A DNA stretch of 46,217 nucleotides from an uncultured Ignavibacteriota bacterium (GTDB lineage: Bacteria > Bacteroidota > Ignavibacteria > UBA10030 > UBA8401). The DNA lies in the NCBI GenBank assembly GCA_903884005.1, contig CAISDA010000004.1:1-46217 (forward strand), in the 5' to 3' direction. The notes beneath the pieces were generated by a model. It did not search any database and was not told the DNA's origin. It worked only from the letters and a program-made list of their open reading frames with translations. Position 1 is the first letter of the stretch. The number at the start of each line of letters is the position of its first letter. The translations under genes were made by a program, and so were the position numbers. Of this stretch, positions 1 through 46,217 are shown in pieces.

Positions 1-1
1 A

Positions 2-30
2 ATTATAACAATGCTTGAGGAGAATGTCAA
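2..30 (-). promoter_or_regulatory. Perfect sigma-70-type promoter reading out of the left edge
   Basis: On the minus strand the -35 box TTGACA (positions 30-25) and the -10 box TATAAT (7-2) are both exact and lie exactly 17 bp apart. A TG dinucleotide one base upstream of the -10 box adds an extended -10 element. Transcription would start just outside the window and run leftwards, so the gene it serves is not visible. A similar exact promoter drives the tetR operon at 26.4 kb, so this architecture appears to be native to the genome. Confidence 0.7.
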
Positions 31-88
31 GTAAATAATCATGAGAACATCAATTATCGCCTGTAAAATCGAGGGTGTGACGACCTTT

Positions 89-505
89 TTAACTGGGTAG
101 ATGATCCCTTGTTATAAAATCACGGGATTTAAGGTTATAATTAAAGTCCGACGTAAACAATTGAATTCTTGATGACGCAAAATCTGCCACCGCAATAATA
201 TTATTCCATGTGGTCACGGGACCTGAGCCTCGGAATTCTGCATTCCCCCTTCCCTTTTTCCCTATTTCATGCAATAATTTGCCTTTCCAGTTAAATTCTT
301 CAAGTTTATATGCAAGCTTGTCAGACATAATAATCGTACCGTTATGCGTTGGCGCGATTCCATAAATTCCGAGAAATAAATCGGAGTTCCCACAACCCAA
401 TAATTCAAGTTGCCTAATGTTTGATTTCTGTTTATGGAGATTTTGTCCGTATGCCGAGAGATGACAAATTATTGATATTGCCACTAAAGTCATAATTTTG
501 TTCAT
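89..505 (-). CDS. Truncated secreted NHL/6-bladed beta-propeller protein
   Basis: This 138-residue protein has an N-terminal signal peptide (hydrophobic core followed by SAYGQ). It then shows about two propeller blades: a GIYGIAPTHNGTIIMSD strand set, the blade-closing KGRGNAEF motif (compare the GxGPGEF motif of NHL/6-bladed propellers), and an ADFASSRIQLF strand. Family members normally have six blades and well over 300 residues, so this one is severely shortened. Translation past the TAA soon meets another in-frame stop, which suggests truncation or decay rather than one simple frameshift. It follows the cysteine-rich peptide gene on the same strand, 63 bp downstream, separated by a hairpin. 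The ribosome-binding site is weak. In Bacteroides, small peptide genes often sit next to such propellers; the shared function is unknown. The fold call is fairly safe; that the product is functional is not. Confidence 0.55.
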   Translation of the reverse strand: MNKIMTLVAISIICHLSAYGQNLHKQKSNIRQLELLGCGNSDLFLGIYGIAPTHNGTIIMSDKLAYKLEEFNWKGKLLHEIGKKGRGNAEFRGSGPVTTWNNIIAVADFASSRIQLFTSDFNYNLKSRDFITRDHLPS

Positions 506-529
506 GTTCTTTATTTTTGATTAAATATT

Positions 530-557
530 GAGGGGTAAGGGAAAACCCCCACCCCTC
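530..557 (-). terminator. Hairpin between peptide and propeller genes (attenuator or terminator)
   Basis: GAGGGGT at 530-536 pairs perfectly with ACCCCTC at 551-557. An inner GGG/CCC pairing closes an AAAA loop. On the minus strand the hairpin is followed by an A/T-rich stretch without a strict U run. It lies just after the peptide stop codon and before the propeller start, so it may terminate most transcripts after the peptide or protect its 3' end. Confidence 0.45.
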
Positions 558-568
558 ATAAACATTTA

Positions 569-760
569 TCATGCACCACAATTGAACCAGCCAATCCAAC
601 AACCTGCTTGACATCCTTCACCCCACAATGGGATAGAACCACATTGAGCATTGCAATGTTCAAGCGCTGTATTGCAATATTCTGGTGCCGCGTTTGCGGT
701 CAGGGATAAAAGGAACGTTAATATTAACATTGCAAGGAACGAAGTTATGATTTTTTTCAT
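569..760 (-). CDS. Small secreted peptide with mirror-symmetric cysteines (twin CX3C)
   Basis: The product has 63 residues. A classical signal peptide (MKKII, hydrophobic core, then TANA-A) leaves a mature peptide of about 39 residues with six cysteines. Their spacing is C-x6-C-x3-C-x9-C-x3-C-x6-C, an exact mirror image about the central loop. Twin CX3C motifs joined by a turn are known from helical-hairpin folds (small Tim proteins, plant alpha-hairpinins), where they form two parallel disulfides, so an alpha-hairpin with three stacked disulfides can be proposed. A good ribosome-binding site (GGAG, 7 bp before ATG) supports this start. It lies directly upstream of the truncated propeller gene. 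No close family is recognised. Possible roles include a secreted toxin or bacteriocin, a signal, or a structural peptide; these are speculation. Confidence 0.6.
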   Translation of the reverse strand: MKKIITSFLAMLILTFLLSLTANAAPEYCNTALEHCNAQCGSIPLWGEGCQAGCWIGWFNCGA

Positions 761-1480
761 TTTCTTTCTCCATGGTTAGTTGTTTGGTTGATTTAGGAGA
801 TTGCTGCGTCCCATTCCTCGATTTGATTTCGGTAATCTCTTGCAGGACGATGCAATGTCATACCTTATATTCAAATCAAAAAATCAGTAATCTCATATTT
901 TAATGCGACTGTGATTCATATTTTTGAAGAACGCAATCCTTACTGACAACAATATTATTAATAAACTTCACTTGATGAAGGGCATCGCTCTCGTCATTCT
1001 CCATTCTTTTGCAATACCCAAATGGGTGTCATTGTAAAAATGGCCCATCGTGAAAACATCTCACAGACTGCTTCTGCTCCTCCATTGCTTCTATCACAAT
1101 ATTTCTTTCATTCTGGTAATTATATTCTTTAATGAAAGCATTATAAATATATTTATTATTACATACAACATTAATTTATACTGTTATACCTTTATTCCCT
1201 ATATACAACCCCAGCCTCACTCCTATGGGATATAGGTATTCATTTCTGCCCTATTCGAAGATTTTCACTGTCACAAAATGACATTTTACTATCGAACTCC
1301 CTGTTTTTCGGTCAAATTTCCCGATTTCACACCCAATTACAGTCTCGGGCGTACCTAGAATAATCCATGATTCGCCATGTTGAGCCGGGATGTCAAAAGA
1401 GTAGCTTTGCTAGGCCCCAGACAAAAATAACTCCCCGGATAGCGCATGGGAGTTATTGCTTGGAACAAGCCATAAAAAAT
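761..1480. other. AT-rich stretch without a convincing gene
   Basis: No open frame here has a credible start, ribosome-binding site and coding-like composition together. A plus-strand frame at 1050-1235 encodes only an AT-driven hydrophobic string and is not believed. On the minus strand one frame from 1409 to 1029 is broken by only two stops (1251-1253 and 1176-1178) and reads protein-like in its first 50 codons. It may be the remains of a decayed gene. A small ACCC/GGGT hairpin lies near 1017-1028. The region lies between the peptide gene and the phage-type cassette, in the most AT-rich part of the window. Confidence 0.5.
1426..1457 (-). terminator. Rho-independent terminator of the phage-type cassette
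   Basis: A perfect 10-bp inverted repeat, AATAACTCCC (1426-1435) with GGGAGTTATT (1448-1457), encloses a 12-nt loop. On the minus strand the stem runs straight into TTATTTTTGTCT, a U-rich tail. It lies 24 bp past the stop codon of the last cassette gene. Confidence 0.75.
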
Positions 1481-1891
1481 TTATATTTTATAAATCTCCA
1501 TTCCAGCGGTCAGGTATTCGTGCAGTGGCATCTTCTCTTCCATCTGTGCATCGAGATGATTAATCACTTTCACATCACTTAACAGTTCCTCAAGTGGCCT
1601 TACTTCACCCTCCGTAATATACTGTCTACTCCCATACATCACGGCTGCAACATAGTCAAGTTGTTCTTGTGAAAGATCTGCTAAATAATTTTTCGGAATA
1701 TTCTCGAGGCATTTATTTTTCTTCCTGCAATAATTTTTATCATACACGATGCGTCTCACTGTCTCCGGCGACAATCCATACGGGCCATCCGAGATCATAT
1801 CCAAAGCGTCGCTCACTGTCGTGCCGTCGTTACGGATGCGGCTGAATAGCGTCCTGATTTCCTCATTTCGTTTCTCTCGTCGCTCGGTCAT
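1481..1891 (-). CDS. Phage-type small HTH-like protein, function unknown
   Basis: This protein has 136 residues from ATG 1891 (MTERREK), the first start that avoids a long overlap with the upstream gene. Residues 1-60 are charged and contain a segment ending GLSPETVRRIVYDK that reads like a helix-turn-helix recognition helix, followed by a basic CRKKNKC patch. The acidic C-terminal part (ELLSDVKVINHLDAQMEEKM) looks helical. No family is recognised. It is the last gene of a tightly packed minus-strand set (5 bp after the VRR-NUC gene) ending at a strong terminator, as in early regions of phages or integrative elements. A DNA-binding or recombination accessory role is a guess from context. Confidence 0.5.
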   Translation of the reverse strand: MTERREKRNEEIRTLFSRIRNDGTTVSDALDMISDGPYGLSPETVRRIVYDKNYCRKKNKCLENIPKNYLADLSQEQLDYVAAVMYGSRQYITEGEVRPLEELLSDVKVINHLDAQMEEKMPLHEYLTAGMEIYKI

Positions 1892-1896
1892 TCTCC

Positions 1897-2250
1897 CTAC
1901 GCCTTTCTCCGTATTCCATGATTGATCCACCCGCGGCCCTCGGCGATTGCAATAAACTCATCGATGGATTTTACCACAAAGTATCTTCCAGCCGCTTCCT
2001 GCACCCGGTGTTGATGAATCTTTTGCTCAACACTCTGGCGTTCCGAGCCGATCTTAATTTCAAACTCCAAATACTCGCCATCGATACAGGCCACGACATC
2101 GCCGGTGCCGATCGCCGAGCGGTCCGAGCTTCGTCTGTAACGTTTCGTTTTCAGATCGTAGATGCCGACAGTATTATTTCTCCAGGCTATTCCCAACCCG
2201 GAATTAATTGTCGTTATGATCGCCTGTGTGAGCGCCGATGCCTGAGCCAT
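1897..2250 (-). CDS. VRR-NUC domain nuclease (phage type)
   Basis: This 117-residue protein is essentially a stand-alone VRR-NUC domain of the PD-(D/E)xK nuclease superfamily. The catalytic signature is visible: Asp in SAIGTGDVVACI, the E-x-K pair in EYLEFEIKIG, and the conserved Gln/His helix SVEQKIHQHRVQEAAG, followed by the typical YFVVKSIDEF strand. Such small VRR-NUC proteins are common in phage replication modules, where structure-specific (Holliday-junction-like) DNA cleavage has been proposed or shown for relatives. ATG 2250 is preferred over an upstream TTG because AAGGA lies 6 bp before it. It follows the helicase-loader-like gene with 2 bp between genes. The domain is recognised with good confidence; the substrate is inferred. 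Confidence 0.8.
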   Translation of the reverse strand: MAQASALTQAIITTINSGLGIAWRNNTVGIYDLKTKRYRRSSDRSAIGTGDVVACIDGEYLEFEIKIGSERQSVEQKIHQHRVQEAAGRYFVVKSIDEFIAIAEGRGWINHGIRRKA

Positions 2251-2252
2251 TT

Positions 2253-2738
2253 TCAATCCTTCAGGAATGATGGATATTTGGTTTCTTGTTGCGGTTGTTC
2301 GTTAATCCAAATGACTCCGTTCGACGCCCGCCTGCAGTCCCTGAGGTATTCAGCTGCGAAACTTTTATTGCACGCATTGTATGTTTTACCCGGGCAGTCA
2401 AATGTTTTGAAGCTCTGCATGTCCTCCTGGCGCAGGACAAATGAACGTCCGCACGTGCATTCGACAGGCGTGAGTGCGGGCGGACGATTCGGATCTTGAT
2501 CTCGCGCCGATTCAAACAATCCCTTCGATGCTGCCAACTCACAGAGTTTTTTTCGTGACGGGAAATTGTCACAGGCATCCTTCGCGGCTTCACAGAGATC
2601 AACCCACTGCTCGAACGATAGGCGCTCGAAGCGCTTGAGAAAATCCTTTCCCATCGCGGTCATGCCTGAGCTCGTGACGTCCTTCCCGAAGGCTCCACAG
2701 AGTTCCTTGAAGACTGGCGCAAATTCATTTGAGTCCAT
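2253..2738 (-). CDS. Phage replication protein, helicase-loader-like with Cys cluster
   Basis: The product has 161 residues from ATG 2738, which has a strong AGGAGGA ribosome-binding site 8 bp upstream. Longer readings would overrun the preceding gene. The N-terminal ~75 residues are helical (FAPVFKELCGAFGKDV, then LSFEQWVDLCEAAKDACDNFPSRKKL), a pattern like the G39P/helicase-loader family in which one helix precedes a conserved 'FP' segment. The C-terminal half has CTCG, CPG and CNK cysteines that could form a zinc ribbon. It overlaps the upstream DnaD-like tail by 14 bp and is followed at once by the VRR-NUC gene. Position between an initiator-like tail and a nuclease is classical for phage replication cassettes. 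The loader assignment is inferred from pattern and context only. Confidence 0.5.
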   Translation of the reverse strand: MDSNEFAPVFKELCGAFGKDVTSSGMTAMGKDFLKRFERLSFEQWVDLCEAAKDACDNFPSRKKLCELAASKGLFESARDQDPNRPPALTPVECTCGRSFVLRQEDMQSFKTFDCPGKTYNACNKSFAAEYLRDCRRASNGVIWINEQPQQETKYPSFLKD

Positions 2739-2904
2739 TGACAAAATCCTCCTCCCATGATTTTTCTTTCCGCGCCTGATTGTCCGCGCGCTTGGTTTTA
2801 TCGACGATTGCTTCCACGCATGCATAATTCATCTTGCCATATTTCGCGGCCTCGTCGATCGCACGGTATACTTCGCTCCAGCCAAATTCCCTGCCAAGGG
2901 TCAA
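2725..2904 (-). pseudogene. C-terminal remnant of a DnaD-like phage replication initiator
   Basis: On the minus strand the last ~55 codons before TGA 2725 read REFGWSEVYRAIDEAAKYGKMN, then VEAIVDKTKR and a charged tail. This resembles the DnaD/phage replication-protein C-terminal domain (a G-x-x-x-V-x-x-AI-x-x-A helix, then an I-x-x-I-x-x-K helix). Upstream of about 2893-2905 the same frame runs antisense through a histidine kinase fragment and stops making sense, so the N-terminal part has been lost at a recombination junction. It overlaps the next gene by 14 bp. The boundary is uncertain by about 20 bp. Confidence 0.5.
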
Positions 2905-2914
2905 GAGCCGGGAC

Positions 2915-3190
2915 GAACTGGTCCAGTATGGCGATCTGACAAACATAGCCTTGACCGAAGGCGAGTATGCGCTCCTGAGTGTGACGGATAACGGCTCTGG
3001 TATGAGCACGGACGTGCGCAACAAGATCTTCGATCCCTTCTTCACGACAAAATTCACGGGATGCGGATTAGGCCTGTCGGCGGTGCTGGGAATCATACGC
3101 AGCCACGAAGGTGGGCTTTCAATTGAAAGTGCCGAAGGAATCGGCACGACGTTTCGGGTATTATTTTCGCTGCTGCCCTCTCCCCTTTAA
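2915..3190 (+). pseudogene. C-terminal fragment of a histidine kinase (HATPase domain end)
   Basis: About 91 codons encode only the end of a GHKL ATPase domain: the G1 box SVTDNGSGM, the F box IFDPFFTTKF, the G2 box CGLGLSAVLGI, and a final SAEGIGTTFRVLF strand, then TAA at 3188. The N box, the H box and all sensory domains are missing. No start codon with a ribosome-binding site exists; the frame fades into the antisense phage-type gene near 2.91 kb. The F and G2 boxes resemble those of the hybrid kinase at 29.3 kb, so both belong to the same broad kinase class. It is a 5'-truncated remnant cut by the left-hand element. Confidence 0.75.
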
Positions 3191-3261
3191 CAATCCCGCA
3201 CATGACGAATTTCCGCACACACACAGATTTATCGGGTATAGAACCTAAAATTTGGTTACCT

Positions 3262-3271
3262 TTGTATACAA
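3262..3271. promoter_or_regulatory. Palindrome upstream of ATP-citrate lyase genes
   Basis: TTGTATACAA is a perfect 10-bp palindrome and overlaps the adjacent 8-bp palindrome CAATATTG (3269-3276). It lies about 115 bp before the ATP-citrate lyase small-subunit start, in the only AT-rich patch of that gap. A TTGACA sequence follows at 3274-3279 but without a matching -10 box 17 bp on. It could be an operator; no binding protein is evident. Confidence 0.25.
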
Positions 3272-3385
3272 TATTGACAATCGATGGAAACCTCGTGCGA
3301 CTCCCCGGCGTGCTTTCCGGCCATCGTCAGATTGATACAGTGCAGACAACACGCACAGCAGAGACAAACAGAAAAGGGTACCTCA

Positions 3386-4651
3386 ATGCAGCTTTCCGGC
3401 TTACGCTACGGCGCAAAATTAATGCAATTGGTAGAATTTCCGGTGGCCGAATTCCTGACCGGCTCGGCAACGAATGACGAACTTCAGTTGATGCTGGATA
3501 AATATAAAAAGTTGGTAGTCAAACCGATCTTTAACGGAGGCGTGGGGAAAAAAGGCAAGGCCGGACTGATCAAGATCGTGGACAATGTGATCGACGCGCT
3601 GGAGGCGAAGCGGGAATTGTATTTTGCCGAGCACAAGTACGGCAACAAGCTCATCCGCGCGAACGGTGTCACATTCGAGGCCTTCATACCGTCCGAACTC
3701 GAAGTGTATTTCAGCATCACGTCATCCTCCGAAAAACGGGAACCGATTTTTACCATCACCCCATTCGGCGGCGTGGACATTGAATCGCTGCCTGCCGAGA
3801 AAAAGATCACGGTCCCCATTGAGCCGTTCATCGGATTGAAATCGTTCTCCATCACGAACTCGTTATGCGATCTGGGGTGTCCAGAAGAGTTCATCTCCCC
3901 GCTCGTACAGAATCTTCCGAAGCTCTGGACACTCTTCAACGATTATGGATTGACGACATTGGAACTCAATCCGATACGCATGTTCAAAGACTCGCGAGGG
4001 AGGATCATACCGATCGCGTGCGACATCAAGGCGGGCTTCGACCAGGACAATCCGGCGTGGAAGAGGATCGGGCTCCCCCCGACCATTTTCCAATCGGACA
4101 TCTCGCAATTCGAGTCGGAGATCAACCAATTGCGCACATACCAGGGGCAGTCGGACGTGCTCGAATTGAATCCGCACGGCACGATCATTCCCTTCATGTT
4201 CGGCGGAGGCGCGAACTCCGCCGCAACAGAAACGCTCGGCAGCAAGGCGATCTTCTCGTCGGATTTCGGCGGCAATCCGCCGTATGAAAAGATGTATGAG
4301 ATCAGCCGGATCGTGTTCAAATACTGGTACAACGAGGCGAACGTCCTCTTGATCATCGGCGGCAAGGCCAACAACACGGATATCTACGTCACGTTCAAGG
4401 GCATCTTCGACGCATTGCGCGATCACGTAGCGGCACACGGAAAAAAACCGATCTACACGGTCATCGGGCGAGGCGGTCCCAATCTGATCAAGGGATTGTT
4501 CTACGGGAAAGACATACTCGACACGCTGAAGCTCCCCTACCGGGTCTTCGGCTACGACACGTCGATCATCTCCACGATTGAATACGCGAAGAAAATCGAA
4601 CAATGGTGGGCGGACACAGGGAAGGAAGAATTCATCAAAAAAATCGGTTGA
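3386..4651 (+). CDS. aclB: ATP-citrate lyase, ATP-grasp (small) subunit
   Basis: The product has 421 residues and corresponds to the N-terminal third of eukaryotic ATP-citrate lyase and to bacterial AclB. Residues 1-235 are an ATP-grasp succinyl-CoA-synthetase-type domain: KLVVKP near 43-48, GGVD near 128, and the metal/phosphate segment LELNP at 192-196. Residues ~255-421 form the ligase-type domain with IIPFMFGGGANS and IIGGKAN, matching the GGGAS and IIGGS motifs of the human enzyme. With the large subunit it would make citryl-CoA from citrate, ATP and CoA and split it to acetyl-CoA and oxaloacetate. ATG 3386 is chosen because AAGGG lies about 8 bp upstream and the LRYGAKLMQLVEFPV segment aligns with the AclB N-terminus. 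The large-subunit gene follows after 66 bp. Sequence is divergent from green sulfur bacterial AclB. Confidence 0.88.
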   Translation: MQLSGLRYGAKLMQLVEFPVAEFLTGSATNDELQLMLDKYKKLVVKPIFNGGVGKKGKAGLIKIVDNVIDALEAKRELYFAEHKYGNKLIRANGVTFEAFIPSELEVYFSITSSSEKREPIFTITPFGGVDIESLPAEKKITVPIEPFIGLKSFSITNSLCDLGCPEEFISPLVQNLPKLWTLFNDYGLTTLELNPIRMFKDSRGRIIPIACDIKAGFDQDNPAWKRIGLPPTIFQSDISQFESEINQLRTYQGQSDVLELNPHGTIIPFMFGGGANSAATETLGSKAIFSSDFGGNPPYEKMYEISRIVFKYWYNEANVLLIIGGKANNTDIYVTFKGIFDALRDHVAAHGKKPIYTVIGRGGPNLIKGLFYGKDILDTLKLPYRVFGYDTSIISTIEYAKKIEQWWADTGKEEFIKKIG

Positions 4652-4717
4652 TGATGTTTCCCACAGTGCTCATCAGTGAACCTACTCCACCACCTATTTA
4701 TTTCGGACTCAAACCAT

Positions 4718-7444
4718 ATGCGACCCATTAAAACCAAACCATTCGATTATTTCGTCGGCGTTCAGTCTCTCGAGGAATTAGTCAATAAAGACTCCCGCGT
4801 GTGCATCGTGAACATCCTCGGAAGCGAATCGAGGAAAGTCACCCCCGTCTCGCACGAATACAGCGGCGGCAACATCGTAGCCGGCGTGCAGTACGGGAAA
4901 CACGGCGCGCTGGAGACGAAGCTCGGGGATATTCCCGTCTATCAAAGCGTGCGCGATGTGATGCACGAGGGGCATGCCTTTGACATGGGCGTCATTTATT
5001 TGCCGCCCTCGGCGGTGAGCCAGGCCGTATCCGAAATGATACAGCTTAACGAGCACTTGAAGAGGATCGTCATCGTCACCGAAAAAGTGTCGCTGAAAGA
5101 CTCGCGCAACGTCCGCTACATCTGCCAGGAGGCAGGCGTGGATGTGATCGGAGCGAACTGTCTCGGCGTCGCAAACATCTGGGATCACGTCCGGGTCGGC
5201 GGGGCGTTAGGGGGCGACAATCCGGAAGAGAGCCTGGTCAGAGGGTCGGTGGCGATCCATTCGAACTCGGGGAACTTCACCACGACGATCGCCGAATATC
5301 TGAAGACGAAAGGATTCGGCATCACCACCGCGGTCTCATCGGGTAAGGACGTGATCATCCATTTTGCATTGCCTGAGTTCCTGTTTGCGGCGCAGAACGA
5401 TTCGCGGACGAAGGCCATCGTGCTCTACGTTGAGCCGGGCGGGTATTACGAGCGCATGGCGCTTGAAATGATCAAGGACAGAAAATTCGGCTTCAACAAA
5501 CCGATCGTCGTGTGCGTCACCGGCCGCTGGAAGAAGGACATCACCCGGGCTGTCGGCCATGCCGGGGCGTTGTCGGGCAGCGGCGACGACGCCTTGAGCA
5601 AGGAAAAATGGTTCGACGAGTATTTCGGGGTCGATGCGTTCGATACGAAACATCCGGTCGTCTCGAAGCGCGGCGTGAGGGTTGCATCGATACAAAACAT
5701 ACCTGAGGCAATGAAATACGTCTACCAGAAGATCGACGAAGCCCCCGATTTTGAGGCGCACGGCGACCTCTCGCTGAAGCCATGGCTGGGCGACAAGCTC
5801 ATACAGGTGCCGGTGGAATTGGACATACCGATCGTGCGGGCGATGCCGCCGTACGACAAGCAGATACAGGAGACCAACAAGCAGGTCGGGGCGCACCATT
5901 TGCGCCAGAGCATGCGCAACAAGAGCGGCGCATCGAAGATGCATCCAAGCACGCAGGTGTCGGAACTGCACGGGAAATCGGTCCTGGACCTGTCGCAGCA
6001 CACGATGGAAGAGAACATCTACTTCGCCCTCGGCAAAGTGATGCCGGAGCCGGCGGACATTCCGACGATCAATTTGATCCTGAATTTATTTCTGAAGATG
6101 GACGAATCGCGCATGGAGTGGGTGGACATCGGCCGCAATAACGGCGCCTCCCCCAACGCGTACATCGGATCGCAGATCGCGCTCATCGGGAACAAAACGC
6201 TCCTGGCTAAGACAAAAACGCAGGTGCAGGCGATCATCAACCTCATCCGGGAATTCGGGATCGACGAGCGGACGGCTCATTTTCCGCAGGAAATGGACGA
6301 GTATATACTAGCCACCATGCTCACGAAAGAGCCGCAGATCAAGAGCGACGTGAGCGACATGCTGATGAAGGAGATCAAGAAGAGCAAAAAAGTGTGCATC
6401 GCCGTGCAGGTCTGCCAGCATATCATCGCATTGGCAGAAGCCTCGCAGCTCGAGGTCAAGGACACGTACGAATTTCTGCTGGGGTCCATAGCGACATGCA
6501 TTTTCTGGACGCCGATGCTCGAGAAACGGATCACCAGGGAGACCGTCGAAGATTCGATGACGTATTTTTATACCATCTCGAGAATCGTTGCCTATTCGGT
6601 TATCGACAGGCCGAACAATAAATTTTGGAAGAAGCTGATCGATGCCAGGATCTCGAATATCAATGCGTCGTTCACCGAGAATGCATTCAAGATACTCTTC
6701 AACAGACAGCCGACCGAGGCCGATCTTTATGAATTCAAGACGCTCATCGGATTGACGATCACCAACGGTCCCGGCACAATCTCGGCAAAGGGTGCGAAGG
6801 AATCGGTGTCGGCGCGCAATCACATCTCGATGGCGTTTGTCGGATTCATGTCGAACACCGGATTCGCGCACGGCGGCAACGGCTTCGAAGCGGTGAAATT
6901 CCTGCTGGACAATTTTGCGGGAACCGATCTGAAGGATCCGGGCGAGAAGCAGCATGGGATCGACCTCGACGCCATCGCGCTCCGGGTGGTCAAGCAGTAT
7001 GCACAGTACAAACAGGAAGCCAAAGAACTGGGAAATCTGGATTACGCAAAGATCCCCTGCGTGAACCATCCGGTGTTCAAAGGCAACGATATCAACATCG
7101 ACCCGCGCGAAAAATTCGTCAGGAGCGAATTCGAAAAAAAAGGCATCTACAACATTTACCTCGATTTTTATCACAAGCTGGTGCAGCGCTTATTTGACGA
7201 AGGAGTGACGAAGAACGTGTTCTGCGTGAATATCGACGCCGTGCTTGCGGTCATCTCGCTGAAGCTTGTGTGGAAAGAAATTCAGGGCCATACATTCACC
7301 GACAAGCAGGTGCAGGACCTGGTCTTCACGATGTTCATCTTCGGCAGGGCGATCGGCACGGCGGCGGAAATAGCGGATCACCGGGATCGGGGCACGGACA
7401 TGGATTGCCGGACACCGCAGAAAGAGCTGCGCTTCGTATTGTAA
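4718..7444 (+). CDS. aclA: ATP-citrate lyase large subunit, enlarged form
   Basis: The product has 908 residues from ATG 4718; an upstream GTG (4676) has no ribosome-binding site. Residues ~15-335 are the CoA-binding/CoA-ligase part: VCIVNILG, ANCLGV, SNSGN, and the phospho-histidine loop GHAGA with His281. Residues ~680-908 are the citrate-synthase-type lyase: ITNGPG, ARNHISMAF, NHPVFKG (His784) and VNIDA (Asp840), matching the His and Asp motifs GIGHRV and LNVDG of human ACLY. Usual AclA proteins have about 600 residues. Here the link between the two parts (~340-680) is about 260 residues longer, helical and unassigned. Together with the upstream ATP-grasp subunit it forms the complete enzyme for citrate cleavage (reductive TCA direction, or cytosolic acetyl-CoA supply). 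The genes face the Re-citrate-synthase-like gene across a shared hairpin. Identity is secure; the extra region is the odd part. Confidence 0.88.
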   Translation: MRPIKTKPFDYFVGVQSLEELVNKDSRVCIVNILGSESRKVTPVSHEYSGGNIVAGVQYGKHGALETKLGDIPVYQSVRDVMHEGHAFDMGVIYLPPSAVSQAVSEMIQLNEHLKRIVIVTEKVSLKDSRNVRYICQEAGVDVIGANCLGVANIWDHVRVGGALGGDNPEESLVRGSVAIHSNSGNFTTTIAEYLKTKGFGITTAVSSGKDVIIHFALPEFLFAAQNDSRTKAIVLYVEPGGYYERMALEMIKDRKFGFNKPIVVCVTGRWKKDITRAVGHAGALSGSGDDALSKEKWFDEYFGVDAFDTKHPVVSKRGVRVASIQNIPEAMKYVYQKIDEAPDFEAHGDLSLKPWLGDKLIQVPVELDIPIVRAMPPYDKQIQETNKQVGAHHLRQSMRNKSGASKMHPSTQVSELHGKSVLDLSQHTMEENIYFALGKVMPEPADIPTINLILNLFLKMDESRMEWVDIGRNNGASPNAYIGSQIALIGNKTLLAKTKTQVQAIINLIREFGIDERTAHFPQEMDEYILATMLTKEPQIKSDVSDMLMKEIKKSKKVCIAVQVCQHIIALAEASQLEVKDTYEFLLGSIATCIFWTPMLEKRITRETVEDSMTYFYTISRIVAYSVIDRPNNKFWKKLIDARISNINASFTENAFKILFNRQPTEADLYEFKTLIGLTITNGPGTISAKGAKESVSARNHISMAFVGFMSNTGFAHGGNGFEAVKFLLDNFAGTDLKDPGEKQHGIDLDAIALRVVKQYAQYKQEAKELGNLDYAKIPCVNHPVFKGNDINIDPREKFVRSEFEKKGIYNIYLDFYHKLVQRLFDEGVTKNVFCVNIDAVLAVISLKLVWKEIQGHTFTDKQVQDLVFTMFIFGRAIGTAAEIADHRDRGTDMDCRTPQKELRFVL

Positions 7445-7454
7445 CGGGGCATCG

Positions 7455-7483
7455 ATGCAGGGCGAGTGATCCTCGCCCTGCAT
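7455..7483. terminator. Strong hairpin shared by two convergent operons
   Basis: ATGCAGGGCGAG (7455-7466) and CTCGCCCTGCAT (7472-7483) form a perfect 12-bp stem with a 5-nt loop between the ends of the ATP-citrate lyase and Re-citrate-synthase-like genes. Neither flank has a clear U run, so it may block read-through from both sides by structure, possibly with Rho. Confidence 0.6.
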
Positions 7484-7512
7484 GACGTCGTGTAATGTTT
7501 CGGGTGCGCCCG

Positions 7513-8895
7513 CTACTTGGCGCGGCGCTTCTCGTAGTATTCGGGCAGTGTGACCTTCACCTGCTCTTCGAGCTCCTGATCGGTGATGGAAGACATTCGC
7601 CCTTCAATTTCGTACTGATCCATGACCCACCGCTGGATCTTTGCGACCTTCATAACGCTCAAGCGTTCGTCGCCCTTCAGACCGAGAAATTCATTCACCC
7701 AGAGGGCCACGCCGTCGGTTCCCGACTTATCGGTGATCGAAACGCGCGGCGGCCTGTTGAGCAATGCAGTGGTGTCGAAAATGTTATAGATCTGTTCGAA
7801 CTTCCGCAGTCCTCCCGCGTGAATTCCGGCGCGGGTTGTATTGAAGTCCTTGCCGACGAAGGGATAATTGGGCGCGAGGTGCGTGCCGATGACATTCTCA
7901 AAATAGTCGACCATTTCGGTGACCACTCGAAGATCGATGCCGTTCAAGCCTCCTTTGAGGGCAATATATTCCATCACTGCGCCTTCCAGCGGAGGATTTC
8001 CGCAGCGCTCGCCGAAGCCGAACAATGTCGTATTCAGCGCGTTGAGACCGTAGATCCACGCGGTGGCTCCGTTGATGTGCACCTTATGAAAATCGTTGTG
8101 CCCATGCCATTCCAGTCGGTCCGGCGCGATGCCGCATTCATTGCGCAAGCGCCAGATCAGTTTCGGTATGGATCGGGGTTCGGCGGCATTCGGATACGAC
8201 AACCCGAAGCCCATCGTGTCGCAGAGCCGGATCTTTACTTTCATATTGTCGGGTTGGTTTTCGGTCAACCGTTCTAATTTTTGCACAAACGGAAACACGA
8301 AGCCTGGAAGATCGGCGCGTGTCACATCTTCGAGATGGCATCGGGGCCGGATGCCCGCTTCGAGCGCGGCCTCCACGACGCCGATGTACTGATCCATCGC
8401 CTGCTGCCGTGTCTGATTCTGCTTATGGAAGATATGATAGTCGGAGGCAGACGTGAGCATCCCCGTTTCTTTCAATCCCATCTCCTTCACGAGCCGGAAA
8501 TCGGCCTTGTTAGCGCGGATCCATCCGGTGATCTCGGGAAACTTCACGTTGAGAGCGCGGCAGGCATCGATCGTGTCCCTGTCGTTTTTTGTGTAGAGAA
8601 AAAATTCGGATTGGCGAATGACGCCGTTGGGTCCGCCCAGGCGCGACATCATTTCGAAGAGCGCGACCATCTGTTCTTTTTTATACGGCGGCCGTGCCTG
8701 CTGACCGTCGCGGAATGTAGTGTCCGTGATATGAATGTCGCGCGTCGTCACATCGCGCGGATCGAATTCGACCTCCGCGCCGTCGATGGTCTCGTGGATC
8801 GGCCCTTCGAATGTGATGAGCGGAGGAAGCGTGTAGGGAAAGATCGATTCGATCAGATTGGGCTGCGGCACGTCCTGAAGTTCATAGGATCTCAT
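7513..8895 (-). CDS. Re-citrate synthase-like Claisen-condensing enzyme (DRE-TIM family)
   Basis: This protein has 460 residues. Residues ~50-330 are a DRE-TIM (HMGL/isopropylmalate synthase type) barrel. The D-T-T-F-R-D-G-Q-Q-A signature (58-67), the LGGPNGVIRQSEFFLY segment, and the metal-binding HGHND motif are all present. The QQARPPY form, the N-terminal FPYTLPP extension and the TGWIRANKADF/KETGMLTSASDYHIF blocks fit the Re-citrate synthase branch (Clostridium kluyveri, Desulfovibrio and Dehalococcoides type) better than isopropylmalate or homocitrate synthases; no regulatory LeuA domain is visible. It would condense acetyl-CoA with oxaloacetate to citrate with Re stereochemistry; another 2-oxoacid acceptor is possible. 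ATG 8895 has AGGAG 8 bp upstream. It is the third gene of an operon after DUF4954 and ACP (14 bp after the ACP stop) and converges on the citrate-cleaving genes. Confidence 0.72.
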   Translation of the reverse strand: MRSYELQDVPQPNLIESIFPYTLPPLITFEGPIHETIDGAEVEFDPRDVTTRDIHITDTTFRDGQQARPPYKKEQMVALFEMMSRLGGPNGVIRQSEFFLYTKNDRDTIDACRALNVKFPEITGWIRANKADFRLVKEMGLKETGMLTSASDYHIFHKQNQTRQQAMDQYIGVVEAALEAGIRPRCHLEDVTRADLPGFVFPFVQKLERLTENQPDNMKVKIRLCDTMGFGLSYPNAAEPRSIPKLIWRLRNECGIAPDRLEWHGHNDFHKVHINGATAWIYGLNALNTTLFGFGERCGNPPLEGAVMEYIALKGGLNGIDLRVVTEMVDYFENVIGTHLAPNYPFVGKDFNTTRAGIHAGGLRKFEQIYNIFDTTALLNRPPRVSITDKSGTDGVALWVNEFLGLKGDERLSVMKVAKIQRWVMDQYEIEGRMSSITDQELEEQVKVTLPEYYEKRRAK

Positions 8896-8909
8896 GGGTT
8901 GCACTCCTT

Positions 8910-9158
8910 CTACTGGTGATTGATGAGTGAATCGAAGAACTCGATGGCGCCGGCGACGGATTGGACTTTCAGCGCATCTTCTTCAACCACTGAGAGGTCG
9001 AATTCTTCTTCGAATGCGGCGACAAGCTCAATGGATTTTAATGAATCGGCCCCAAGGTCCTCGGCGAAACTATCCGTTTCGTGGATATCGGATGCGTTCA
9101 TTTTCAATTCCCGGGCCGTTGTGTTGATCACACGATCGGCGATTTCCTGTCTGGTCAT
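8910..9158 (-). CDS. Acyl carrier protein
   Basis: This 82-residue acidic protein is a complete acyl carrier protein. The phosphopantetheine site is Ser39 in the LGADSLKSIELV motif, followed by helix II/III residues AAFEEEFDLSV. ATG 9158 is chosen because a GGAAAGAG ribosome-binding site precedes it and the longer frame overlaps the upstream gene. It lies 4 bp after the DUF4954 gene and 14 bp before the Re-citrate-synthase-like gene, and not beside fabD, fabG or fabF. It is therefore probably a specialised rather than the housekeeping carrier, though fatty acid genes may lie elsewhere. Sequence shows the carrier; the cargo is unknown. Confidence 0.92.
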   Translation of the reverse strand: MTRQEIADRVINTTARELKMNASDIHETDSFAEDLGADSLKSIELVAAFEEEFDLSVVEEDALKVQSVAGAIEFFDSLINHQ

Positions 9159-9162
9159 AAGG

Positions 9163-11157
9163 TCACTCTTTCCGGTTGGTGAGTATGATGGATGAATACT
9201 GCTGATAACGCTGCTCAAGTTCTTTTTCTTCATTGACAAGTTTTTGAACAACACTGTTCGTTTCGCTGCTGCCGCGCACAGACAAAAAATCACGTTCCCG
9301 CTCCTCTTCGTTACGGTCGATGCCGTAGCCGATCTTCGCGAACGCGGCGAATTCCCGTTTTGCGTCTTCCAGGATCATGGCATGGAGGGACGAGGCGGAC
9401 CGTTTCCACTCCTCGACGGCGGCAAGCGCCTTCTCGTGCGTCAGGGCGGCTGGCTCGATACCATATTCTTTCCTGAATACGTCGCACACGTAGCGCCATT
9501 CGTCGGCGCGATAGGCGTCGTACATAGCGCCCAACTCACGGTTTACGTCATCGATGGACTCACAGGCATTCGATGTAATCATTGCTTCCAGCGCAGCGAG
9601 ACGTTCGCGGGGCGTCAGCAATCCGCAGAGGTCCGTCCATTCATCCGGGTGCTGCAGCAGTCCGTCGGACGAGAGAGACGCCGTCGCCACAGCCCAATCG
9701 CTGGAATGAGCCAGCGCATTCATGAGACGCTCGCTCACTTTCTCGTTGAGATACCTGGCGATCGCCATGGAATAATATTTTGCGCCTTTGCGCAGAAGCA
9801 GTCGATTGATCTGCAGGCCGCCGTAGGTGACAAACGGTTTTTCTTTCGGTGTGGATTCGGCCAACGCCAGAAGTTCATCCCTGCCCCGCCTCATTTTTTC
9901 GACCGTATAGGGTGAAAAGACATCGAAGCACAGAAGGTCCCGCTTCACAGGCGCCTTTCGATTATCCCTCTTGGGCCATTTTTCGCCGTCACGGACCGTG
10001 CCGACGGAAAACAGCGTCATACCCGGTATGAGTTTCGAGGCCCCTTCGTCCTCGTGGATGTACGAGAAGGGAAGGTTCGGCGTGTTGATGTTCGAGTAGT
10101 GTTTCCCGATCACAACGCTGAACGCGCCGATGCGGCTTTCAAGCAGCACGTACGAGAACGAGCCGGTCTTACACCCGCGTTCAAAGACGCCCTGATGCAC
10201 CGGGCCGAGCTTATACATGTGGTTGCTCTGGTTGCTGCCGCTTCCCGCGTTAAAGAAGGAAAAGAGGCCGGCAATAAGCAGCGTGGATTTGTGGTGTGTG
10301 ACGGTGTACGGGCCGGCGAACAGGGAAACCGCTTCGCCATGATATGCTTCGCAGTTGGCGAAGAAGAGGGAATTCTCGGCCGAAAACTGCTTCCCCATTT
10401 TAACGGCCTGGCCGCAATAGACCTTGTCCAGGATAGCGCCGCTCTCGATCTTCGCCCCTTCGGCGATGATGAACGACCGCGCCTGCACACCCTCGCCGAT
10501 CTCTGTCGGATGTTCGGCGCAGCTCAGGATGGATCCGTTCTCGAGATACTGGGTGCCGTGGAGGAAGGCATACGGGCCCACGTCAACATTCCTGATCACG
10601 CCGCAATGAACGATCCGGGCATGGCTGCCGATGCGCGCGCCGCGCGCCGTGGCGCGAAGTGCGGCAAGGATGAGCGACGAGAGCCTGCGCGTGCATTCGG
10701 GATTGTGCCGCATGAGCGCCTGCATGTACGCCGTATGTGCCGAGAGTTCATTGAAGATGACCGTGCCGCGCCCGCCCGCTTCGTTGACGACATCGAGTTC
10801 GACGCCGTTGCCGCACGCCGGATCGATGTCGGCAATGAGTGCCGCCGTGTTCTCGATGGCGACATTGTCGCCGACGACGTATCGAGCAACGACCGATCCG
10901 ACATTTGCGATGCGGACATGATCGCCGATAGTGCAATCCGTGATCGCCGCGTGATAGATCCCGCAGTCGAATTCCATTCCGTCGACACGTATAACGCCGG
11001 TGTTGTCACCGATCTCGACGGTGCCGGAGAACGCCGCATTTCGGATACGCGAGAGGATGCACTGCGGCGACAGCGTGACCGTCTGCCAATCGCTCGCCGA
11101 ACATCCCTGCTGCTCAAGGACCGTTATCTGTGATTGATCGAGATGAAGAGAGTCCAT
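9163..11157 (-). CDS. DUF4954-type left-handed beta-helix protein
   Basis: The product has 664 residues without signal peptide. Residues ~30-300 are hexapeptide-rich (IGDNTGVIRVDG, IGDHVRIANVG, VGDNVAIENTA, IGSHARIVHCG, IGEGVQARSFI), the hallmark of left-handed parallel beta-helices as in LpxA, GlmU and other acyl- or nucleotidyltransferases. The middle contains GPYTVTHHKSTLLIAG, NAGSGSNQSNHMYKLGPVHQG and LLESRIGAFSVVIG. The C-terminal ~230 residues are helical. Length and block order fit DUF4954 of Bacteroidota, whose function is not known. It starts a three-gene operon with ACP and a Re-citrate-synthase-like enzyme. Because beta-helix transferases often use acyl-ACP, a role in moving an acyl group is a reasonable but untested inference. 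Confidence 0.75.
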   Translation of the reverse strand: MDSLHLDQSQITVLEQQGCSASDWQTVTLSPQCILSRIRNAAFSGTVEIGDNTGVIRVDGMEFDCGIYHAAITDCTIGDHVRIANVGSVVARYVVGDNVAIENTAALIADIDPACGNGVELDVVNEAGGRGTVIFNELSAHTAYMQALMRHNPECTRRLSSLILAALRATARGARIGSHARIVHCGVIRNVDVGPYAFLHGTQYLENGSILSCAEHPTEIGEGVQARSFIIAEGAKIESGAILDKVYCGQAVKMGKQFSAENSLFFANCEAYHGEAVSLFAGPYTVTHHKSTLLIAGLFSFFNAGSGSNQSNHMYKLGPVHQGVFERGCKTGSFSYVLLESRIGAFSVVIGKHYSNINTPNLPFSYIHEDEGASKLIPGMTLFSVGTVRDGEKWPKRDNRKAPVKRDLLCFDVFSPYTVEKMRRGRDELLALAESTPKEKPFVTYGGLQINRLLLRKGAKYYSMAIARYLNEKVSERLMNALAHSSDWAVATASLSSDGLLQHPDEWTDLCGLLTPRERLAALEAMITSNACESIDDVNRELGAMYDAYRADEWRYVCDVFRKEYGIEPAALTHEKALAAVEEWKRSASSLHAMILEDAKREFAAFAKIGYGIDRNEEERERDFLSVRGSSETNSVVQKLVNEEKELEQRYQQYSSIILTNRKE

Positions 11158-11319
11158 AGCCCATTTCCGCTGTCGTGGCCGATTCCGTGATAGTTGATAG
11201 TAGAGATAATTTTAAAGAAGTGCAATGCCATTGCGATGATGTGAATAATTTAGGTAATTGTAGCTGTCACACCACAGTGCTCTGCATTCGGCCACAGACC
11301 ATCAGGTACATACTATTTT

Positions 11320-11751
11320 ATGAGCGACGAGATCGTCATTACGAAGCGCATCATCATCCCACCGAGTGAGATCACCTTCAGGTATTCCAGGAGCAGCGGA
11401 CCGGGCGGGCAAAACGTGAACAAACTTTCGACGAAAGCGGAACTTCTCTTCGATCTGGAGCACTCGAGTGCGATAGACGAGGCGACAAAAGCGAGGCTGA
11501 GGGAAAAACTCGCGAACACGATCGACAACGCCGGAACGATCAGCGTCATGTCTCAGGAATCGCGCAGTCAGTATCAGAACAGGCAGATCGCGATCGAAAA
11601 ATTCATCCTGCTTCTGAAAAAAGCGCTCATCGTTGCCAAGCCCCGCAAGAACACGAAGCCCACGCGAACGTCCACGAAAAAACGCCTGGACACCAAGACC
11701 AAACACGGGAATATTAAACGAACGAGGATCAAGAAGATCGAGATGGAGTAA
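11320..11751 (+). CDS. arfB: Alternative ribosome-rescue factor ArfB (peptidyl-tRNA hydrolase)
   Basis: This 143-residue protein has the codon-independent release-factor fold. The catalytic GGQ motif lies in SSGPGGQNVNKLSTKAEL near residue 28, preceded by the usual I-x-x-x-E-I-x-x-x-x-x-R-S strand. The C-terminal 35 residues are the Lys/Arg-rich tail (KKRLDTKTKHGNIKRTRIKK) that enters the empty mRNA channel. ArfB hydrolyses peptidyl-tRNA on stalled ribosomes. It is a single-gene unit transcribed away from the DUF4954 operon and convergent with the porin gene, 30 bp away. Length and motifs are normal for the family. Confidence 0.93.
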   Translation: MSDEIVITKRIIIPPSEITFRYSRSSGPGGQNVNKLSTKAELLFDLEHSSAIDEATKARLREKLANTIDNAGTISVMSQESRSQYQNRQIAIEKFILLLKKALIVAKPRKNTKPTRTSTKKRLDTKTKHGNIKRTRIKKIEME

Positions 11752-11781
11752 ACAGAAGGCATTTGCAACACACCGTGTCGA

Positions 11782-12942
11782 TTAAAAATGGATTCCGAAC
11801 CTGAGGATGCCGGCCACCGCGTTCGGCAAGGGGGCGCCAGTACCCGCGGGATGAACAATATATTGGATATCGGGCTGGAGCGTGATATGTTCGGTGATAG
11901 GAGTTTGGTATGTCACTTCGAACGCGGATTCGTGATCGGTGCTTTGGAGGCAGGCATGCGCGAATGCCAGGCCGAGCACATCCGAACCATCCTCTTTGAG
12001 CAGGCCATAGTAATTCACTCCGGCTCCGAAGAACAAAAAATTATCGTTGAACTCTTTTGTGCTCACACTTCCCCGTGCAAAGACGACCGTGTTTCCCGCC
12101 GCATACGGTTTTCCGGCTACCGACTGATCGATCGTACCATAGACTCCATAATTATTCGTATAGACCGATTCGGTGATTTGTGTTTCCGGATTGAACACCG
12201 AGAGATGATCGTGATTATAGGCGCCGATCTTATAGACGCCGTGGCGATCGTTGTCATCGCCCACCGACAGCTGCGCTTCGGCCACGGCAAGCACTCCGTC
12301 GTCGTCGGTGTAGCGCCACTTGAAATTATAGGGGTTATCCTTGAATTCGATCGAATTGCCGTCGTAGACGCAGGCAAGGAGCGACCAACGATCAGACACG
12401 TTCCACATTACGGTCACGCCCGTCGATGTCAGTGGAAAAATCGGCGCAGGCACGTTGTTGGCGATAGTGGAATGCACACCGAACGAGCTGTTGAGATAGA
12501 CGCCGGAGTATTCATTCGACGCAAATTTGGCGTTCATGTCCTGAAGGCCGACGGTGATGGACACTTGTCCGATGACCTGCCGATACCAGAGTTCCTGTGC
12601 ATAGGTATGATTGCCCGCCTCAAGATTGGACAGGATCTGGAAATCGCCGATGAGGTCGGCCGATGGGAGGGCTCCATGCGTATTGGCCGCCTTCAAAAAT
12701 ATTGTCCCATCGCGCCAAAGCCCGCCGGCCTTTGTGTCGAAGGTAACGTTGATATATGCCATTCCAAGGTACGCGGTTCCCGTTGCAATGCCGCCCCTGA
12801 AGTTGCCGACGGCGTCTCCGGTGTAGGATGCCTGGAAGGAAAGCGGATGAGGGATCTGCGCGGAATCAGGCTGCGAATACGCCATGCCCCACATGCCGAA
12901 CATGAAAAGCAACAGTTGTCTGCCGAGCGTATGTGCATGCAT
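11782..12942 (-). CDS. OprB-family carbohydrate-selective porin
   Basis: The product has 386 residues with a signal peptide (LLLFMFGMWGMAYSQ). The mature part alternates short beta strands and ends in a phenylalanine (RFGIHF), as outer-membrane barrels do. Blocks such as ELWYRQ, GLQDMNAKFASNEYSGVYLNSSFG and PIFPLTSTGVTVMW match the OprB porin family, which lets monosaccharides and related solutes across the outer membrane. It is a single gene, convergent with arfB. The long upstream gap (12943-13145) shows no clear promoter. The family call is solid; the substrate cannot be read from sequence. Confidence 0.82.
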   Translation of the reverse strand: MHAHTLGRQLLLFMFGMWGMAYSQPDSAQIPHPLSFQASYTGDAVGNFRGGIATGTAYLGMAYINVTFDTKAGGLWRDGTIFLKAANTHGALPSADLIGDFQILSNLEAGNHTYAQELWYRQVIGQVSITVGLQDMNAKFASNEYSGVYLNSSFGVHSTIANNVPAPIFPLTSTGVTVMWNVSDRWSLLACVYDGNSIEFKDNPYNFKWRYTDDDGVLAVAEAQLSVGDDNDRHGVYKIGAYNHDHLSVFNPETQITESVYTNNYGVYGTIDQSVAGKPYAAGNTVVFARGSVSTKEFNDNFLFFGAGVNYYGLLKEDGSDVLGLAFAHACLQSTDHESAFEVTYQTPITEHITLQPDIQYIVHPAGTGAPLPNAVAGILRFGIHF

Positions 12943-13145
12943 ACAGCGTATTCTATTATTGATATGAGCGTTCCTCGTTCCGGCTGCAGGTGCGCTTCGC
13001 GCGCAAGCCGCAGACTGCTTTTATTATCGGCAGCTAATCCAAATAACTTTAGCGATAGTGCAAAATTATCAACTCATCAGAAGGGAGCAGGGCGTTTCGA
13101 GGAGGCGTTCAATAATGAAAGTACCGGCGGGAAGCACAGTACGTA

Positions 13146-13373
13146 TCAGTCGCCGATATCGATTCCGGCAGTGTAGAGGTCCTCGACTTTTTTTCGCGCC
13201 CACGGCGTTGTACGGAGGAATTTAAGGCTCGATGAGATGCTGGGATTCTCATTGAAGCATTTAATATTGATGAAGCGTCCGAGGTCCTTCCACCCGTATT
13301 TTTTAACGAGGTGCGTGAGTATCATCTCGAGCGTGACGCCGTGGAGCGGATTATTCGGCTGATCTGGTGCCAT
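13146..13373 (-). CDS. VF530 family (DUF2132) small DNA-binding-type protein
   Basis: This 75-residue protein matches the VF530/DUF2132 family over its whole length: [33 protein letters not shown], and [20 protein letters not shown]. The Vibrio member has a winged or helical DNA-binding fold by structure; the biological role is unknown. ATG 13373 is preferred over an upstream TTG because the conserved region starts close behind it. It is the gene after the RND pump on the same strand, but a GC-rich hairpin separates them, so it probably has its own transcript. Confidence 0.85.
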
Positions 13374-13413
13374 GTTTTTTCTACCCAAATAAATAATTCA
13401 CAGGGATGTGCCG

Positions 13414-13433
13414 GCCGCGGCCGAAGCCGCGGC
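13414..13433 (-). terminator. GC hairpin after the first RND pump
   Basis: GCCGCGGC (13414-13421) and GCCGCGGC (13426-13433) pair as an 8-bp stem with a CGAA tetraloop. On the minus strand an AT-rich stretch (GAATTATTTATTTGGG) follows about 13 bp later. It lies 12 bp past the RND stop codon. Confidence 0.5.
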
Positions 13434-13445
13434 AGATCGCCCCGG

Positions 13446-16400
13446 TTATTCGTGTGAGGCCGGTTGGGGATCGACTTTATGTTCTTTTGAAAAGAACGTA
13501 TACATCGCCGGAATGACGAAGAGCGTCAGGATCAGCGAAAAGAATAATCCTCCGATGACAACGATGCCCATGGACACACGGCTCTTTGCGCTTCCGCCGA
13601 GCGCGAGTGCAATGGGAAGGGCTCCGAGTATCGTGGCGAGCGTCGTCATCAGGATCGGCCGGAAACGGGCCGCGGCAGCAAACTGTGCGGCCTCGAAAAG
13701 TTTCATGCCCTTCTCTTTTTTCTGATTTGCAAATTCGACGATCAGGATGCCGTTCTTGGTGACCAGGCCGATGAGCATGATGATGCCGATCTCGCTGAAG
13801 ATGTTGAGCGTCTTGCCCGCGATCCACAGCGAGAGGAGCGCTCCGGCCAGGGCAAGCGGAACGGTCAGCATGATCGTGAACGGATCGATGAAACTTTCGA
13901 ACTGCGCTGCAAGCACAAGGTAGATAAGAATAAGCGCGAGTATGAACGCGAAAATGATATTCGAAGAGCTCTCCGCATAATCGCGCGATGCTCCGCTGAG
14001 CGCGGTGGTGAACGAATCATCCAGCACTTTTTTTGAGATGCGGTCCATTTCCGCAAGACCGTCGCCTATCGTTTTCCCGGGAGCGAGCCCGGCGGAGATC
14101 GTAGCCGCCTTAAACCGATTGAAATGATAGAGCTGAGGCGGCGCACTCTGTTCCTTGAGTGAGACGAGATTGTCCAACTGGACCAACTGACCCGCGCTGT
14201 TCCGCACATAGAGCGACGTCAGATCCAGCGGCTCATCGCGGTTGGCCCGGTCCACCTGCCCCATGACCGAATACTGGAACCCATTCATTTCGAAGTACGA
14301 AAAACGCTGGCCGCTGAACGCCAGTTGCATCGTCTGAGCGATATCGAGCACCGAAACGCCGAGACTCCTGGCCCGGTCGCGGTCGATGAAGATGTCGATC
14401 TGCGGCTTGTTGAATTTGAGGTTCACATCCGATCCCTGCAAAACATTGCTTTTATTCACTTCGTCCAAAAATTGCGGGACCTTTTGCCGGAGCTTTTCGA
14501 AGTCCTGATTCTGCAGCACATATTGCACAGGGAACCCGCCGCGTCCGCCGGCAGAGATGGTCTGTTCCTGAAACACGAATAAGCGCGCTTCGGTCATCGG
14601 CCGTGTTTTTGCAGTGATATAATCCGCGAGTTCCTGCTGCGTACGTTTGCGTTCTGTTGGATCGGAGAGAGTGAGACGGAAAAATCCGGTATTCGTTGCC
14701 CCACCGCTGCTTCCAGAACCAATGACACCCAACGCAACCCTTTTTTCGGGGATCGAGTCGTTAAGAAATGTGGTCACCCGATTCATATACGCATCGGTGT
14801 ATTCAAAGGATGCTCCCTCGGGGGCCGTGATGGACAAACGCAGGAACCCCCGGTCGTCGAGCGGTGCAAGCTCCGATTGAATGAACATGCCGATGAGGCC
14901 GATGAGGCCGAGGGCTGCGACAATGATCGCCGGCGCCATCCAACGGTGTTTCATGAAACGCGTGAGCAGATTTTCATAGACACTATTGAGCTTCACGAAG
15001 AACGGTTCCGTGATCTCATAAAAACGGCTGTGCTTCTGTTTTTTGCGTATGAGCCGGGCGTTCAGCATCGGGGTCAGGGACAGAGAGACGAAGGCCGAAA
15101 TGAGCACGGCTCCGGCAATGACGATGCCGAATTCGCGGAAGAGACGCCCGACGAATCCCTGAAGGAAAATAATGGGAAGAAAGACCGCCGCGAGCGTGAT
15201 CGATGTTGACAGGACGACAAAGAAAATTTCCCGCGACCCCGCGAACGCAGCATCGAGCGGAGACATCCCCTCTTCAACTTTCTTGAATATGTTTTCGGTC
15301 ACCACAATGCCGTCGTCGACGACAAGACCGGTGGCAAGCACGATGGCCAGCAGCGTCAGCACATTGATCGAAAAGCCCATCAGATACATGATGAAGAACG
15401 CACCGATCAAGGACACGGGGATGTCAATGAGCGGCCGGAATGCAATGAGCCAATCGCGGAAAAAGAGAAAGATGATGAGGATCACAAGCAGCACCGCGAT
15501 GAAGATCGTTTCCTGCACTTCCTTCACCGATTGTTTAATGAATGTGGTGTTGTCTATCGCGATCTCAAGTTTGTAATCGGCGGGGAGGTCCTTCTTGATC
15601 TGCTCGTACCGCTTATAAAATGCGTCTGCGATCTCGACATAGTTGCTGCCCGGCTGCGGAATGATGCCGACTCCCACCATCGGCACTCCCGATTGTTTCA
15701 ATATCGCTTCCTCATTTTCGGGTCCCAAATTGGCAAAGCCCACATCGCTGACCCGGACGATCCGTGTTTGATCGGATTTTAAGATAAGATTGTTGAAATC
15801 GTCAACCGATTTCATGCGTCCCTTCGTATTGACGATGAGTTCAGTCTTATCCCCCGCGATCTTGCCTGCCGGCAGTTCGATGTTTTCCCTGTTCAGAGCG
15901 TTTTTGACGTCGATGGGTGTCAATCCGTACGCGGCGAGTTTTCCGGGATCCATCCAGATGCGCATCGCATAGCGCTTCTGTCCCCAGATCTGCGTTGAGC
16001 TGACGCCGGGAATTGTCTGCAGGTTTTGCGCGATGACATTTTCGGCGAAGTCGCTGAGTTCGAGCAGATTTTTTGTATCGCTCTGCACGGTCACCATGAT
16101 GATGGCATCGGAATTGGCGTCGCTTTTTGTCACCACCGGCGGCGAGTCTATATCCTGAGGGAGGGATCTGGCAGCGCCGGACACCTTGTCCCGCACGTCG
16201 TTCGCGGCAGCTTCCAGGTTCGACTCAAGATTGAATTCAACAGTGATGTTGCTGACTCCCTGGCTGCTGCTCGAGGTGATGTTTCGGACACCGTCGATGC
16301 CGTTGATCGCTTTTTCCAGCGGTTCGGTGATCTGCGACTCGATGACGGTGGCATTGGCGCCGGCATAATTTGTTCGCACGGAAATGAACGGAGGATCGAT

Positions 16401-16517
16401 GGCGGGATATTCACGGACACCGAGAAATTTAAATCCGATGACACCGAAGATCACGATCGTCAAGGACATAACGATTGAAAGGACGGGCCGCTTAATACTG
16501 ATTGATGCTAGACTCAT
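13446..16517 (-). CDS. RND efflux pump inner-membrane transporter (HAE1 type)
   Basis: The product has 1023 residues, normal for hydrophobe/amphiphile RND pumps. It has the twelve-helix layout with two large periplasmic loops. The first helix follows SISIKRPVLSIVMS, and the proton-relay helix carries the Asp-Asp pair in ATGLVVDDGIVVTENI. The helix after the second loop reads LVLAAQFESFIDPFTIM, and KNGILIVEFAN and RFRPILMTTLATILGALP are standard family blocks. ATG 16517 aligns with the family N-terminus. It follows its adaptor gene by 82 bp on the same strand. No outer-membrane factor is encoded beside it, so it must borrow a TolC from elsewhere, perhaps the one at 24.3 kb. Substrate unknown. 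Confidence 0.92.
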   Translation of the reverse strand: MSLASISIKRPVLSIVMSLTIVIFGVIGFKFLGVREYPAIDPPFISVRTNYAGANATVIESQITEPLEKAINGIDGVRNITSSSSQGVSNITVEFNLESNLEAAANDVRDKVSGAARSLPQDIDSPPVVTKSDANSDAIIMVTVQSDTKNLLELSDFAENVIAQNLQTIPGVSSTQIWGQKRYAMRIWMDPGKLAAYGLTPIDVKNALNRENIELPAGKIAGDKTELIVNTKGRMKSVDDFNNLILKSDQTRIVRVSDVGFANLGPENEEAILKQSGVPMVGVGIIPQPGSNYVEIADAFYKRYEQIKKDLPADYKLEIAIDNTTFIKQSVKEVQETIFIAVLLVILIIFLFFRDWLIAFRPLIDIPVSLIGAFFIMYLMGFSINVLTLLAIVLATGLVVDDGIVVTENIFKKVEEGMSPLDAAFAGSREIFFVVLSTSITLAAVFLPIIFLQGFVGRLFREFGIVIAGAVLISAFVSLSLTPMLNARLIRKKQKHSRFYEITEPFFVKLNSVYENLLTRFMKHRWMAPAIIVAALGLIGLIGMFIQSELAPLDDRGFLRLSITAPEGASFEYTDAYMNRVTTFLNDSIPEKRVALGVIGSGSSGGATNTGFFRLTLSDPTERKRTQQELADYITAKTRPMTEARLFVFQEQTISAGGRGGFPVQYVLQNQDFEKLRQKVPQFLDEVNKSNVLQGSDVNLKFNKPQIDIFIDRDRARSLGVSVLDIAQTMQLAFSGQRFSYFEMNGFQYSVMGQVDRANRDEPLDLTSLYVRNSAGQLVQLDNLVSLKEQSAPPQLYHFNRFKAATISAGLAPGKTIGDGLAEMDRISKKVLDDSFTTALSGASRDYAESSSNIIFAFILALILIYLVLAAQFESFIDPFTIMLTVPLALAGALLSLWIAGKTLNIFSEIGIIMLIGLVTKNGILIVEFANQKKEKGMKLFEAAQFAAAARFRPILMTTLATILGALPIALALGGSAKSRVSMGIVVIGGLFFSLILTLFVIPAMYTFFSKEHKVDPQPASHE

Positions 16518-16599
16518 GTGGAATAATTTTTCAAAGTAGTGTGGTTCAGGACCGAGGTGGGACATGGTGCTCCGCCGGACCAGGGAAGCAGAAAAATTG

Positions 16600-17664
16600 T
16601 TATTGTAGTGAGACGTTCACCTTCATTCCAGTACGGAGCTGGAGCAAACCGGTGGTAATGACTGTATCGCCGGCAGCCAATCCTTCCGTGATCTGTACCA
16701 TCGAAGACGACCGGGTCCCGGTCGTCACCGGCACTGAAACGACAACGCCGTGTTTCCTGACGAGGACTGTTTGTCCCTTAAGCACCGGAATGATCGCCTG
16801 TGTCGGGATCAAGAGTGCGTCGGTGATCGTCTTCAGGCGCAGTTCGATCTGCACATAGGCGCCGGGAAACACCTTTTCTGCTTTGTTGCTGCACAAGGCG
16901 CGCAATTGCATAGTCCGCGTTGTGGGATCGATTTTCGGTTCGATCGCAAAAAGCGTTCCGGTGAATTGGTATTTCGTTTCGTCGCTGTTGAAATCCACAC
17001 GATCGCCCACGGCGACCTTGCCCGCGTATTTTTCGGGAATCGCAAAATCTACTTTGAGCGGATTTACTTTTTGGATCGATGCAATGCGCGTGGCCGGCGA
17101 GACATAACTGCCTTCGCTGACATAGCGCAGCCCGATGATCCCGTCGAACGGAGAACGAATTTCCCGTTTGCGGATGGAGGCAATTAAATTTTCACGGTCT
17201 GCTTTGAGCGTGTTCACCTGGTTGAGCGCAATGTCGTATTGTTCCTTGCTGATGCTGCTCTTCGTCAACAGCTGCGCCTGCCGCTTCTCCTGCTCCGAGG
17301 CGAGTTGGATCTGCAATTCGATCTTCTTCAATTGCGCCTGCAGATCATCGTCGTTGATCGTCACCAGCACTTCATTGTTGTGGACGTGCGCGCCCTCCCT
17401 GAATGCGATCTTTTCAATGCGTCCGGAGGCTTCTGCCGACAGATCGACCGATTCGGAGGCCAGCACCGTTCCGGATGACCGAACGATATTTTCCATCCTT
17501 TGGGGCTTCAGCACGATGCCGCTGACGGTGATCGGCCCGGCGGGTGTTCCGGGAGGCGCTCCGGTCTTTTGTATGCCTCCGTTACTCTTTGTTTCGCACG
17601 AGGTGAGAATGATCGCACAGCACAGCACAGTGATCGGAAGAATGATTCGAACTATTTTTATCAT
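16600..17664 (-). CDS. RND efflux periplasmic adaptor (membrane fusion lipoprotein)
   Basis: The protein has 354 residues from ATG 17664. It begins with a lipoprotein signal (ILPITVLCCAIILTSC, lipobox LTSC). Then come the half-lipoyl segment (SSGTVLASESVDLSAEASGRIEKI), a coiled-coil hairpin (~residues 120-190, rich in Q, K and E), the second lipoyl half (REIRSPFDGIIGLRYVSEGSYV), a beta-barrel domain, and a membrane-proximal domain ending in GLLQLRTGMKVNV. It links the RND pump encoded downstream to an outer-membrane channel. The start was set at the lipoprotein signal; the longer frame adds implausible sequence. Confidence 0.9.
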   Translation of the reverse strand: MIKIVRIILPITVLCCAIILTSCETKSNGGIQKTGAPPGTPAGPITVSGIVLKPQRMENIVRSSGTVLASESVDLSAEASGRIEKIAFREGAHVHNNEVLVTINDDDLQAQLKKIELQIQLASEQEKRQAQLLTKSSISKEQYDIALNQVNTLKADRENLIASIRKREIRSPFDGIIGLRYVSEGSYVSPATRIASIQKVNPLKVDFAIPEKYAGKVAVGDRVDFNSDETKYQFTGTLFAIEPKIDPTTRTMQLRALCSNKAEKVFPGAYVQIELRLKTITDALLIPTQAIIPVLKGQTVLVRKHGVVVSVPVTTGTRSSSMVQITEGLAAGDTVITTGLLQLRTGMKVNVSLQ

Positions 17665-17779
17665 GGCACAGGCATTCGTAGATAGGTATGAAAACAAGGG
17701 GGCGTCAACTCGGCATGTCATCGTCGATACACGCACAGCACGGTTGTATTTTGACACTGTATTCGGCAAAAAGTTTAAC

Positions 17780-17812
17780 GGGCGCGGCACTACGCGTACC
17801 CACGATGCGCCC
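17780..17812 (-). terminator. Possible terminator after the mutarotase gene
   Basis: GGGCGC (17780-17785) pairs with GCGCCC (17807-17812). On the minus strand the stem is followed by GTTAAACTTTTTG, a short U run. The loop is long (21 nt), so the call is weak. It would separate the dehydrogenase-mutarotase genes from the downstream efflux genes. Confidence 0.35.
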
Positions 17813-17844
17813 AACGCAGGTTGATTTTTTCGGTCACGGTCCCG

Positions 17845-18741
17845 CTATTCCACCGTGATGATCGTGCCCAGGCAGTGCTGCGCCTGCGGCTGAAGAACGA
17901 CACCATCGTCGTAGGCATTGACGGCTTCAACGCAGATCATTGTCCTGTATCCGGCATCGGGCATATCGGCGATTTTTTTCGCCGTCGCGTCCCAGGGATT
18001 CCAGACCACGGTCACGCGGCTGCCGCTTTTTGCCACACGGATCGTGCGCGGGAGCACCGAATCGCGGATGACGCATTCGGCATCCGTATCGACATAACGG
18101 CGATTTTCTTCTTTCCCGATGGCAAGGACTTCCTCGTCCTGATGCCGGAGGACAGTCCCGAACCCTTCGTAGTACTGAGCGCCGGCGAGGCCGCGAATGT
18201 CCACATTCGCGATATCGCTGACGGCGAAGTACGAGTGCAGCGCATCGGTATACGTACATTCTTCGGCGCCCGTGTTCGTGCAGCGCAGCGTCACTTCAAG
18301 CGATGTTCCCACGCGCACGCATACTTCTGCGGCGAATGCAAAGGGCCAGAGCGCCAGTGTCGATGGATTATCCTTCAATGATAAACAAAGTTCCATTCTT
18401 CCATCCGGCAGCACAGAGGTGCCTGCCACATTCCACATCTCCACGCGCGCAAACCCATGCTGCGGTTTCTGCGCATCGGTTGCATGGGGACCGAACCATG
18501 GAAAGCACACGGGTATGCCGCCGCGTATCGGTTTTCCGACTTCGAATTCGCTCAGGCTGCTCATCCACAGCACTTCACCTTTCCCCCTGGGACGATAACT
18601 GAGCACATGTGCCCCGTAGAGAGAGACGGCCGCCTCGGCCAAGGGAGTCGTAATGACTGCGGTCGGCAGTCCGCCTTCCCCCTCCGTAAATTCGAGCGAG
18701 CCTGCAATGCCGTATGTGGCGTTCAACATTTCGAGTGTCAT
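17845..18741 (-). CDS. yeaD: D-hexose-6-phosphate mutarotase
   Basis: The product has 298 residues and matches the YeaD-type aldose-1-epimerase-like family. Conserved blocks are ISLYGAHVLSYRP-like (VSLYGAHVLSYRP), RGGIPVCFPWFGPH, QKPQHGFARVEMW (catalytic-site His), the ALHSYFAVSDI strand with its His, and the VVWNPWDATAKKIADM block near the C-terminus. It interconverts alpha and beta anomers of glucose-6-phosphate and related sugar phosphates in the cytosol. It lies 26 bp after the alcohol dehydrogenase gene on the same strand and is probably cotranscribed with it. Confidence 0.88.
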   Translation of the reverse strand: MTLEMLNATYGIAGSLEFTEGEGGLPTAVITTPLAEAAVSLYGAHVLSYRPRGKGEVLWMSSLSEFEVGKPIRGGIPVCFPWFGPHATDAQKPQHGFARVEMWNVAGTSVLPDGRMELCLSLKDNPSTLALWPFAFAAEVCVRVGTSLEVTLRCTNTGAEECTYTDALHSYFAVSDIANVDIRGLAGAQYYEGFGTVLRHQDEEVLAIGKEENRRYVDTDAECVIRDSVLPRTIRVAKSGSRVTVVWNPWDATAKKIADMPDAGYRTMICVEAVNAYDDGVVLQPQAQHCLGTIITVE

Positions 18742-18767
18742 AGAGTTTCCTGTTGTGAATGTGCGCG

Positions 18768-19826
18768 TTACAGCGTCGCCATGTCGATGACAAAACGGTA
18801 CCGAACGTCCGCCTTAAGCATCCGGTCGTATGCGGTATTGATCTGCTGGATGGGAATGACCTCCACGTCGGACACGATGTTGTGTGTGCCGCAGTAGTCG
18901 AGCATCTCCTGCGTCTCGGCAATGCCGCCGATGAGCGATCCCACGATGCGCCTGCGCCTCATGATGAGGCTGAAGCCCTGGATCTCTGCCGGTTTCGGCG
19001 GAGCGCCAACGAGGATCATGGTGCCATCGCGCTTGAGGAGATTCAGATAGGCATTCAGATTCAATGGCGCCGAGACGGTGTTGAGGATAAAGTCGAAGTG
19101 CCCCGCAAGGTTTTTCATCTGCGCCTGATCGCTGGTAAGCACGAAGTGATGCGCGCCGAGACGTTTGGCATCGGCTTCCTTGGACGCCGATGTGCTCAGC
19201 ATGGTGACTTCGGCGCCGAAGGCCGCGGAAAACTTGACGGCCATGTGGCCGAGGCCGCCGAGACCGAGCACGCCAATGCGGTGTCCCGGTCCGACATTCC
19301 AATGCTTCAACGGCGAATACGTGGTGATGCCCGCGCACAACAGCGGTGCGACGCCTTCCAGAGGAAGCGCGGCGGGAATATGCAGCGTGTAGTGTTCGTC
19401 GGTGACGATGCTGGAAGAATATCCGCCGTATGTCGGCGTGCCGTCTTTTTCACGCGCGTTATAGGTGCCGATCATGCCGCTGTCGCAATATTGCTCGAGT
19501 CCCTCTTTGCAGCTTGTGCATTGCCGGCAGGAGTCGACGAAGCAGCCGACGCCGGCGATATCCCCGACCTTGAATTTCGTGACACGAGAGCCCACGCGGG
19601 CGATCGTGCCGACGATCTCGTGGCCCGGCACCATGGGGAATATCGAACCGCCCCACTCGTCCCTGACCTGGTGAATATCGGAATGACACACGCCGCAGTA
19701 CCGTATATCGATGAGCACATCGTGATCGCCGACGTCACGGCGCTGGAAGGTGAACGGATTTAATGGAGTGACGGCATCCTGTGCCGCATAACCGCGAACT
19801 GGGATCATAATAGTTTTCGTTGTCAT
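18768..19826 (-). CDS. Zinc-dependent NAD(P) alcohol/aldehyde dehydrogenase (YahK/CAD type)
   Basis: The protein has 352 residues and the medium-chain dehydrogenase layout. The catalytic zinc ligands are visible as Cys in YCGVCHSD, the His-Glu of VPGHEIVG, and Cys in APLLCAGITTYSP. The structural zinc lobe is CRQCTSCKEGLEQYC. The dinucleotide-binding loop is VLGLGGLGHMAVKF. These features place it with YahK/cinnamyl-alcohol-dehydrogenase-like aldehyde reductases, which generally prefer NADPH. It precedes the mutarotase gene. Upstream (19827-20083) lies the terminator of the second efflux operon. The exact substrate cannot be told from sequence. Confidence 0.9.
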   Translation of the reverse strand: MTTKTIMIPVRGYAAQDAVTPLNPFTFQRRDVGDHDVLIDIRYCGVCHSDIHQVRDEWGGSIFPMVPGHEIVGTIARVGSRVTKFKVGDIAGVGCFVDSCRQCTSCKEGLEQYCDSGMIGTYNAREKDGTPTYGGYSSSIVTDEHYTLHIPAALPLEGVAPLLCAGITTYSPLKHWNVGPGHRIGVLGLGGLGHMAVKFSAAFGAEVTMLSTSASKEADAKRLGAHHFVLTSDQAQMKNLAGHFDFILNTVSAPLNLNAYLNLLKRDGTMILVGAPPKPAEIQGFSLIMRRRRIVGSLIGGIAETQEMLDYCGTHNIVSDVEVIPIQQINTAYDRMLKADVRYRFVIDMATL

Positions 19827-19877
19827 GTTAATGAAGTATCTTTATAATTTAAGGTGAAAAATCTGAAATAACAAACA

Positions 19878-19913
19878 CACAGGCGACCTCCGATACAGTG
19901 GAAGCCGCCTGTG
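19878..19913 (-). terminator. Rho-independent terminator of the tetR-tolC-RND operon
   Basis: CACAGGCG (19878-19885) pairs with CGCCTGTG (19906-19913). In the minus-strand RNA the stem extends to about 14 bp through two G-U pairs. It is followed directly by TGTTTGTTATTTC. It lies about 170 bp past the RND stop codon. A second 8-bp hairpin (19949-19969) without a U tract sits between. Confidence 0.7.
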
Positions 19914-20083
19914 ACTGTTCGTACGTACCCTGAACGGCTTCGCGGTGCAGGCGAGCGAACAGCTCGCCTTACCATGCGCCGATGCAACGACCGCGAGTTG
20001 CTTCGGGAAAAAATTCGCCGGCGGCGAACAGACTGCGCTGCTCAGTACGTCACGTTGTGGAAAAGCCGTTCATCGATATAGTG

Positions 20084-23000
20084 TCAGGCTTTTCCTTCCA
20101 TTGCCGCTTTGGGCGTGATGCGGCCGAATGTGACAACGCGCACGAGAAACACGAAGAGACGCCCGAACGAGAAGTCGTCGATCAGCGCATACATCACCGG
20201 CACCACGAAGAGCGTGAGGAGCGTCGAAGTGATGAGGCCTCCGATAACGGCCTGTCCCATGGGGGCGCGCATCTCGCTTCCCTCGCTCATGCCGAAGGCG
20301 ACGGGGATCATGCCGAAGATCATGGCAAGTGTCGTCATGAGGATAGGCCGAAGACGCGTGGCACCGGCCGTGATGAGGGCCTGCGTTCTGTTCAGCCCCT
20401 TCTCGCGGAGAGTATTTGCATAGTCGACGAGCAGAATGCCGTTCTTGGTCACGAGTCCCATGAGCATGATGATGCCGATCATGGATATCACCGAAAGCGC
20501 GCTCTTAAAGGCGAGCAGCGCAATGACCGCGCCGATGAGCGACATGGGGAGCGCGAACATGATCGCGAACGGCGAGCCGAAGCTCTCGAACTGCATGGCA
20601 AGCACGATGTAGACGAAAATGATCGCAAGGCCGAGCGACAGAAGAATGTTCGTGAAGGCCTCTGCCTGCTGCTCGCCCTGGCCGGTGACGCCGGCTGAGT
20701 ATCCGGACGGCACGTCGAGCAGTTTGACCTGCTTCTGCACATCGGCGAGCACTTCGCCCAGGAGCCTCCCGTCGAGGTTGGCATCGATGCGTATCTCACG
20801 CTGACGGTCGTACCGGTTGATCTTCGACGGTCCGTCTCCCTGCCTGATATCGGCGATATCGCTGACATGGATAAGGAGCTTCTGATTGTTGGGAAGCGTC
20901 TTGGAACTTTTCAGCGTCATGTTCCTGATATTTTCGAAGGACGTCCGGTCGTTCCTGGTCAGCTGCGCGCGCACATCGAACTGCTCGTCGCCTTCCTGAT
21001 ACTGCGTCACGACAGTGCCGTCGACCATTGAGCGAAGCGTTGTGGCGATGAGTCCGACATTAATGCCGAGGTCCGACGCCTTGTCGCGGTCGATGCGTAT
21101 GCGGACCTCAGGTTTCGAGATCTCGAGGCTGTTTTCGATGTCCACCGCGTTCGGCGTCGAGCGTACGATCTGCTCGACTTTCCCGGCAAGTGTATTGAGC
21201 ACGGACAGATCCTCGCCGCGCACGCTCATGATGAGGGGCTTCGCGCCGCCGCCCGGACCCTGGGCGACACTGAATCCGATATTGGCGCCGGGAATATTCT
21301 TGAATTGGGACCGAAGGTCCGCCATCATTTGCTCAATGGTCGCCTTCCGTTCCTTCTTCTTCACGAGTTTCACGAGCACCGCCGCTTTCGTTACAGGATC
21401 GTTTCCCGCACCGATCGTGGTGAGGGTCGTGATCACCTCCGGACGCTGCTTTACCGCCTGTTCGATCTGAAGACAGATCGCAGAGGTCTGTTCGAGCGAA
21501 CTGCCCGGAGCAGCGTTGACAGTCACATTGAATTCGCCCTGGTCCGATGCGGGAAAGAAGGACGACCCGAGAAAACGCATGAGAAAGAAGCTCACGAAGA
21601 ACATTCCCAGCGAGCCGAAGATCACCGTCTTGCGGTGAGCGAGCGACCATGTGATGGCCGATTGATATCTGTCGCTCAGTATCTCGAAGGCATGATTGAA
21701 ATAATACAATCCGCGCCTGAGCACGCTTCCGTCGTTGGTGAGTTCTTCGTCTTCCTTTTTCAGCCAGCGCGATGAGAGCATCGGCGTGAGCGTGAACGCG
21801 ACGAAGAGCGAGACGAGCACGGATACAGAGACCGTGATACCGAACTGAAAAAAGAAGCGGCCGACGATGCCGGGCATGAACGCGACCGGCACGAACACAG
21901 CCACAACGGTGAACGTTGTCGCCATGACCGCGAGACCGATCTCGGCGGTCGCCGATTTCGCCGCTTCGAACGCCGTTTCGCCCTCGTGCATGTGCCTGTA
22001 AATATTTTCGATGACCACGATGGCGTCGTCGATCAAGAGACCGACAGCGAGCGAGAGGGCCATGAGGCTCATCATGTTCAGCGTAAAGTTCAGCGCATAC
22101 ATGACGATGAAGCTGGCGATGATCGATGTCGGCAGCGCGATGGCGCTGATGATCGTGGGGCGCATATTCGCAAGGAACAGATACACGACAATCACGGCGA
22201 GCAGTCCGCCGTAGAGAATGTCGAACACCACGTCGTTCACGGAGTCGCGGATATAGGTACTGTTGTCGCGGGCGATGAGGATCTTCAGATCGCCTGGCAG
22301 TTCCGCCGAGGCCTTCGTGATCGCCTTCTTGAGCGCATCGGCGACGCGGACCGTATTGCCGCCCGACTGTTTCTGAATGTTTAAACCAACGGCACGTGCG
22401 CCGTTGACGCGCGTGAGGCTCGTGCGTTCTTTCACTCCGTCCGTCACCGTAGCGACATCGGACAGGCGTACGACTTTTCCGCCGGGAGTGGCGATGACGA
22501 CGCGCTCGAAATCGCCGACACTCTGGTACTTGCCCATGGTGCGAAGGAGCAGCTGTCGCTGTCCCTGAATGAGATTTCCCGCCGGGACCTCGACGTTCGC
22601 CGCGGCGATCGCCTGGTTCACTTCCTGGATCGAAAGGTTGAACGACTGAAGACGCGCGGCGTCGATCTCGACCTGTATTTCACGCTCGGCCCCGCCCACG
22701 AGGTCCACTTTGCCGACCCCGTTGACGTTCTCGAGACGCTTCTTGATCACGTCTTTCGTGTACGTTGTGATCTCTTTTTCGGACCGCTCGCCCGAAATAG
22801 TGAGCGTCATGATCGGCTGGCTGGCCGGATCGTACCGCAGGATCACCGGATCCTTGATGTCCGTGGGAAGCGTCGCCCTGACGGCCGAGATCTTTTCGCG
22901 CACTTCCTGGGCGGCCTGCTTGCCTTCGACTTCCAGTTTGAACTGAATGACGACAAGCGAAACGCCTTCCTGCGACGTCGAGGTGATATGGTCGATGCCG

Positions 23001-23224
23001 CCGATCGTGTTGACGGCATCCTCGATTTTTTTGGTCACATCCGTTTCGATCTGTTCCGGTCCGGCACCCGGCAGCACCGTGGTAACGGTCACTGCGGGGA
23101 TGTCGACATCGGGATACTGATCGATGTTAAGCTTCGTGTACGAAAACAACCCGAGCACGACCAGGGCAAGGATCATCATTGTCGCAAAAACGGGCCGTTC
23201 AATTGAGACATTCGCTAGTTTCAT
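20084..23224 (-). CDS. RND efflux pump inner-membrane transporter (AcrB/MexB-like)
   Basis: The product has 1046 residues, with the complete HAE1 RND architecture. It begins LANVSIERPVFATMM, and the first periplasmic part has the porter-domain start YPDVDIPAVTVTTVLPGAGPEQIE. The proton-relay helix has Asp-Asp in VGLLIDDAIVVIENIYRH. Later come LAMQFESFGSPFAIMF, VTKNGILLVDYAN and RLRPILMTTLAMIFGMIPVAF. Its start overlaps the adaptor stop by 4 bp (ATGA), showing translational coupling. It belongs to the tetR-tolC-adaptor-RND operon, so it is probably induced when TetR binds a substrate. It is only distantly similar to the other RND pump of this window and is not a recent duplicate. Confidence 0.95.
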   Translation of the reverse strand: MKLANVSIERPVFATMMILALVVLGLFSYTKLNIDQYPDVDIPAVTVTTVLPGAGPEQIETDVTKKIEDAVNTIGGIDHITSTSQEGVSLVVIQFKLEVEGKQAAQEVREKISAVRATLPTDIKDPVILRYDPASQPIMTLTISGERSEKEITTYTKDVIKKRLENVNGVGKVDLVGGAEREIQVEIDAARLQSFNLSIQEVNQAIAAANVEVPAGNLIQGQRQLLLRTMGKYQSVGDFERVVIATPGGKVVRLSDVATVTDGVKERTSLTRVNGARAVGLNIQKQSGGNTVRVADALKKAITKASAELPGDLKILIARDNSTYIRDSVNDVVFDILYGGLLAVIVVYLFLANMRPTIISAIALPTSIIASFIVMYALNFTLNMMSLMALSLAVGLLIDDAIVVIENIYRHMHEGETAFEAAKSATAEIGLAVMATTFTVVAVFVPVAFMPGIVGRFFFQFGITVSVSVLVSLFVAFTLTPMLSSRWLKKEDEELTNDGSVLRRGLYYFNHAFEILSDRYQSAITWSLAHRKTVIFGSLGMFFVSFFLMRFLGSSFFPASDQGEFNVTVNAAPGSSLEQTSAICLQIEQAVKQRPEVITTLTTIGAGNDPVTKAAVLVKLVKKKERKATIEQMMADLRSQFKNIPGANIGFSVAQGPGGGAKPLIMSVRGEDLSVLNTLAGKVEQIVRSTPNAVDIENSLEISKPEVRIRIDRDKASDLGINVGLIATTLRSMVDGTVVTQYQEGDEQFDVRAQLTRNDRTSFENIRNMTLKSSKTLPNNQKLLIHVSDIADIRQGDGPSKINRYDRQREIRIDANLDGRLLGEVLADVQKQVKLLDVPSGYSAGVTGQGEQQAEAFTNILLSLGLAIIFVYIVLAMQFESFGSPFAIMFALPMSLIGAVIALLAFKSALSVISMIGIIMLMGLVTKNGILLVDYANTLREKGLNRTQALITAGATRLRPILMTTLAMIFGMIPVAFGMSEGSEMRAPMGQAVIGGLITSTLLTLFVVPVMYALIDDFSFGRLFVFLVRVVTFGRITPKAAMEGKA

Positions 23225-24291
23225 TTATTCTGCACTCCCACCACGTTCACGGCGGTGCCATCCTTCAAATTATTCATTCCGACTGTGGCAAGCGAATCGC
23301 CGGCGGCGAGCCCTTCGAGCACTTGAGTGCGGATGCCGTCCGTTGCACCGAGGCGCACCGTGCGCGTCACAGAGTGTCCGTTTTTGAGCACAAAGACGCG
23401 GCTGCTTGTGCCGTCTGTCTGCACTGCCACATTGGGAATGACAAGCGATTCCTGTGCGGTGGCCGATGAGGCGGCCACCTTGCAGAACATGCCGGGCTTG
23501 AACCAGTTGTCGCGAGTGTTCGGGAAGAGCGCCTTCACTTCGAACGAGCGCGAACCGACGTCGGCCGATTTCGAAATCTGTATGATGCGGCCGGCGGCTT
23601 TTACATCCGGGCGCGCATCGGAATACACCGATACCTTTTGTCCCACCGCAAGAGCGGTAAGGTCCGTTTCATTGCTGCTGAAGATCACTTTCATGCTGCC
23701 GATCTTTGCCACCGTCATCAGCACCGCACCCGGCGTGGAGAGATCCCCCTTGCTCACGTTCACAGCGGTGACAACGCCGGAGATCGGCGACGAAAGATCG
23801 AGGGCGCTTTTGGCGGCATCGAAATTCGCTTTGGCAACCGCAAACGCAGTCTGCGTGCCGTCGAGCTGCTCCTGTGAAATGGCGCCCTCGGCGTAGAGTG
23901 ATTTCATGCGTTCATAGGTCTTCTGCGAATTTTTAAAGTTCGCCTCCGATTGAAAATACTGCGACGAGGTTCCGCTCCGATCGAGCGAGATCACCGTGCG
24001 TCCGGCCTGAACGGATGAACCGGTCGCCGCGCTGATATCAGTGATGCGTTCGGATATTTTTGCCACAATATTGGCCTGGTCTTCGCCTTCGAGCGAGCCC
24101 GAGAACGTCTTTGAGACGTTGAGGGACGTTTGTTGAACGACCGCCGCCTGGACCGGCACGACTGTCACTGTCGCATTGGGTTCGGCCTTCGCCTGCTCTT
24201 TTTTGTCGACGCCGCATCCTGTGAACATCAGCGTGCACGCAGCAAGGAATACACCTCCTGCAACGATCAATCGAATCTGGTTCTTCATCAT
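23221..24291 (-). CDS. RND efflux periplasmic adaptor (lipoprotein)
   Basis: The protein has 356 residues, beginning with a lipoprotein signal (GVFLAACTLMFTGCG, lipid on the Cys). Domains follow in order: first lipoyl half (SLEGEDQANIVAKISERI), alpha-hairpin (FKNSQKTYERMKSLYAEGAIS, then AKANFDAAKSAL), second lipoyl half (LSSPISGVVTAVNVSKGDLSTPG), a beta-barrel (RIIQISKSADVGSRSFEVKALF) and a membrane-proximal domain. It sits 45 bp after tolC and overlaps the RND gene by 4 bp. It bridges the inner pump and TolC in the periplasm. Confidence 0.93.
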   Translation of the reverse strand: MMKNQIRLIVAGGVFLAACTLMFTGCGVDKKEQAKAEPNATVTVVPVQAAVVQQTSLNVSKTFSGSLEGEDQANIVAKISERITDISAATGSSVQAGRTVISLDRSGTSSQYFQSEANFKNSQKTYERMKSLYAEGAISQEQLDGTQTAFAVAKANFDAAKSALDLSSPISGVVTAVNVSKGDLSTPGAVLMTVAKIGSMKVIFSSNETDLTALAVGQKVSVYSDARPDVKAAGRIIQISKSADVGSRSFEVKALFPNTRDNWFKPGMFCKVAASSATAQESLVIPNVAVQTDGTSSRVFVLKNGHSVTRTVRLGATDGIRTQVLEGLAAGDSLATVGMNNLKDGTAVNVVGVQNK

Positions 24292-24336
24292 GGTTGTCTC
24301 TTTCTATTTATTGTAAAGGTCTTCACATTCGTATCG

Positions 24337-25698
24337 TTAATTCGGGAGGCCGACAGCGTGCTGCCATTCGGCTTTTGCGACAAGGAAGTCGTAGATCGCC
24401 TGCGCGTAATTCGTGCGCGTTCGTGTCATCGCGACCTGCGTATCGAGCAGGTCGAACTGCGTGCCGACGCCGTTCTTGAAGCGCGACTGAGCGATGCGGA
24501 CGGCCTTTTCGGCCTGCGCGATATTTTTTTCCTGGCCTGCAATTCGCTTCTTTGCTTCCTCCATTTTCAGGTCGGCCGACTGGATCTGTATCTTCAGGCC
24601 TTCCTCCGCCTTCAAGCGCGCATAATAGATCTTCTGGCGGTCGACCGTGGCCTCGTCCACGCGGGCGCTCGTTCGGAATCCGTCGAAGACCGGATAGGAG
24701 AATTGCAGTCCGACATTGAAGATCTTCGCCCACCGGTAATCGTTGACCTTGAACGTGTTATCCTGCGACTGCCATTGGTACGCGCCGATAAGATTGATGG
24801 TAGGATAAAAATTCGCCTGCTCGATCTTGATGTTTTTTACGAGCATCGATTCCTGCAGCGACAGCCCTGCGATCACCGGATTGGCCGAGAGCGCATTGCG
24901 CTTCGCGGCATCGGACACTTCGCCCGAAAGTTCCTCGTAGGCGAACTCGCCTTTTACCGCAAGGGAGGTCTCCTGCGGCAGTGCAAGCGTGTTCTTCAGC
25001 GCGTTCGATGCAAGGAGAAGATTGTTTTCAGCGGAGGTCAGCAGCGGCTCCGTGTTGGCGAGCTGGACCTCAGCCCGGAGCAGATCGAATTCCGAGGCCT
25101 TGCCGAATTTATAGAGCGACTGGACATTTTCGTAATTCGCCTTCGCCACATCGAGGCCCTGCCGATTCGCATCGACGAGTTTCTGTGCAAGCATCACCAT
25201 ATAGAACGATTTCTTCACAGCGAGAACGGCGTCCTGCTGTGCCGAGCGGTACGATACTTCCGCATAGTCGTGGTACGTGTTCGCGATCTCCAGCGCGACG
25301 CCGACTTTCTGGCTGTAGAGCGGCTGCGTGATCGATGCCCCCATTGCATACGAATTGCTCGAACCGATTTCAAACGTCTGCGTGGAGTTCGTCGGATTCA
25401 GCTGCGTGTTCGGGGAAAGGAACATCACCGGCAGCATCACGTTGCGCGTGTAGTTTGCCGAAACGTTCACCGTCGGAAACGCGCCGGAGCGCGCTTCGCG
25501 TATCTGCGATTCCGATTTAAAGCGTTCCTGGTCAGCCATGAGCACATCGCGATTCTGGTCGAGCACGAGCGAGATCGCCTTCTCGAGCGTGAGCTCAAGC
25601 GGCCGCGCTTCTTCGGCGCTCAACGTCCTGTTCCCTGCCGAAGGCATGAGGAAGTGAACGGCGCATACCAGGAGGATCATTTTTTTCATACGGTTCAT
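24337..25698 (-). CDS. tolC: TolC-family outer-membrane efflux protein
   Basis: The product has 453 residues, with a signal peptide (MILLVCAVHFLMPSAG) and the two-fold repeated outer-membrane-factor structure. The first repeat has LTLEKAISLVLDQNRDVLMADQ and the second begins near the ALSANPVIAGLSLQESMLV helix. Long heptad-like helices alternate with short beta strands (TINLIGAYQW; QFSYPVFDG; TQFDLLDTQVAMTRTRTNY). It forms the trimeric exit duct. It lies 15 bp after tetR and 45 bp before the adaptor gene, so it is the dedicated channel of this operon and could also serve the RND pair at 13-17 kb. Confidence 0.92.
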   Translation of the reverse strand: MNRMKKMILLVCAVHFLMPSAGNRTLSAEEARPLELTLEKAISLVLDQNRDVLMADQERFKSESQIREARSGAFPTVNVSANYTRNVMLPVMFLSPNTQLNPTNSTQTFEIGSSNSYAMGASITQPLYSQKVGVALEIANTYHDYAEVSYRSAQQDAVLAVKKSFYMVMLAQKLVDANRQGLDVAKANYENVQSLYKFGKASEFDLLRAEVQLANTEPLLTSAENNLLLASNALKNTLALPQETSLAVKGEFAYEELSGEVSDAAKRNALSANPVIAGLSLQESMLVKNIKIEQANFYPTINLIGAYQWQSQDNTFKVNDYRWAKIFNVGLQFSYPVFDGFRTSARVDEATVDRQKIYYARLKAEEGLKIQIQSADLKMEEAKKRIAGQEKNIAQAEKAVRIAQSRFKNGVGTQFDLLDTQVAMTRTRTNYAQAIYDFLVAKAEWQHAVGLPN

Positions 25699-25713
25699 CT
25701 CTGCACTCTTCCT

Positions 25714-26358
25714 TTACTTGTTTTGAATTCCGTCAAAATATACTGCAACAATTAATTCGGCGGCCCGATCTATTTCGGCAGTGGTCAATTGGTGCCGGGC
25801 CTTAATATGATACATACAATAGGACCTCAGCATGCCTTCGAAGAGGAATGTGATCTCCAGCGGATCGTACGCCTTCAGGTGTTCGTTGCTGATCTCTTCG
25901 GCATGAACCTGAGCGATTGTTTTTCGTGTTGCGAGATCACGCTCGTGAAGATTTTTTATCTTTTCATCGAATTCATCCGTCAGCTGACGGTGAGCCTGCC
26001 GGATCATGAGCATGAAGAGATCCGAATGAGCCATCGAATGTGCAATGACAGCCTTCGCATACGCCGTCAGTTTTTCGCGCGCACTCGCTCCTGCCGTCGC
26101 CATTGCGGCCGCCGTAATGGAATCCATCTCATCGAAAATATTCTCGATGATCCCGTAGAACATCTCGTCTTTGTTCGCGAAATAGTTATAGATCGTCCCT
26201 TTCGCGAACTCGGCCTTGTGGGCGATTTCCTCGAGTGTCGTATCGTGGTATCCTTTTTCGGCAAAGAGGACACGCGCAGCCTGAAGAATCTCTTGTTGGC
26301 GAGCATGTTTTTCTCGTTCTTTACGGGGAACCATTAAATTTTCGTTATTTTGCAGCAT
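25714..26358 (-). CDS. TetR-family repressor of the efflux operon
   Basis: The product has 214 residues. The N-terminal helix-turn-helix is textbook TetR: ILQAARVLFAEKGYHDTTLEEIAHKAEFAKGTIYNYFANKDEMF (about residues 22-65). The C-terminal ~150 residues are all helical and should bind an inducer and dimerise. ATG 26358 is used; a later ATG at 26334 (MVPRKER) would also keep the whole domain. It is the first gene of the tetR-tolC-adaptor-RND operon, so it represses its own transcription and the pump. A palindrome at the transcription start fits its operator. Confidence 0.92.
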   Translation of the reverse strand: MLQNNENLMVPRKEREKHARQQEILQAARVLFAEKGYHDTTLEEIAHKAEFAKGTIYNYFANKDEMFYGIIENIFDEMDSITAAAMATAGASAREKLTAYAKAVIAHSMAHSDLFMLMIRQAHRQLTDEFDEKIKNLHERDLATRKTIAQVHAEEISNEHLKAYDPLEITFLFEGMLRSYCMYHIKARHQLTTAEIDRAAELIVAVYFDGIQNK

Positions 26359-26417
26359 AATGACCAATTAGATAATATATGACTTTACATTTTTATTTAT
26401 GACTAACTATTCATTTA

Positions 26418-26433
26418 ATGACTGTGTAGTCAT
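26418..26433. promoter_or_regulatory. Palindromic operator at the tetR transcription start
   Basis: ATGACT-GTGT-AGTCAT is a perfect 6-4-6 palindrome placed immediately after the -10 box, over the expected transcription start. ATGACT recurs as direct copies at 26379-26384 and 26399-26404, about 20 bp apart, within the leader. Position and symmetry fit autoregulation by the TetR protein encoded next. Confidence 0.65.
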
Positions 26434-26462
26434 ATTATAAGCAAAGTAATCCACTTTGTCAA
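26434..26462 (-). promoter_or_regulatory. Perfect sigma-70-type promoter of the tetR efflux operon
   Basis: On the minus strand TTGACA (26462-26457) and TATAAT (26439-26434) are exact and 17 bp apart. The start would be near 26427, inside the operator, about 70 nt before the tetR ATG. A promoter this strong needs a repressor, in line with the overlapping palindrome. Confidence 0.8.
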
Positions 26463-26597
26463 GGAGCGAACCAATTAAGTATCGGCTCAATGGTCGAAAA
26501 CATAAATTCGGATAACGGAGCAGGTATTGCATTGGCGCGCGGTGCACGTTACGAGGGGGCGCTGTCGCCGGGATTTCTCGACCCCGATCGGAGGCAT

Positions 26598-29264
26598 TTA
26601 TTGTCCCACGAATCGCAGCCTGAACTGCCGCACGAGCGCCGTATTGATCTCTCCGTTCATATTGTTGTCTGACGGAAGGAATTCGAGCGTAACGGTGTGT
26701 TTTCCTTGTTGGAGTTTCGCAATCAGAGCATTCGAGTATCCCCACTCGTTCCAGGTATTCTCTCCGCGCTGCGGCATGACCACGGTACCGATTCTATTCC
26801 CGTCGAGCTCGGCACTCCGCAGTGCGCATTTATTGTCCGTGTTCAATGGACCGCTGCCGTTCGCATATTCCACATCCAGGAGGTATGTTCCCGCTGTGGG
26901 AACATCGAATGCGTACATCACCGATCGATTGAGGTTCTTTTCAATACGGACCACATCATTCGCTCCGGCGGCCGCAGGGATGATGAGCGTTATTCCCGGA
27001 GCTTGCACAGCGGCGGGTTCGCTTAAAAAGGATTGGCTGCCCAACGGGTCGACGGCAGCAGCCTGGAATTCGCCATGAAGATCTGCAGATGGAATGCGGT
27101 AGGAAGGCGCATGCGTCTGTGCAACGGCAACGCCATTATGCGCGACGACGTAGTGGTCTGCGCCGGGAATGGCAGCCCACTGGAGCGTTGATCCCGCGAT
27201 GCGCACAGACGGTGTTTCGGGCGCAACGGCATGAGGCATTATCGAGATCCCCTTGGAAACGGGAAGCACACTATTCATCGTGATCACGAGCGAATGCGCT
27301 CCGGTCACTGAAGCCGGAACGACCGCATGTGCGATCGATTTCCCGTCGAACGTGACAGACCGCACTGCACTGCCGTACCCGTGTATCGTTATCGACAGCA
27401 CTCCGCCGCGGTAGCGAAAATTTTTCAGCGTGCGCACGCCGGCGTATTCTTTCGGAATGAACGGAGTGAACGTCAGCGCATCGGGCGCGAACGACATGCC
27501 GAACAGGATGCGGTATGTCATGGCAAGATTGCCTGCGACGCTCCACAGTTGGCGGCTCGAGTTGATCTCTGTTCCCATGAAATCACCTGTTGAGGCGACA
27601 AGGTTTTCCTTGTTCGTCAGATACAATGCCGCGGCACGATAGACGGCCCCAAGCGCATGGTTGACAGAGCCGGCATTCTGAGTCTTTGCCGAGGCCCATC
27701 CCCAGAAGGCTTCCACGAACGGCCACACGGCGTCGTTGTGGTATGGAGGGATGTTCGGAATTTGAGGATAGATGCAGGGAATGCCGTACTCGGACACGGG
27801 CGTTTTCGCGACAATCTCTGATTGTTGGTGAGCACTCGGGATGTCGAAGAGTACGGAGAGGGCTTCGCCCAATCCTTCTGAACGGGAAGAAAGGGATTGC
27901 GAGGCACGGCCGTACAGATACTGGCCGTAGTATCCCTTGTCCGCCTGCCAGAGGCGCGTGTTCATACCCTGCTGTATGCCGTCGGCGATGTCCGAATATC
28001 GTTGAGCGTCCTCTCCCAGCATGTGCGCCATCGACGCGAGAATGCGGTAGGTCTTGTAGTGCACGGCATTGGTGCCTAAATTTTTCGACGCATAAATATC
28101 CTTCGGGTCCATCCACCGCGGATATGTCTGTTCGCGCCAATCGAGAAACGACGATTCGCCGCAGAAGAGTCCCGTGGTTCGGTCGTAGGCCGCGGCCAGA
28201 TCATCGTCGGCGGAAGTTTTCAAAATCGCATAGGCTTCGGCGAGCCAGTCGCGGTCGCCTGTCACGGCAAAGACTTCCCATGCCGCCACTCCCCACACCG
28301 TCCGGTCTGTGGATACCGGCCATGACCCGCCCGTACCCGTGTCCTGGATGATGCGGCCATGTTTCACCTTTGCCATCAATGTCGTCTTCGACGCATCGGG
28401 GTAGATTGCGGCAAGCGAGAGGATGATACTGTAACTGACATCCCGCGTCCAGACTCCGGGCCACATCTCGCCCGCCATGAACGCACCGTCGTCCCTGACG
28501 TTCATTTCCAGTTCTTCGAGCGACTTATTATAGAGCGCGTCGATGAGTACATCGGGCGATTCATACTGCGGGAAGCGTGAAATGTCGCGGGTCTGCGTCC
28601 AGACACGCACGCTGTCCGTGAAGCGGCCGGGAAAAGTTTCTTTTGCGAAGTGGATGGTGATGTCATAGACCCCGTCGCCGTCGGTGTCTGTCAATTGGAA
28701 TTCCTGTTTCGACCGAAGCGCCGCGAAGTTCCACGTCAGCGGAAACGTGCTGCCGGCAATGAAGACGCCCTTAAAATCAGCGGCACGTATTGTTTCGCCG
28801 AGGCAGGTGGTGTAGAAGCCGTGTACGGAGAACTCGTTCAACACGGCGCGCATGTCGACGCGGATGAGGACATCGGCATCCTCATTCAGAAAGCTCTCTT
28901 CGCCTTCGGTCTTCACTGATGCACCATCGGGATCGGATGCGCCGAAGACGAACACGGGCGAGACACATCTGCCCTGCTCCGAATTCACGGTAAGATGATG
29001 ATCCTGCCCGGGCATGCGTTCGTTGTCTGCTCCGTTGATCGCACATTTGAATGTGATCGTGCGTTCGGTCCGCCGTTTGTATGCGCTCCGGTAGGTCGAT
29101 GTGAGCTGCGATCTCGACGCGGCATGTGCTTCAGCGGATCCCTCGCGCACGCTGGAGGATGTGAGTGTGAATGTTCGCGAGGTAAACAGCGGGGTGTGGG
29201 CGCGGGCGCTGGCCGCAAGGGCGGCACACGCGAGCGCGACGAGCGCGAGACGATACATGGTCAT
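26598..29264 (-). CDS. Secreted multidomain glycoside hydrolase ((alpha/alpha)6-barrel, MGH1-like)
   Basis: This protein has 888 residues, with a signal peptide (LALVALACAALAASARA). Residues ~120-235 form a beta-rich, CBM20/48-like module (a calcium-loop-like DTDGDGVYDI segment). Residues ~245-640 are a six-hairpin glycosidase barrel: GEMWPGVWTRDVSYSIILSLAAIYPD, SSFLDWREQTYPRWMDP, NAVHYKTYRILASMAHML, and YHNDAVWPFVEAFWGWAS. A beta domain follows (FTPFIPKEY...RYRGG), then a fibronectin-III-like module (~690-760) and a C-terminal CBM6/35-like jelly roll (~775-888) with aromatic residues near its end. Acidic residues in the WTRD and DWRE segments could be catalytic. It probably trims alpha-linked oligosaccharides (trehalase or amylo-glucosidase superfamily), but the bond type is unknown. 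ATG 29264 follows GAAAGAG. It lies 41 bp after the kinase gene. Confidence 0.72.
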   Translation of the reverse strand: MTMYRLALVALACAALAASARAHTPLFTSRTFTLTSSSVREGSAEAHAASRSQLTSTYRSAYKRRTERTITFKCAINGADNERMPGQDHHLTVNSEQGRCVSPVFVFGASDPDGASVKTEGEESFLNEDADVLIRVDMRAVLNEFSVHGFYTTCLGETIRAADFKGVFIAGSTFPLTWNFAALRSKQEFQLTDTDGDGVYDITIHFAKETFPGRFTDSVRVWTQTRDISRFPQYESPDVLIDALYNKSLEELEMNVRDDGAFMAGEMWPGVWTRDVSYSIILSLAAIYPDASKTTLMAKVKHGRIIQDTGTGGSWPVSTDRTVWGVAAWEVFAVTGDRDWLAEAYAILKTSADDDLAAAYDRTTGLFCGESSFLDWREQTYPRWMDPKDIYASKNLGTNAVHYKTYRILASMAHMLGEDAQRYSDIADGIQQGMNTRLWQADKGYYGQYLYGRASQSLSSRSEGLGEALSVLFDIPSAHQQSEIVAKTPVSEYGIPCIYPQIPNIPPYHNDAVWPFVEAFWGWASAKTQNAGSVNHALGAVYRAAALYLTNKENLVASTGDFMGTEINSSRQLWSVAGNLAMTYRILFGMSFAPDALTFTPFIPKEYAGVRTLKNFRYRGGVLSITIHGYGSAVRSVTFDGKSIAHAVVPASVTGAHSLVITMNSVLPVSKGISIMPHAVAPETPSVRIAGSTLQWAAIPGADHYVVAHNGVAVAQTHAPSYRIPSADLHGEFQAAAVDPLGSQSFLSEPAAVQAPGITLIIPAAAGANDVVRIEKNLNRSVMYAFDVPTAGTYLLDVEYANGSGPLNTDNKCALRSAELDGNRIGTVVMPQRGENTWNEWGYSNALIAKLQQGKHTVTLEFLPSDNNMNGEINTALVRQFRLRFVGQ

Positions 29265-29305
29265 GATACTCTTTCTGCATAACGACAATCAAAAGCGTCA
29301 GCATG

Positions 29306-31768
29306 TCAATCGCCGTCGAGCACGATCCGTACGGCTTTTTGGATTTCGGAAAATTTATAGGGCTTCGTCAGCACGTCTTTGATGCCTCGTTCCTTCATGG
29401 CCGTTTTCGACGAATTGTCCAGATAGCCGGACGAGACGATCACTTTCACTGCCTTGTTCATCTCCAGAAGTTTCGTGAAGAGCGTAGTCCCGTCCATGCG
29501 GGGCATGCCGAGATCGGTAATGACCACATCGATCGATGCGCCGTACTCCTGGTATTTTTCAAGCGCTTCAACACCGTTGGATGCAGTCATCACTGCATAC
29601 CCACGCTCCTGCAGCTGTTCCTGAAGCATTTCACGGATGATATCTTCATCGTCCACGAGCAGGATCGTTTCTTTGCCCCGTGCGGGTTCCGGCGCCGTAT
29701 CGACACGATCCGGCAGCCGGTGTGTCACTGCATGGAAGTACATGGTGAATGTGGAGCCTTTGCCCTGCTCAGACAGCACGTCAATGAACCCATGGTGGCT
29801 TTTCACGATCGAATGCACGATAGCCAGTCCGAGTCCCGTGCCTTTGCCCCGTTCCTTCGTTGTGAAGAAGGGATCGAATATTTTTTTTCGCGTGTCGTCG
29901 CTCATTCCCATGCCGGTATCCGACACGCCAACGGCGATATAGGAACCGTCTGACACTCCCGAAAAACGGGACCGCAGGCGCGCGGAATCGATCGTATGTT
30001 CGCTGAAGGTGAGCGTCCCTCCATCGGGCATGGCATCGCGCGCGTTGATGGCGAGATTCATGAGAGCCTGGTGGATATACCCGCTGTCGCCCATGATAAG
30101 TCCGTTGTGAACATCGATCTCGACGCGGACGGTGATGCCCCTCGGGAGGAAGTGGAGCATCATTTCCCGAATTTCGTTGATGCTGTGGGAGAGCGATATC
30201 GTTTCGAGTTCCGCATCATCCTGGCGCGAAAAGAGCAGCAGCTGCTTGGTGATGGAAGTGCCCCGATGCGCCGTTTCGATGATGCGGTCGATATGCCGAT
30301 GCTGGTCGGCATCGTCGGCGATGTTTTTTTTCATCAACTCAGCGGTGCTGAGCACCATGGCGAGCAGATTGTTGAAATCGTGGGCGATGCCCCCGGCCAA
30401 TGTGCCGATGCCTTCCAATTTCTGCGCCTGTATCAGCTGATGTTCAAGCAGTTTCCGTTCGGTGACGTCTTGGATCGTCCCGAACACTTTGAGCGGAGCA
30501 TCGGTATGATCGCGCACGATCTCGGCGCGGGAATGCAAAATGCGCGCCTCGCCGTCGGAATATCTGTTGATCTTATATTCCACATCGTAACGGGTATTGT
30601 ACGTGATGAGATCGCTCAGCGCCTGATTCAACCGATCCCTGTCGTGAGTCTGCACGACGCGCTGAACGCTGGTCAGCGGCATATACGAATCGGAAGTCTC
30701 CTCAAGGCCGTATATACTGAACGCGCGCTCCGTCGCCCACATTGTGCGTGCCGCAATATCCAATTCCCAACTGCCGATCTGGGCGGCCTCCTGCGCTTTG
30801 CGCAGGCGATGTTCGCTTTTTTTCAATGCGCTGAACATTTGCCGCTGATCGGTGATGTTCTCCGAAAAGCCGAGTATGTATTTGGGCGATCCCCGGTCAT
30901 CATAGATCGGCACCTTGATCGTGTGCAGATAGAGGACGCCGAGCGTTTTGCTCAGCACGGGGATTTCATTCAAATCGGATATTTTTCCGCTCCCCAGCAC
31001 TTCGACGTCTATCTTCCGGAAACCATCGGCTTGCTCCGCCGGGAACAGATCGTGGTCGGTTTTTCCCACGGCCTCTTTGGCGGTGATGCCGAATATGTTT
31101 TCGCTGAACTTGTTCCAGATCAGATACTGGCCCTTTTCCGCATCCTTCACAAACATCGTGACGGGCATATGGTTGAAGACCATGTTCAGAAAATCGCTAT
31201 TGTCCTGCAGCGCCTGTTCGGACATTTTTTGCGCCGTGATGTCGCGGCTGAAGAGTGCCAAACGGACGATCTCGCCCTGGACATTGGCGATCGGATACAC
31301 GCGGTTTTCATAATACCGATCGCCGCGCTGCGTATTAAAGACCTGCGGCTGGCGCACAAGAATGGCAGCGCTTAATTTTTCATTCCACTCGGAGAACTGG
31401 TGGAGGCTGAAGATCCTGCCGAGATTTTGACCGATCAGTTCCGCTTTCGAATATCCGAGCGGCAGCGCCCCCGCCACATTGACGGCAAGGATAGTTTCAT
31501 CACGGTCGATGAGGATCGCCGCATCGCTCGATGCGTTGAGCAGGGCGTGCGCGATCGTCTCGCTTTCGCGAAACGCCTTCTGTGCCGCTTCGCGCTCATG
31601 CTGCAGGGCCACCGCGACCACGGCGAAGAGGAGCATGAAGCCGGCGATTGTACACCACGCCGAAATCGTATTCGCGGCGGCAACGGCAGCAAGAATAACG
31701 ACAAGCGCCGCGCCAAAGAGGAACAGCAGTCCGGGCCGTGATTTTATAATCGAGATTATCGTTACCAT
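29306..31768 (-). CDS. PAS-containing hybrid histidine kinase with receiver
   Basis: The product has 820 residues. Two membrane helices (~12-33 and ~37-56) are followed by three PAS domains (~65-185, ~188-312, ~320-440). The HisKA box is LAGGIAHDFNNLLAM with the phospho-His at about 463, of the HPK4-like AHDFNN type. The HATPase has NLAINARDAM (N box), DTGMGM, IFDPFFTTKERGKGTGLGLA (F/G2). A receiver (~700-820) has acidic DDED, the phospho-Asp in VITDLGMPRMDG, and Lys in TKPYKF. No DNA-binding output follows, so it should pass phosphate to another partner or act through its own receiver. It lies 41 bp after the SpoIIE-phosphatase gene and 41 bp before the glycoside hydrolase gene. Confidence 0.92.
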   Translation of the reverse strand: MVTIISIIKSRPGLLFLFGAALVVILAAVAAANTISAWCTIAGFMLLFAVVAVALQHEREAAQKAFRESETIAHALLNASSDAAILIDRDETILAVNVAGALPLGYSKAELIGQNLGRIFSLHQFSEWNEKLSAAILVRQPQVFNTQRGDRYYENRVYPIANVQGEIVRLALFSRDITAQKMSEQALQDNSDFLNMVFNHMPVTMFVKDAEKGQYLIWNKFSENIFGITAKEAVGKTDHDLFPAEQADGFRKIDVEVLGSGKISDLNEIPVLSKTLGVLYLHTIKVPIYDDRGSPKYILGFSENITDQRQMFSALKKSEHRLRKAQEAAQIGSWELDIAARTMWATERAFSIYGLEETSDSYMPLTSVQRVVQTHDRDRLNQALSDLITYNTRYDVEYKINRYSDGEARILHSRAEIVRDHTDAPLKVFGTIQDVTERKLLEHQLIQAQKLEGIGTLAGGIAHDFNNLLAMVLSTAELMKKNIADDADQHRHIDRIIETAHRGTSITKQLLLFSRQDDAELETISLSHSINEIREMMLHFLPRGITVRVEIDVHNGLIMGDSGYIHQALMNLAINARDAMPDGGTLTFSEHTIDSARLRSRFSGVSDGSYIAVGVSDTGMGMSDDTRKKIFDPFFTTKERGKGTGLGLAIVHSIVKSHHGFIDVLSEQGKGSTFTMYFHAVTHRLPDRVDTAPEPARGKETILLVDDEDIIREMLQEQLQERGYAVMTASNGVEALEKYQEYGASIDVVITDLGMPRMDGTTLFTKLLEMNKAVKVIVSSGYLDNSSKTAMKERGIKDVLTKPYKFSEIQKAVRIVLDGD

Positions 31769-31809
31769 ACAGCATTTCAATGTTGAGGAAAAAATATAAA
31801 AAGGCGCGT

Positions 31810-34704
31810 CTAGTGTTCTGTAACGATGATGCAGACGATCGTTTGATCGTCGTGCTGAGGCACATTCCCGGCAAAGGCTTTCACCTCGGCATACAGATTC
31901 TCGCAGACGGCCGATGAAGGCTCGGCGTGATGCCGTTCAAGGAATGCGCACAGGCGGTCGTCGCCGAATTCGTCTCCGCGATCATTGCGCGCCTCGGTAA
32001 TGCCGTCGGACACAAAGAGGTAGACATCGCCCGTGTGAAGGTCCCTGCTCATTTCATTGAGCAGGGAAAACGGCTCGTCGCCATCGTCGAGGCCGAGACC
32101 GATGCCCGGCGGGACGATTTTTTCCACGGCATGCGCCGCTGCATTATAATAGAACAACGGAAGATGCCCTGCGCGCGCGATGTGCACTGTGCGCAAGGCG
32201 AGATCGAATTCGGCTCCGAGCACTGTCACGAACGACCGCTTTTCGAGGTCCCGGCAGAGCAGCCTGTTTGCACGGATGAACAACTCCCGCGGAGAAAGCC
32301 CGAACGTAAAGAGCGAACGCAGAATGCCCTGCACCTTGGACATATATAAGGCGGCGCTCGTGCCCTTGCCGCTGACATCGCCGATGATCACCGTGACCTT
32401 CGTCGGATCGGTTTCGAGATAATCGTAAAAATCTCCGCCCACCTCCATGGCCGGCAGAGAGCCGCCGTCGATATCCAGTCCGCGCACCTGCGGATGTTCC
32501 TGCGGGAGCGATGCAAGCTGGATCTTCCGCGCAATTTCAAGCTCATGCTTCATGCGTTCCTGTTCCGCGAGTTCTTCGTACAGGAATGCGTTTTCGATGG
32601 ACACCGATGCCTGCATCGCGGCGGACGTGAGGAAAGAAATATCAGCGTCCTTGAATGCCGTCTCGGAAAGTTTTTCGCCGACGAGGAGCGCGCCGATGAG
32701 CCGTTCTTTTGAGCGGATCGGCAGCACAATAGAAATTCCCGAGCGCTCCATCATGGCGCGCAGCGGAGCGGAAAGATATTCAACACGGACGGAATCGGCG
32801 ATGGCTTTGAAAGCGCCGATGAGGAGCGTCTGATTGGGAATGCAGACGCCTCCGATATCCGATACTTCCTTCCCGGCTGTTTCGATGCAGCAGCAGTGCT
32901 CTTCGTTCCTAAAAAAGAGGACGGCCGCCTGTTTCACCTTCAGCAGATCGGCCAGGGTGGAAACAAGGCCCTGCGCCATATCCTCCATCCCCAGTTTGGC
33001 GGCCAGGGCTTCGGACAGTTCACTGAGCGCACGGCGATAGTCGAATTGTGTCTGATAATATTGTTCATCGATGAATTTCTGTCCTCTCCGGCGGACGACC
33101 ACAAACGCAAACACGGCGGCGAGTCCGAGCAGCATCGAGGCTATTTTCCCGTTCCGCAAAAATTCGGAGGCGGAGACGGGCGCATCGGTGATCAAAACGG
33201 ATGCGCCCGTGAATTCAATATTCTGCAGCGGCAGCACGACATCGGGAAGCGAGAAGAACAGCATGAGCAGTCCGATAGCCAATACCGTATTCCACACAAT
33301 GGTCAATGCCGTGTACTGCAGATTGCGCCGTATGCGCAGAGACATATCGAGCAGTTGATAGCGGCCGATCGTGTAGAGATATGCGAGGGGGTAGAGCAGC
33401 AGAGACACAACGACAATATTCACCAACATTGCCCCGCGGCTGCCGAACAACGGCTGGATGAACGTTGCTGCAAGAATCAGCGCCGATATGATCAAGATGC
33501 TGCTCCACACAACGCGCATCATGGATTGAGGCCACAGGACAGCGCCGGCGGCTTTCATTCTGTCGATGAACCAGTTGTAGAACCCCGCATCACGCAGCGT
33601 TATATTCCGGTACGATTCTAATTTTTCTCTGTTCAGAAATCGAACGATCTTGAAATAGACCATCACCGAAAACGCCCCGAAAATGATGGGCTGACTTTTC
33701 GTGATGAGCGCCACGACGGCAAAGGTTCCGCTGATGAGATAGATAACCATCGTGTGATACTTGCCGGCAAGAAGAACGGTGTGTTCTTTAGGGAAATAAA
33801 AAAAACTGTGCGTAAATAACACAGTGCCCCCGAAGACTCCGCACATGACCATCACTGAACGAAAGACACGGATCAGCTCCAGATCCGAAGACCGGCCCTG
33901 AGTAACGACCATGATGATGCAGCTTGTCGCAATGAATGCCCAACCGAGCAGCCGAGCACCGATCAGGTTCGGCCGTTTGAGCGCCAGAAAAATCCCGGTG
34001 CCCCAATAGCACAAACCGACACAAAAAACGAGGAGCACGGTAAATGCTACGCCGAATTTCGCAAGGGTGATCTGCAGCGTCAGCGGACGGTCGTCCCGAT
34101 ACACATCGTACCGGAGAGACTTGTCGACCTGCCCCTGGCGCAGCATCTTGTCCGCCGTTTGCGCATCGGAAAACGCTTGATCGTTGATGCGGAAAATAAT
34201 GTCGCCTGTTTTCATGCCGGCGCGGTCAGATGCGCCGCCCTGCAGGACCGAGATCACGAGCACGACGTTCGAATATTCGGTCAACACATCCCGGGTCAAA
34301 TATTTTTTTCCGACGGTGTAGGTGAACGTTTTATTAAGCGCGGCGCGGAAGAGCGCAATCCCGACGCTGTCGCGTGTCGGGGAAGCGTCGATCGCCCGCA
34401 TGGCCTCGGCGAGCGTGCCGATCGTTGTGTTGTTCACAGACACAATGACGTCACCGGCCAGCAGGGCGTTCGGCTGTGCCTCCGCAGCGCGGTCGAACAC
34501 TTGCAATCCCGTTTCGGCATTGAATGAGGCCGGCACTTCTGCACGGACAAAAACGGAGGATGGAGTATCCCGAAAGACATTCTCGTCCGTCGGTGTGCTG
34601 GCAATATGGTAGAAATTAAACCCTCCCATGTACAAACAGACGGCGGCGATTGCCAGCGTGAGCGCACGAACGAGACGGGGATGATTTTCGAATATAAATT
34701 TCAT
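31810..34704 (-). CDS. PDZ-membrane-GAF-SpoIIE (PP2C) phosphatase sensor
   Basis: The product has 964 residues from ATG 34704. One membrane helix (~12-33) precedes two tandem PDZ-like domains outside the cell membrane: LAGDVIVSVNNTTIG in the first (~75-135) and SDRAGMKTGDIIFRINDQAF in the second (~140-215). Eight or so membrane helices follow (~220-555), then a cytosolic GAF domain (~580-705, FFRNEEHCCCIETAGK ... VLPIRSKERLIGALLVGE), a linker helix (MKHELEIARKIQLASLP) and a SpoIIE-type PP2C phosphatase: GGDFYDYL, IIGDVSGKGTSAALYMSK, and final DDQTIVCIIV. It should dephosphorylate an anti-anti-sigma-like protein in answer to a periplasmic ligand or peptide end. No partner-switch genes lie nearby. 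It is the first gene of the signalling run. Confidence 0.87.
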   Translation of the reverse strand: MKFIFENHPRLVRALTLAIAAVCLYMGGFNFYHIASTPTDENVFRDTPSSVFVRAEVPASFNAETGLQVFDRAAEAQPNALLAGDVIVSVNNTTIGTLAEAMRAIDASPTRDSVGIALFRAALNKTFTYTVGKKYLTRDVLTEYSNVVLVISVLQGGASDRAGMKTGDIIFRINDQAFSDAQTADKMLRQGQVDKSLRYDVYRDDRPLTLQITLAKFGVAFTVLLVFCVGLCYWGTGIFLALKRPNLIGARLLGWAFIATSCIIMVVTQGRSSDLELIRVFRSVMVMCGVFGGTVLFTHSFFYFPKEHTVLLAGKYHTMVIYLISGTFAVVALITKSQPIIFGAFSVMVYFKIVRFLNREKLESYRNITLRDAGFYNWFIDRMKAAGAVLWPQSMMRVVWSSILIISALILAATFIQPLFGSRGAMLVNIVVVSLLLYPLAYLYTIGRYQLLDMSLRIRRNLQYTALTIVWNTVLAIGLLMLFFSLPDVVLPLQNIEFTGASVLITDAPVSASEFLRNGKIASMLLGLAAVFAFVVVRRRGQKFIDEQYYQTQFDYRRALSELSEALAAKLGMEDMAQGLVSTLADLLKVKQAAVLFFRNEEHCCCIETAGKEVSDIGGVCIPNQTLLIGAFKAIADSVRVEYLSAPLRAMMERSGISIVLPIRSKERLIGALLVGEKLSETAFKDADISFLTSAAMQASVSIENAFLYEELAEQERMKHELEIARKIQLASLPQEHPQVRGLDIDGGSLPAMEVGGDFYDYLETDPTKVTVIIGDVSGKGTSAALYMSKVQGILRSLFTFGLSPRELFIRANRLLCRDLEKRSFVTVLGAEFDLALRTVHIARAGHLPLFYYNAAAHAVEKIVPPGIGLGLDDGDEPFSLLNEMSRDLHTGDVYLFVSDGITEARNDRGDEFGDDRLCAFLERHHAEPSSAVCENLYAEVKAFAGNVPQHDDQTIVCIIVTEH

Positions 34705-34764
34705 ATCGGTACAAAATTTGTGAGCCGTTTTTTCCCGCAAATCGACTACTTGAATGCAATGTTA

Positions 34765-34793
34765 AGAATAATAAATCCGCCATGCAATTGCAA
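34765..34793 (-). promoter_or_regulatory. Candidate promoter for the SpoIIE-phosphatase run
   Basis: On the minus strand TTGCAA (34793-34788) and TATTCT (34770-34765) are 17 bp apart, with 4 of 6 matches in each box. It lies about 55 nt before the phosphatase start, in the gap shared with the divergent helicase gene. The match is only moderate. Confidence 0.3.
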
Positions 34794-34830
34794 CTTGCCC
34801 TTCCGATTCTCTTTCGGTATTTTGGGCATT

Positions 34831-37800
34831 ATGACATCATCGATCCTTTCCACATTTCATCCCTTTGTACGCTCCTGGTTCGAACGGACATTCGGTGAGC
34901 CGACGGCCCCTCAGGAACTGGGCTGGAAGCCGATCTCCGAAGGCAGGAACACGCTCATTGTCGCTCCGACCGGAACAGGAAAGACCATCGCCGCTTTTCT
35001 CTGGTGCATCAATCATTTGATCGAGGAGCGAAGCGCGGGAGAAAGCGCACCGATCCCAGGCGTACGCATCCTCTACCTTTCACCATTGAAAGCGCTCAAC
35101 AACGACATACACAGGAACCTGGAGGAACCGCTGGCGGGGATTCAATTGGAAGCCGAACGCCGGGGAGCCGCGATACCGCGTATCCGGTCAGCCGTCAGGA
35201 CCGGAGACACGACGCAGTCGCAACGCCGGGGCATACTCGCACATCCGCCGGACATACTCATCACGACGCCCGAGTCGCTCTATTTAATGCTGACCTCGAA
35301 GCATGCGCGCAAAATATTTTCGACTGTGCGCTATGTGATCGTGGACGAGATACACTCGCTCGCCCCGACAAAGCGCGGTGTCCATCTTTCGCTCTCGCTC
35401 GAACGGCTGGAGGCGCTGGCGGCGGCTTCGCCCATACGCATCGGACTCTCGGCCACACAAAAACCGCTGGAGACGATCGCCCATTTTTTAGGCGGCAACG
35501 ACGTTGCACATGAACGCCGCACCGCGCGCCCGGTGACGATCGTGGATGCCGGAGTGCAGAAGGCAATGGACGTGCGCGTTCAGTGTGTGGCGCACGATTT
35601 TTCGGACCTCCCCCAGGACAGTGTGTGGCCGCTCATTTACCCCGAGCTCATCAAAGCGATCGGCCGGCATCGGACCACATTGATCTTCGTGAACAATCGC
35701 CGGCTGGCCGAGAGGATAGCGGCGAAACTGAACGAAATTCTTTTCGGCACCGAGGATACATTCAACCTGAAAGCCGTGCCGAGACAGATGGACCGCAGGG
35801 CTGCGAAGACCTCGGCGGCGGCGAAGAATGCCGCCCTTCTGGAAGGGCTCCCTATGAATGATGCCGCAATCCATGGAGTCCGTGCCGGCAATGCGGGAGC
35901 ACTACACCATGAAGAAGCGCGCACAGGCAACGCCGGAACACTACACCATGAAGAATCGCGCACAGGCAATGCTGCACTCGACACCAGCGGCCTGTCGTCC
36001 AATGATGAAGGAGTGTATATACAGGCGTATCACAGCAGCATGTCGCGCACGGCGCGTGAAGACATGGAGCGCCGGCTGAAGGAAGGATCGCTCCGTGCGC
36101 TGGTGGCCACGTCGTCGCTCGAACTCGGCATCGACATCGGCAGCGTCGACCTCGTGATACAGCTGCAATCGCCCAAAGGCATTGCGCGCGGCCTGCAGCG
36201 TATCGGGCGGTCAGGACATGTGGTGCACGCCGTCAGCAAGGGGCGTCTCTTCCCTACTCATCGGGAAGACCTCGTTGAATGTGCAGTGATCACGAAGGAG
36301 ATACTGGCCTATCAGATCGAGACAAGCCGCATTCCGGCCAACTGCCTCGATGTGCTCGCCCAGCAGATCGTGGCATGCGTGAGCATCGAAGAATGGAACG
36401 CGGACGACCTCTACGATCTCGTCACACAGTCGTCCTGTTACGAAACGCTCACGCGCGAAATGTTCATCCATGTTGTGGACATGCTCGCCGGGCGCTACAC
36501 GAACGAGTCGTTTCGCGAATTGCGTTCGCGCATCGTCTTCGACAAAACGCGGAACATGCTCATCGCACTGCCGGGTTCCTCGCATCTGGCGATCATGGGG
36601 GCGGGCACGATACCTGACCGCGGCTATTTCGGGGTCTACCTTGCCGATAAAAAGACGAAGATCGGCGACGTTGATGAGGAATTCATTTACGAGAGCAGGA
36701 CCGGAGATACGTTCATACTCGGATCGAATGTGTGGAGGATGGTGGAGATCGATGCCAATCGGATCCTGGTGGAACCCGCGCCCGGACAACCGGCACGCAT
36801 GCCGTTCTGGAAAGGCGAGGGCATCGGCCGCACATACGAATTGAGCGTCAAGATCGGTGAATTCCGCGAACACATAGCGCGGTCGCTGGCACGTCCCGGC
36901 GGTGATTCGGCAGGGGTTCACTCCGAGTATTCGGTTGCTGCAGACGGGACGATCAGTGACGACGCGTTCGAGGCGGAACTCCGTTCGGCATACAGCCTCG
37001 ATTTCAATGCGGCCCGGAACATTATTGAGTACCTCCGCGGCCAGCGCGACGCCACCGGCATCGTGCCGTCGCACACACGGATCGTGGTCGAAGGCTTCCG
37101 CGACGAGATCGGCGACCCGCGGATTGTCGTCCATTCCTGCTTCGGCAGAAGCATCAATGCGCTGCTGGGAATCGTGCTCAAAAAAGTGCTCACCGCACAG
37201 CTCGGCATCGACGTGCAGATGTTGTACAACGACGACGGCATTCTCTTCCGCTGCCCCGATGTGGAGCGCATGCCCCTCGATATTTTTTCATCGATCGATC
37301 TGCTGTGCGCGCAGGAATCCGTCGTCGAGGAGCTCCCGTCATCGCCGCTGTTCGCATCGCTCTTCAGACAGAATGCGGAACGGGCGCTGCTGCTGCCCAA
37401 AGCGTTGCCGGGCAAACGTACGCCGCTGTGGCTGCAAAGGCTCAGGGCGGGAGACCTGCTGCAGATCGTGCAGCGTTCGAACGACTTCCCCATCGTCATC
37501 GAAACATTCCGCGACTGTCTGAACGACGTGCTGGACCTCGAGCATTTCAAGGACGTGCTGGCACGTCTGGAAGCAGGCGACATCACGGTCCACATGGTGC
37601 AACGAGAAACCCCTTCGCCCTTTGCCGTGAGCATCTTGTTCGAGTTCATCGCGGTGTATATGTACGAAGCTGACCGGCCGAAAAAATCCGGATCGATGGT
37701 TCCCGTCAACACGGACCTGCTGCGCGAAGTCGTGGATCTGGACACGGTCTCGTCCGTGCTTTCGCCCGACGCGCTCGCGAAGATCGAAGAGCAGCTGCAG

Positions 37801-39777
37801 TTCACGGCCGCAACGCGGCGCGCCCGGTCGGCCGCAGAATTGTTCGACATCGTGCTGCGATTGGGCGAGCTCACACGCGGTGAATTGGAGGAACGCACGG
37901 ATAACCCGGAATTCATCGGGCAGTTGTCCGAACAGGGATCGCTCGCCCGATGCACAATCGGCGGCCGCGAATTTTATATCGCCGCCGAAGAACTCCCGCT
38001 CTATCGGGCGGCATTCCCTAAGCGTGACGAGACCAATGATCCGCCGGGCCTTTGGTCTGGGTTGCCCGGCATTACCGATGCGAATGAACCGCCCGTCTTT
38101 CGATCTCCATCTCCATCTCCATCCCCGTCCAATGACAGTACGGCATCGGCCGACGTCGCGGGACTCATCGACAGGACCGAGGCGCTCATACTGATCGCAC
38201 TGCGCTCACTGCGCACGCGCGGCATCGTGAATGAAAATTTTTTTGCCGAACGCTACGGCATCACTGCAGCCGACGCTCCGCGCTTCCTCGCTCATCTGGA
38301 GGCTCAGGACGACGTCGTACGCGGACACTTCACCTCGCCCGATACCAATGAATGGTGCTCGCGTTCAAACCTGGAACGCATACACCGCGCATCACTCTCG
38401 TTGAAGCGGCGCGAGATCACGCCGGCGACGCTGCCGCAGTTTGCCGAATTTCTCTCGCAGTGGCAGCACCGGCATCCGCTCTGCGTTGTGCGCGGCGAGG
38501 AAGGATTCCGGCGGATACTCGACCAGATGATCGGACTCTCGCTGCCGCAGGAGGTGTGGGAAAACGAGATCTTCGCTCCGCGCATGAAGCCGTACGATCC
38601 GCACGTGCTTCGGAAAATGACACAGTACGGAGAGCTGTTGTGCATGGGAAGCGACGCGGGGAAAATTTCGTGGTTCATGCGGGGCGACGGCGCACTGTAT
38701 CTGGACGAACAAGCCGGTGCGCGCCTCGAGAGTCTTTCGAAGACGGCGAAAGAGGTGTACGATCTGCTCTTGCATCGCGGTGCCCTCTTCCTGTCCGATC
38801 TGCGAACCATGACCGTCTATACGCTTGCCGCACTGAACAAGGCGCTCTCTGAATTATTCTGGAGCGGTCTCGTCACCAACGACTCCACTGACGAGGTGTT
38901 GAAGATAAAACGATTCAGGGCGTCGGATTCGTCGCCGTTCCCCGACGAAAAAATCGCGCTTGTCGCTCCGTCCCGGAATCCTCTCCGGTTCGCCGCCGCA
39001 CGCAGTGTGCGCGACGCATTGCGCAACGCACCCGGATGGAATGGACGCTGGTCCGTGCTGCATCAGGATGGCGTGTTGGGGCAGCCGCTGTCGATCGTCG
39101 AAAAGGCACGGCGGCAAACGGAACAATTATTGCTGCGATACGGCATTGTTGCCCGGGAACTCGCGAAGCGCGAAACATCGATGATGCCATGGAGTGTCAT
39201 AGCGTTCGAGCTGCAACGGATGGAAATGCGCGGTGAGATCCGGCGCGGTTATTTTGTCGAGGGGTTGTCGGGCATGCAATTTGCACTGCCCGAGGCGCAC
39301 ACGCTCTTGCAGTCGCTACGGGAACAGACAGCCAGTACGCCAGGCATCGAACAGCGTCTGGCATCCGGCGTCACAACCGGTCTGCCGCCCAGTCCACCGT
39401 TTCAATCCGGGCCGTGCATCGTCATCAACGCGTGCGACCCCGCACTGCCGTACGGGCAGGGCATCGAAACGCCCGGCGGCCTGCGCATATCCCGGTCGCC
39501 CCAGAATTTCTGCGCGCTCATAAACGGCACTCCGCTTGTCTGGTTCGACCAATTCGGCGGGCGGATCTTGACGGTTCCGGACAGTTCCGACGAACATATT
39601 CAGGACGCGATCGCGCGCTTTGTTGCGCATCTGCGGCAACTGCCGCATCGGGACCGGACATCCATCACTGTTGAATACTGCAACGACGAGAGGCCGTCCG
39701 CCAGTCCGATGGAGCCGCTGTTGCGGTCTGCGGGATTCTACAGAGACAAGGTGCAGACGATGCGGCTCGATCTGTAG
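34831..39777 (+). CDS. lhr: Lhr-family large helicase (full-length, with C-terminal extension)
   Basis: The protein has 1648 residues, the size of full Lhr proteins, not of the ~900-residue core forms. The N-terminus FHPFVRSWFERTFGEPTAPQ is the Q-motif region. Motif I is APTGTGKT (~48-55), the DEAD-box variant DEIH sits in VIVDEIHSLAPTKRG, motif III is LSATQKP, and motifs V/VI are ATSSLELGIDIGSVDLVI and QRIGRSGH. The Lhr-specific winged-helix and core domains follow (LPGSSHLAIMGAGTIPDRGYFGVYL), then the large C-terminal region. Lhr proteins move 3'-5' on DNA and unwind RNA:DNA hybrids, in repair. Two odd insertions are visible: about 85 residues with a 13-residue tandem repeat inside the helicase core, and a Ser-Pro linker near residue 1095. 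ATG 34831 is used because the family N-terminus begins there. Confidence 0.92.
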   Translation: MTSSILSTFHPFVRSWFERTFGEPTAPQELGWKPISEGRNTLIVAPTGTGKTIAAFLWCINHLIEERSAGESAPIPGVRILYLSPLKALNNDIHRNLEEPLAGIQLEAERRGAAIPRIRSAVRTGDTTQSQRRGILAHPPDILITTPESLYLMLTSKHARKIFSTVRYVIVDEIHSLAPTKRGVHLSLSLERLEALAAASPIRIGLSATQKPLETIAHFLGGNDVAHERRTARPVTIVDAGVQKAMDVRVQCVAHDFSDLPQDSVWPLIYPELIKAIGRHRTTLIFVNNRRLAERIAAKLNEILFGTEDTFNLKAVPRQMDRRAAKTSAAAKNAALLEGLPMNDAAIHGVRAGNAGALHHEEARTGNAGTLHHEESRTGNAALDTSGLSSNDEGVYIQAYHSSMSRTAREDMERRLKEGSLRALVATSSLELGIDIGSVDLVIQLQSPKGIARGLQRIGRSGHVVHAVSKGRLFPTHREDLVECAVITKEILAYQIETSRIPANCLDVLAQQIVACVSIEEWNADDLYDLVTQSSCYETLTREMFIHVVDMLAGRYTNESFRELRSRIVFDKTRNMLIALPGSSHLAIMGAGTIPDRGYFGVYLADKKTKIGDVDEEFIYESRTGDTFILGSNVWRMVEIDANRILVEPAPGQPARMPFWKGEGIGRTYELSVKIGEFREHIARSLARPGGDSAGVHSEYSVAADGTISDDAFEAELRSAYSLDFNAARNIIEYLRGQRDATGIVPSHTRIVVEGFRDEIGDPRIVVHSCFGRSINALLGIVLKKVLTAQLGIDVQMLYNDDGILFRCPDVERMPLDIFSSIDLLCAQESVVEELPSSPLFASLFRQNAERALLLPKALPGKRTPLWLQRLRAGDLLQIVQRSNDFPIVIETFRDCLNDVLDLEHFKDVLARLEAGDITVHMVQRETPSPFAVSILFEFIAVYMYEADRPKKSGSMVPVNTDLLREVVDLDTVSSVLSPDALAKIEEQLQFTAATRRARSAAELFDIVLRLGELTRGELEERTDNPEFIGQLSEQGSLARCTIGGREFYIAAEELPLYRAAFPKRDETNDPPGLWSGLPGITDANEPPVFRSPSPSPSPSNDSTASADVAGLIDRTEALILIALRSLRTRGIVNENFFAERYGITAADAPRFLAHLEAQDDVVRGHFTSPDTNEWCSRSNLERIHRASLSLKRREITPATLPQFAEFLSQWQHRHPLCVVRGEEGFRRILDQMIGLSLPQEVWENEIFAPRMKPYDPHVLRKMTQYGELLCMGSDAGKISWFMRGDGALYLDEQAGARLESLSKTAKEVYDLLLHRGALFLSDLRTMTVYTLAALNKALSELFWSGLVTNDSTDEVLKIKRFRASDSSPFPDEKIALVAPSRNPLRFAAARSVRDALRNAPGWNGRWSVLHQDGVLGQPLSIVEKARRQTEQLLLRYGIVARELAKRETSMMPWSVIAFELQRMEMRGEIRRGYFVEGLSGMQFALPEAHTLLQSLREQTASTPGIEQRLASGVTTGLPPSPPFQSGPCIVINACDPALPYGQGIETPGGLRISRSPQNFCALINGTPLVWFDQFGGRILTVPDSSDEHIQDAIARFVAHLRQLPHRDRTSITVEYCNDERPSASPMEPLLRSAGFYRDKVQTMRLDL
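35887..35972 (+). repeat. 39-bp in-frame tandem repeat inside lhr
   Basis: Two full 39-bp units (35887-35925 and 35926-35964) differ at four positions. A third unit is cut after 8 bp (35965-35972), though its coding sense continues briefly. Each unit encodes 13 residues, GNAG-x-LHHEE-x-RT. The copies lie in a variable stretch of the helicase core between the LAERIAAKLNEI helix and the YIQAYHSSMSR motif. Confidence 0.9.
38104..38130 (+). repeat. Hexamer repeat coding a Ser-Pro linker in lhr
   Basis: TCTCCA occurs three times in tandem, followed by two diverged copies. The frame encodes (SP)4-S, a stiff linker between the Lhr core and its C-terminal region. Confidence 0.85.
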
Positions 39778-39788
39778 TGGTAGTGGTC

Positions 39789-39805
39789 GCGGTCAGTACG
39801 ACCGC
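39789..39805 (+). terminator. Weak hairpin after lhr
   Basis: GCGGTC (39789-39794) pairs with GACCGC (39800-39805) around a 5-nt loop, 12 bp after the lhr stop. Only CTATTTT follows, some 8 bp later. The remaining gap to uvrA (to 39966) shows nothing else. Confidence 0.3.
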
Positions 39806-39966
39806 AGCGCGCTATTTTCAACGAATGAAATTCTGCCGAAACGTCATCGTGGCAAAGGTGGGCGAAATGACATTTCATCCAAACGAAGGCGGTGCTGAAG
39901 GGCGAGGTACCTCCGCGCGCCGCATAAAGCAAAAACCGGATGATACGGCATGGATGAGATGACTAC

Positions 39967-42783
39967 TTACAAATAGGCTTTGAGGAAACGGCCCGTGTGC
40001 GACTCTTTATTTTTCGCGATCGCTTCGGGTGTGCCGACGGCGACAATTTTTCCACCGTTATCCCCGCCGCCCGGTCCCATGTCTATGATATAATCCGCGC
40101 ACTTGATCACATCGAGGTTGTGCTCGATGATGAGGAGTGAATGTCCCGCGTCCATGAGCGCGGTGAAGCATTTCAGGAGCTTGGCGATATCATCGAAGTG
40201 AAGGCCGGTCGTCGGTTCATCGAACACAAAGAGCGTGCGCCCCTCATGCTTGTCGGCCAGGTGCGCGGCAAGTTTCACGCGCTGGGCTTCGCCGCCGGAG
40301 AGCGTTGTCGCAGGCTGTCCCAGGCGCATATACCCCAGGCCGACCTCGTCGAGCACTCGCAGCTTTTGTGCAGCGCGTCTTCCCCCGGCAGTTTTTTCGA
40401 AGAACGCGATGGCTTCACTCACGGTCATGGACAGGATATCGTCCACGTTCTTGCCGACGTAGCGGATCTCGAGCGCCTCTTTTTTGTAGCGTTTGCCGTT
40501 GCAGCTTTCGCACGGCAGATAGAGATCGGTCATGAACTGCATTTCAATTTTTTGAACGCCGTCTCCCTCGCAGGTTTCGCATCGTCCGCCGGGAACGTTG
40601 AACGAGAAGAACCCGGCCTTGTGTCCCCGAAGCTGCGCGGACGGAGTTGCCGCGAGCAGATCGCGTATGATATCGAATGCCTTGATGTAGGTGATCGGAT
40701 TGGAACGCGGCGACCGGCCGATCGGAGACTGGTCCACGAGTTCTATGGCCGAGAGCGATTCGATGCCCTCGAGCGCATGCATGCCGCTCAAGCGTCCCTG
40801 ATACCCGGTGAGCCGTTTGCGGATCCCTTCTGCGACGAGGTCATGCACGAGCGTACTCTTGCCCGATCCGCTGACGCCGGTGACGCAAACGAACATGTTG
40901 AGCGGTATCTCGACGTCGATGTTCCTGAGATTGTGCTGGAATGCGTTGAGCACGCGTATGGCGTCCTTGGTCGGTTTTCGGCGTGCGGACGGCACGGGAA
41001 TCGTCAGCGCCCCGCTTAAATATTGTCCGGTGAGCGAGCGCGGGTCCTTGAGCGCTTCGTCGTACGTTCCGATGAAGACCACTTCCCCTCCGTGCACGCC
41101 GGCATGGGGCCCCATGTCTATGATGAGGTCTGCGGCGCGCATCATATCCGCGTCGTGTTCGACCACGAGCACCATGTTTCCGATATCGCGGAGCCTGTGC
41201 AGGATGCGAATGAGCCTGTCGTTGTCCAGCGGGTGCAGCCCGATGCTCGGCTCGTCCAGCACATAGATCGACCCGACAAGCGACGAGCCGATGGACGTGG
41301 CGAGATTGATCCGCTGCGATTCGCCGCCGGAGAGCGTATTGGACAAGCGGTCGAGCGTGAGGTACCCCAGCCCTACATCCACAAGATAGCGGAGCCGCTT
41401 CTGGATCTCTTCGAGGATCCGCTTGCCGACGCTGACGTCGTAGTCGGACAATGCCATCGTGTTGAAGAATTCCTCGGCACGGGCGATCGTCATTTTGACC
41501 ACCTCGCCGATATGCTTGGTGCTGACTTTCACATTGAGCGCATCGGGACGGAGCCGTGCGCCCATGCATTCGTCGCAGAGTGTATACCCGCGGTACTTGC
41601 TCAAGAGCACACGGTATTGAATTTTATACGCCTTCTTTTCCACCATCTTGAAGAATCCGATGACACCGTCGAACGTTCTGCCGTAGCCGTTCATGACAAT
41701 GGACAACTGCTCGGGCGTCAGATCGTTGAATGGAACATTCACCGGAAGCTTCGCCTCGTAGGCGATGCGCAGCATGTCGCGGTAATGTTCGGTGAACTTC
41801 GGGGTCGTCCACATCTGGAGAGCGCCCTCGCGCAGCGTCTTGCCCGGATCGGGAACAACGGCGTCCATATCCAGTCCGACTGCGCGGCCGAATCCCTGGC
41901 ACTTCGGACATGCGCCGATGGGACTGTTAAAGGAAAACAAATGAGGTTCGGGTTCTTCGTAGCGGATATGGTCCGTCTGGCATTCGAAATGCTGGTTGAA
42001 TTGTATCGTCGTGTGCGCACCGAGAAAGAAGACTTCGGCGTAGCCGTCGCTTTCAACAAACGCAGTTTGGATGGAATCGGCAAGCCGGTTGAGGCTGGCC
42101 TGGTCGTCCCGGCGGAGGATGAACCGGTCGACAAGCACCGGAATGATCTCGCGGAGTGAATCGGCGCGCTCAATGGAGCCGGCGTCGTTCAAATCCACGA
42201 TCTCTCCGTCCATCACGAGACGGAAGAATCCGCGCTTCTTGAGCGCGTCACATTCCTCTTCGGTACTATGTCCGGTATGGCGGCGCATGGGGAAGAGGAT
42301 GTACATCTTCGTCCCTTCGGCCTCCGTGCGGAGCCGGTCGACGGCCGACTGCACCGAATCGCGCGTGATCTGGCGGCCGCAGACGCGGCAGAATGTCTTT
42401 CCAATGCGGGCAAACAACAGCCGGAGGTAATCGTAGATCTCGGTGGTCGTCGCAACAGTGGAACGGGGATTTCGCGTATTGGTCTTCTGTTCGATGGCGA
42501 TGGCGGGGGCCATGCCCTGAATGACATCCACATCAGGCTTATCCATCCGTTCCAGAAATTGGCGGGCATAGGCCGACAGGCTTTCAACATAGCGCCGCTG
42601 TCCTTCGGCGTAGATCGTATCGAACGCAAGGCTGGATTTCCCGGAGCCGCTGACGCCGGTAATGACGGCGAATGCGTTGCGCGGGATATCGAGAGAAATA
42701 TTCTTCAGGTTATGAACACGCGCACCGCGTATCACCAGGGGTGATTTTGCCGATGAGAGTTCCGGAGGTTTTCGCTTTGCCAT
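39967..42783 (-). CDS. uvrA: Excinuclease ABC subunit A
   Basis: The product has 938 residues, normal for UvrA. It has two ABC ATPase modules: Walker [15 protein letters not shown] (~42-55) and [14 protein letters not shown] (~640), ABC signatures [12 protein letters not shown] and [12 protein letters not shown], and Walker [11 protein letters not shown] and [10 protein letters not shown]. The zinc module of the second half is CETCEG...CESCNG; the first half has CPKCQG and CDECMG. UvrA finds bulky DNA lesions and loads UvrB in nucleotide excision repair. It is a single gene, convergent with lhr and divergent from rlmN. GGGAA lies 4 bp before the ATG. Nothing is missing. Confidence 0.97.
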
Positions 42784-42812
42784 AAATTCCCACAGTGTGA
42801 ATCGATCCCTTA

Positions 42813-42841
42813 ATTGTATGAATTTTCATGCCGAAACGCAA
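42813..42841 (-). promoter_or_regulatory. Candidate uvrA promoter
   Basis: On the minus strand TTGCGT (42841-42836) and TACAAT (42818-42813) are separated by 17 bp; the -10 box matches 5 of 6. It lies about 30 nt before the uvrA start and 5 bp from the divergent rlmN promoter. No LexA-like box is evident. Confidence 0.5.
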
Positions 42842-42846
42842 CGAAC

Positions 42847-42875
42847 TTGATTCCCTCTGAACTTTTGGGTATACT
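42847..42875 (+). promoter_or_regulatory. Candidate promoter of the rlmN-adk-glpQ-type operon
   Basis: TTGATT (42847-42852) and TATACT (42870-42875) lie 17 bp apart. A second -10-like TATAAT overlaps at 42875-42880. The start would be near 42882, giving an untranslated leader of about 125 nt before rlmN. Confidence 0.5.
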
Positions 42876-43008
42876 ATAATTATTGTTGTTGGTATTGTTA
42901 GTCGCTGCTCAGTGCGGCACCACACAGTATGAATCGGTGATTCTGGCGGGCGGAACGGCATTTCGCCGTGCGGTCCGTATAGAAAGCCTGAGCAGTATCC
43001 GCGTGATT

Positions 43009-44100
43009 ATGAAAAAAACAAATCTTATCGGCTTAACGGTTGAAGAGCTCGAAGCGTTCGTGATCGGACTCGGGGAGCCCAAGTACCGAGCCGCCCAAAT
43101 ATTTTCGTGGCTTAATAAATTCCGCGTTCACTCCTTCGAGCAGATGTCCAATCTGCCTCAGGCATTCAGGGACCATTGCGCAGAAACGGCCTCCATCGTG
43201 TTTCCCGATATCGTCACGCAGCAGCAATCGAAACTCGACGCTACGCGGAAATTTCTGTTCAAGCTCGAAGACGGCGCTCACATCGAGAGCGTGTCCATCC
43301 CGCCGCGTGAAGACGCGGTGGATGCGGACAAACGCCAGACGCTCTGCATATCGACGCAGATCGGGTGTCCGTTGGATTGCCAGTTCTGCGCCACTGCGAC
43401 GATGGGCTTCATACGCAACCTGACTGCGGGCGAAATTGTGGGACAAGTGCTGGCCGTGCAGGCCGCGAGCGAGAAGCCCGTCACGAACATCGTCTTCATG
43501 GGCATGGGCGAGCCGATGCTCAATTACGACAACGTCATGAAAGCGGTCGATGTGCTCACGGCGCATACCGGTTTTGCCATCAGTCCGCGGCGCATCACCA
43601 TTTCGACGGCCGGGTACGCCACCATGATCCGCCGCATGGCCGATGAAGACCGCAAGGTCAAACTCGCGCTGTCGCTGCACTCGCTGCGCGACGAAGTGAG
43701 GCGTGAATTGATGCCGATCACGAAAAAATTTTCCGTCAACGGCTTGCTCGATGCGCTTGAGTATTATACGAAGAAGACAAAAAAAAGCGTCATGCTCGAA
43801 TACATCCTCTTCGACGGACTGAACAATACTGCGGCCGATGTTGCGCTGTTGATCAAGGCGGCGAGGCGCATGGACTGCCGGGTCAATGTGATACCGTTTC
43901 ATTCGATCGCATTCACTAACCCTCATGGCATGTCGGCCGAATTGCGGGGCGTTAAACCCGCAGAGATCGAATCGTTTGCCGCCAAGCTCCGCGAAGCCGG
44001 CGTGCCGGTCTTCGTGCGCAACAGCGCCGGCGTCGACATCGATGCCGCCTGCGGCCAGCTCGCGGTGAAGAATGAAAAACAGAAAAAGAAAAGCATGTAA
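43009..44100 (+). CDS. rlmN: Dual-specificity 23S rRNA/tRNA adenine-C2 methyltransferase
   Basis: The product has 363 residues and is a radical SAM enzyme. The iron-sulfur motif is IGCPLDCQFCATATMGF (C-x3-C-x2-C), followed by the SAM-binding block FMGMGEPMLNYDNV. The second catalytic Cys, which carries the methyl group, lies in AGVDIDAACGQLA near the C-terminus, and the resting Cys site is preserved. It makes m2A2503 in 23S rRNA and m2A37 in some tRNAs. ATG 43009 (MKKTNLIGL) is chosen because the family begins with a similar segment; the frame extends 42 codons further upstream without a plausible start. It heads an operon with adk and a glycerophosphodiesterase gene. Confidence 0.95.
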   Translation: MKKTNLIGLTVEELEAFVIGLGEPKYRAAQIFSWLNKFRVHSFEQMSNLPQAFRDHCAETASIVFPDIVTQQQSKLDATRKFLFKLEDGAHIESVSIPPREDAVDADKRQTLCISTQIGCPLDCQFCATATMGFIRNLTAGEIVGQVLAVQAASEKPVTNIVFMGMGEPMLNYDNVMKAVDVLTAHTGFAISPRRITISTAGYATMIRRMADEDRKVKLALSLHSLRDEVRRELMPITKKFSVNGLLDALEYYTKKTKKSVMLEYILFDGLNNTAADVALLIKAARRMDCRVNVIPFHSIAFTNPHGMSAELRGVKPAEIESFAAKLREAGVPVFVRNSAGVDIDAACGQLAVKNEKQKKKSM

Positions 44101-44127
44101 CTTCCACCTCACTCAGACAGCCACCCT

Positions 44128-44691
44128 ATGCATCTCTTACTCTTCGGACCACCCGGCGCCGGCAAAGGAACCCAGGCCAAAATCCTCTCCGAAACATTAG
44201 GCATCCCTCATATCTCGACAGGCGAAATGCTCCGCCAGGAAATGGCCGACGGCACTCCGCTGGGGTTGAAGGCGAAAATGTACGTTGACCGGGGCAATCT
44301 GATGCCGGACGACGTGATGATCGGCATCGTCGAACACGTGTTAGACAGTGCACCGTGCGCAAACGGAATGATCCTCGACGGATTTCCCCGGACGGTCGAT
44401 CAGGCGGCGGCCCTGAAGGACATGTTCACGAAGCGCGGCCTTGTGATCAATGCGGTGCTGGTCATCGAAATACCGCACGAGCTCATCGTGGAGCGCCTCA
44501 CCAACAGGGCGATCATCGAGAATCGCGCCGATGACGAACCGCGCTCGATCCTGAACCGGCTCGTGGTATACGACAAGAACACCGCGCCGGTCAAGCATTT
44601 TTATGAGGGGGAAGGTCTGCTGAAGCACATCGCGGGGATCGGCACCGTTGAGGAAGTGGCGCGGCGGATCATGACGGCGATCACACAGTGA
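44128..44691 (+). CDS. adk: Adenylate kinase, short-LID form
   Basis: The product has 187 residues. The P-loop GPPGAGKGTQA (7-17), the AMP-binding STGEMLR and DGFPRT motifs, and the late RL-x-x-YD-x-NT-x-P-V segment are all present. The LID is the short kind (RLTNRAIIENRADDEPRSI): it lacks the ~30-residue zinc-type lid insertion. It keeps AMP, ADP and ATP in balance. It follows rlmN by 27 bp and precedes the phosphodiesterase gene by 35 bp. Confidence 0.95.
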   Translation: MHLLLFGPPGAGKGTQAKILSETLGIPHISTGEMLRQEMADGTPLGLKAKMYVDRGNLMPDDVMIGIVEHVLDSAPCANGMILDGFPRTVDQAAALKDMFTKRGLVINAVLVIEIPHELIVERLTNRAIIENRADDEPRSILNRLVVYDKNTAPVKHFYEGEGLLKHIAGIGTVEEVARRIMTAITQ

Positions 44692-44726
44692 CACCATCCA
44701 CTCCACGAACGTTACCGAACTGACCG

Positions 44727-45521
44727 ATGCCTATCACGAAACGACACCGGTTGTGGGATGCACAACTGCCGCAACCGTTGATCATCGCACACCGCGGATG
44801 TTCGGAGCAGGCGCCTGAGAATACCATGGCGGCGTTCCGAAAGGCGGTCGCTGCCGGTGCCGACATGATCGAACTGGACGTCCGCGAATCGTCCGATCAC
44901 CGTCTGATGGTCATACACGACAAACGGATCCGCCGCACCACGCTCGAGCGCGGAGAAGTGCGTTCGTATACCGCAGCCGAACTTCGACGATTGGACAACG
45001 GGTCCTGGTTTGCGCCGGCATTCGCGCATGAGCGGATTATCCGATTGAGCGAGGCCCTCCAACTGACCAGGAAAGGGATGCTGTTCAATATCGAGATCAA
45101 GACCGACGTCAAGACCGACGTCGACGGCGTCGCAGCCGCTCTTCTCGCCGATCTTGAAAAGGAAGGATGCGGCCATCGGGTGATCGTGACATCCTTCAAC
45201 CACAAGGTCATTAAGGCCGTCAATCAGCGCACGGATACTGTTGCGACCGGCATCCTCTTCAATCCGCTGAGAAACTTCAGGCGCTCCCCCGCACAGCTCA
45301 TCGCACACGCTCACGCCCAGGCATTCATATGCAGCAAATATCAGATCAACGCAGATGTTGTCGCGGATGCGCACCGGTCGGGGTATAAGATTTTTGTTTT
45401 CGGGATCGCCACAGTGCGCGACGTGAAGCGGATGCTGAAACTCGATGTGGACGGGCTCATCGCAAACGATCCACGCTTCGTGCGTGCAGCGCTCGAAGAG
45501 CTTCTGGCTCTAGCGGAATAA
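44727..45521 (+). CDS. ugpQ: Glycerophosphodiester phosphodiesterase (cytoplasmic UgpQ type)
   Basis: This protein has 264 residues and no signal peptide. Its single TIM-barrel GDPD domain shows the catalytic HRG motif (IIAHRGCSEQAPENT), the metal-binding E-x-D in DMIELDVRES, VIHD, and FNIEIKTD. The final VDGLIANDPRFV block is typical. It cleaves glycerophosphodiesters to glycerol-3-phosphate and the alcohol. It is the last gene of the rlmN-adk operon. A short direct repeat, KTDVKTDVD, lies in the variable loop after the IEIKTD motif and may be a local duplication. Confidence 0.92.
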   Translation: MPITKRHRLWDAQLPQPLIIAHRGCSEQAPENTMAAFRKAVAAGADMIELDVRESSDHRLMVIHDKRIRRTTLERGEVRSYTAAELRRLDNGSWFAPAFAHERIIRLSEALQLTRKGMLFNIEIKTDVKTDVDGVAAALLADLEKEGCGHRVIVTSFNHKVIKAVNQRTDTVATGILFNPLRNFRRSPAQLIAHAHAQAFICSKYQINADVVADAHRSGYKIFVFGIATVRDVKRMLKLDVDGLIANDPRFVRAALEELLALAE

Positions 45522-45550
45522 TCGCACTTCCGTTGTCTTCCCATCCCTGT

Positions 45551-45580
45551 AAAAAAAAAGCCCGCACATGGCGTGCGGGC
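45551..45580 (-). terminator. Rho-independent terminator for the small membrane protein gene
   Basis: GCCCGCAC (45560-45567) and GTGCGGGC (45573-45580) form an 8-bp stem with a 5-nt loop. On the minus strand the stem is followed by nine T residues. It ends the minus-strand transcript and may also halt the convergent phosphodiesterase operon. Confidence 0.85.
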
Positions 45581-45636
45581 CTGAACTCACGTATGGCATT
45601 GCACTAGACACACGGGCGGCGTCGTGCTCGCGTTTC

Positions 45637-46143
45637 TCAATTCCGTTTCCGCAGCACCATTGCCCCGCCCATTAAAATAAGCGCAACCGGCCAATAATTT
45701 TTCACGACATGCCAGACCTGTTCGGCATACAGCATCTTCAGTTCTGTCAGCATCAGTGATGCCCCAAGGCCGGCGAACAGCAGCGACGGGATCAGGAGAT
45801 GCCAGTCGCGAACGTTGAAGACGAACAGCACAAAAAATGAAAACCCGAAGATGACGAGCACCGCCGGCAGAAGCATCGGCGCCGATCCGTACACAAGCCC
45901 GTATTCGCGGAGCGTAAACAGGATGCCCGTGAAGAAACAGAGAGATCCCCAAAAGATCTTATGGCGCACATCGTACCAGAACGACCGCAGCACCGTTGCT
46001 CCGCCATACAGTGTCAGTGCGATCCACAGTAATTTTTTTCCGTTGATATCCAGGATATGCATCTGCTTCAAAAGAAGCGCCACTCCGATGAGAACCAGAA
46101 TTGCCCCGATGAGCGATACCTTGTTGCGCTGTTCACTGCTCAT
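45637..46143 (-). CDS. Small multi-pass membrane protein (LiaF-transmembrane/DUF5668-like)
   Basis: The product has 168 residues from ATG 46143, which has a strong AGGAGG ribosome-binding site at 46153-46148. Five or six hydrophobic helices follow one another (VSLIGAILVLIGVALLL; LLWIALTLYGGATVL; IFWGSLCFFTGILFTL; LLPAVLVIFGFSFFVLFVF; LLIPSLLFAGLGASL; NYWPVALILMGGAMVL). The G-x-x-L-I-x-x-G-x-x-LL start and the YWPVALILMGGAMVLRK end resemble the membrane domain of LiaF-like/DUF5668 proteins, where they occur N-terminal to a cell-wall-stress domain. That domain is missing here. Role unknown; regulation of envelope-stress signalling is a guess. Confidence 0.7.
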   Translation of the reverse strand: MSSEQRNKVSLIGAILVLIGVALLLKQMHILDINGKKLLWIALTLYGGATVLRSFWYDVRHKIFWGSLCFFTGILFTLREYGLVYGSAPMLLPAVLVIFGFSFFVLFVFNVRDWHLLIPSLLFAGLGASLMLTELKMLYAEQVWHVVKNYWPVALILMGGAMVLRKRN

Positions 46144-46171
46144 ATAACCTCCTGTCAAAGTCCGTCAACGC

Positions 46172-46217
46172 TTACGCTTGTGTTTTCACAAATCGCTCAT
46201 CCGGCACAACCAGCGCC
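46172..46217 (-). CDS. Possible last codons of a gene running off the right edge
   Basis: On the minus strand one frame encodes ALVVPDERFVKTQA and a TAA stop at 46174-46172, 28 bp before the membrane protein ATG. The hydrophilic end and close spacing suggest the upstream gene of the same operon, but fifteen codons are too few to name it. The other two frames hit stops earlier. Confidence 0.3.
   Translation of the reverse strand, partial: ALVVPDERFVKTQA

Follow-up and report, generated by a model that had tools for sequence, protein, structure and literature searches.

The window, a stretch of 46,217 nucleotides from an uncultured Ignavibacteriota bacterium, carries near its left end a minus-strand gene for a small cysteine-rich peptide, followed by a stem-loop and the 5′ part of a beta-propeller gene. 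The features are as follows.

569..760, minus strand: coding sequence of the six-Cys hairpin peptide precursor, ATG start, 63 aa, MKKIITSFLAMLILTFLLSLTANAAPEYCNTALEHCNAQCGSIPLWGEGCQAGCWIGWFNCGA, identified from the open reading frame and its homologues
689..760, minus strand: predicted Sec-type signal peptide, residues 1–24, a hydrophobic stretch ending ANA/A (by eye)
572..688, minus strand: predicted mature peptide, 39 aa, C-x6-C-x3-C-x9-C-x3-C-x6-C, predicted two-helix hairpin
768..771, minus strand: GGAG, a ribosome-binding-like site 7 bases ahead of the peptide ATG
522..568, minus strand: stem-loop separating the peptide and propeller genes, −27.6 kcal/mol, z −4.5 and −4.3 in two shuffle runs
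89..505, minus strand: 5′ part of a truncated beta-propeller gene, a 138-aa ORF with propeller-family homology over 134–502
1..141, no strand assigned: repeat whose 100% identical copies close two other contigs of this genome, C33 and C21; the propeller gene is cut by it, and the contig ends in it

The minus-strand reading frame and its cysteine spacing, singled out in an earlier note made from the sequence alone, are confirmed; the plus strand of 569–760 is interrupted by stops. The intervals between the six cysteines are exactly 6, 3, 9, 3 and 6, and the loop is GSIPLWGEG, containing the Gly, Pro and Trp that the note described. A signal-peptidase-like ANA/A site closes the hydrophobic N-terminus (by eye), in agreement with the proposed signal peptide, and the N-terminus is hydrophobic in most of the aligned family members too. 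A search of the window's own genome found one copy of the peptide. When the 39 mature residues were shuffled, a palindromic interval list arose in 1206 of 200000 shuffles and the pattern 6-3-n-3-6 in 4 of 200000, figures that are post hoc, the real test being the homologues. The note had recognised no family, and indeed no Pfam or NCBIfam model reaches its cut-off with the window peptide: one Pfam scan returned no family up to E 10, a second gave a late-nodulin match far under the cut-off, and the sole NCBIfam match, also far under its cut-off, is to the signal region.

Relatives were sought with a single-sequence search of 60 genomes and then with a profile in the order (98 genomes), the class (391) and other classes of the phylum (395), with deeper searches of two families (7 and 92 genomes). 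Besides the window, the first search gave 42 rows, of which six were kept (G039, G026, G048, G027, G046 and G032), the others being interrupted by in-frame stops or without the Cys motif. In the order, 22 of the 98 genomes matched at E ≤ 0.1; G065, G024, G081, G023, G092 and G006 were dropped, and G079 was kept as doubtful. G217, G390, G174 and G301 were dropped from the class search, and G493 and G462 from the search of other classes. The peptide of L126/L127 is identical to that of G279 and was counted once, and two genomes stand outside the count: G022, with no intact peptide, and G049, where the contig begins inside the operon. With motif-less matches dropped, 31 loci were accepted, all within the phylum Bacteroidota; the class and phylum searches scored no more than 15 candidates per genome, so their tallies are lower bounds. 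Library matches among the members are at chance level (BSMAP at E 2e-4 in 1/18, TIGR04117 at E 0.014 in 2/18).

The earlier note had staked its claim on homologues conserving the cysteine spacing, and C-x6-C-x3-C-x(8-30)-C-x3-C-x6-C is kept in 26 of the 31 loci (22/27, plus 4/4 in the later-searched families). The exact palindrome that it described stands for the mirrored flanks and not for the central value of 9, which varies from 8 to 30 across the family, or from 8 to 20 if the doubtful G079 is left out. Since the middle interval is free and the flanks are kept, the meaningful symmetry is that of the two flanks. The five loci that depart from the pattern are G599b, G048, G038, G151 and G385. 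G599b has 3-17-3 only, both outer cysteines being absent, and G078 has an extra inner cysteine on each side, giving 6-3-3-12-3-3-6 within ten cysteines; such symmetric gain and loss is what a nested pairing C1–C6, C2–C5, C3–C4 predicts. Both outer cysteines are displaced in G048 (7-3-12-3-3) and G038 (8-3-12-3-3), and in G385 a stop codon replaces Cys2. One-sided changes also occur, namely one extra loop cysteine in G039 and one displaced interval in G151 (6-3-13-4-6), and we take the variants as support for, and not proof of, the nested arrangement. The relative in G079 (L078 126–581, minus strand) has a long pre-sequence ending GSGGEKPGWC and a 30-residue loop, and its contig ends 125 bases past the peptide, before any neighbour.

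The earlier note had also named codon constraint across related genomes as a measure of whether the peptide is real. In four close pairs dN/dS for the mature peptide is 0.08/0.62, 0.18/0.67, 0.32/0.99 and 0.40/0.78 (about 0.13 to 0.5), the last three pairs being drawn from three genomes and not independent; in these pairs the mature peptide is thus constrained by purifying selection and is not diversifying. The peptide is accessory and patchily spread: among the genomes searched, it occurs in 15 of 98 in the order (16 counting doubtful G079), in 3 of 7 in a single genus and in 6 of 92 in a single family. In two sister genomes a tRNA-Ser(CGA) gene lies just 5′ of the peptide operon (L138 8013–8101 and L139 4119–4209), and tRNA-Ser genes are a common site for genomic islands.

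A same-strand beta-propeller gene of one family lies 3′ of the peptide gene in all 30 assessable loci (20/20, 6/6 and 4/4), which bears out the suggestion that homologues would be found beside propeller genes in other genomes. The propeller model was built from seven of the 20 first-set loci, so the 13 others and the 6 and 4 further loci are outside it. In the window's class the propeller is followed by a MauE/DoxX-type membrane protein with a C-terminal thioredoxin-like domain in 19/19 assessable loci, a count that includes partial or separate versions with a thioredoxin-like gene; the weakest matches are G032a (E 2e-7) and G385 (6e-7), and 12 of the 19 loci are outside the model, which was built from the other seven. 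The same protein was found in 0/6 loci of other classes. Two of the four fused proteins scanned pass the Pfam MauE cut-off (L064, 43.6 bits; L068, 67.6 bits), L072 is under it, and L067, for which the scanned stretch was without the N-terminus, has no match. One MauE-thioredoxin protein also matches, under cut-off, the model for HvfX, which belongs to copper-binding-RiPP maturation. The putative thioredoxin-like assignment rests on a CxxC motif invariant in seven aligned rows, a sub-threshold ResA match (E 0.059) and one fold model of moderate confidence, in which the soluble C-terminal domain of the L124 protein resembles ResA-type folds (Foldseek E 1.3e-4 at probability 1.00; the model's mean pLDDT is 64, rising to about 80 within the thioredoxin-like domain). 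Pfam thioredoxin models gave no match in the six oxidoreductase-type proteins scanned.

Of the 15 loci in the window's class that could be assessed, 11 go on with an ABC ATPase and permease, and 7 have a second membrane protein farther on, a set resembling the ATPase and two membrane proteins of lantibiotic immunity. The pair was not found in G039, G087, G089 and G090, the last two having an ATPase farther off without a permease. In the other classes an ATPase follows the propeller in 6/6 loci, with a permease match in four and a similar-sized ORF in the other two. Thus the common core of every assessable locus is the peptide and the propeller. The one ABC ATPase scanned against NCBIfam matches the lantibiotic-protection model TIGR03740 at 1e-49, third behind drrA and GldA, and the last membrane protein resembles the YknW model in two of three scanned (E 0.0065 and 0.082); all of these are under cut-offs. 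Among eight proteins scanned with defence-system models the ABC ATPase alone matched (21 models, best mad3 at 1.2e-25), and we read these matches as generic ATPase similarity. In and around the complete operons of L124 and L125, ten proteins include no glycosyltransferase and no C39 peptidase (Pfam). The MauE-thioredoxin protein, the ABC transporter and the stem-loop were absent from the earlier account, which taken as a whole is partly supported.

Several loci have further features of note. G032 has tandem peptide operons (L069 7021–12341), the first peptide having stops in its signal region. Just beyond the L124 operon, on the opposite strand, is a Disulph_isomer (PF06491) gene encoding a thiol-redox protein (12681–13118, minus strand). 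In L117 (region 9468–14264) a different Cys-rich 84-aa ORF with a hydrophobic N-terminus (14010–14264, minus strand) lies directly 5′ of a DUF5128 propeller, with an ORF matched by the MauE-thioredoxin profile and an ABC-ATPase-like ORF (by eye) nearby, and is possibly a second peptide type with the same kind of operon. L119 (1256–5063, minus strand) has a 154-aa Cys-containing ORF with no Pfam match beside a MauE-profile-matched protein, and further ORFs that by eye resemble propeller and thioredoxin.

The stem-loop recurs in the family. In the 75 bases past the peptide stop z is −3 or lower in 12 of 26 loci; past the propeller this is so in 1 of 26, and among random windows from these loci in 7 of 312. 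A repeat of the test with different shuffles put 13 of 27 rows at that level, one of them a duplicate species. No stem-loop is evident (z > −2) in another 12 of the 26, and in G088 and G090, which belong to one genus, the propeller frame overlaps the peptide end and leaves no gap for a hairpin. A stem-loop following the first gene often lifts the first product above the rest of an operon. Upstream of the peptide, the four loci scanned for regulators have HTH_18/AraC-type genes in G078, G501 and G463 (under cut-off) and a LuxR-type gene in G026. In G022 there is by eye only a remnant-like stretch at the peptide's place, whereas every later part, from the propeller and oxidoreductase through the ATPase and permease to the last membrane protein, is present, a pattern like that of orphan immunity genes.

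The window's own copy of the operon is probably disrupted. Propeller homology runs from 502 to 134 only, and since bases 1–141 are repeated at the very ends of C33 and C21, the contig stops in a repeat that interrupts the propeller. Searches of the window genome found no MauE-thioredoxin at E ≤ 1e-6 and no propeller C-terminus elsewhere. The peptide copy may be a remnant; conceivably the remainder of the operon was left unassembled. Three minus-strand ORFs 5′ of the peptide (1481–1930, 1897–2256 and 2253–2825) have no Pfam match and are phage-like by eye, and a plus-strand frame at 2834–3190 has the ATPase part only of a histidine kinase (Pfam), such that 1481–3190 looks like a mobile or degraded patch. 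Beyond it, at 3284–7444, are two genes with the Pfam domains Citrate_bind and ATP-grasp_2, and Succ_CoA_lig and CoA_binding, those of an ATP-citrate lyase with two subunits, which suggests a reductive TCA-cycle capacity.

The earlier note had proposed a helical hairpin, and this is what AlphaFold2 predicts when given the mature window peptide and three relatives: helices at mature residues 3–16 and 23–36, with mean pLDDT 87 and pTM 0.58, one of the five models reaching only 56. Foldseek against the PDB gave three matches to the model, the first being nigellin-1.1 (2NB2; E 3.1, TM 0.63/0.65), which is non-significant. VIA-align, run against five chains only, gave Z 5.8 for vicilin-buried peptide-8 (6O3Q), 4.8 for nigellin and 4.0 for a phage activator entry, and a PDB sequence profile matched weakly to Tk-hefu-11 (E 0.2), Tk-hefu being an alpha-hairpinin-based scaffold. 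The nearest solved structures to the predicted fold thus appear to be plant alpha-hairpin peptides, and for a short helical model this is suggestive only.

Alpha-hairpin peptides have two antiparallel helices, twin CX3C motifs and Cys1–Cys4 and Cys2–Cys3 bonds (PMC7191063). The inner four cysteines and predicted helices of the window peptide likewise have the CX3C-Xn-CX3C arrangement of the plant alpha-hairpinins. These have two disulfides, whereas the window family is bacterial, has an extra outer cysteine pair at x6 and its own operon, and no match between the two is significant (Foldseek E 3.1, VIA Z 4.8–5.8). Twin CX3C motifs are also a property of the small Tim chaperones, but the window peptide has a signal peptide and an outer cysteine pair, and we rejected membership on finding no zf-Tim10 match (to E 10 for the window peptide, and none listed for 18 members). 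The NVEALA peptides are Cys-containing Bacteroidota peptides found near propellers; the NVEALA model PF14055 gave none above cut-off and one weak match in 118 genomes of the phylum. Glycocins have outer cysteine pairs with C-x6-C spacing. Members such as sublancin, glycocin F and thermoglycocin have two nested disulfides and thioredoxin-like genes in the cluster (PMC12457901). They are likewise bacterial peptides, and the window-family spacing would be compatible with nested disulfides; the family differs in its Sec-type signal and additional inner cysteine pair, and the glycosyltransferase and protease-transporter of glycocins were found neither among the ten L124 and L125 proteins (Pfam) nor by eye in other loci.

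The operon can be compared with known systems as well. Lantibiotic producers protect themselves with a LanI lipoprotein and a LanFEG ABC transporter, and their immunity sets consist of an ATPase plus two membrane proteins. YknWXYZ is an efflux pump for SDP (PMC4887032). The peptide operon resembles both kinds of protection in having an ATPase and membrane proteins next to a peptide gene, with the beta-propeller occupying the place of LanI, and its lantibiotic and YknW model matches are all under cut-offs. The mau cluster, which encodes a propeller subunit, a small Cys-rich subunit and the maturation proteins MauE and a thioredoxin-like protein, is alike in those parts; an ABC transporter, usual in the peptide operon, is a difference. 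The methylamine dehydrogenase light chain is much larger than the window-family peptide, and we do not place the peptide with it: its Pfam family gave no match, and the aligned peptides keep no Trp that could answer to its conserved Trp pair. The decRiPPter candidate RiPP clusters of Streptomyces pair MauE homologues with predicted precursors that have 8 or more cysteines (PMC7794033). Those candidates are from another phylum and have more cysteines, and the excerpted text mentions no propeller (PMC7794033); by analogy, the pairing fits with maturation of a peptide product here. No description of the peptide family or its operon is among the open-access literature matches listed, and we regard the family as new but its structural theme as known, the hairpin being described in plants (PMC7191063) and, with other chemistry, in glycocins (PMC12457901).

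The family, its spacing, fold prediction, operon order and stem-loop enrichment are direct results of computation, and the function that we favour for them, with a confidence that falls a little short of even, is that of an oxidatively folded, secreted antagonistic peptide with self-protection by the propeller and the ABC transporter. The peptide would be exported through Sec from a small accessory operon present in several Bacteroidota classes, and would form two antiparallel helices held by three nested disulfides, a pairing suggested by the cysteine pattern. Through the stem-loop past its stop codon it would be made in larger amounts than the other operon products. Oxidation would take place beyond the inner membrane, and in the window's class would presumably be the work of the operon's MauE-type membrane protein with its thioredoxin-like domain. 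It may then act on other cells as a bacteriocin-like antagonist, the producer being protected if the dedicated beta-propeller binds the peptide and the ABC transporter clears it. We favour antagonism because of the accessory distribution and the stem-loop, because the operon brings its own thiol chemistry and a neighbouring transporter, and because the downstream genes stand as orphans in G022. The layout is bacteriocin-like, with a peptide gene, linked transporter and immunity-like genes and a patchy spread, though the ABC pair was not found in 4/15 assessable loci.

Several observations count against antagonism. The mature peptides are not cationic, with a crude net charge of −3 to +1 computed from sequence at 21 loci, unlike many antimicrobial peptides; the close pairs are under purifying and not diversifying selection; the ABC pair was not found in 4/15 loci, nor the MauE-thioredoxin protein in 6/6 loci of other classes; and the stem-loop is not seen in 12/26. 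No outer-membrane exporter was recognised adjoining the peptide loci (by eye), so the peptide could remain periplasmic. In the window an intact peptide ORF lies beside a broken propeller, which fits poorly with an active toxin if the gene is expressed.

The chief rival, which we consider unlikely, is a periplasmic complex of two subunits resembling methylamine dehydrogenase, in which the peptide would be the propeller's light subunit, with a structural or redox role, and the ABC transporter and thioredoxin would serve assembly of an enzyme or electron carrier. Methylamine dehydrogenase pairs a Cys-rich light chain with a propeller heavy chain and needs MauE and MauD. That peptide and propeller are the only parts in every assessable locus is consistent with such a complex, as are the two of four MauE-thioredoxin proteins above the Pfam MauE cut-off, the lack of a recognised exporter (by eye), the purifying selection and the speculation that MauE forms disulfides in the beta subunit of methylamine dehydrogenase (PMC7794033). 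However, a stem-loop between the two genes (12/26) predicts unequal amounts of their products, no Trp is conserved across the family alignment, the distribution is patchy, and G022 keeps the propeller beside a seemingly decayed peptide.

A secreted signal or pheromone is somewhat less probable again; here the propeller would be a receptor or processing partner, the ABC transporter would export or import the peptide, and AraC- or LuxR-type genes would respond. Such genes do lie 5′ of the peptide in the loci given above (HTH_18/AraC-type in G078, G501 and, under cut-off, G463; LuxR-type in G026) and the mature peptide is under purifying selection, but no single regulator type is common to the four loci scanned and no sensor kinase was recognised in the operon (by eye). 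We doubt more strongly that the peptide handles metals or thiols, its CX3C pairs binding copper or shuttling thiols like small periplasmic chaperones, a reading in which the ABC pair would be comparable to NosFY. The twin CX3C cores and the HvfX-model match, under cut-off, in one MauE-thioredoxin protein agree with it, and a paper on copper-chelating bufferins mentions DoxX 10 times (PMC12452194). Yet no MNIO or metal enzyme was recognised in the operons (by eye), the hairpin-compatible spacing is better suited to structural disulfides, and one member has only four cysteines. That the gene is a chance ORF or functionless relic is scarcely credible: the window copy does lie at a contig end with a broken propeller, but the family has conserved spacing, an operon and purifying selection, and for the family a chance ORF is contradicted by that conservation.

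Going one step beyond the antagonistic function favoured above, and correspondingly more tentative, is the possibility that these peptides form an undescribed antagonistic class of Bacteroidota. They would be alpha-hairpinin-like, exported through Sec and closed by three nested disulfides (two or four in some members); in one class a dedicated MauE-thioredoxin protein would mature them, and in the producer a peptide-specific propeller immunity protein and an ABC pump would neutralise them. If so, a beta-propeller would serve as bacteriocin immunity, and the architecture of plant defence hairpins would have arisen independently in bacteria. The peptide, propeller, MauE-thioredoxin protein and ABC transporter make up a defined and searchable module in poorly studied bacteria, and the peptide is a compact Cys-rich scaffold with a loop of 8 to 30 residues. 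Should the peptides be antagonistic, self-protection proteins would include a new kind, the beta-propeller, and a new peptide weapon would be added to the repertoire of these bacteria; should they not be, the pairing of peptide and propeller still gives a partner to an unannotated propeller family.
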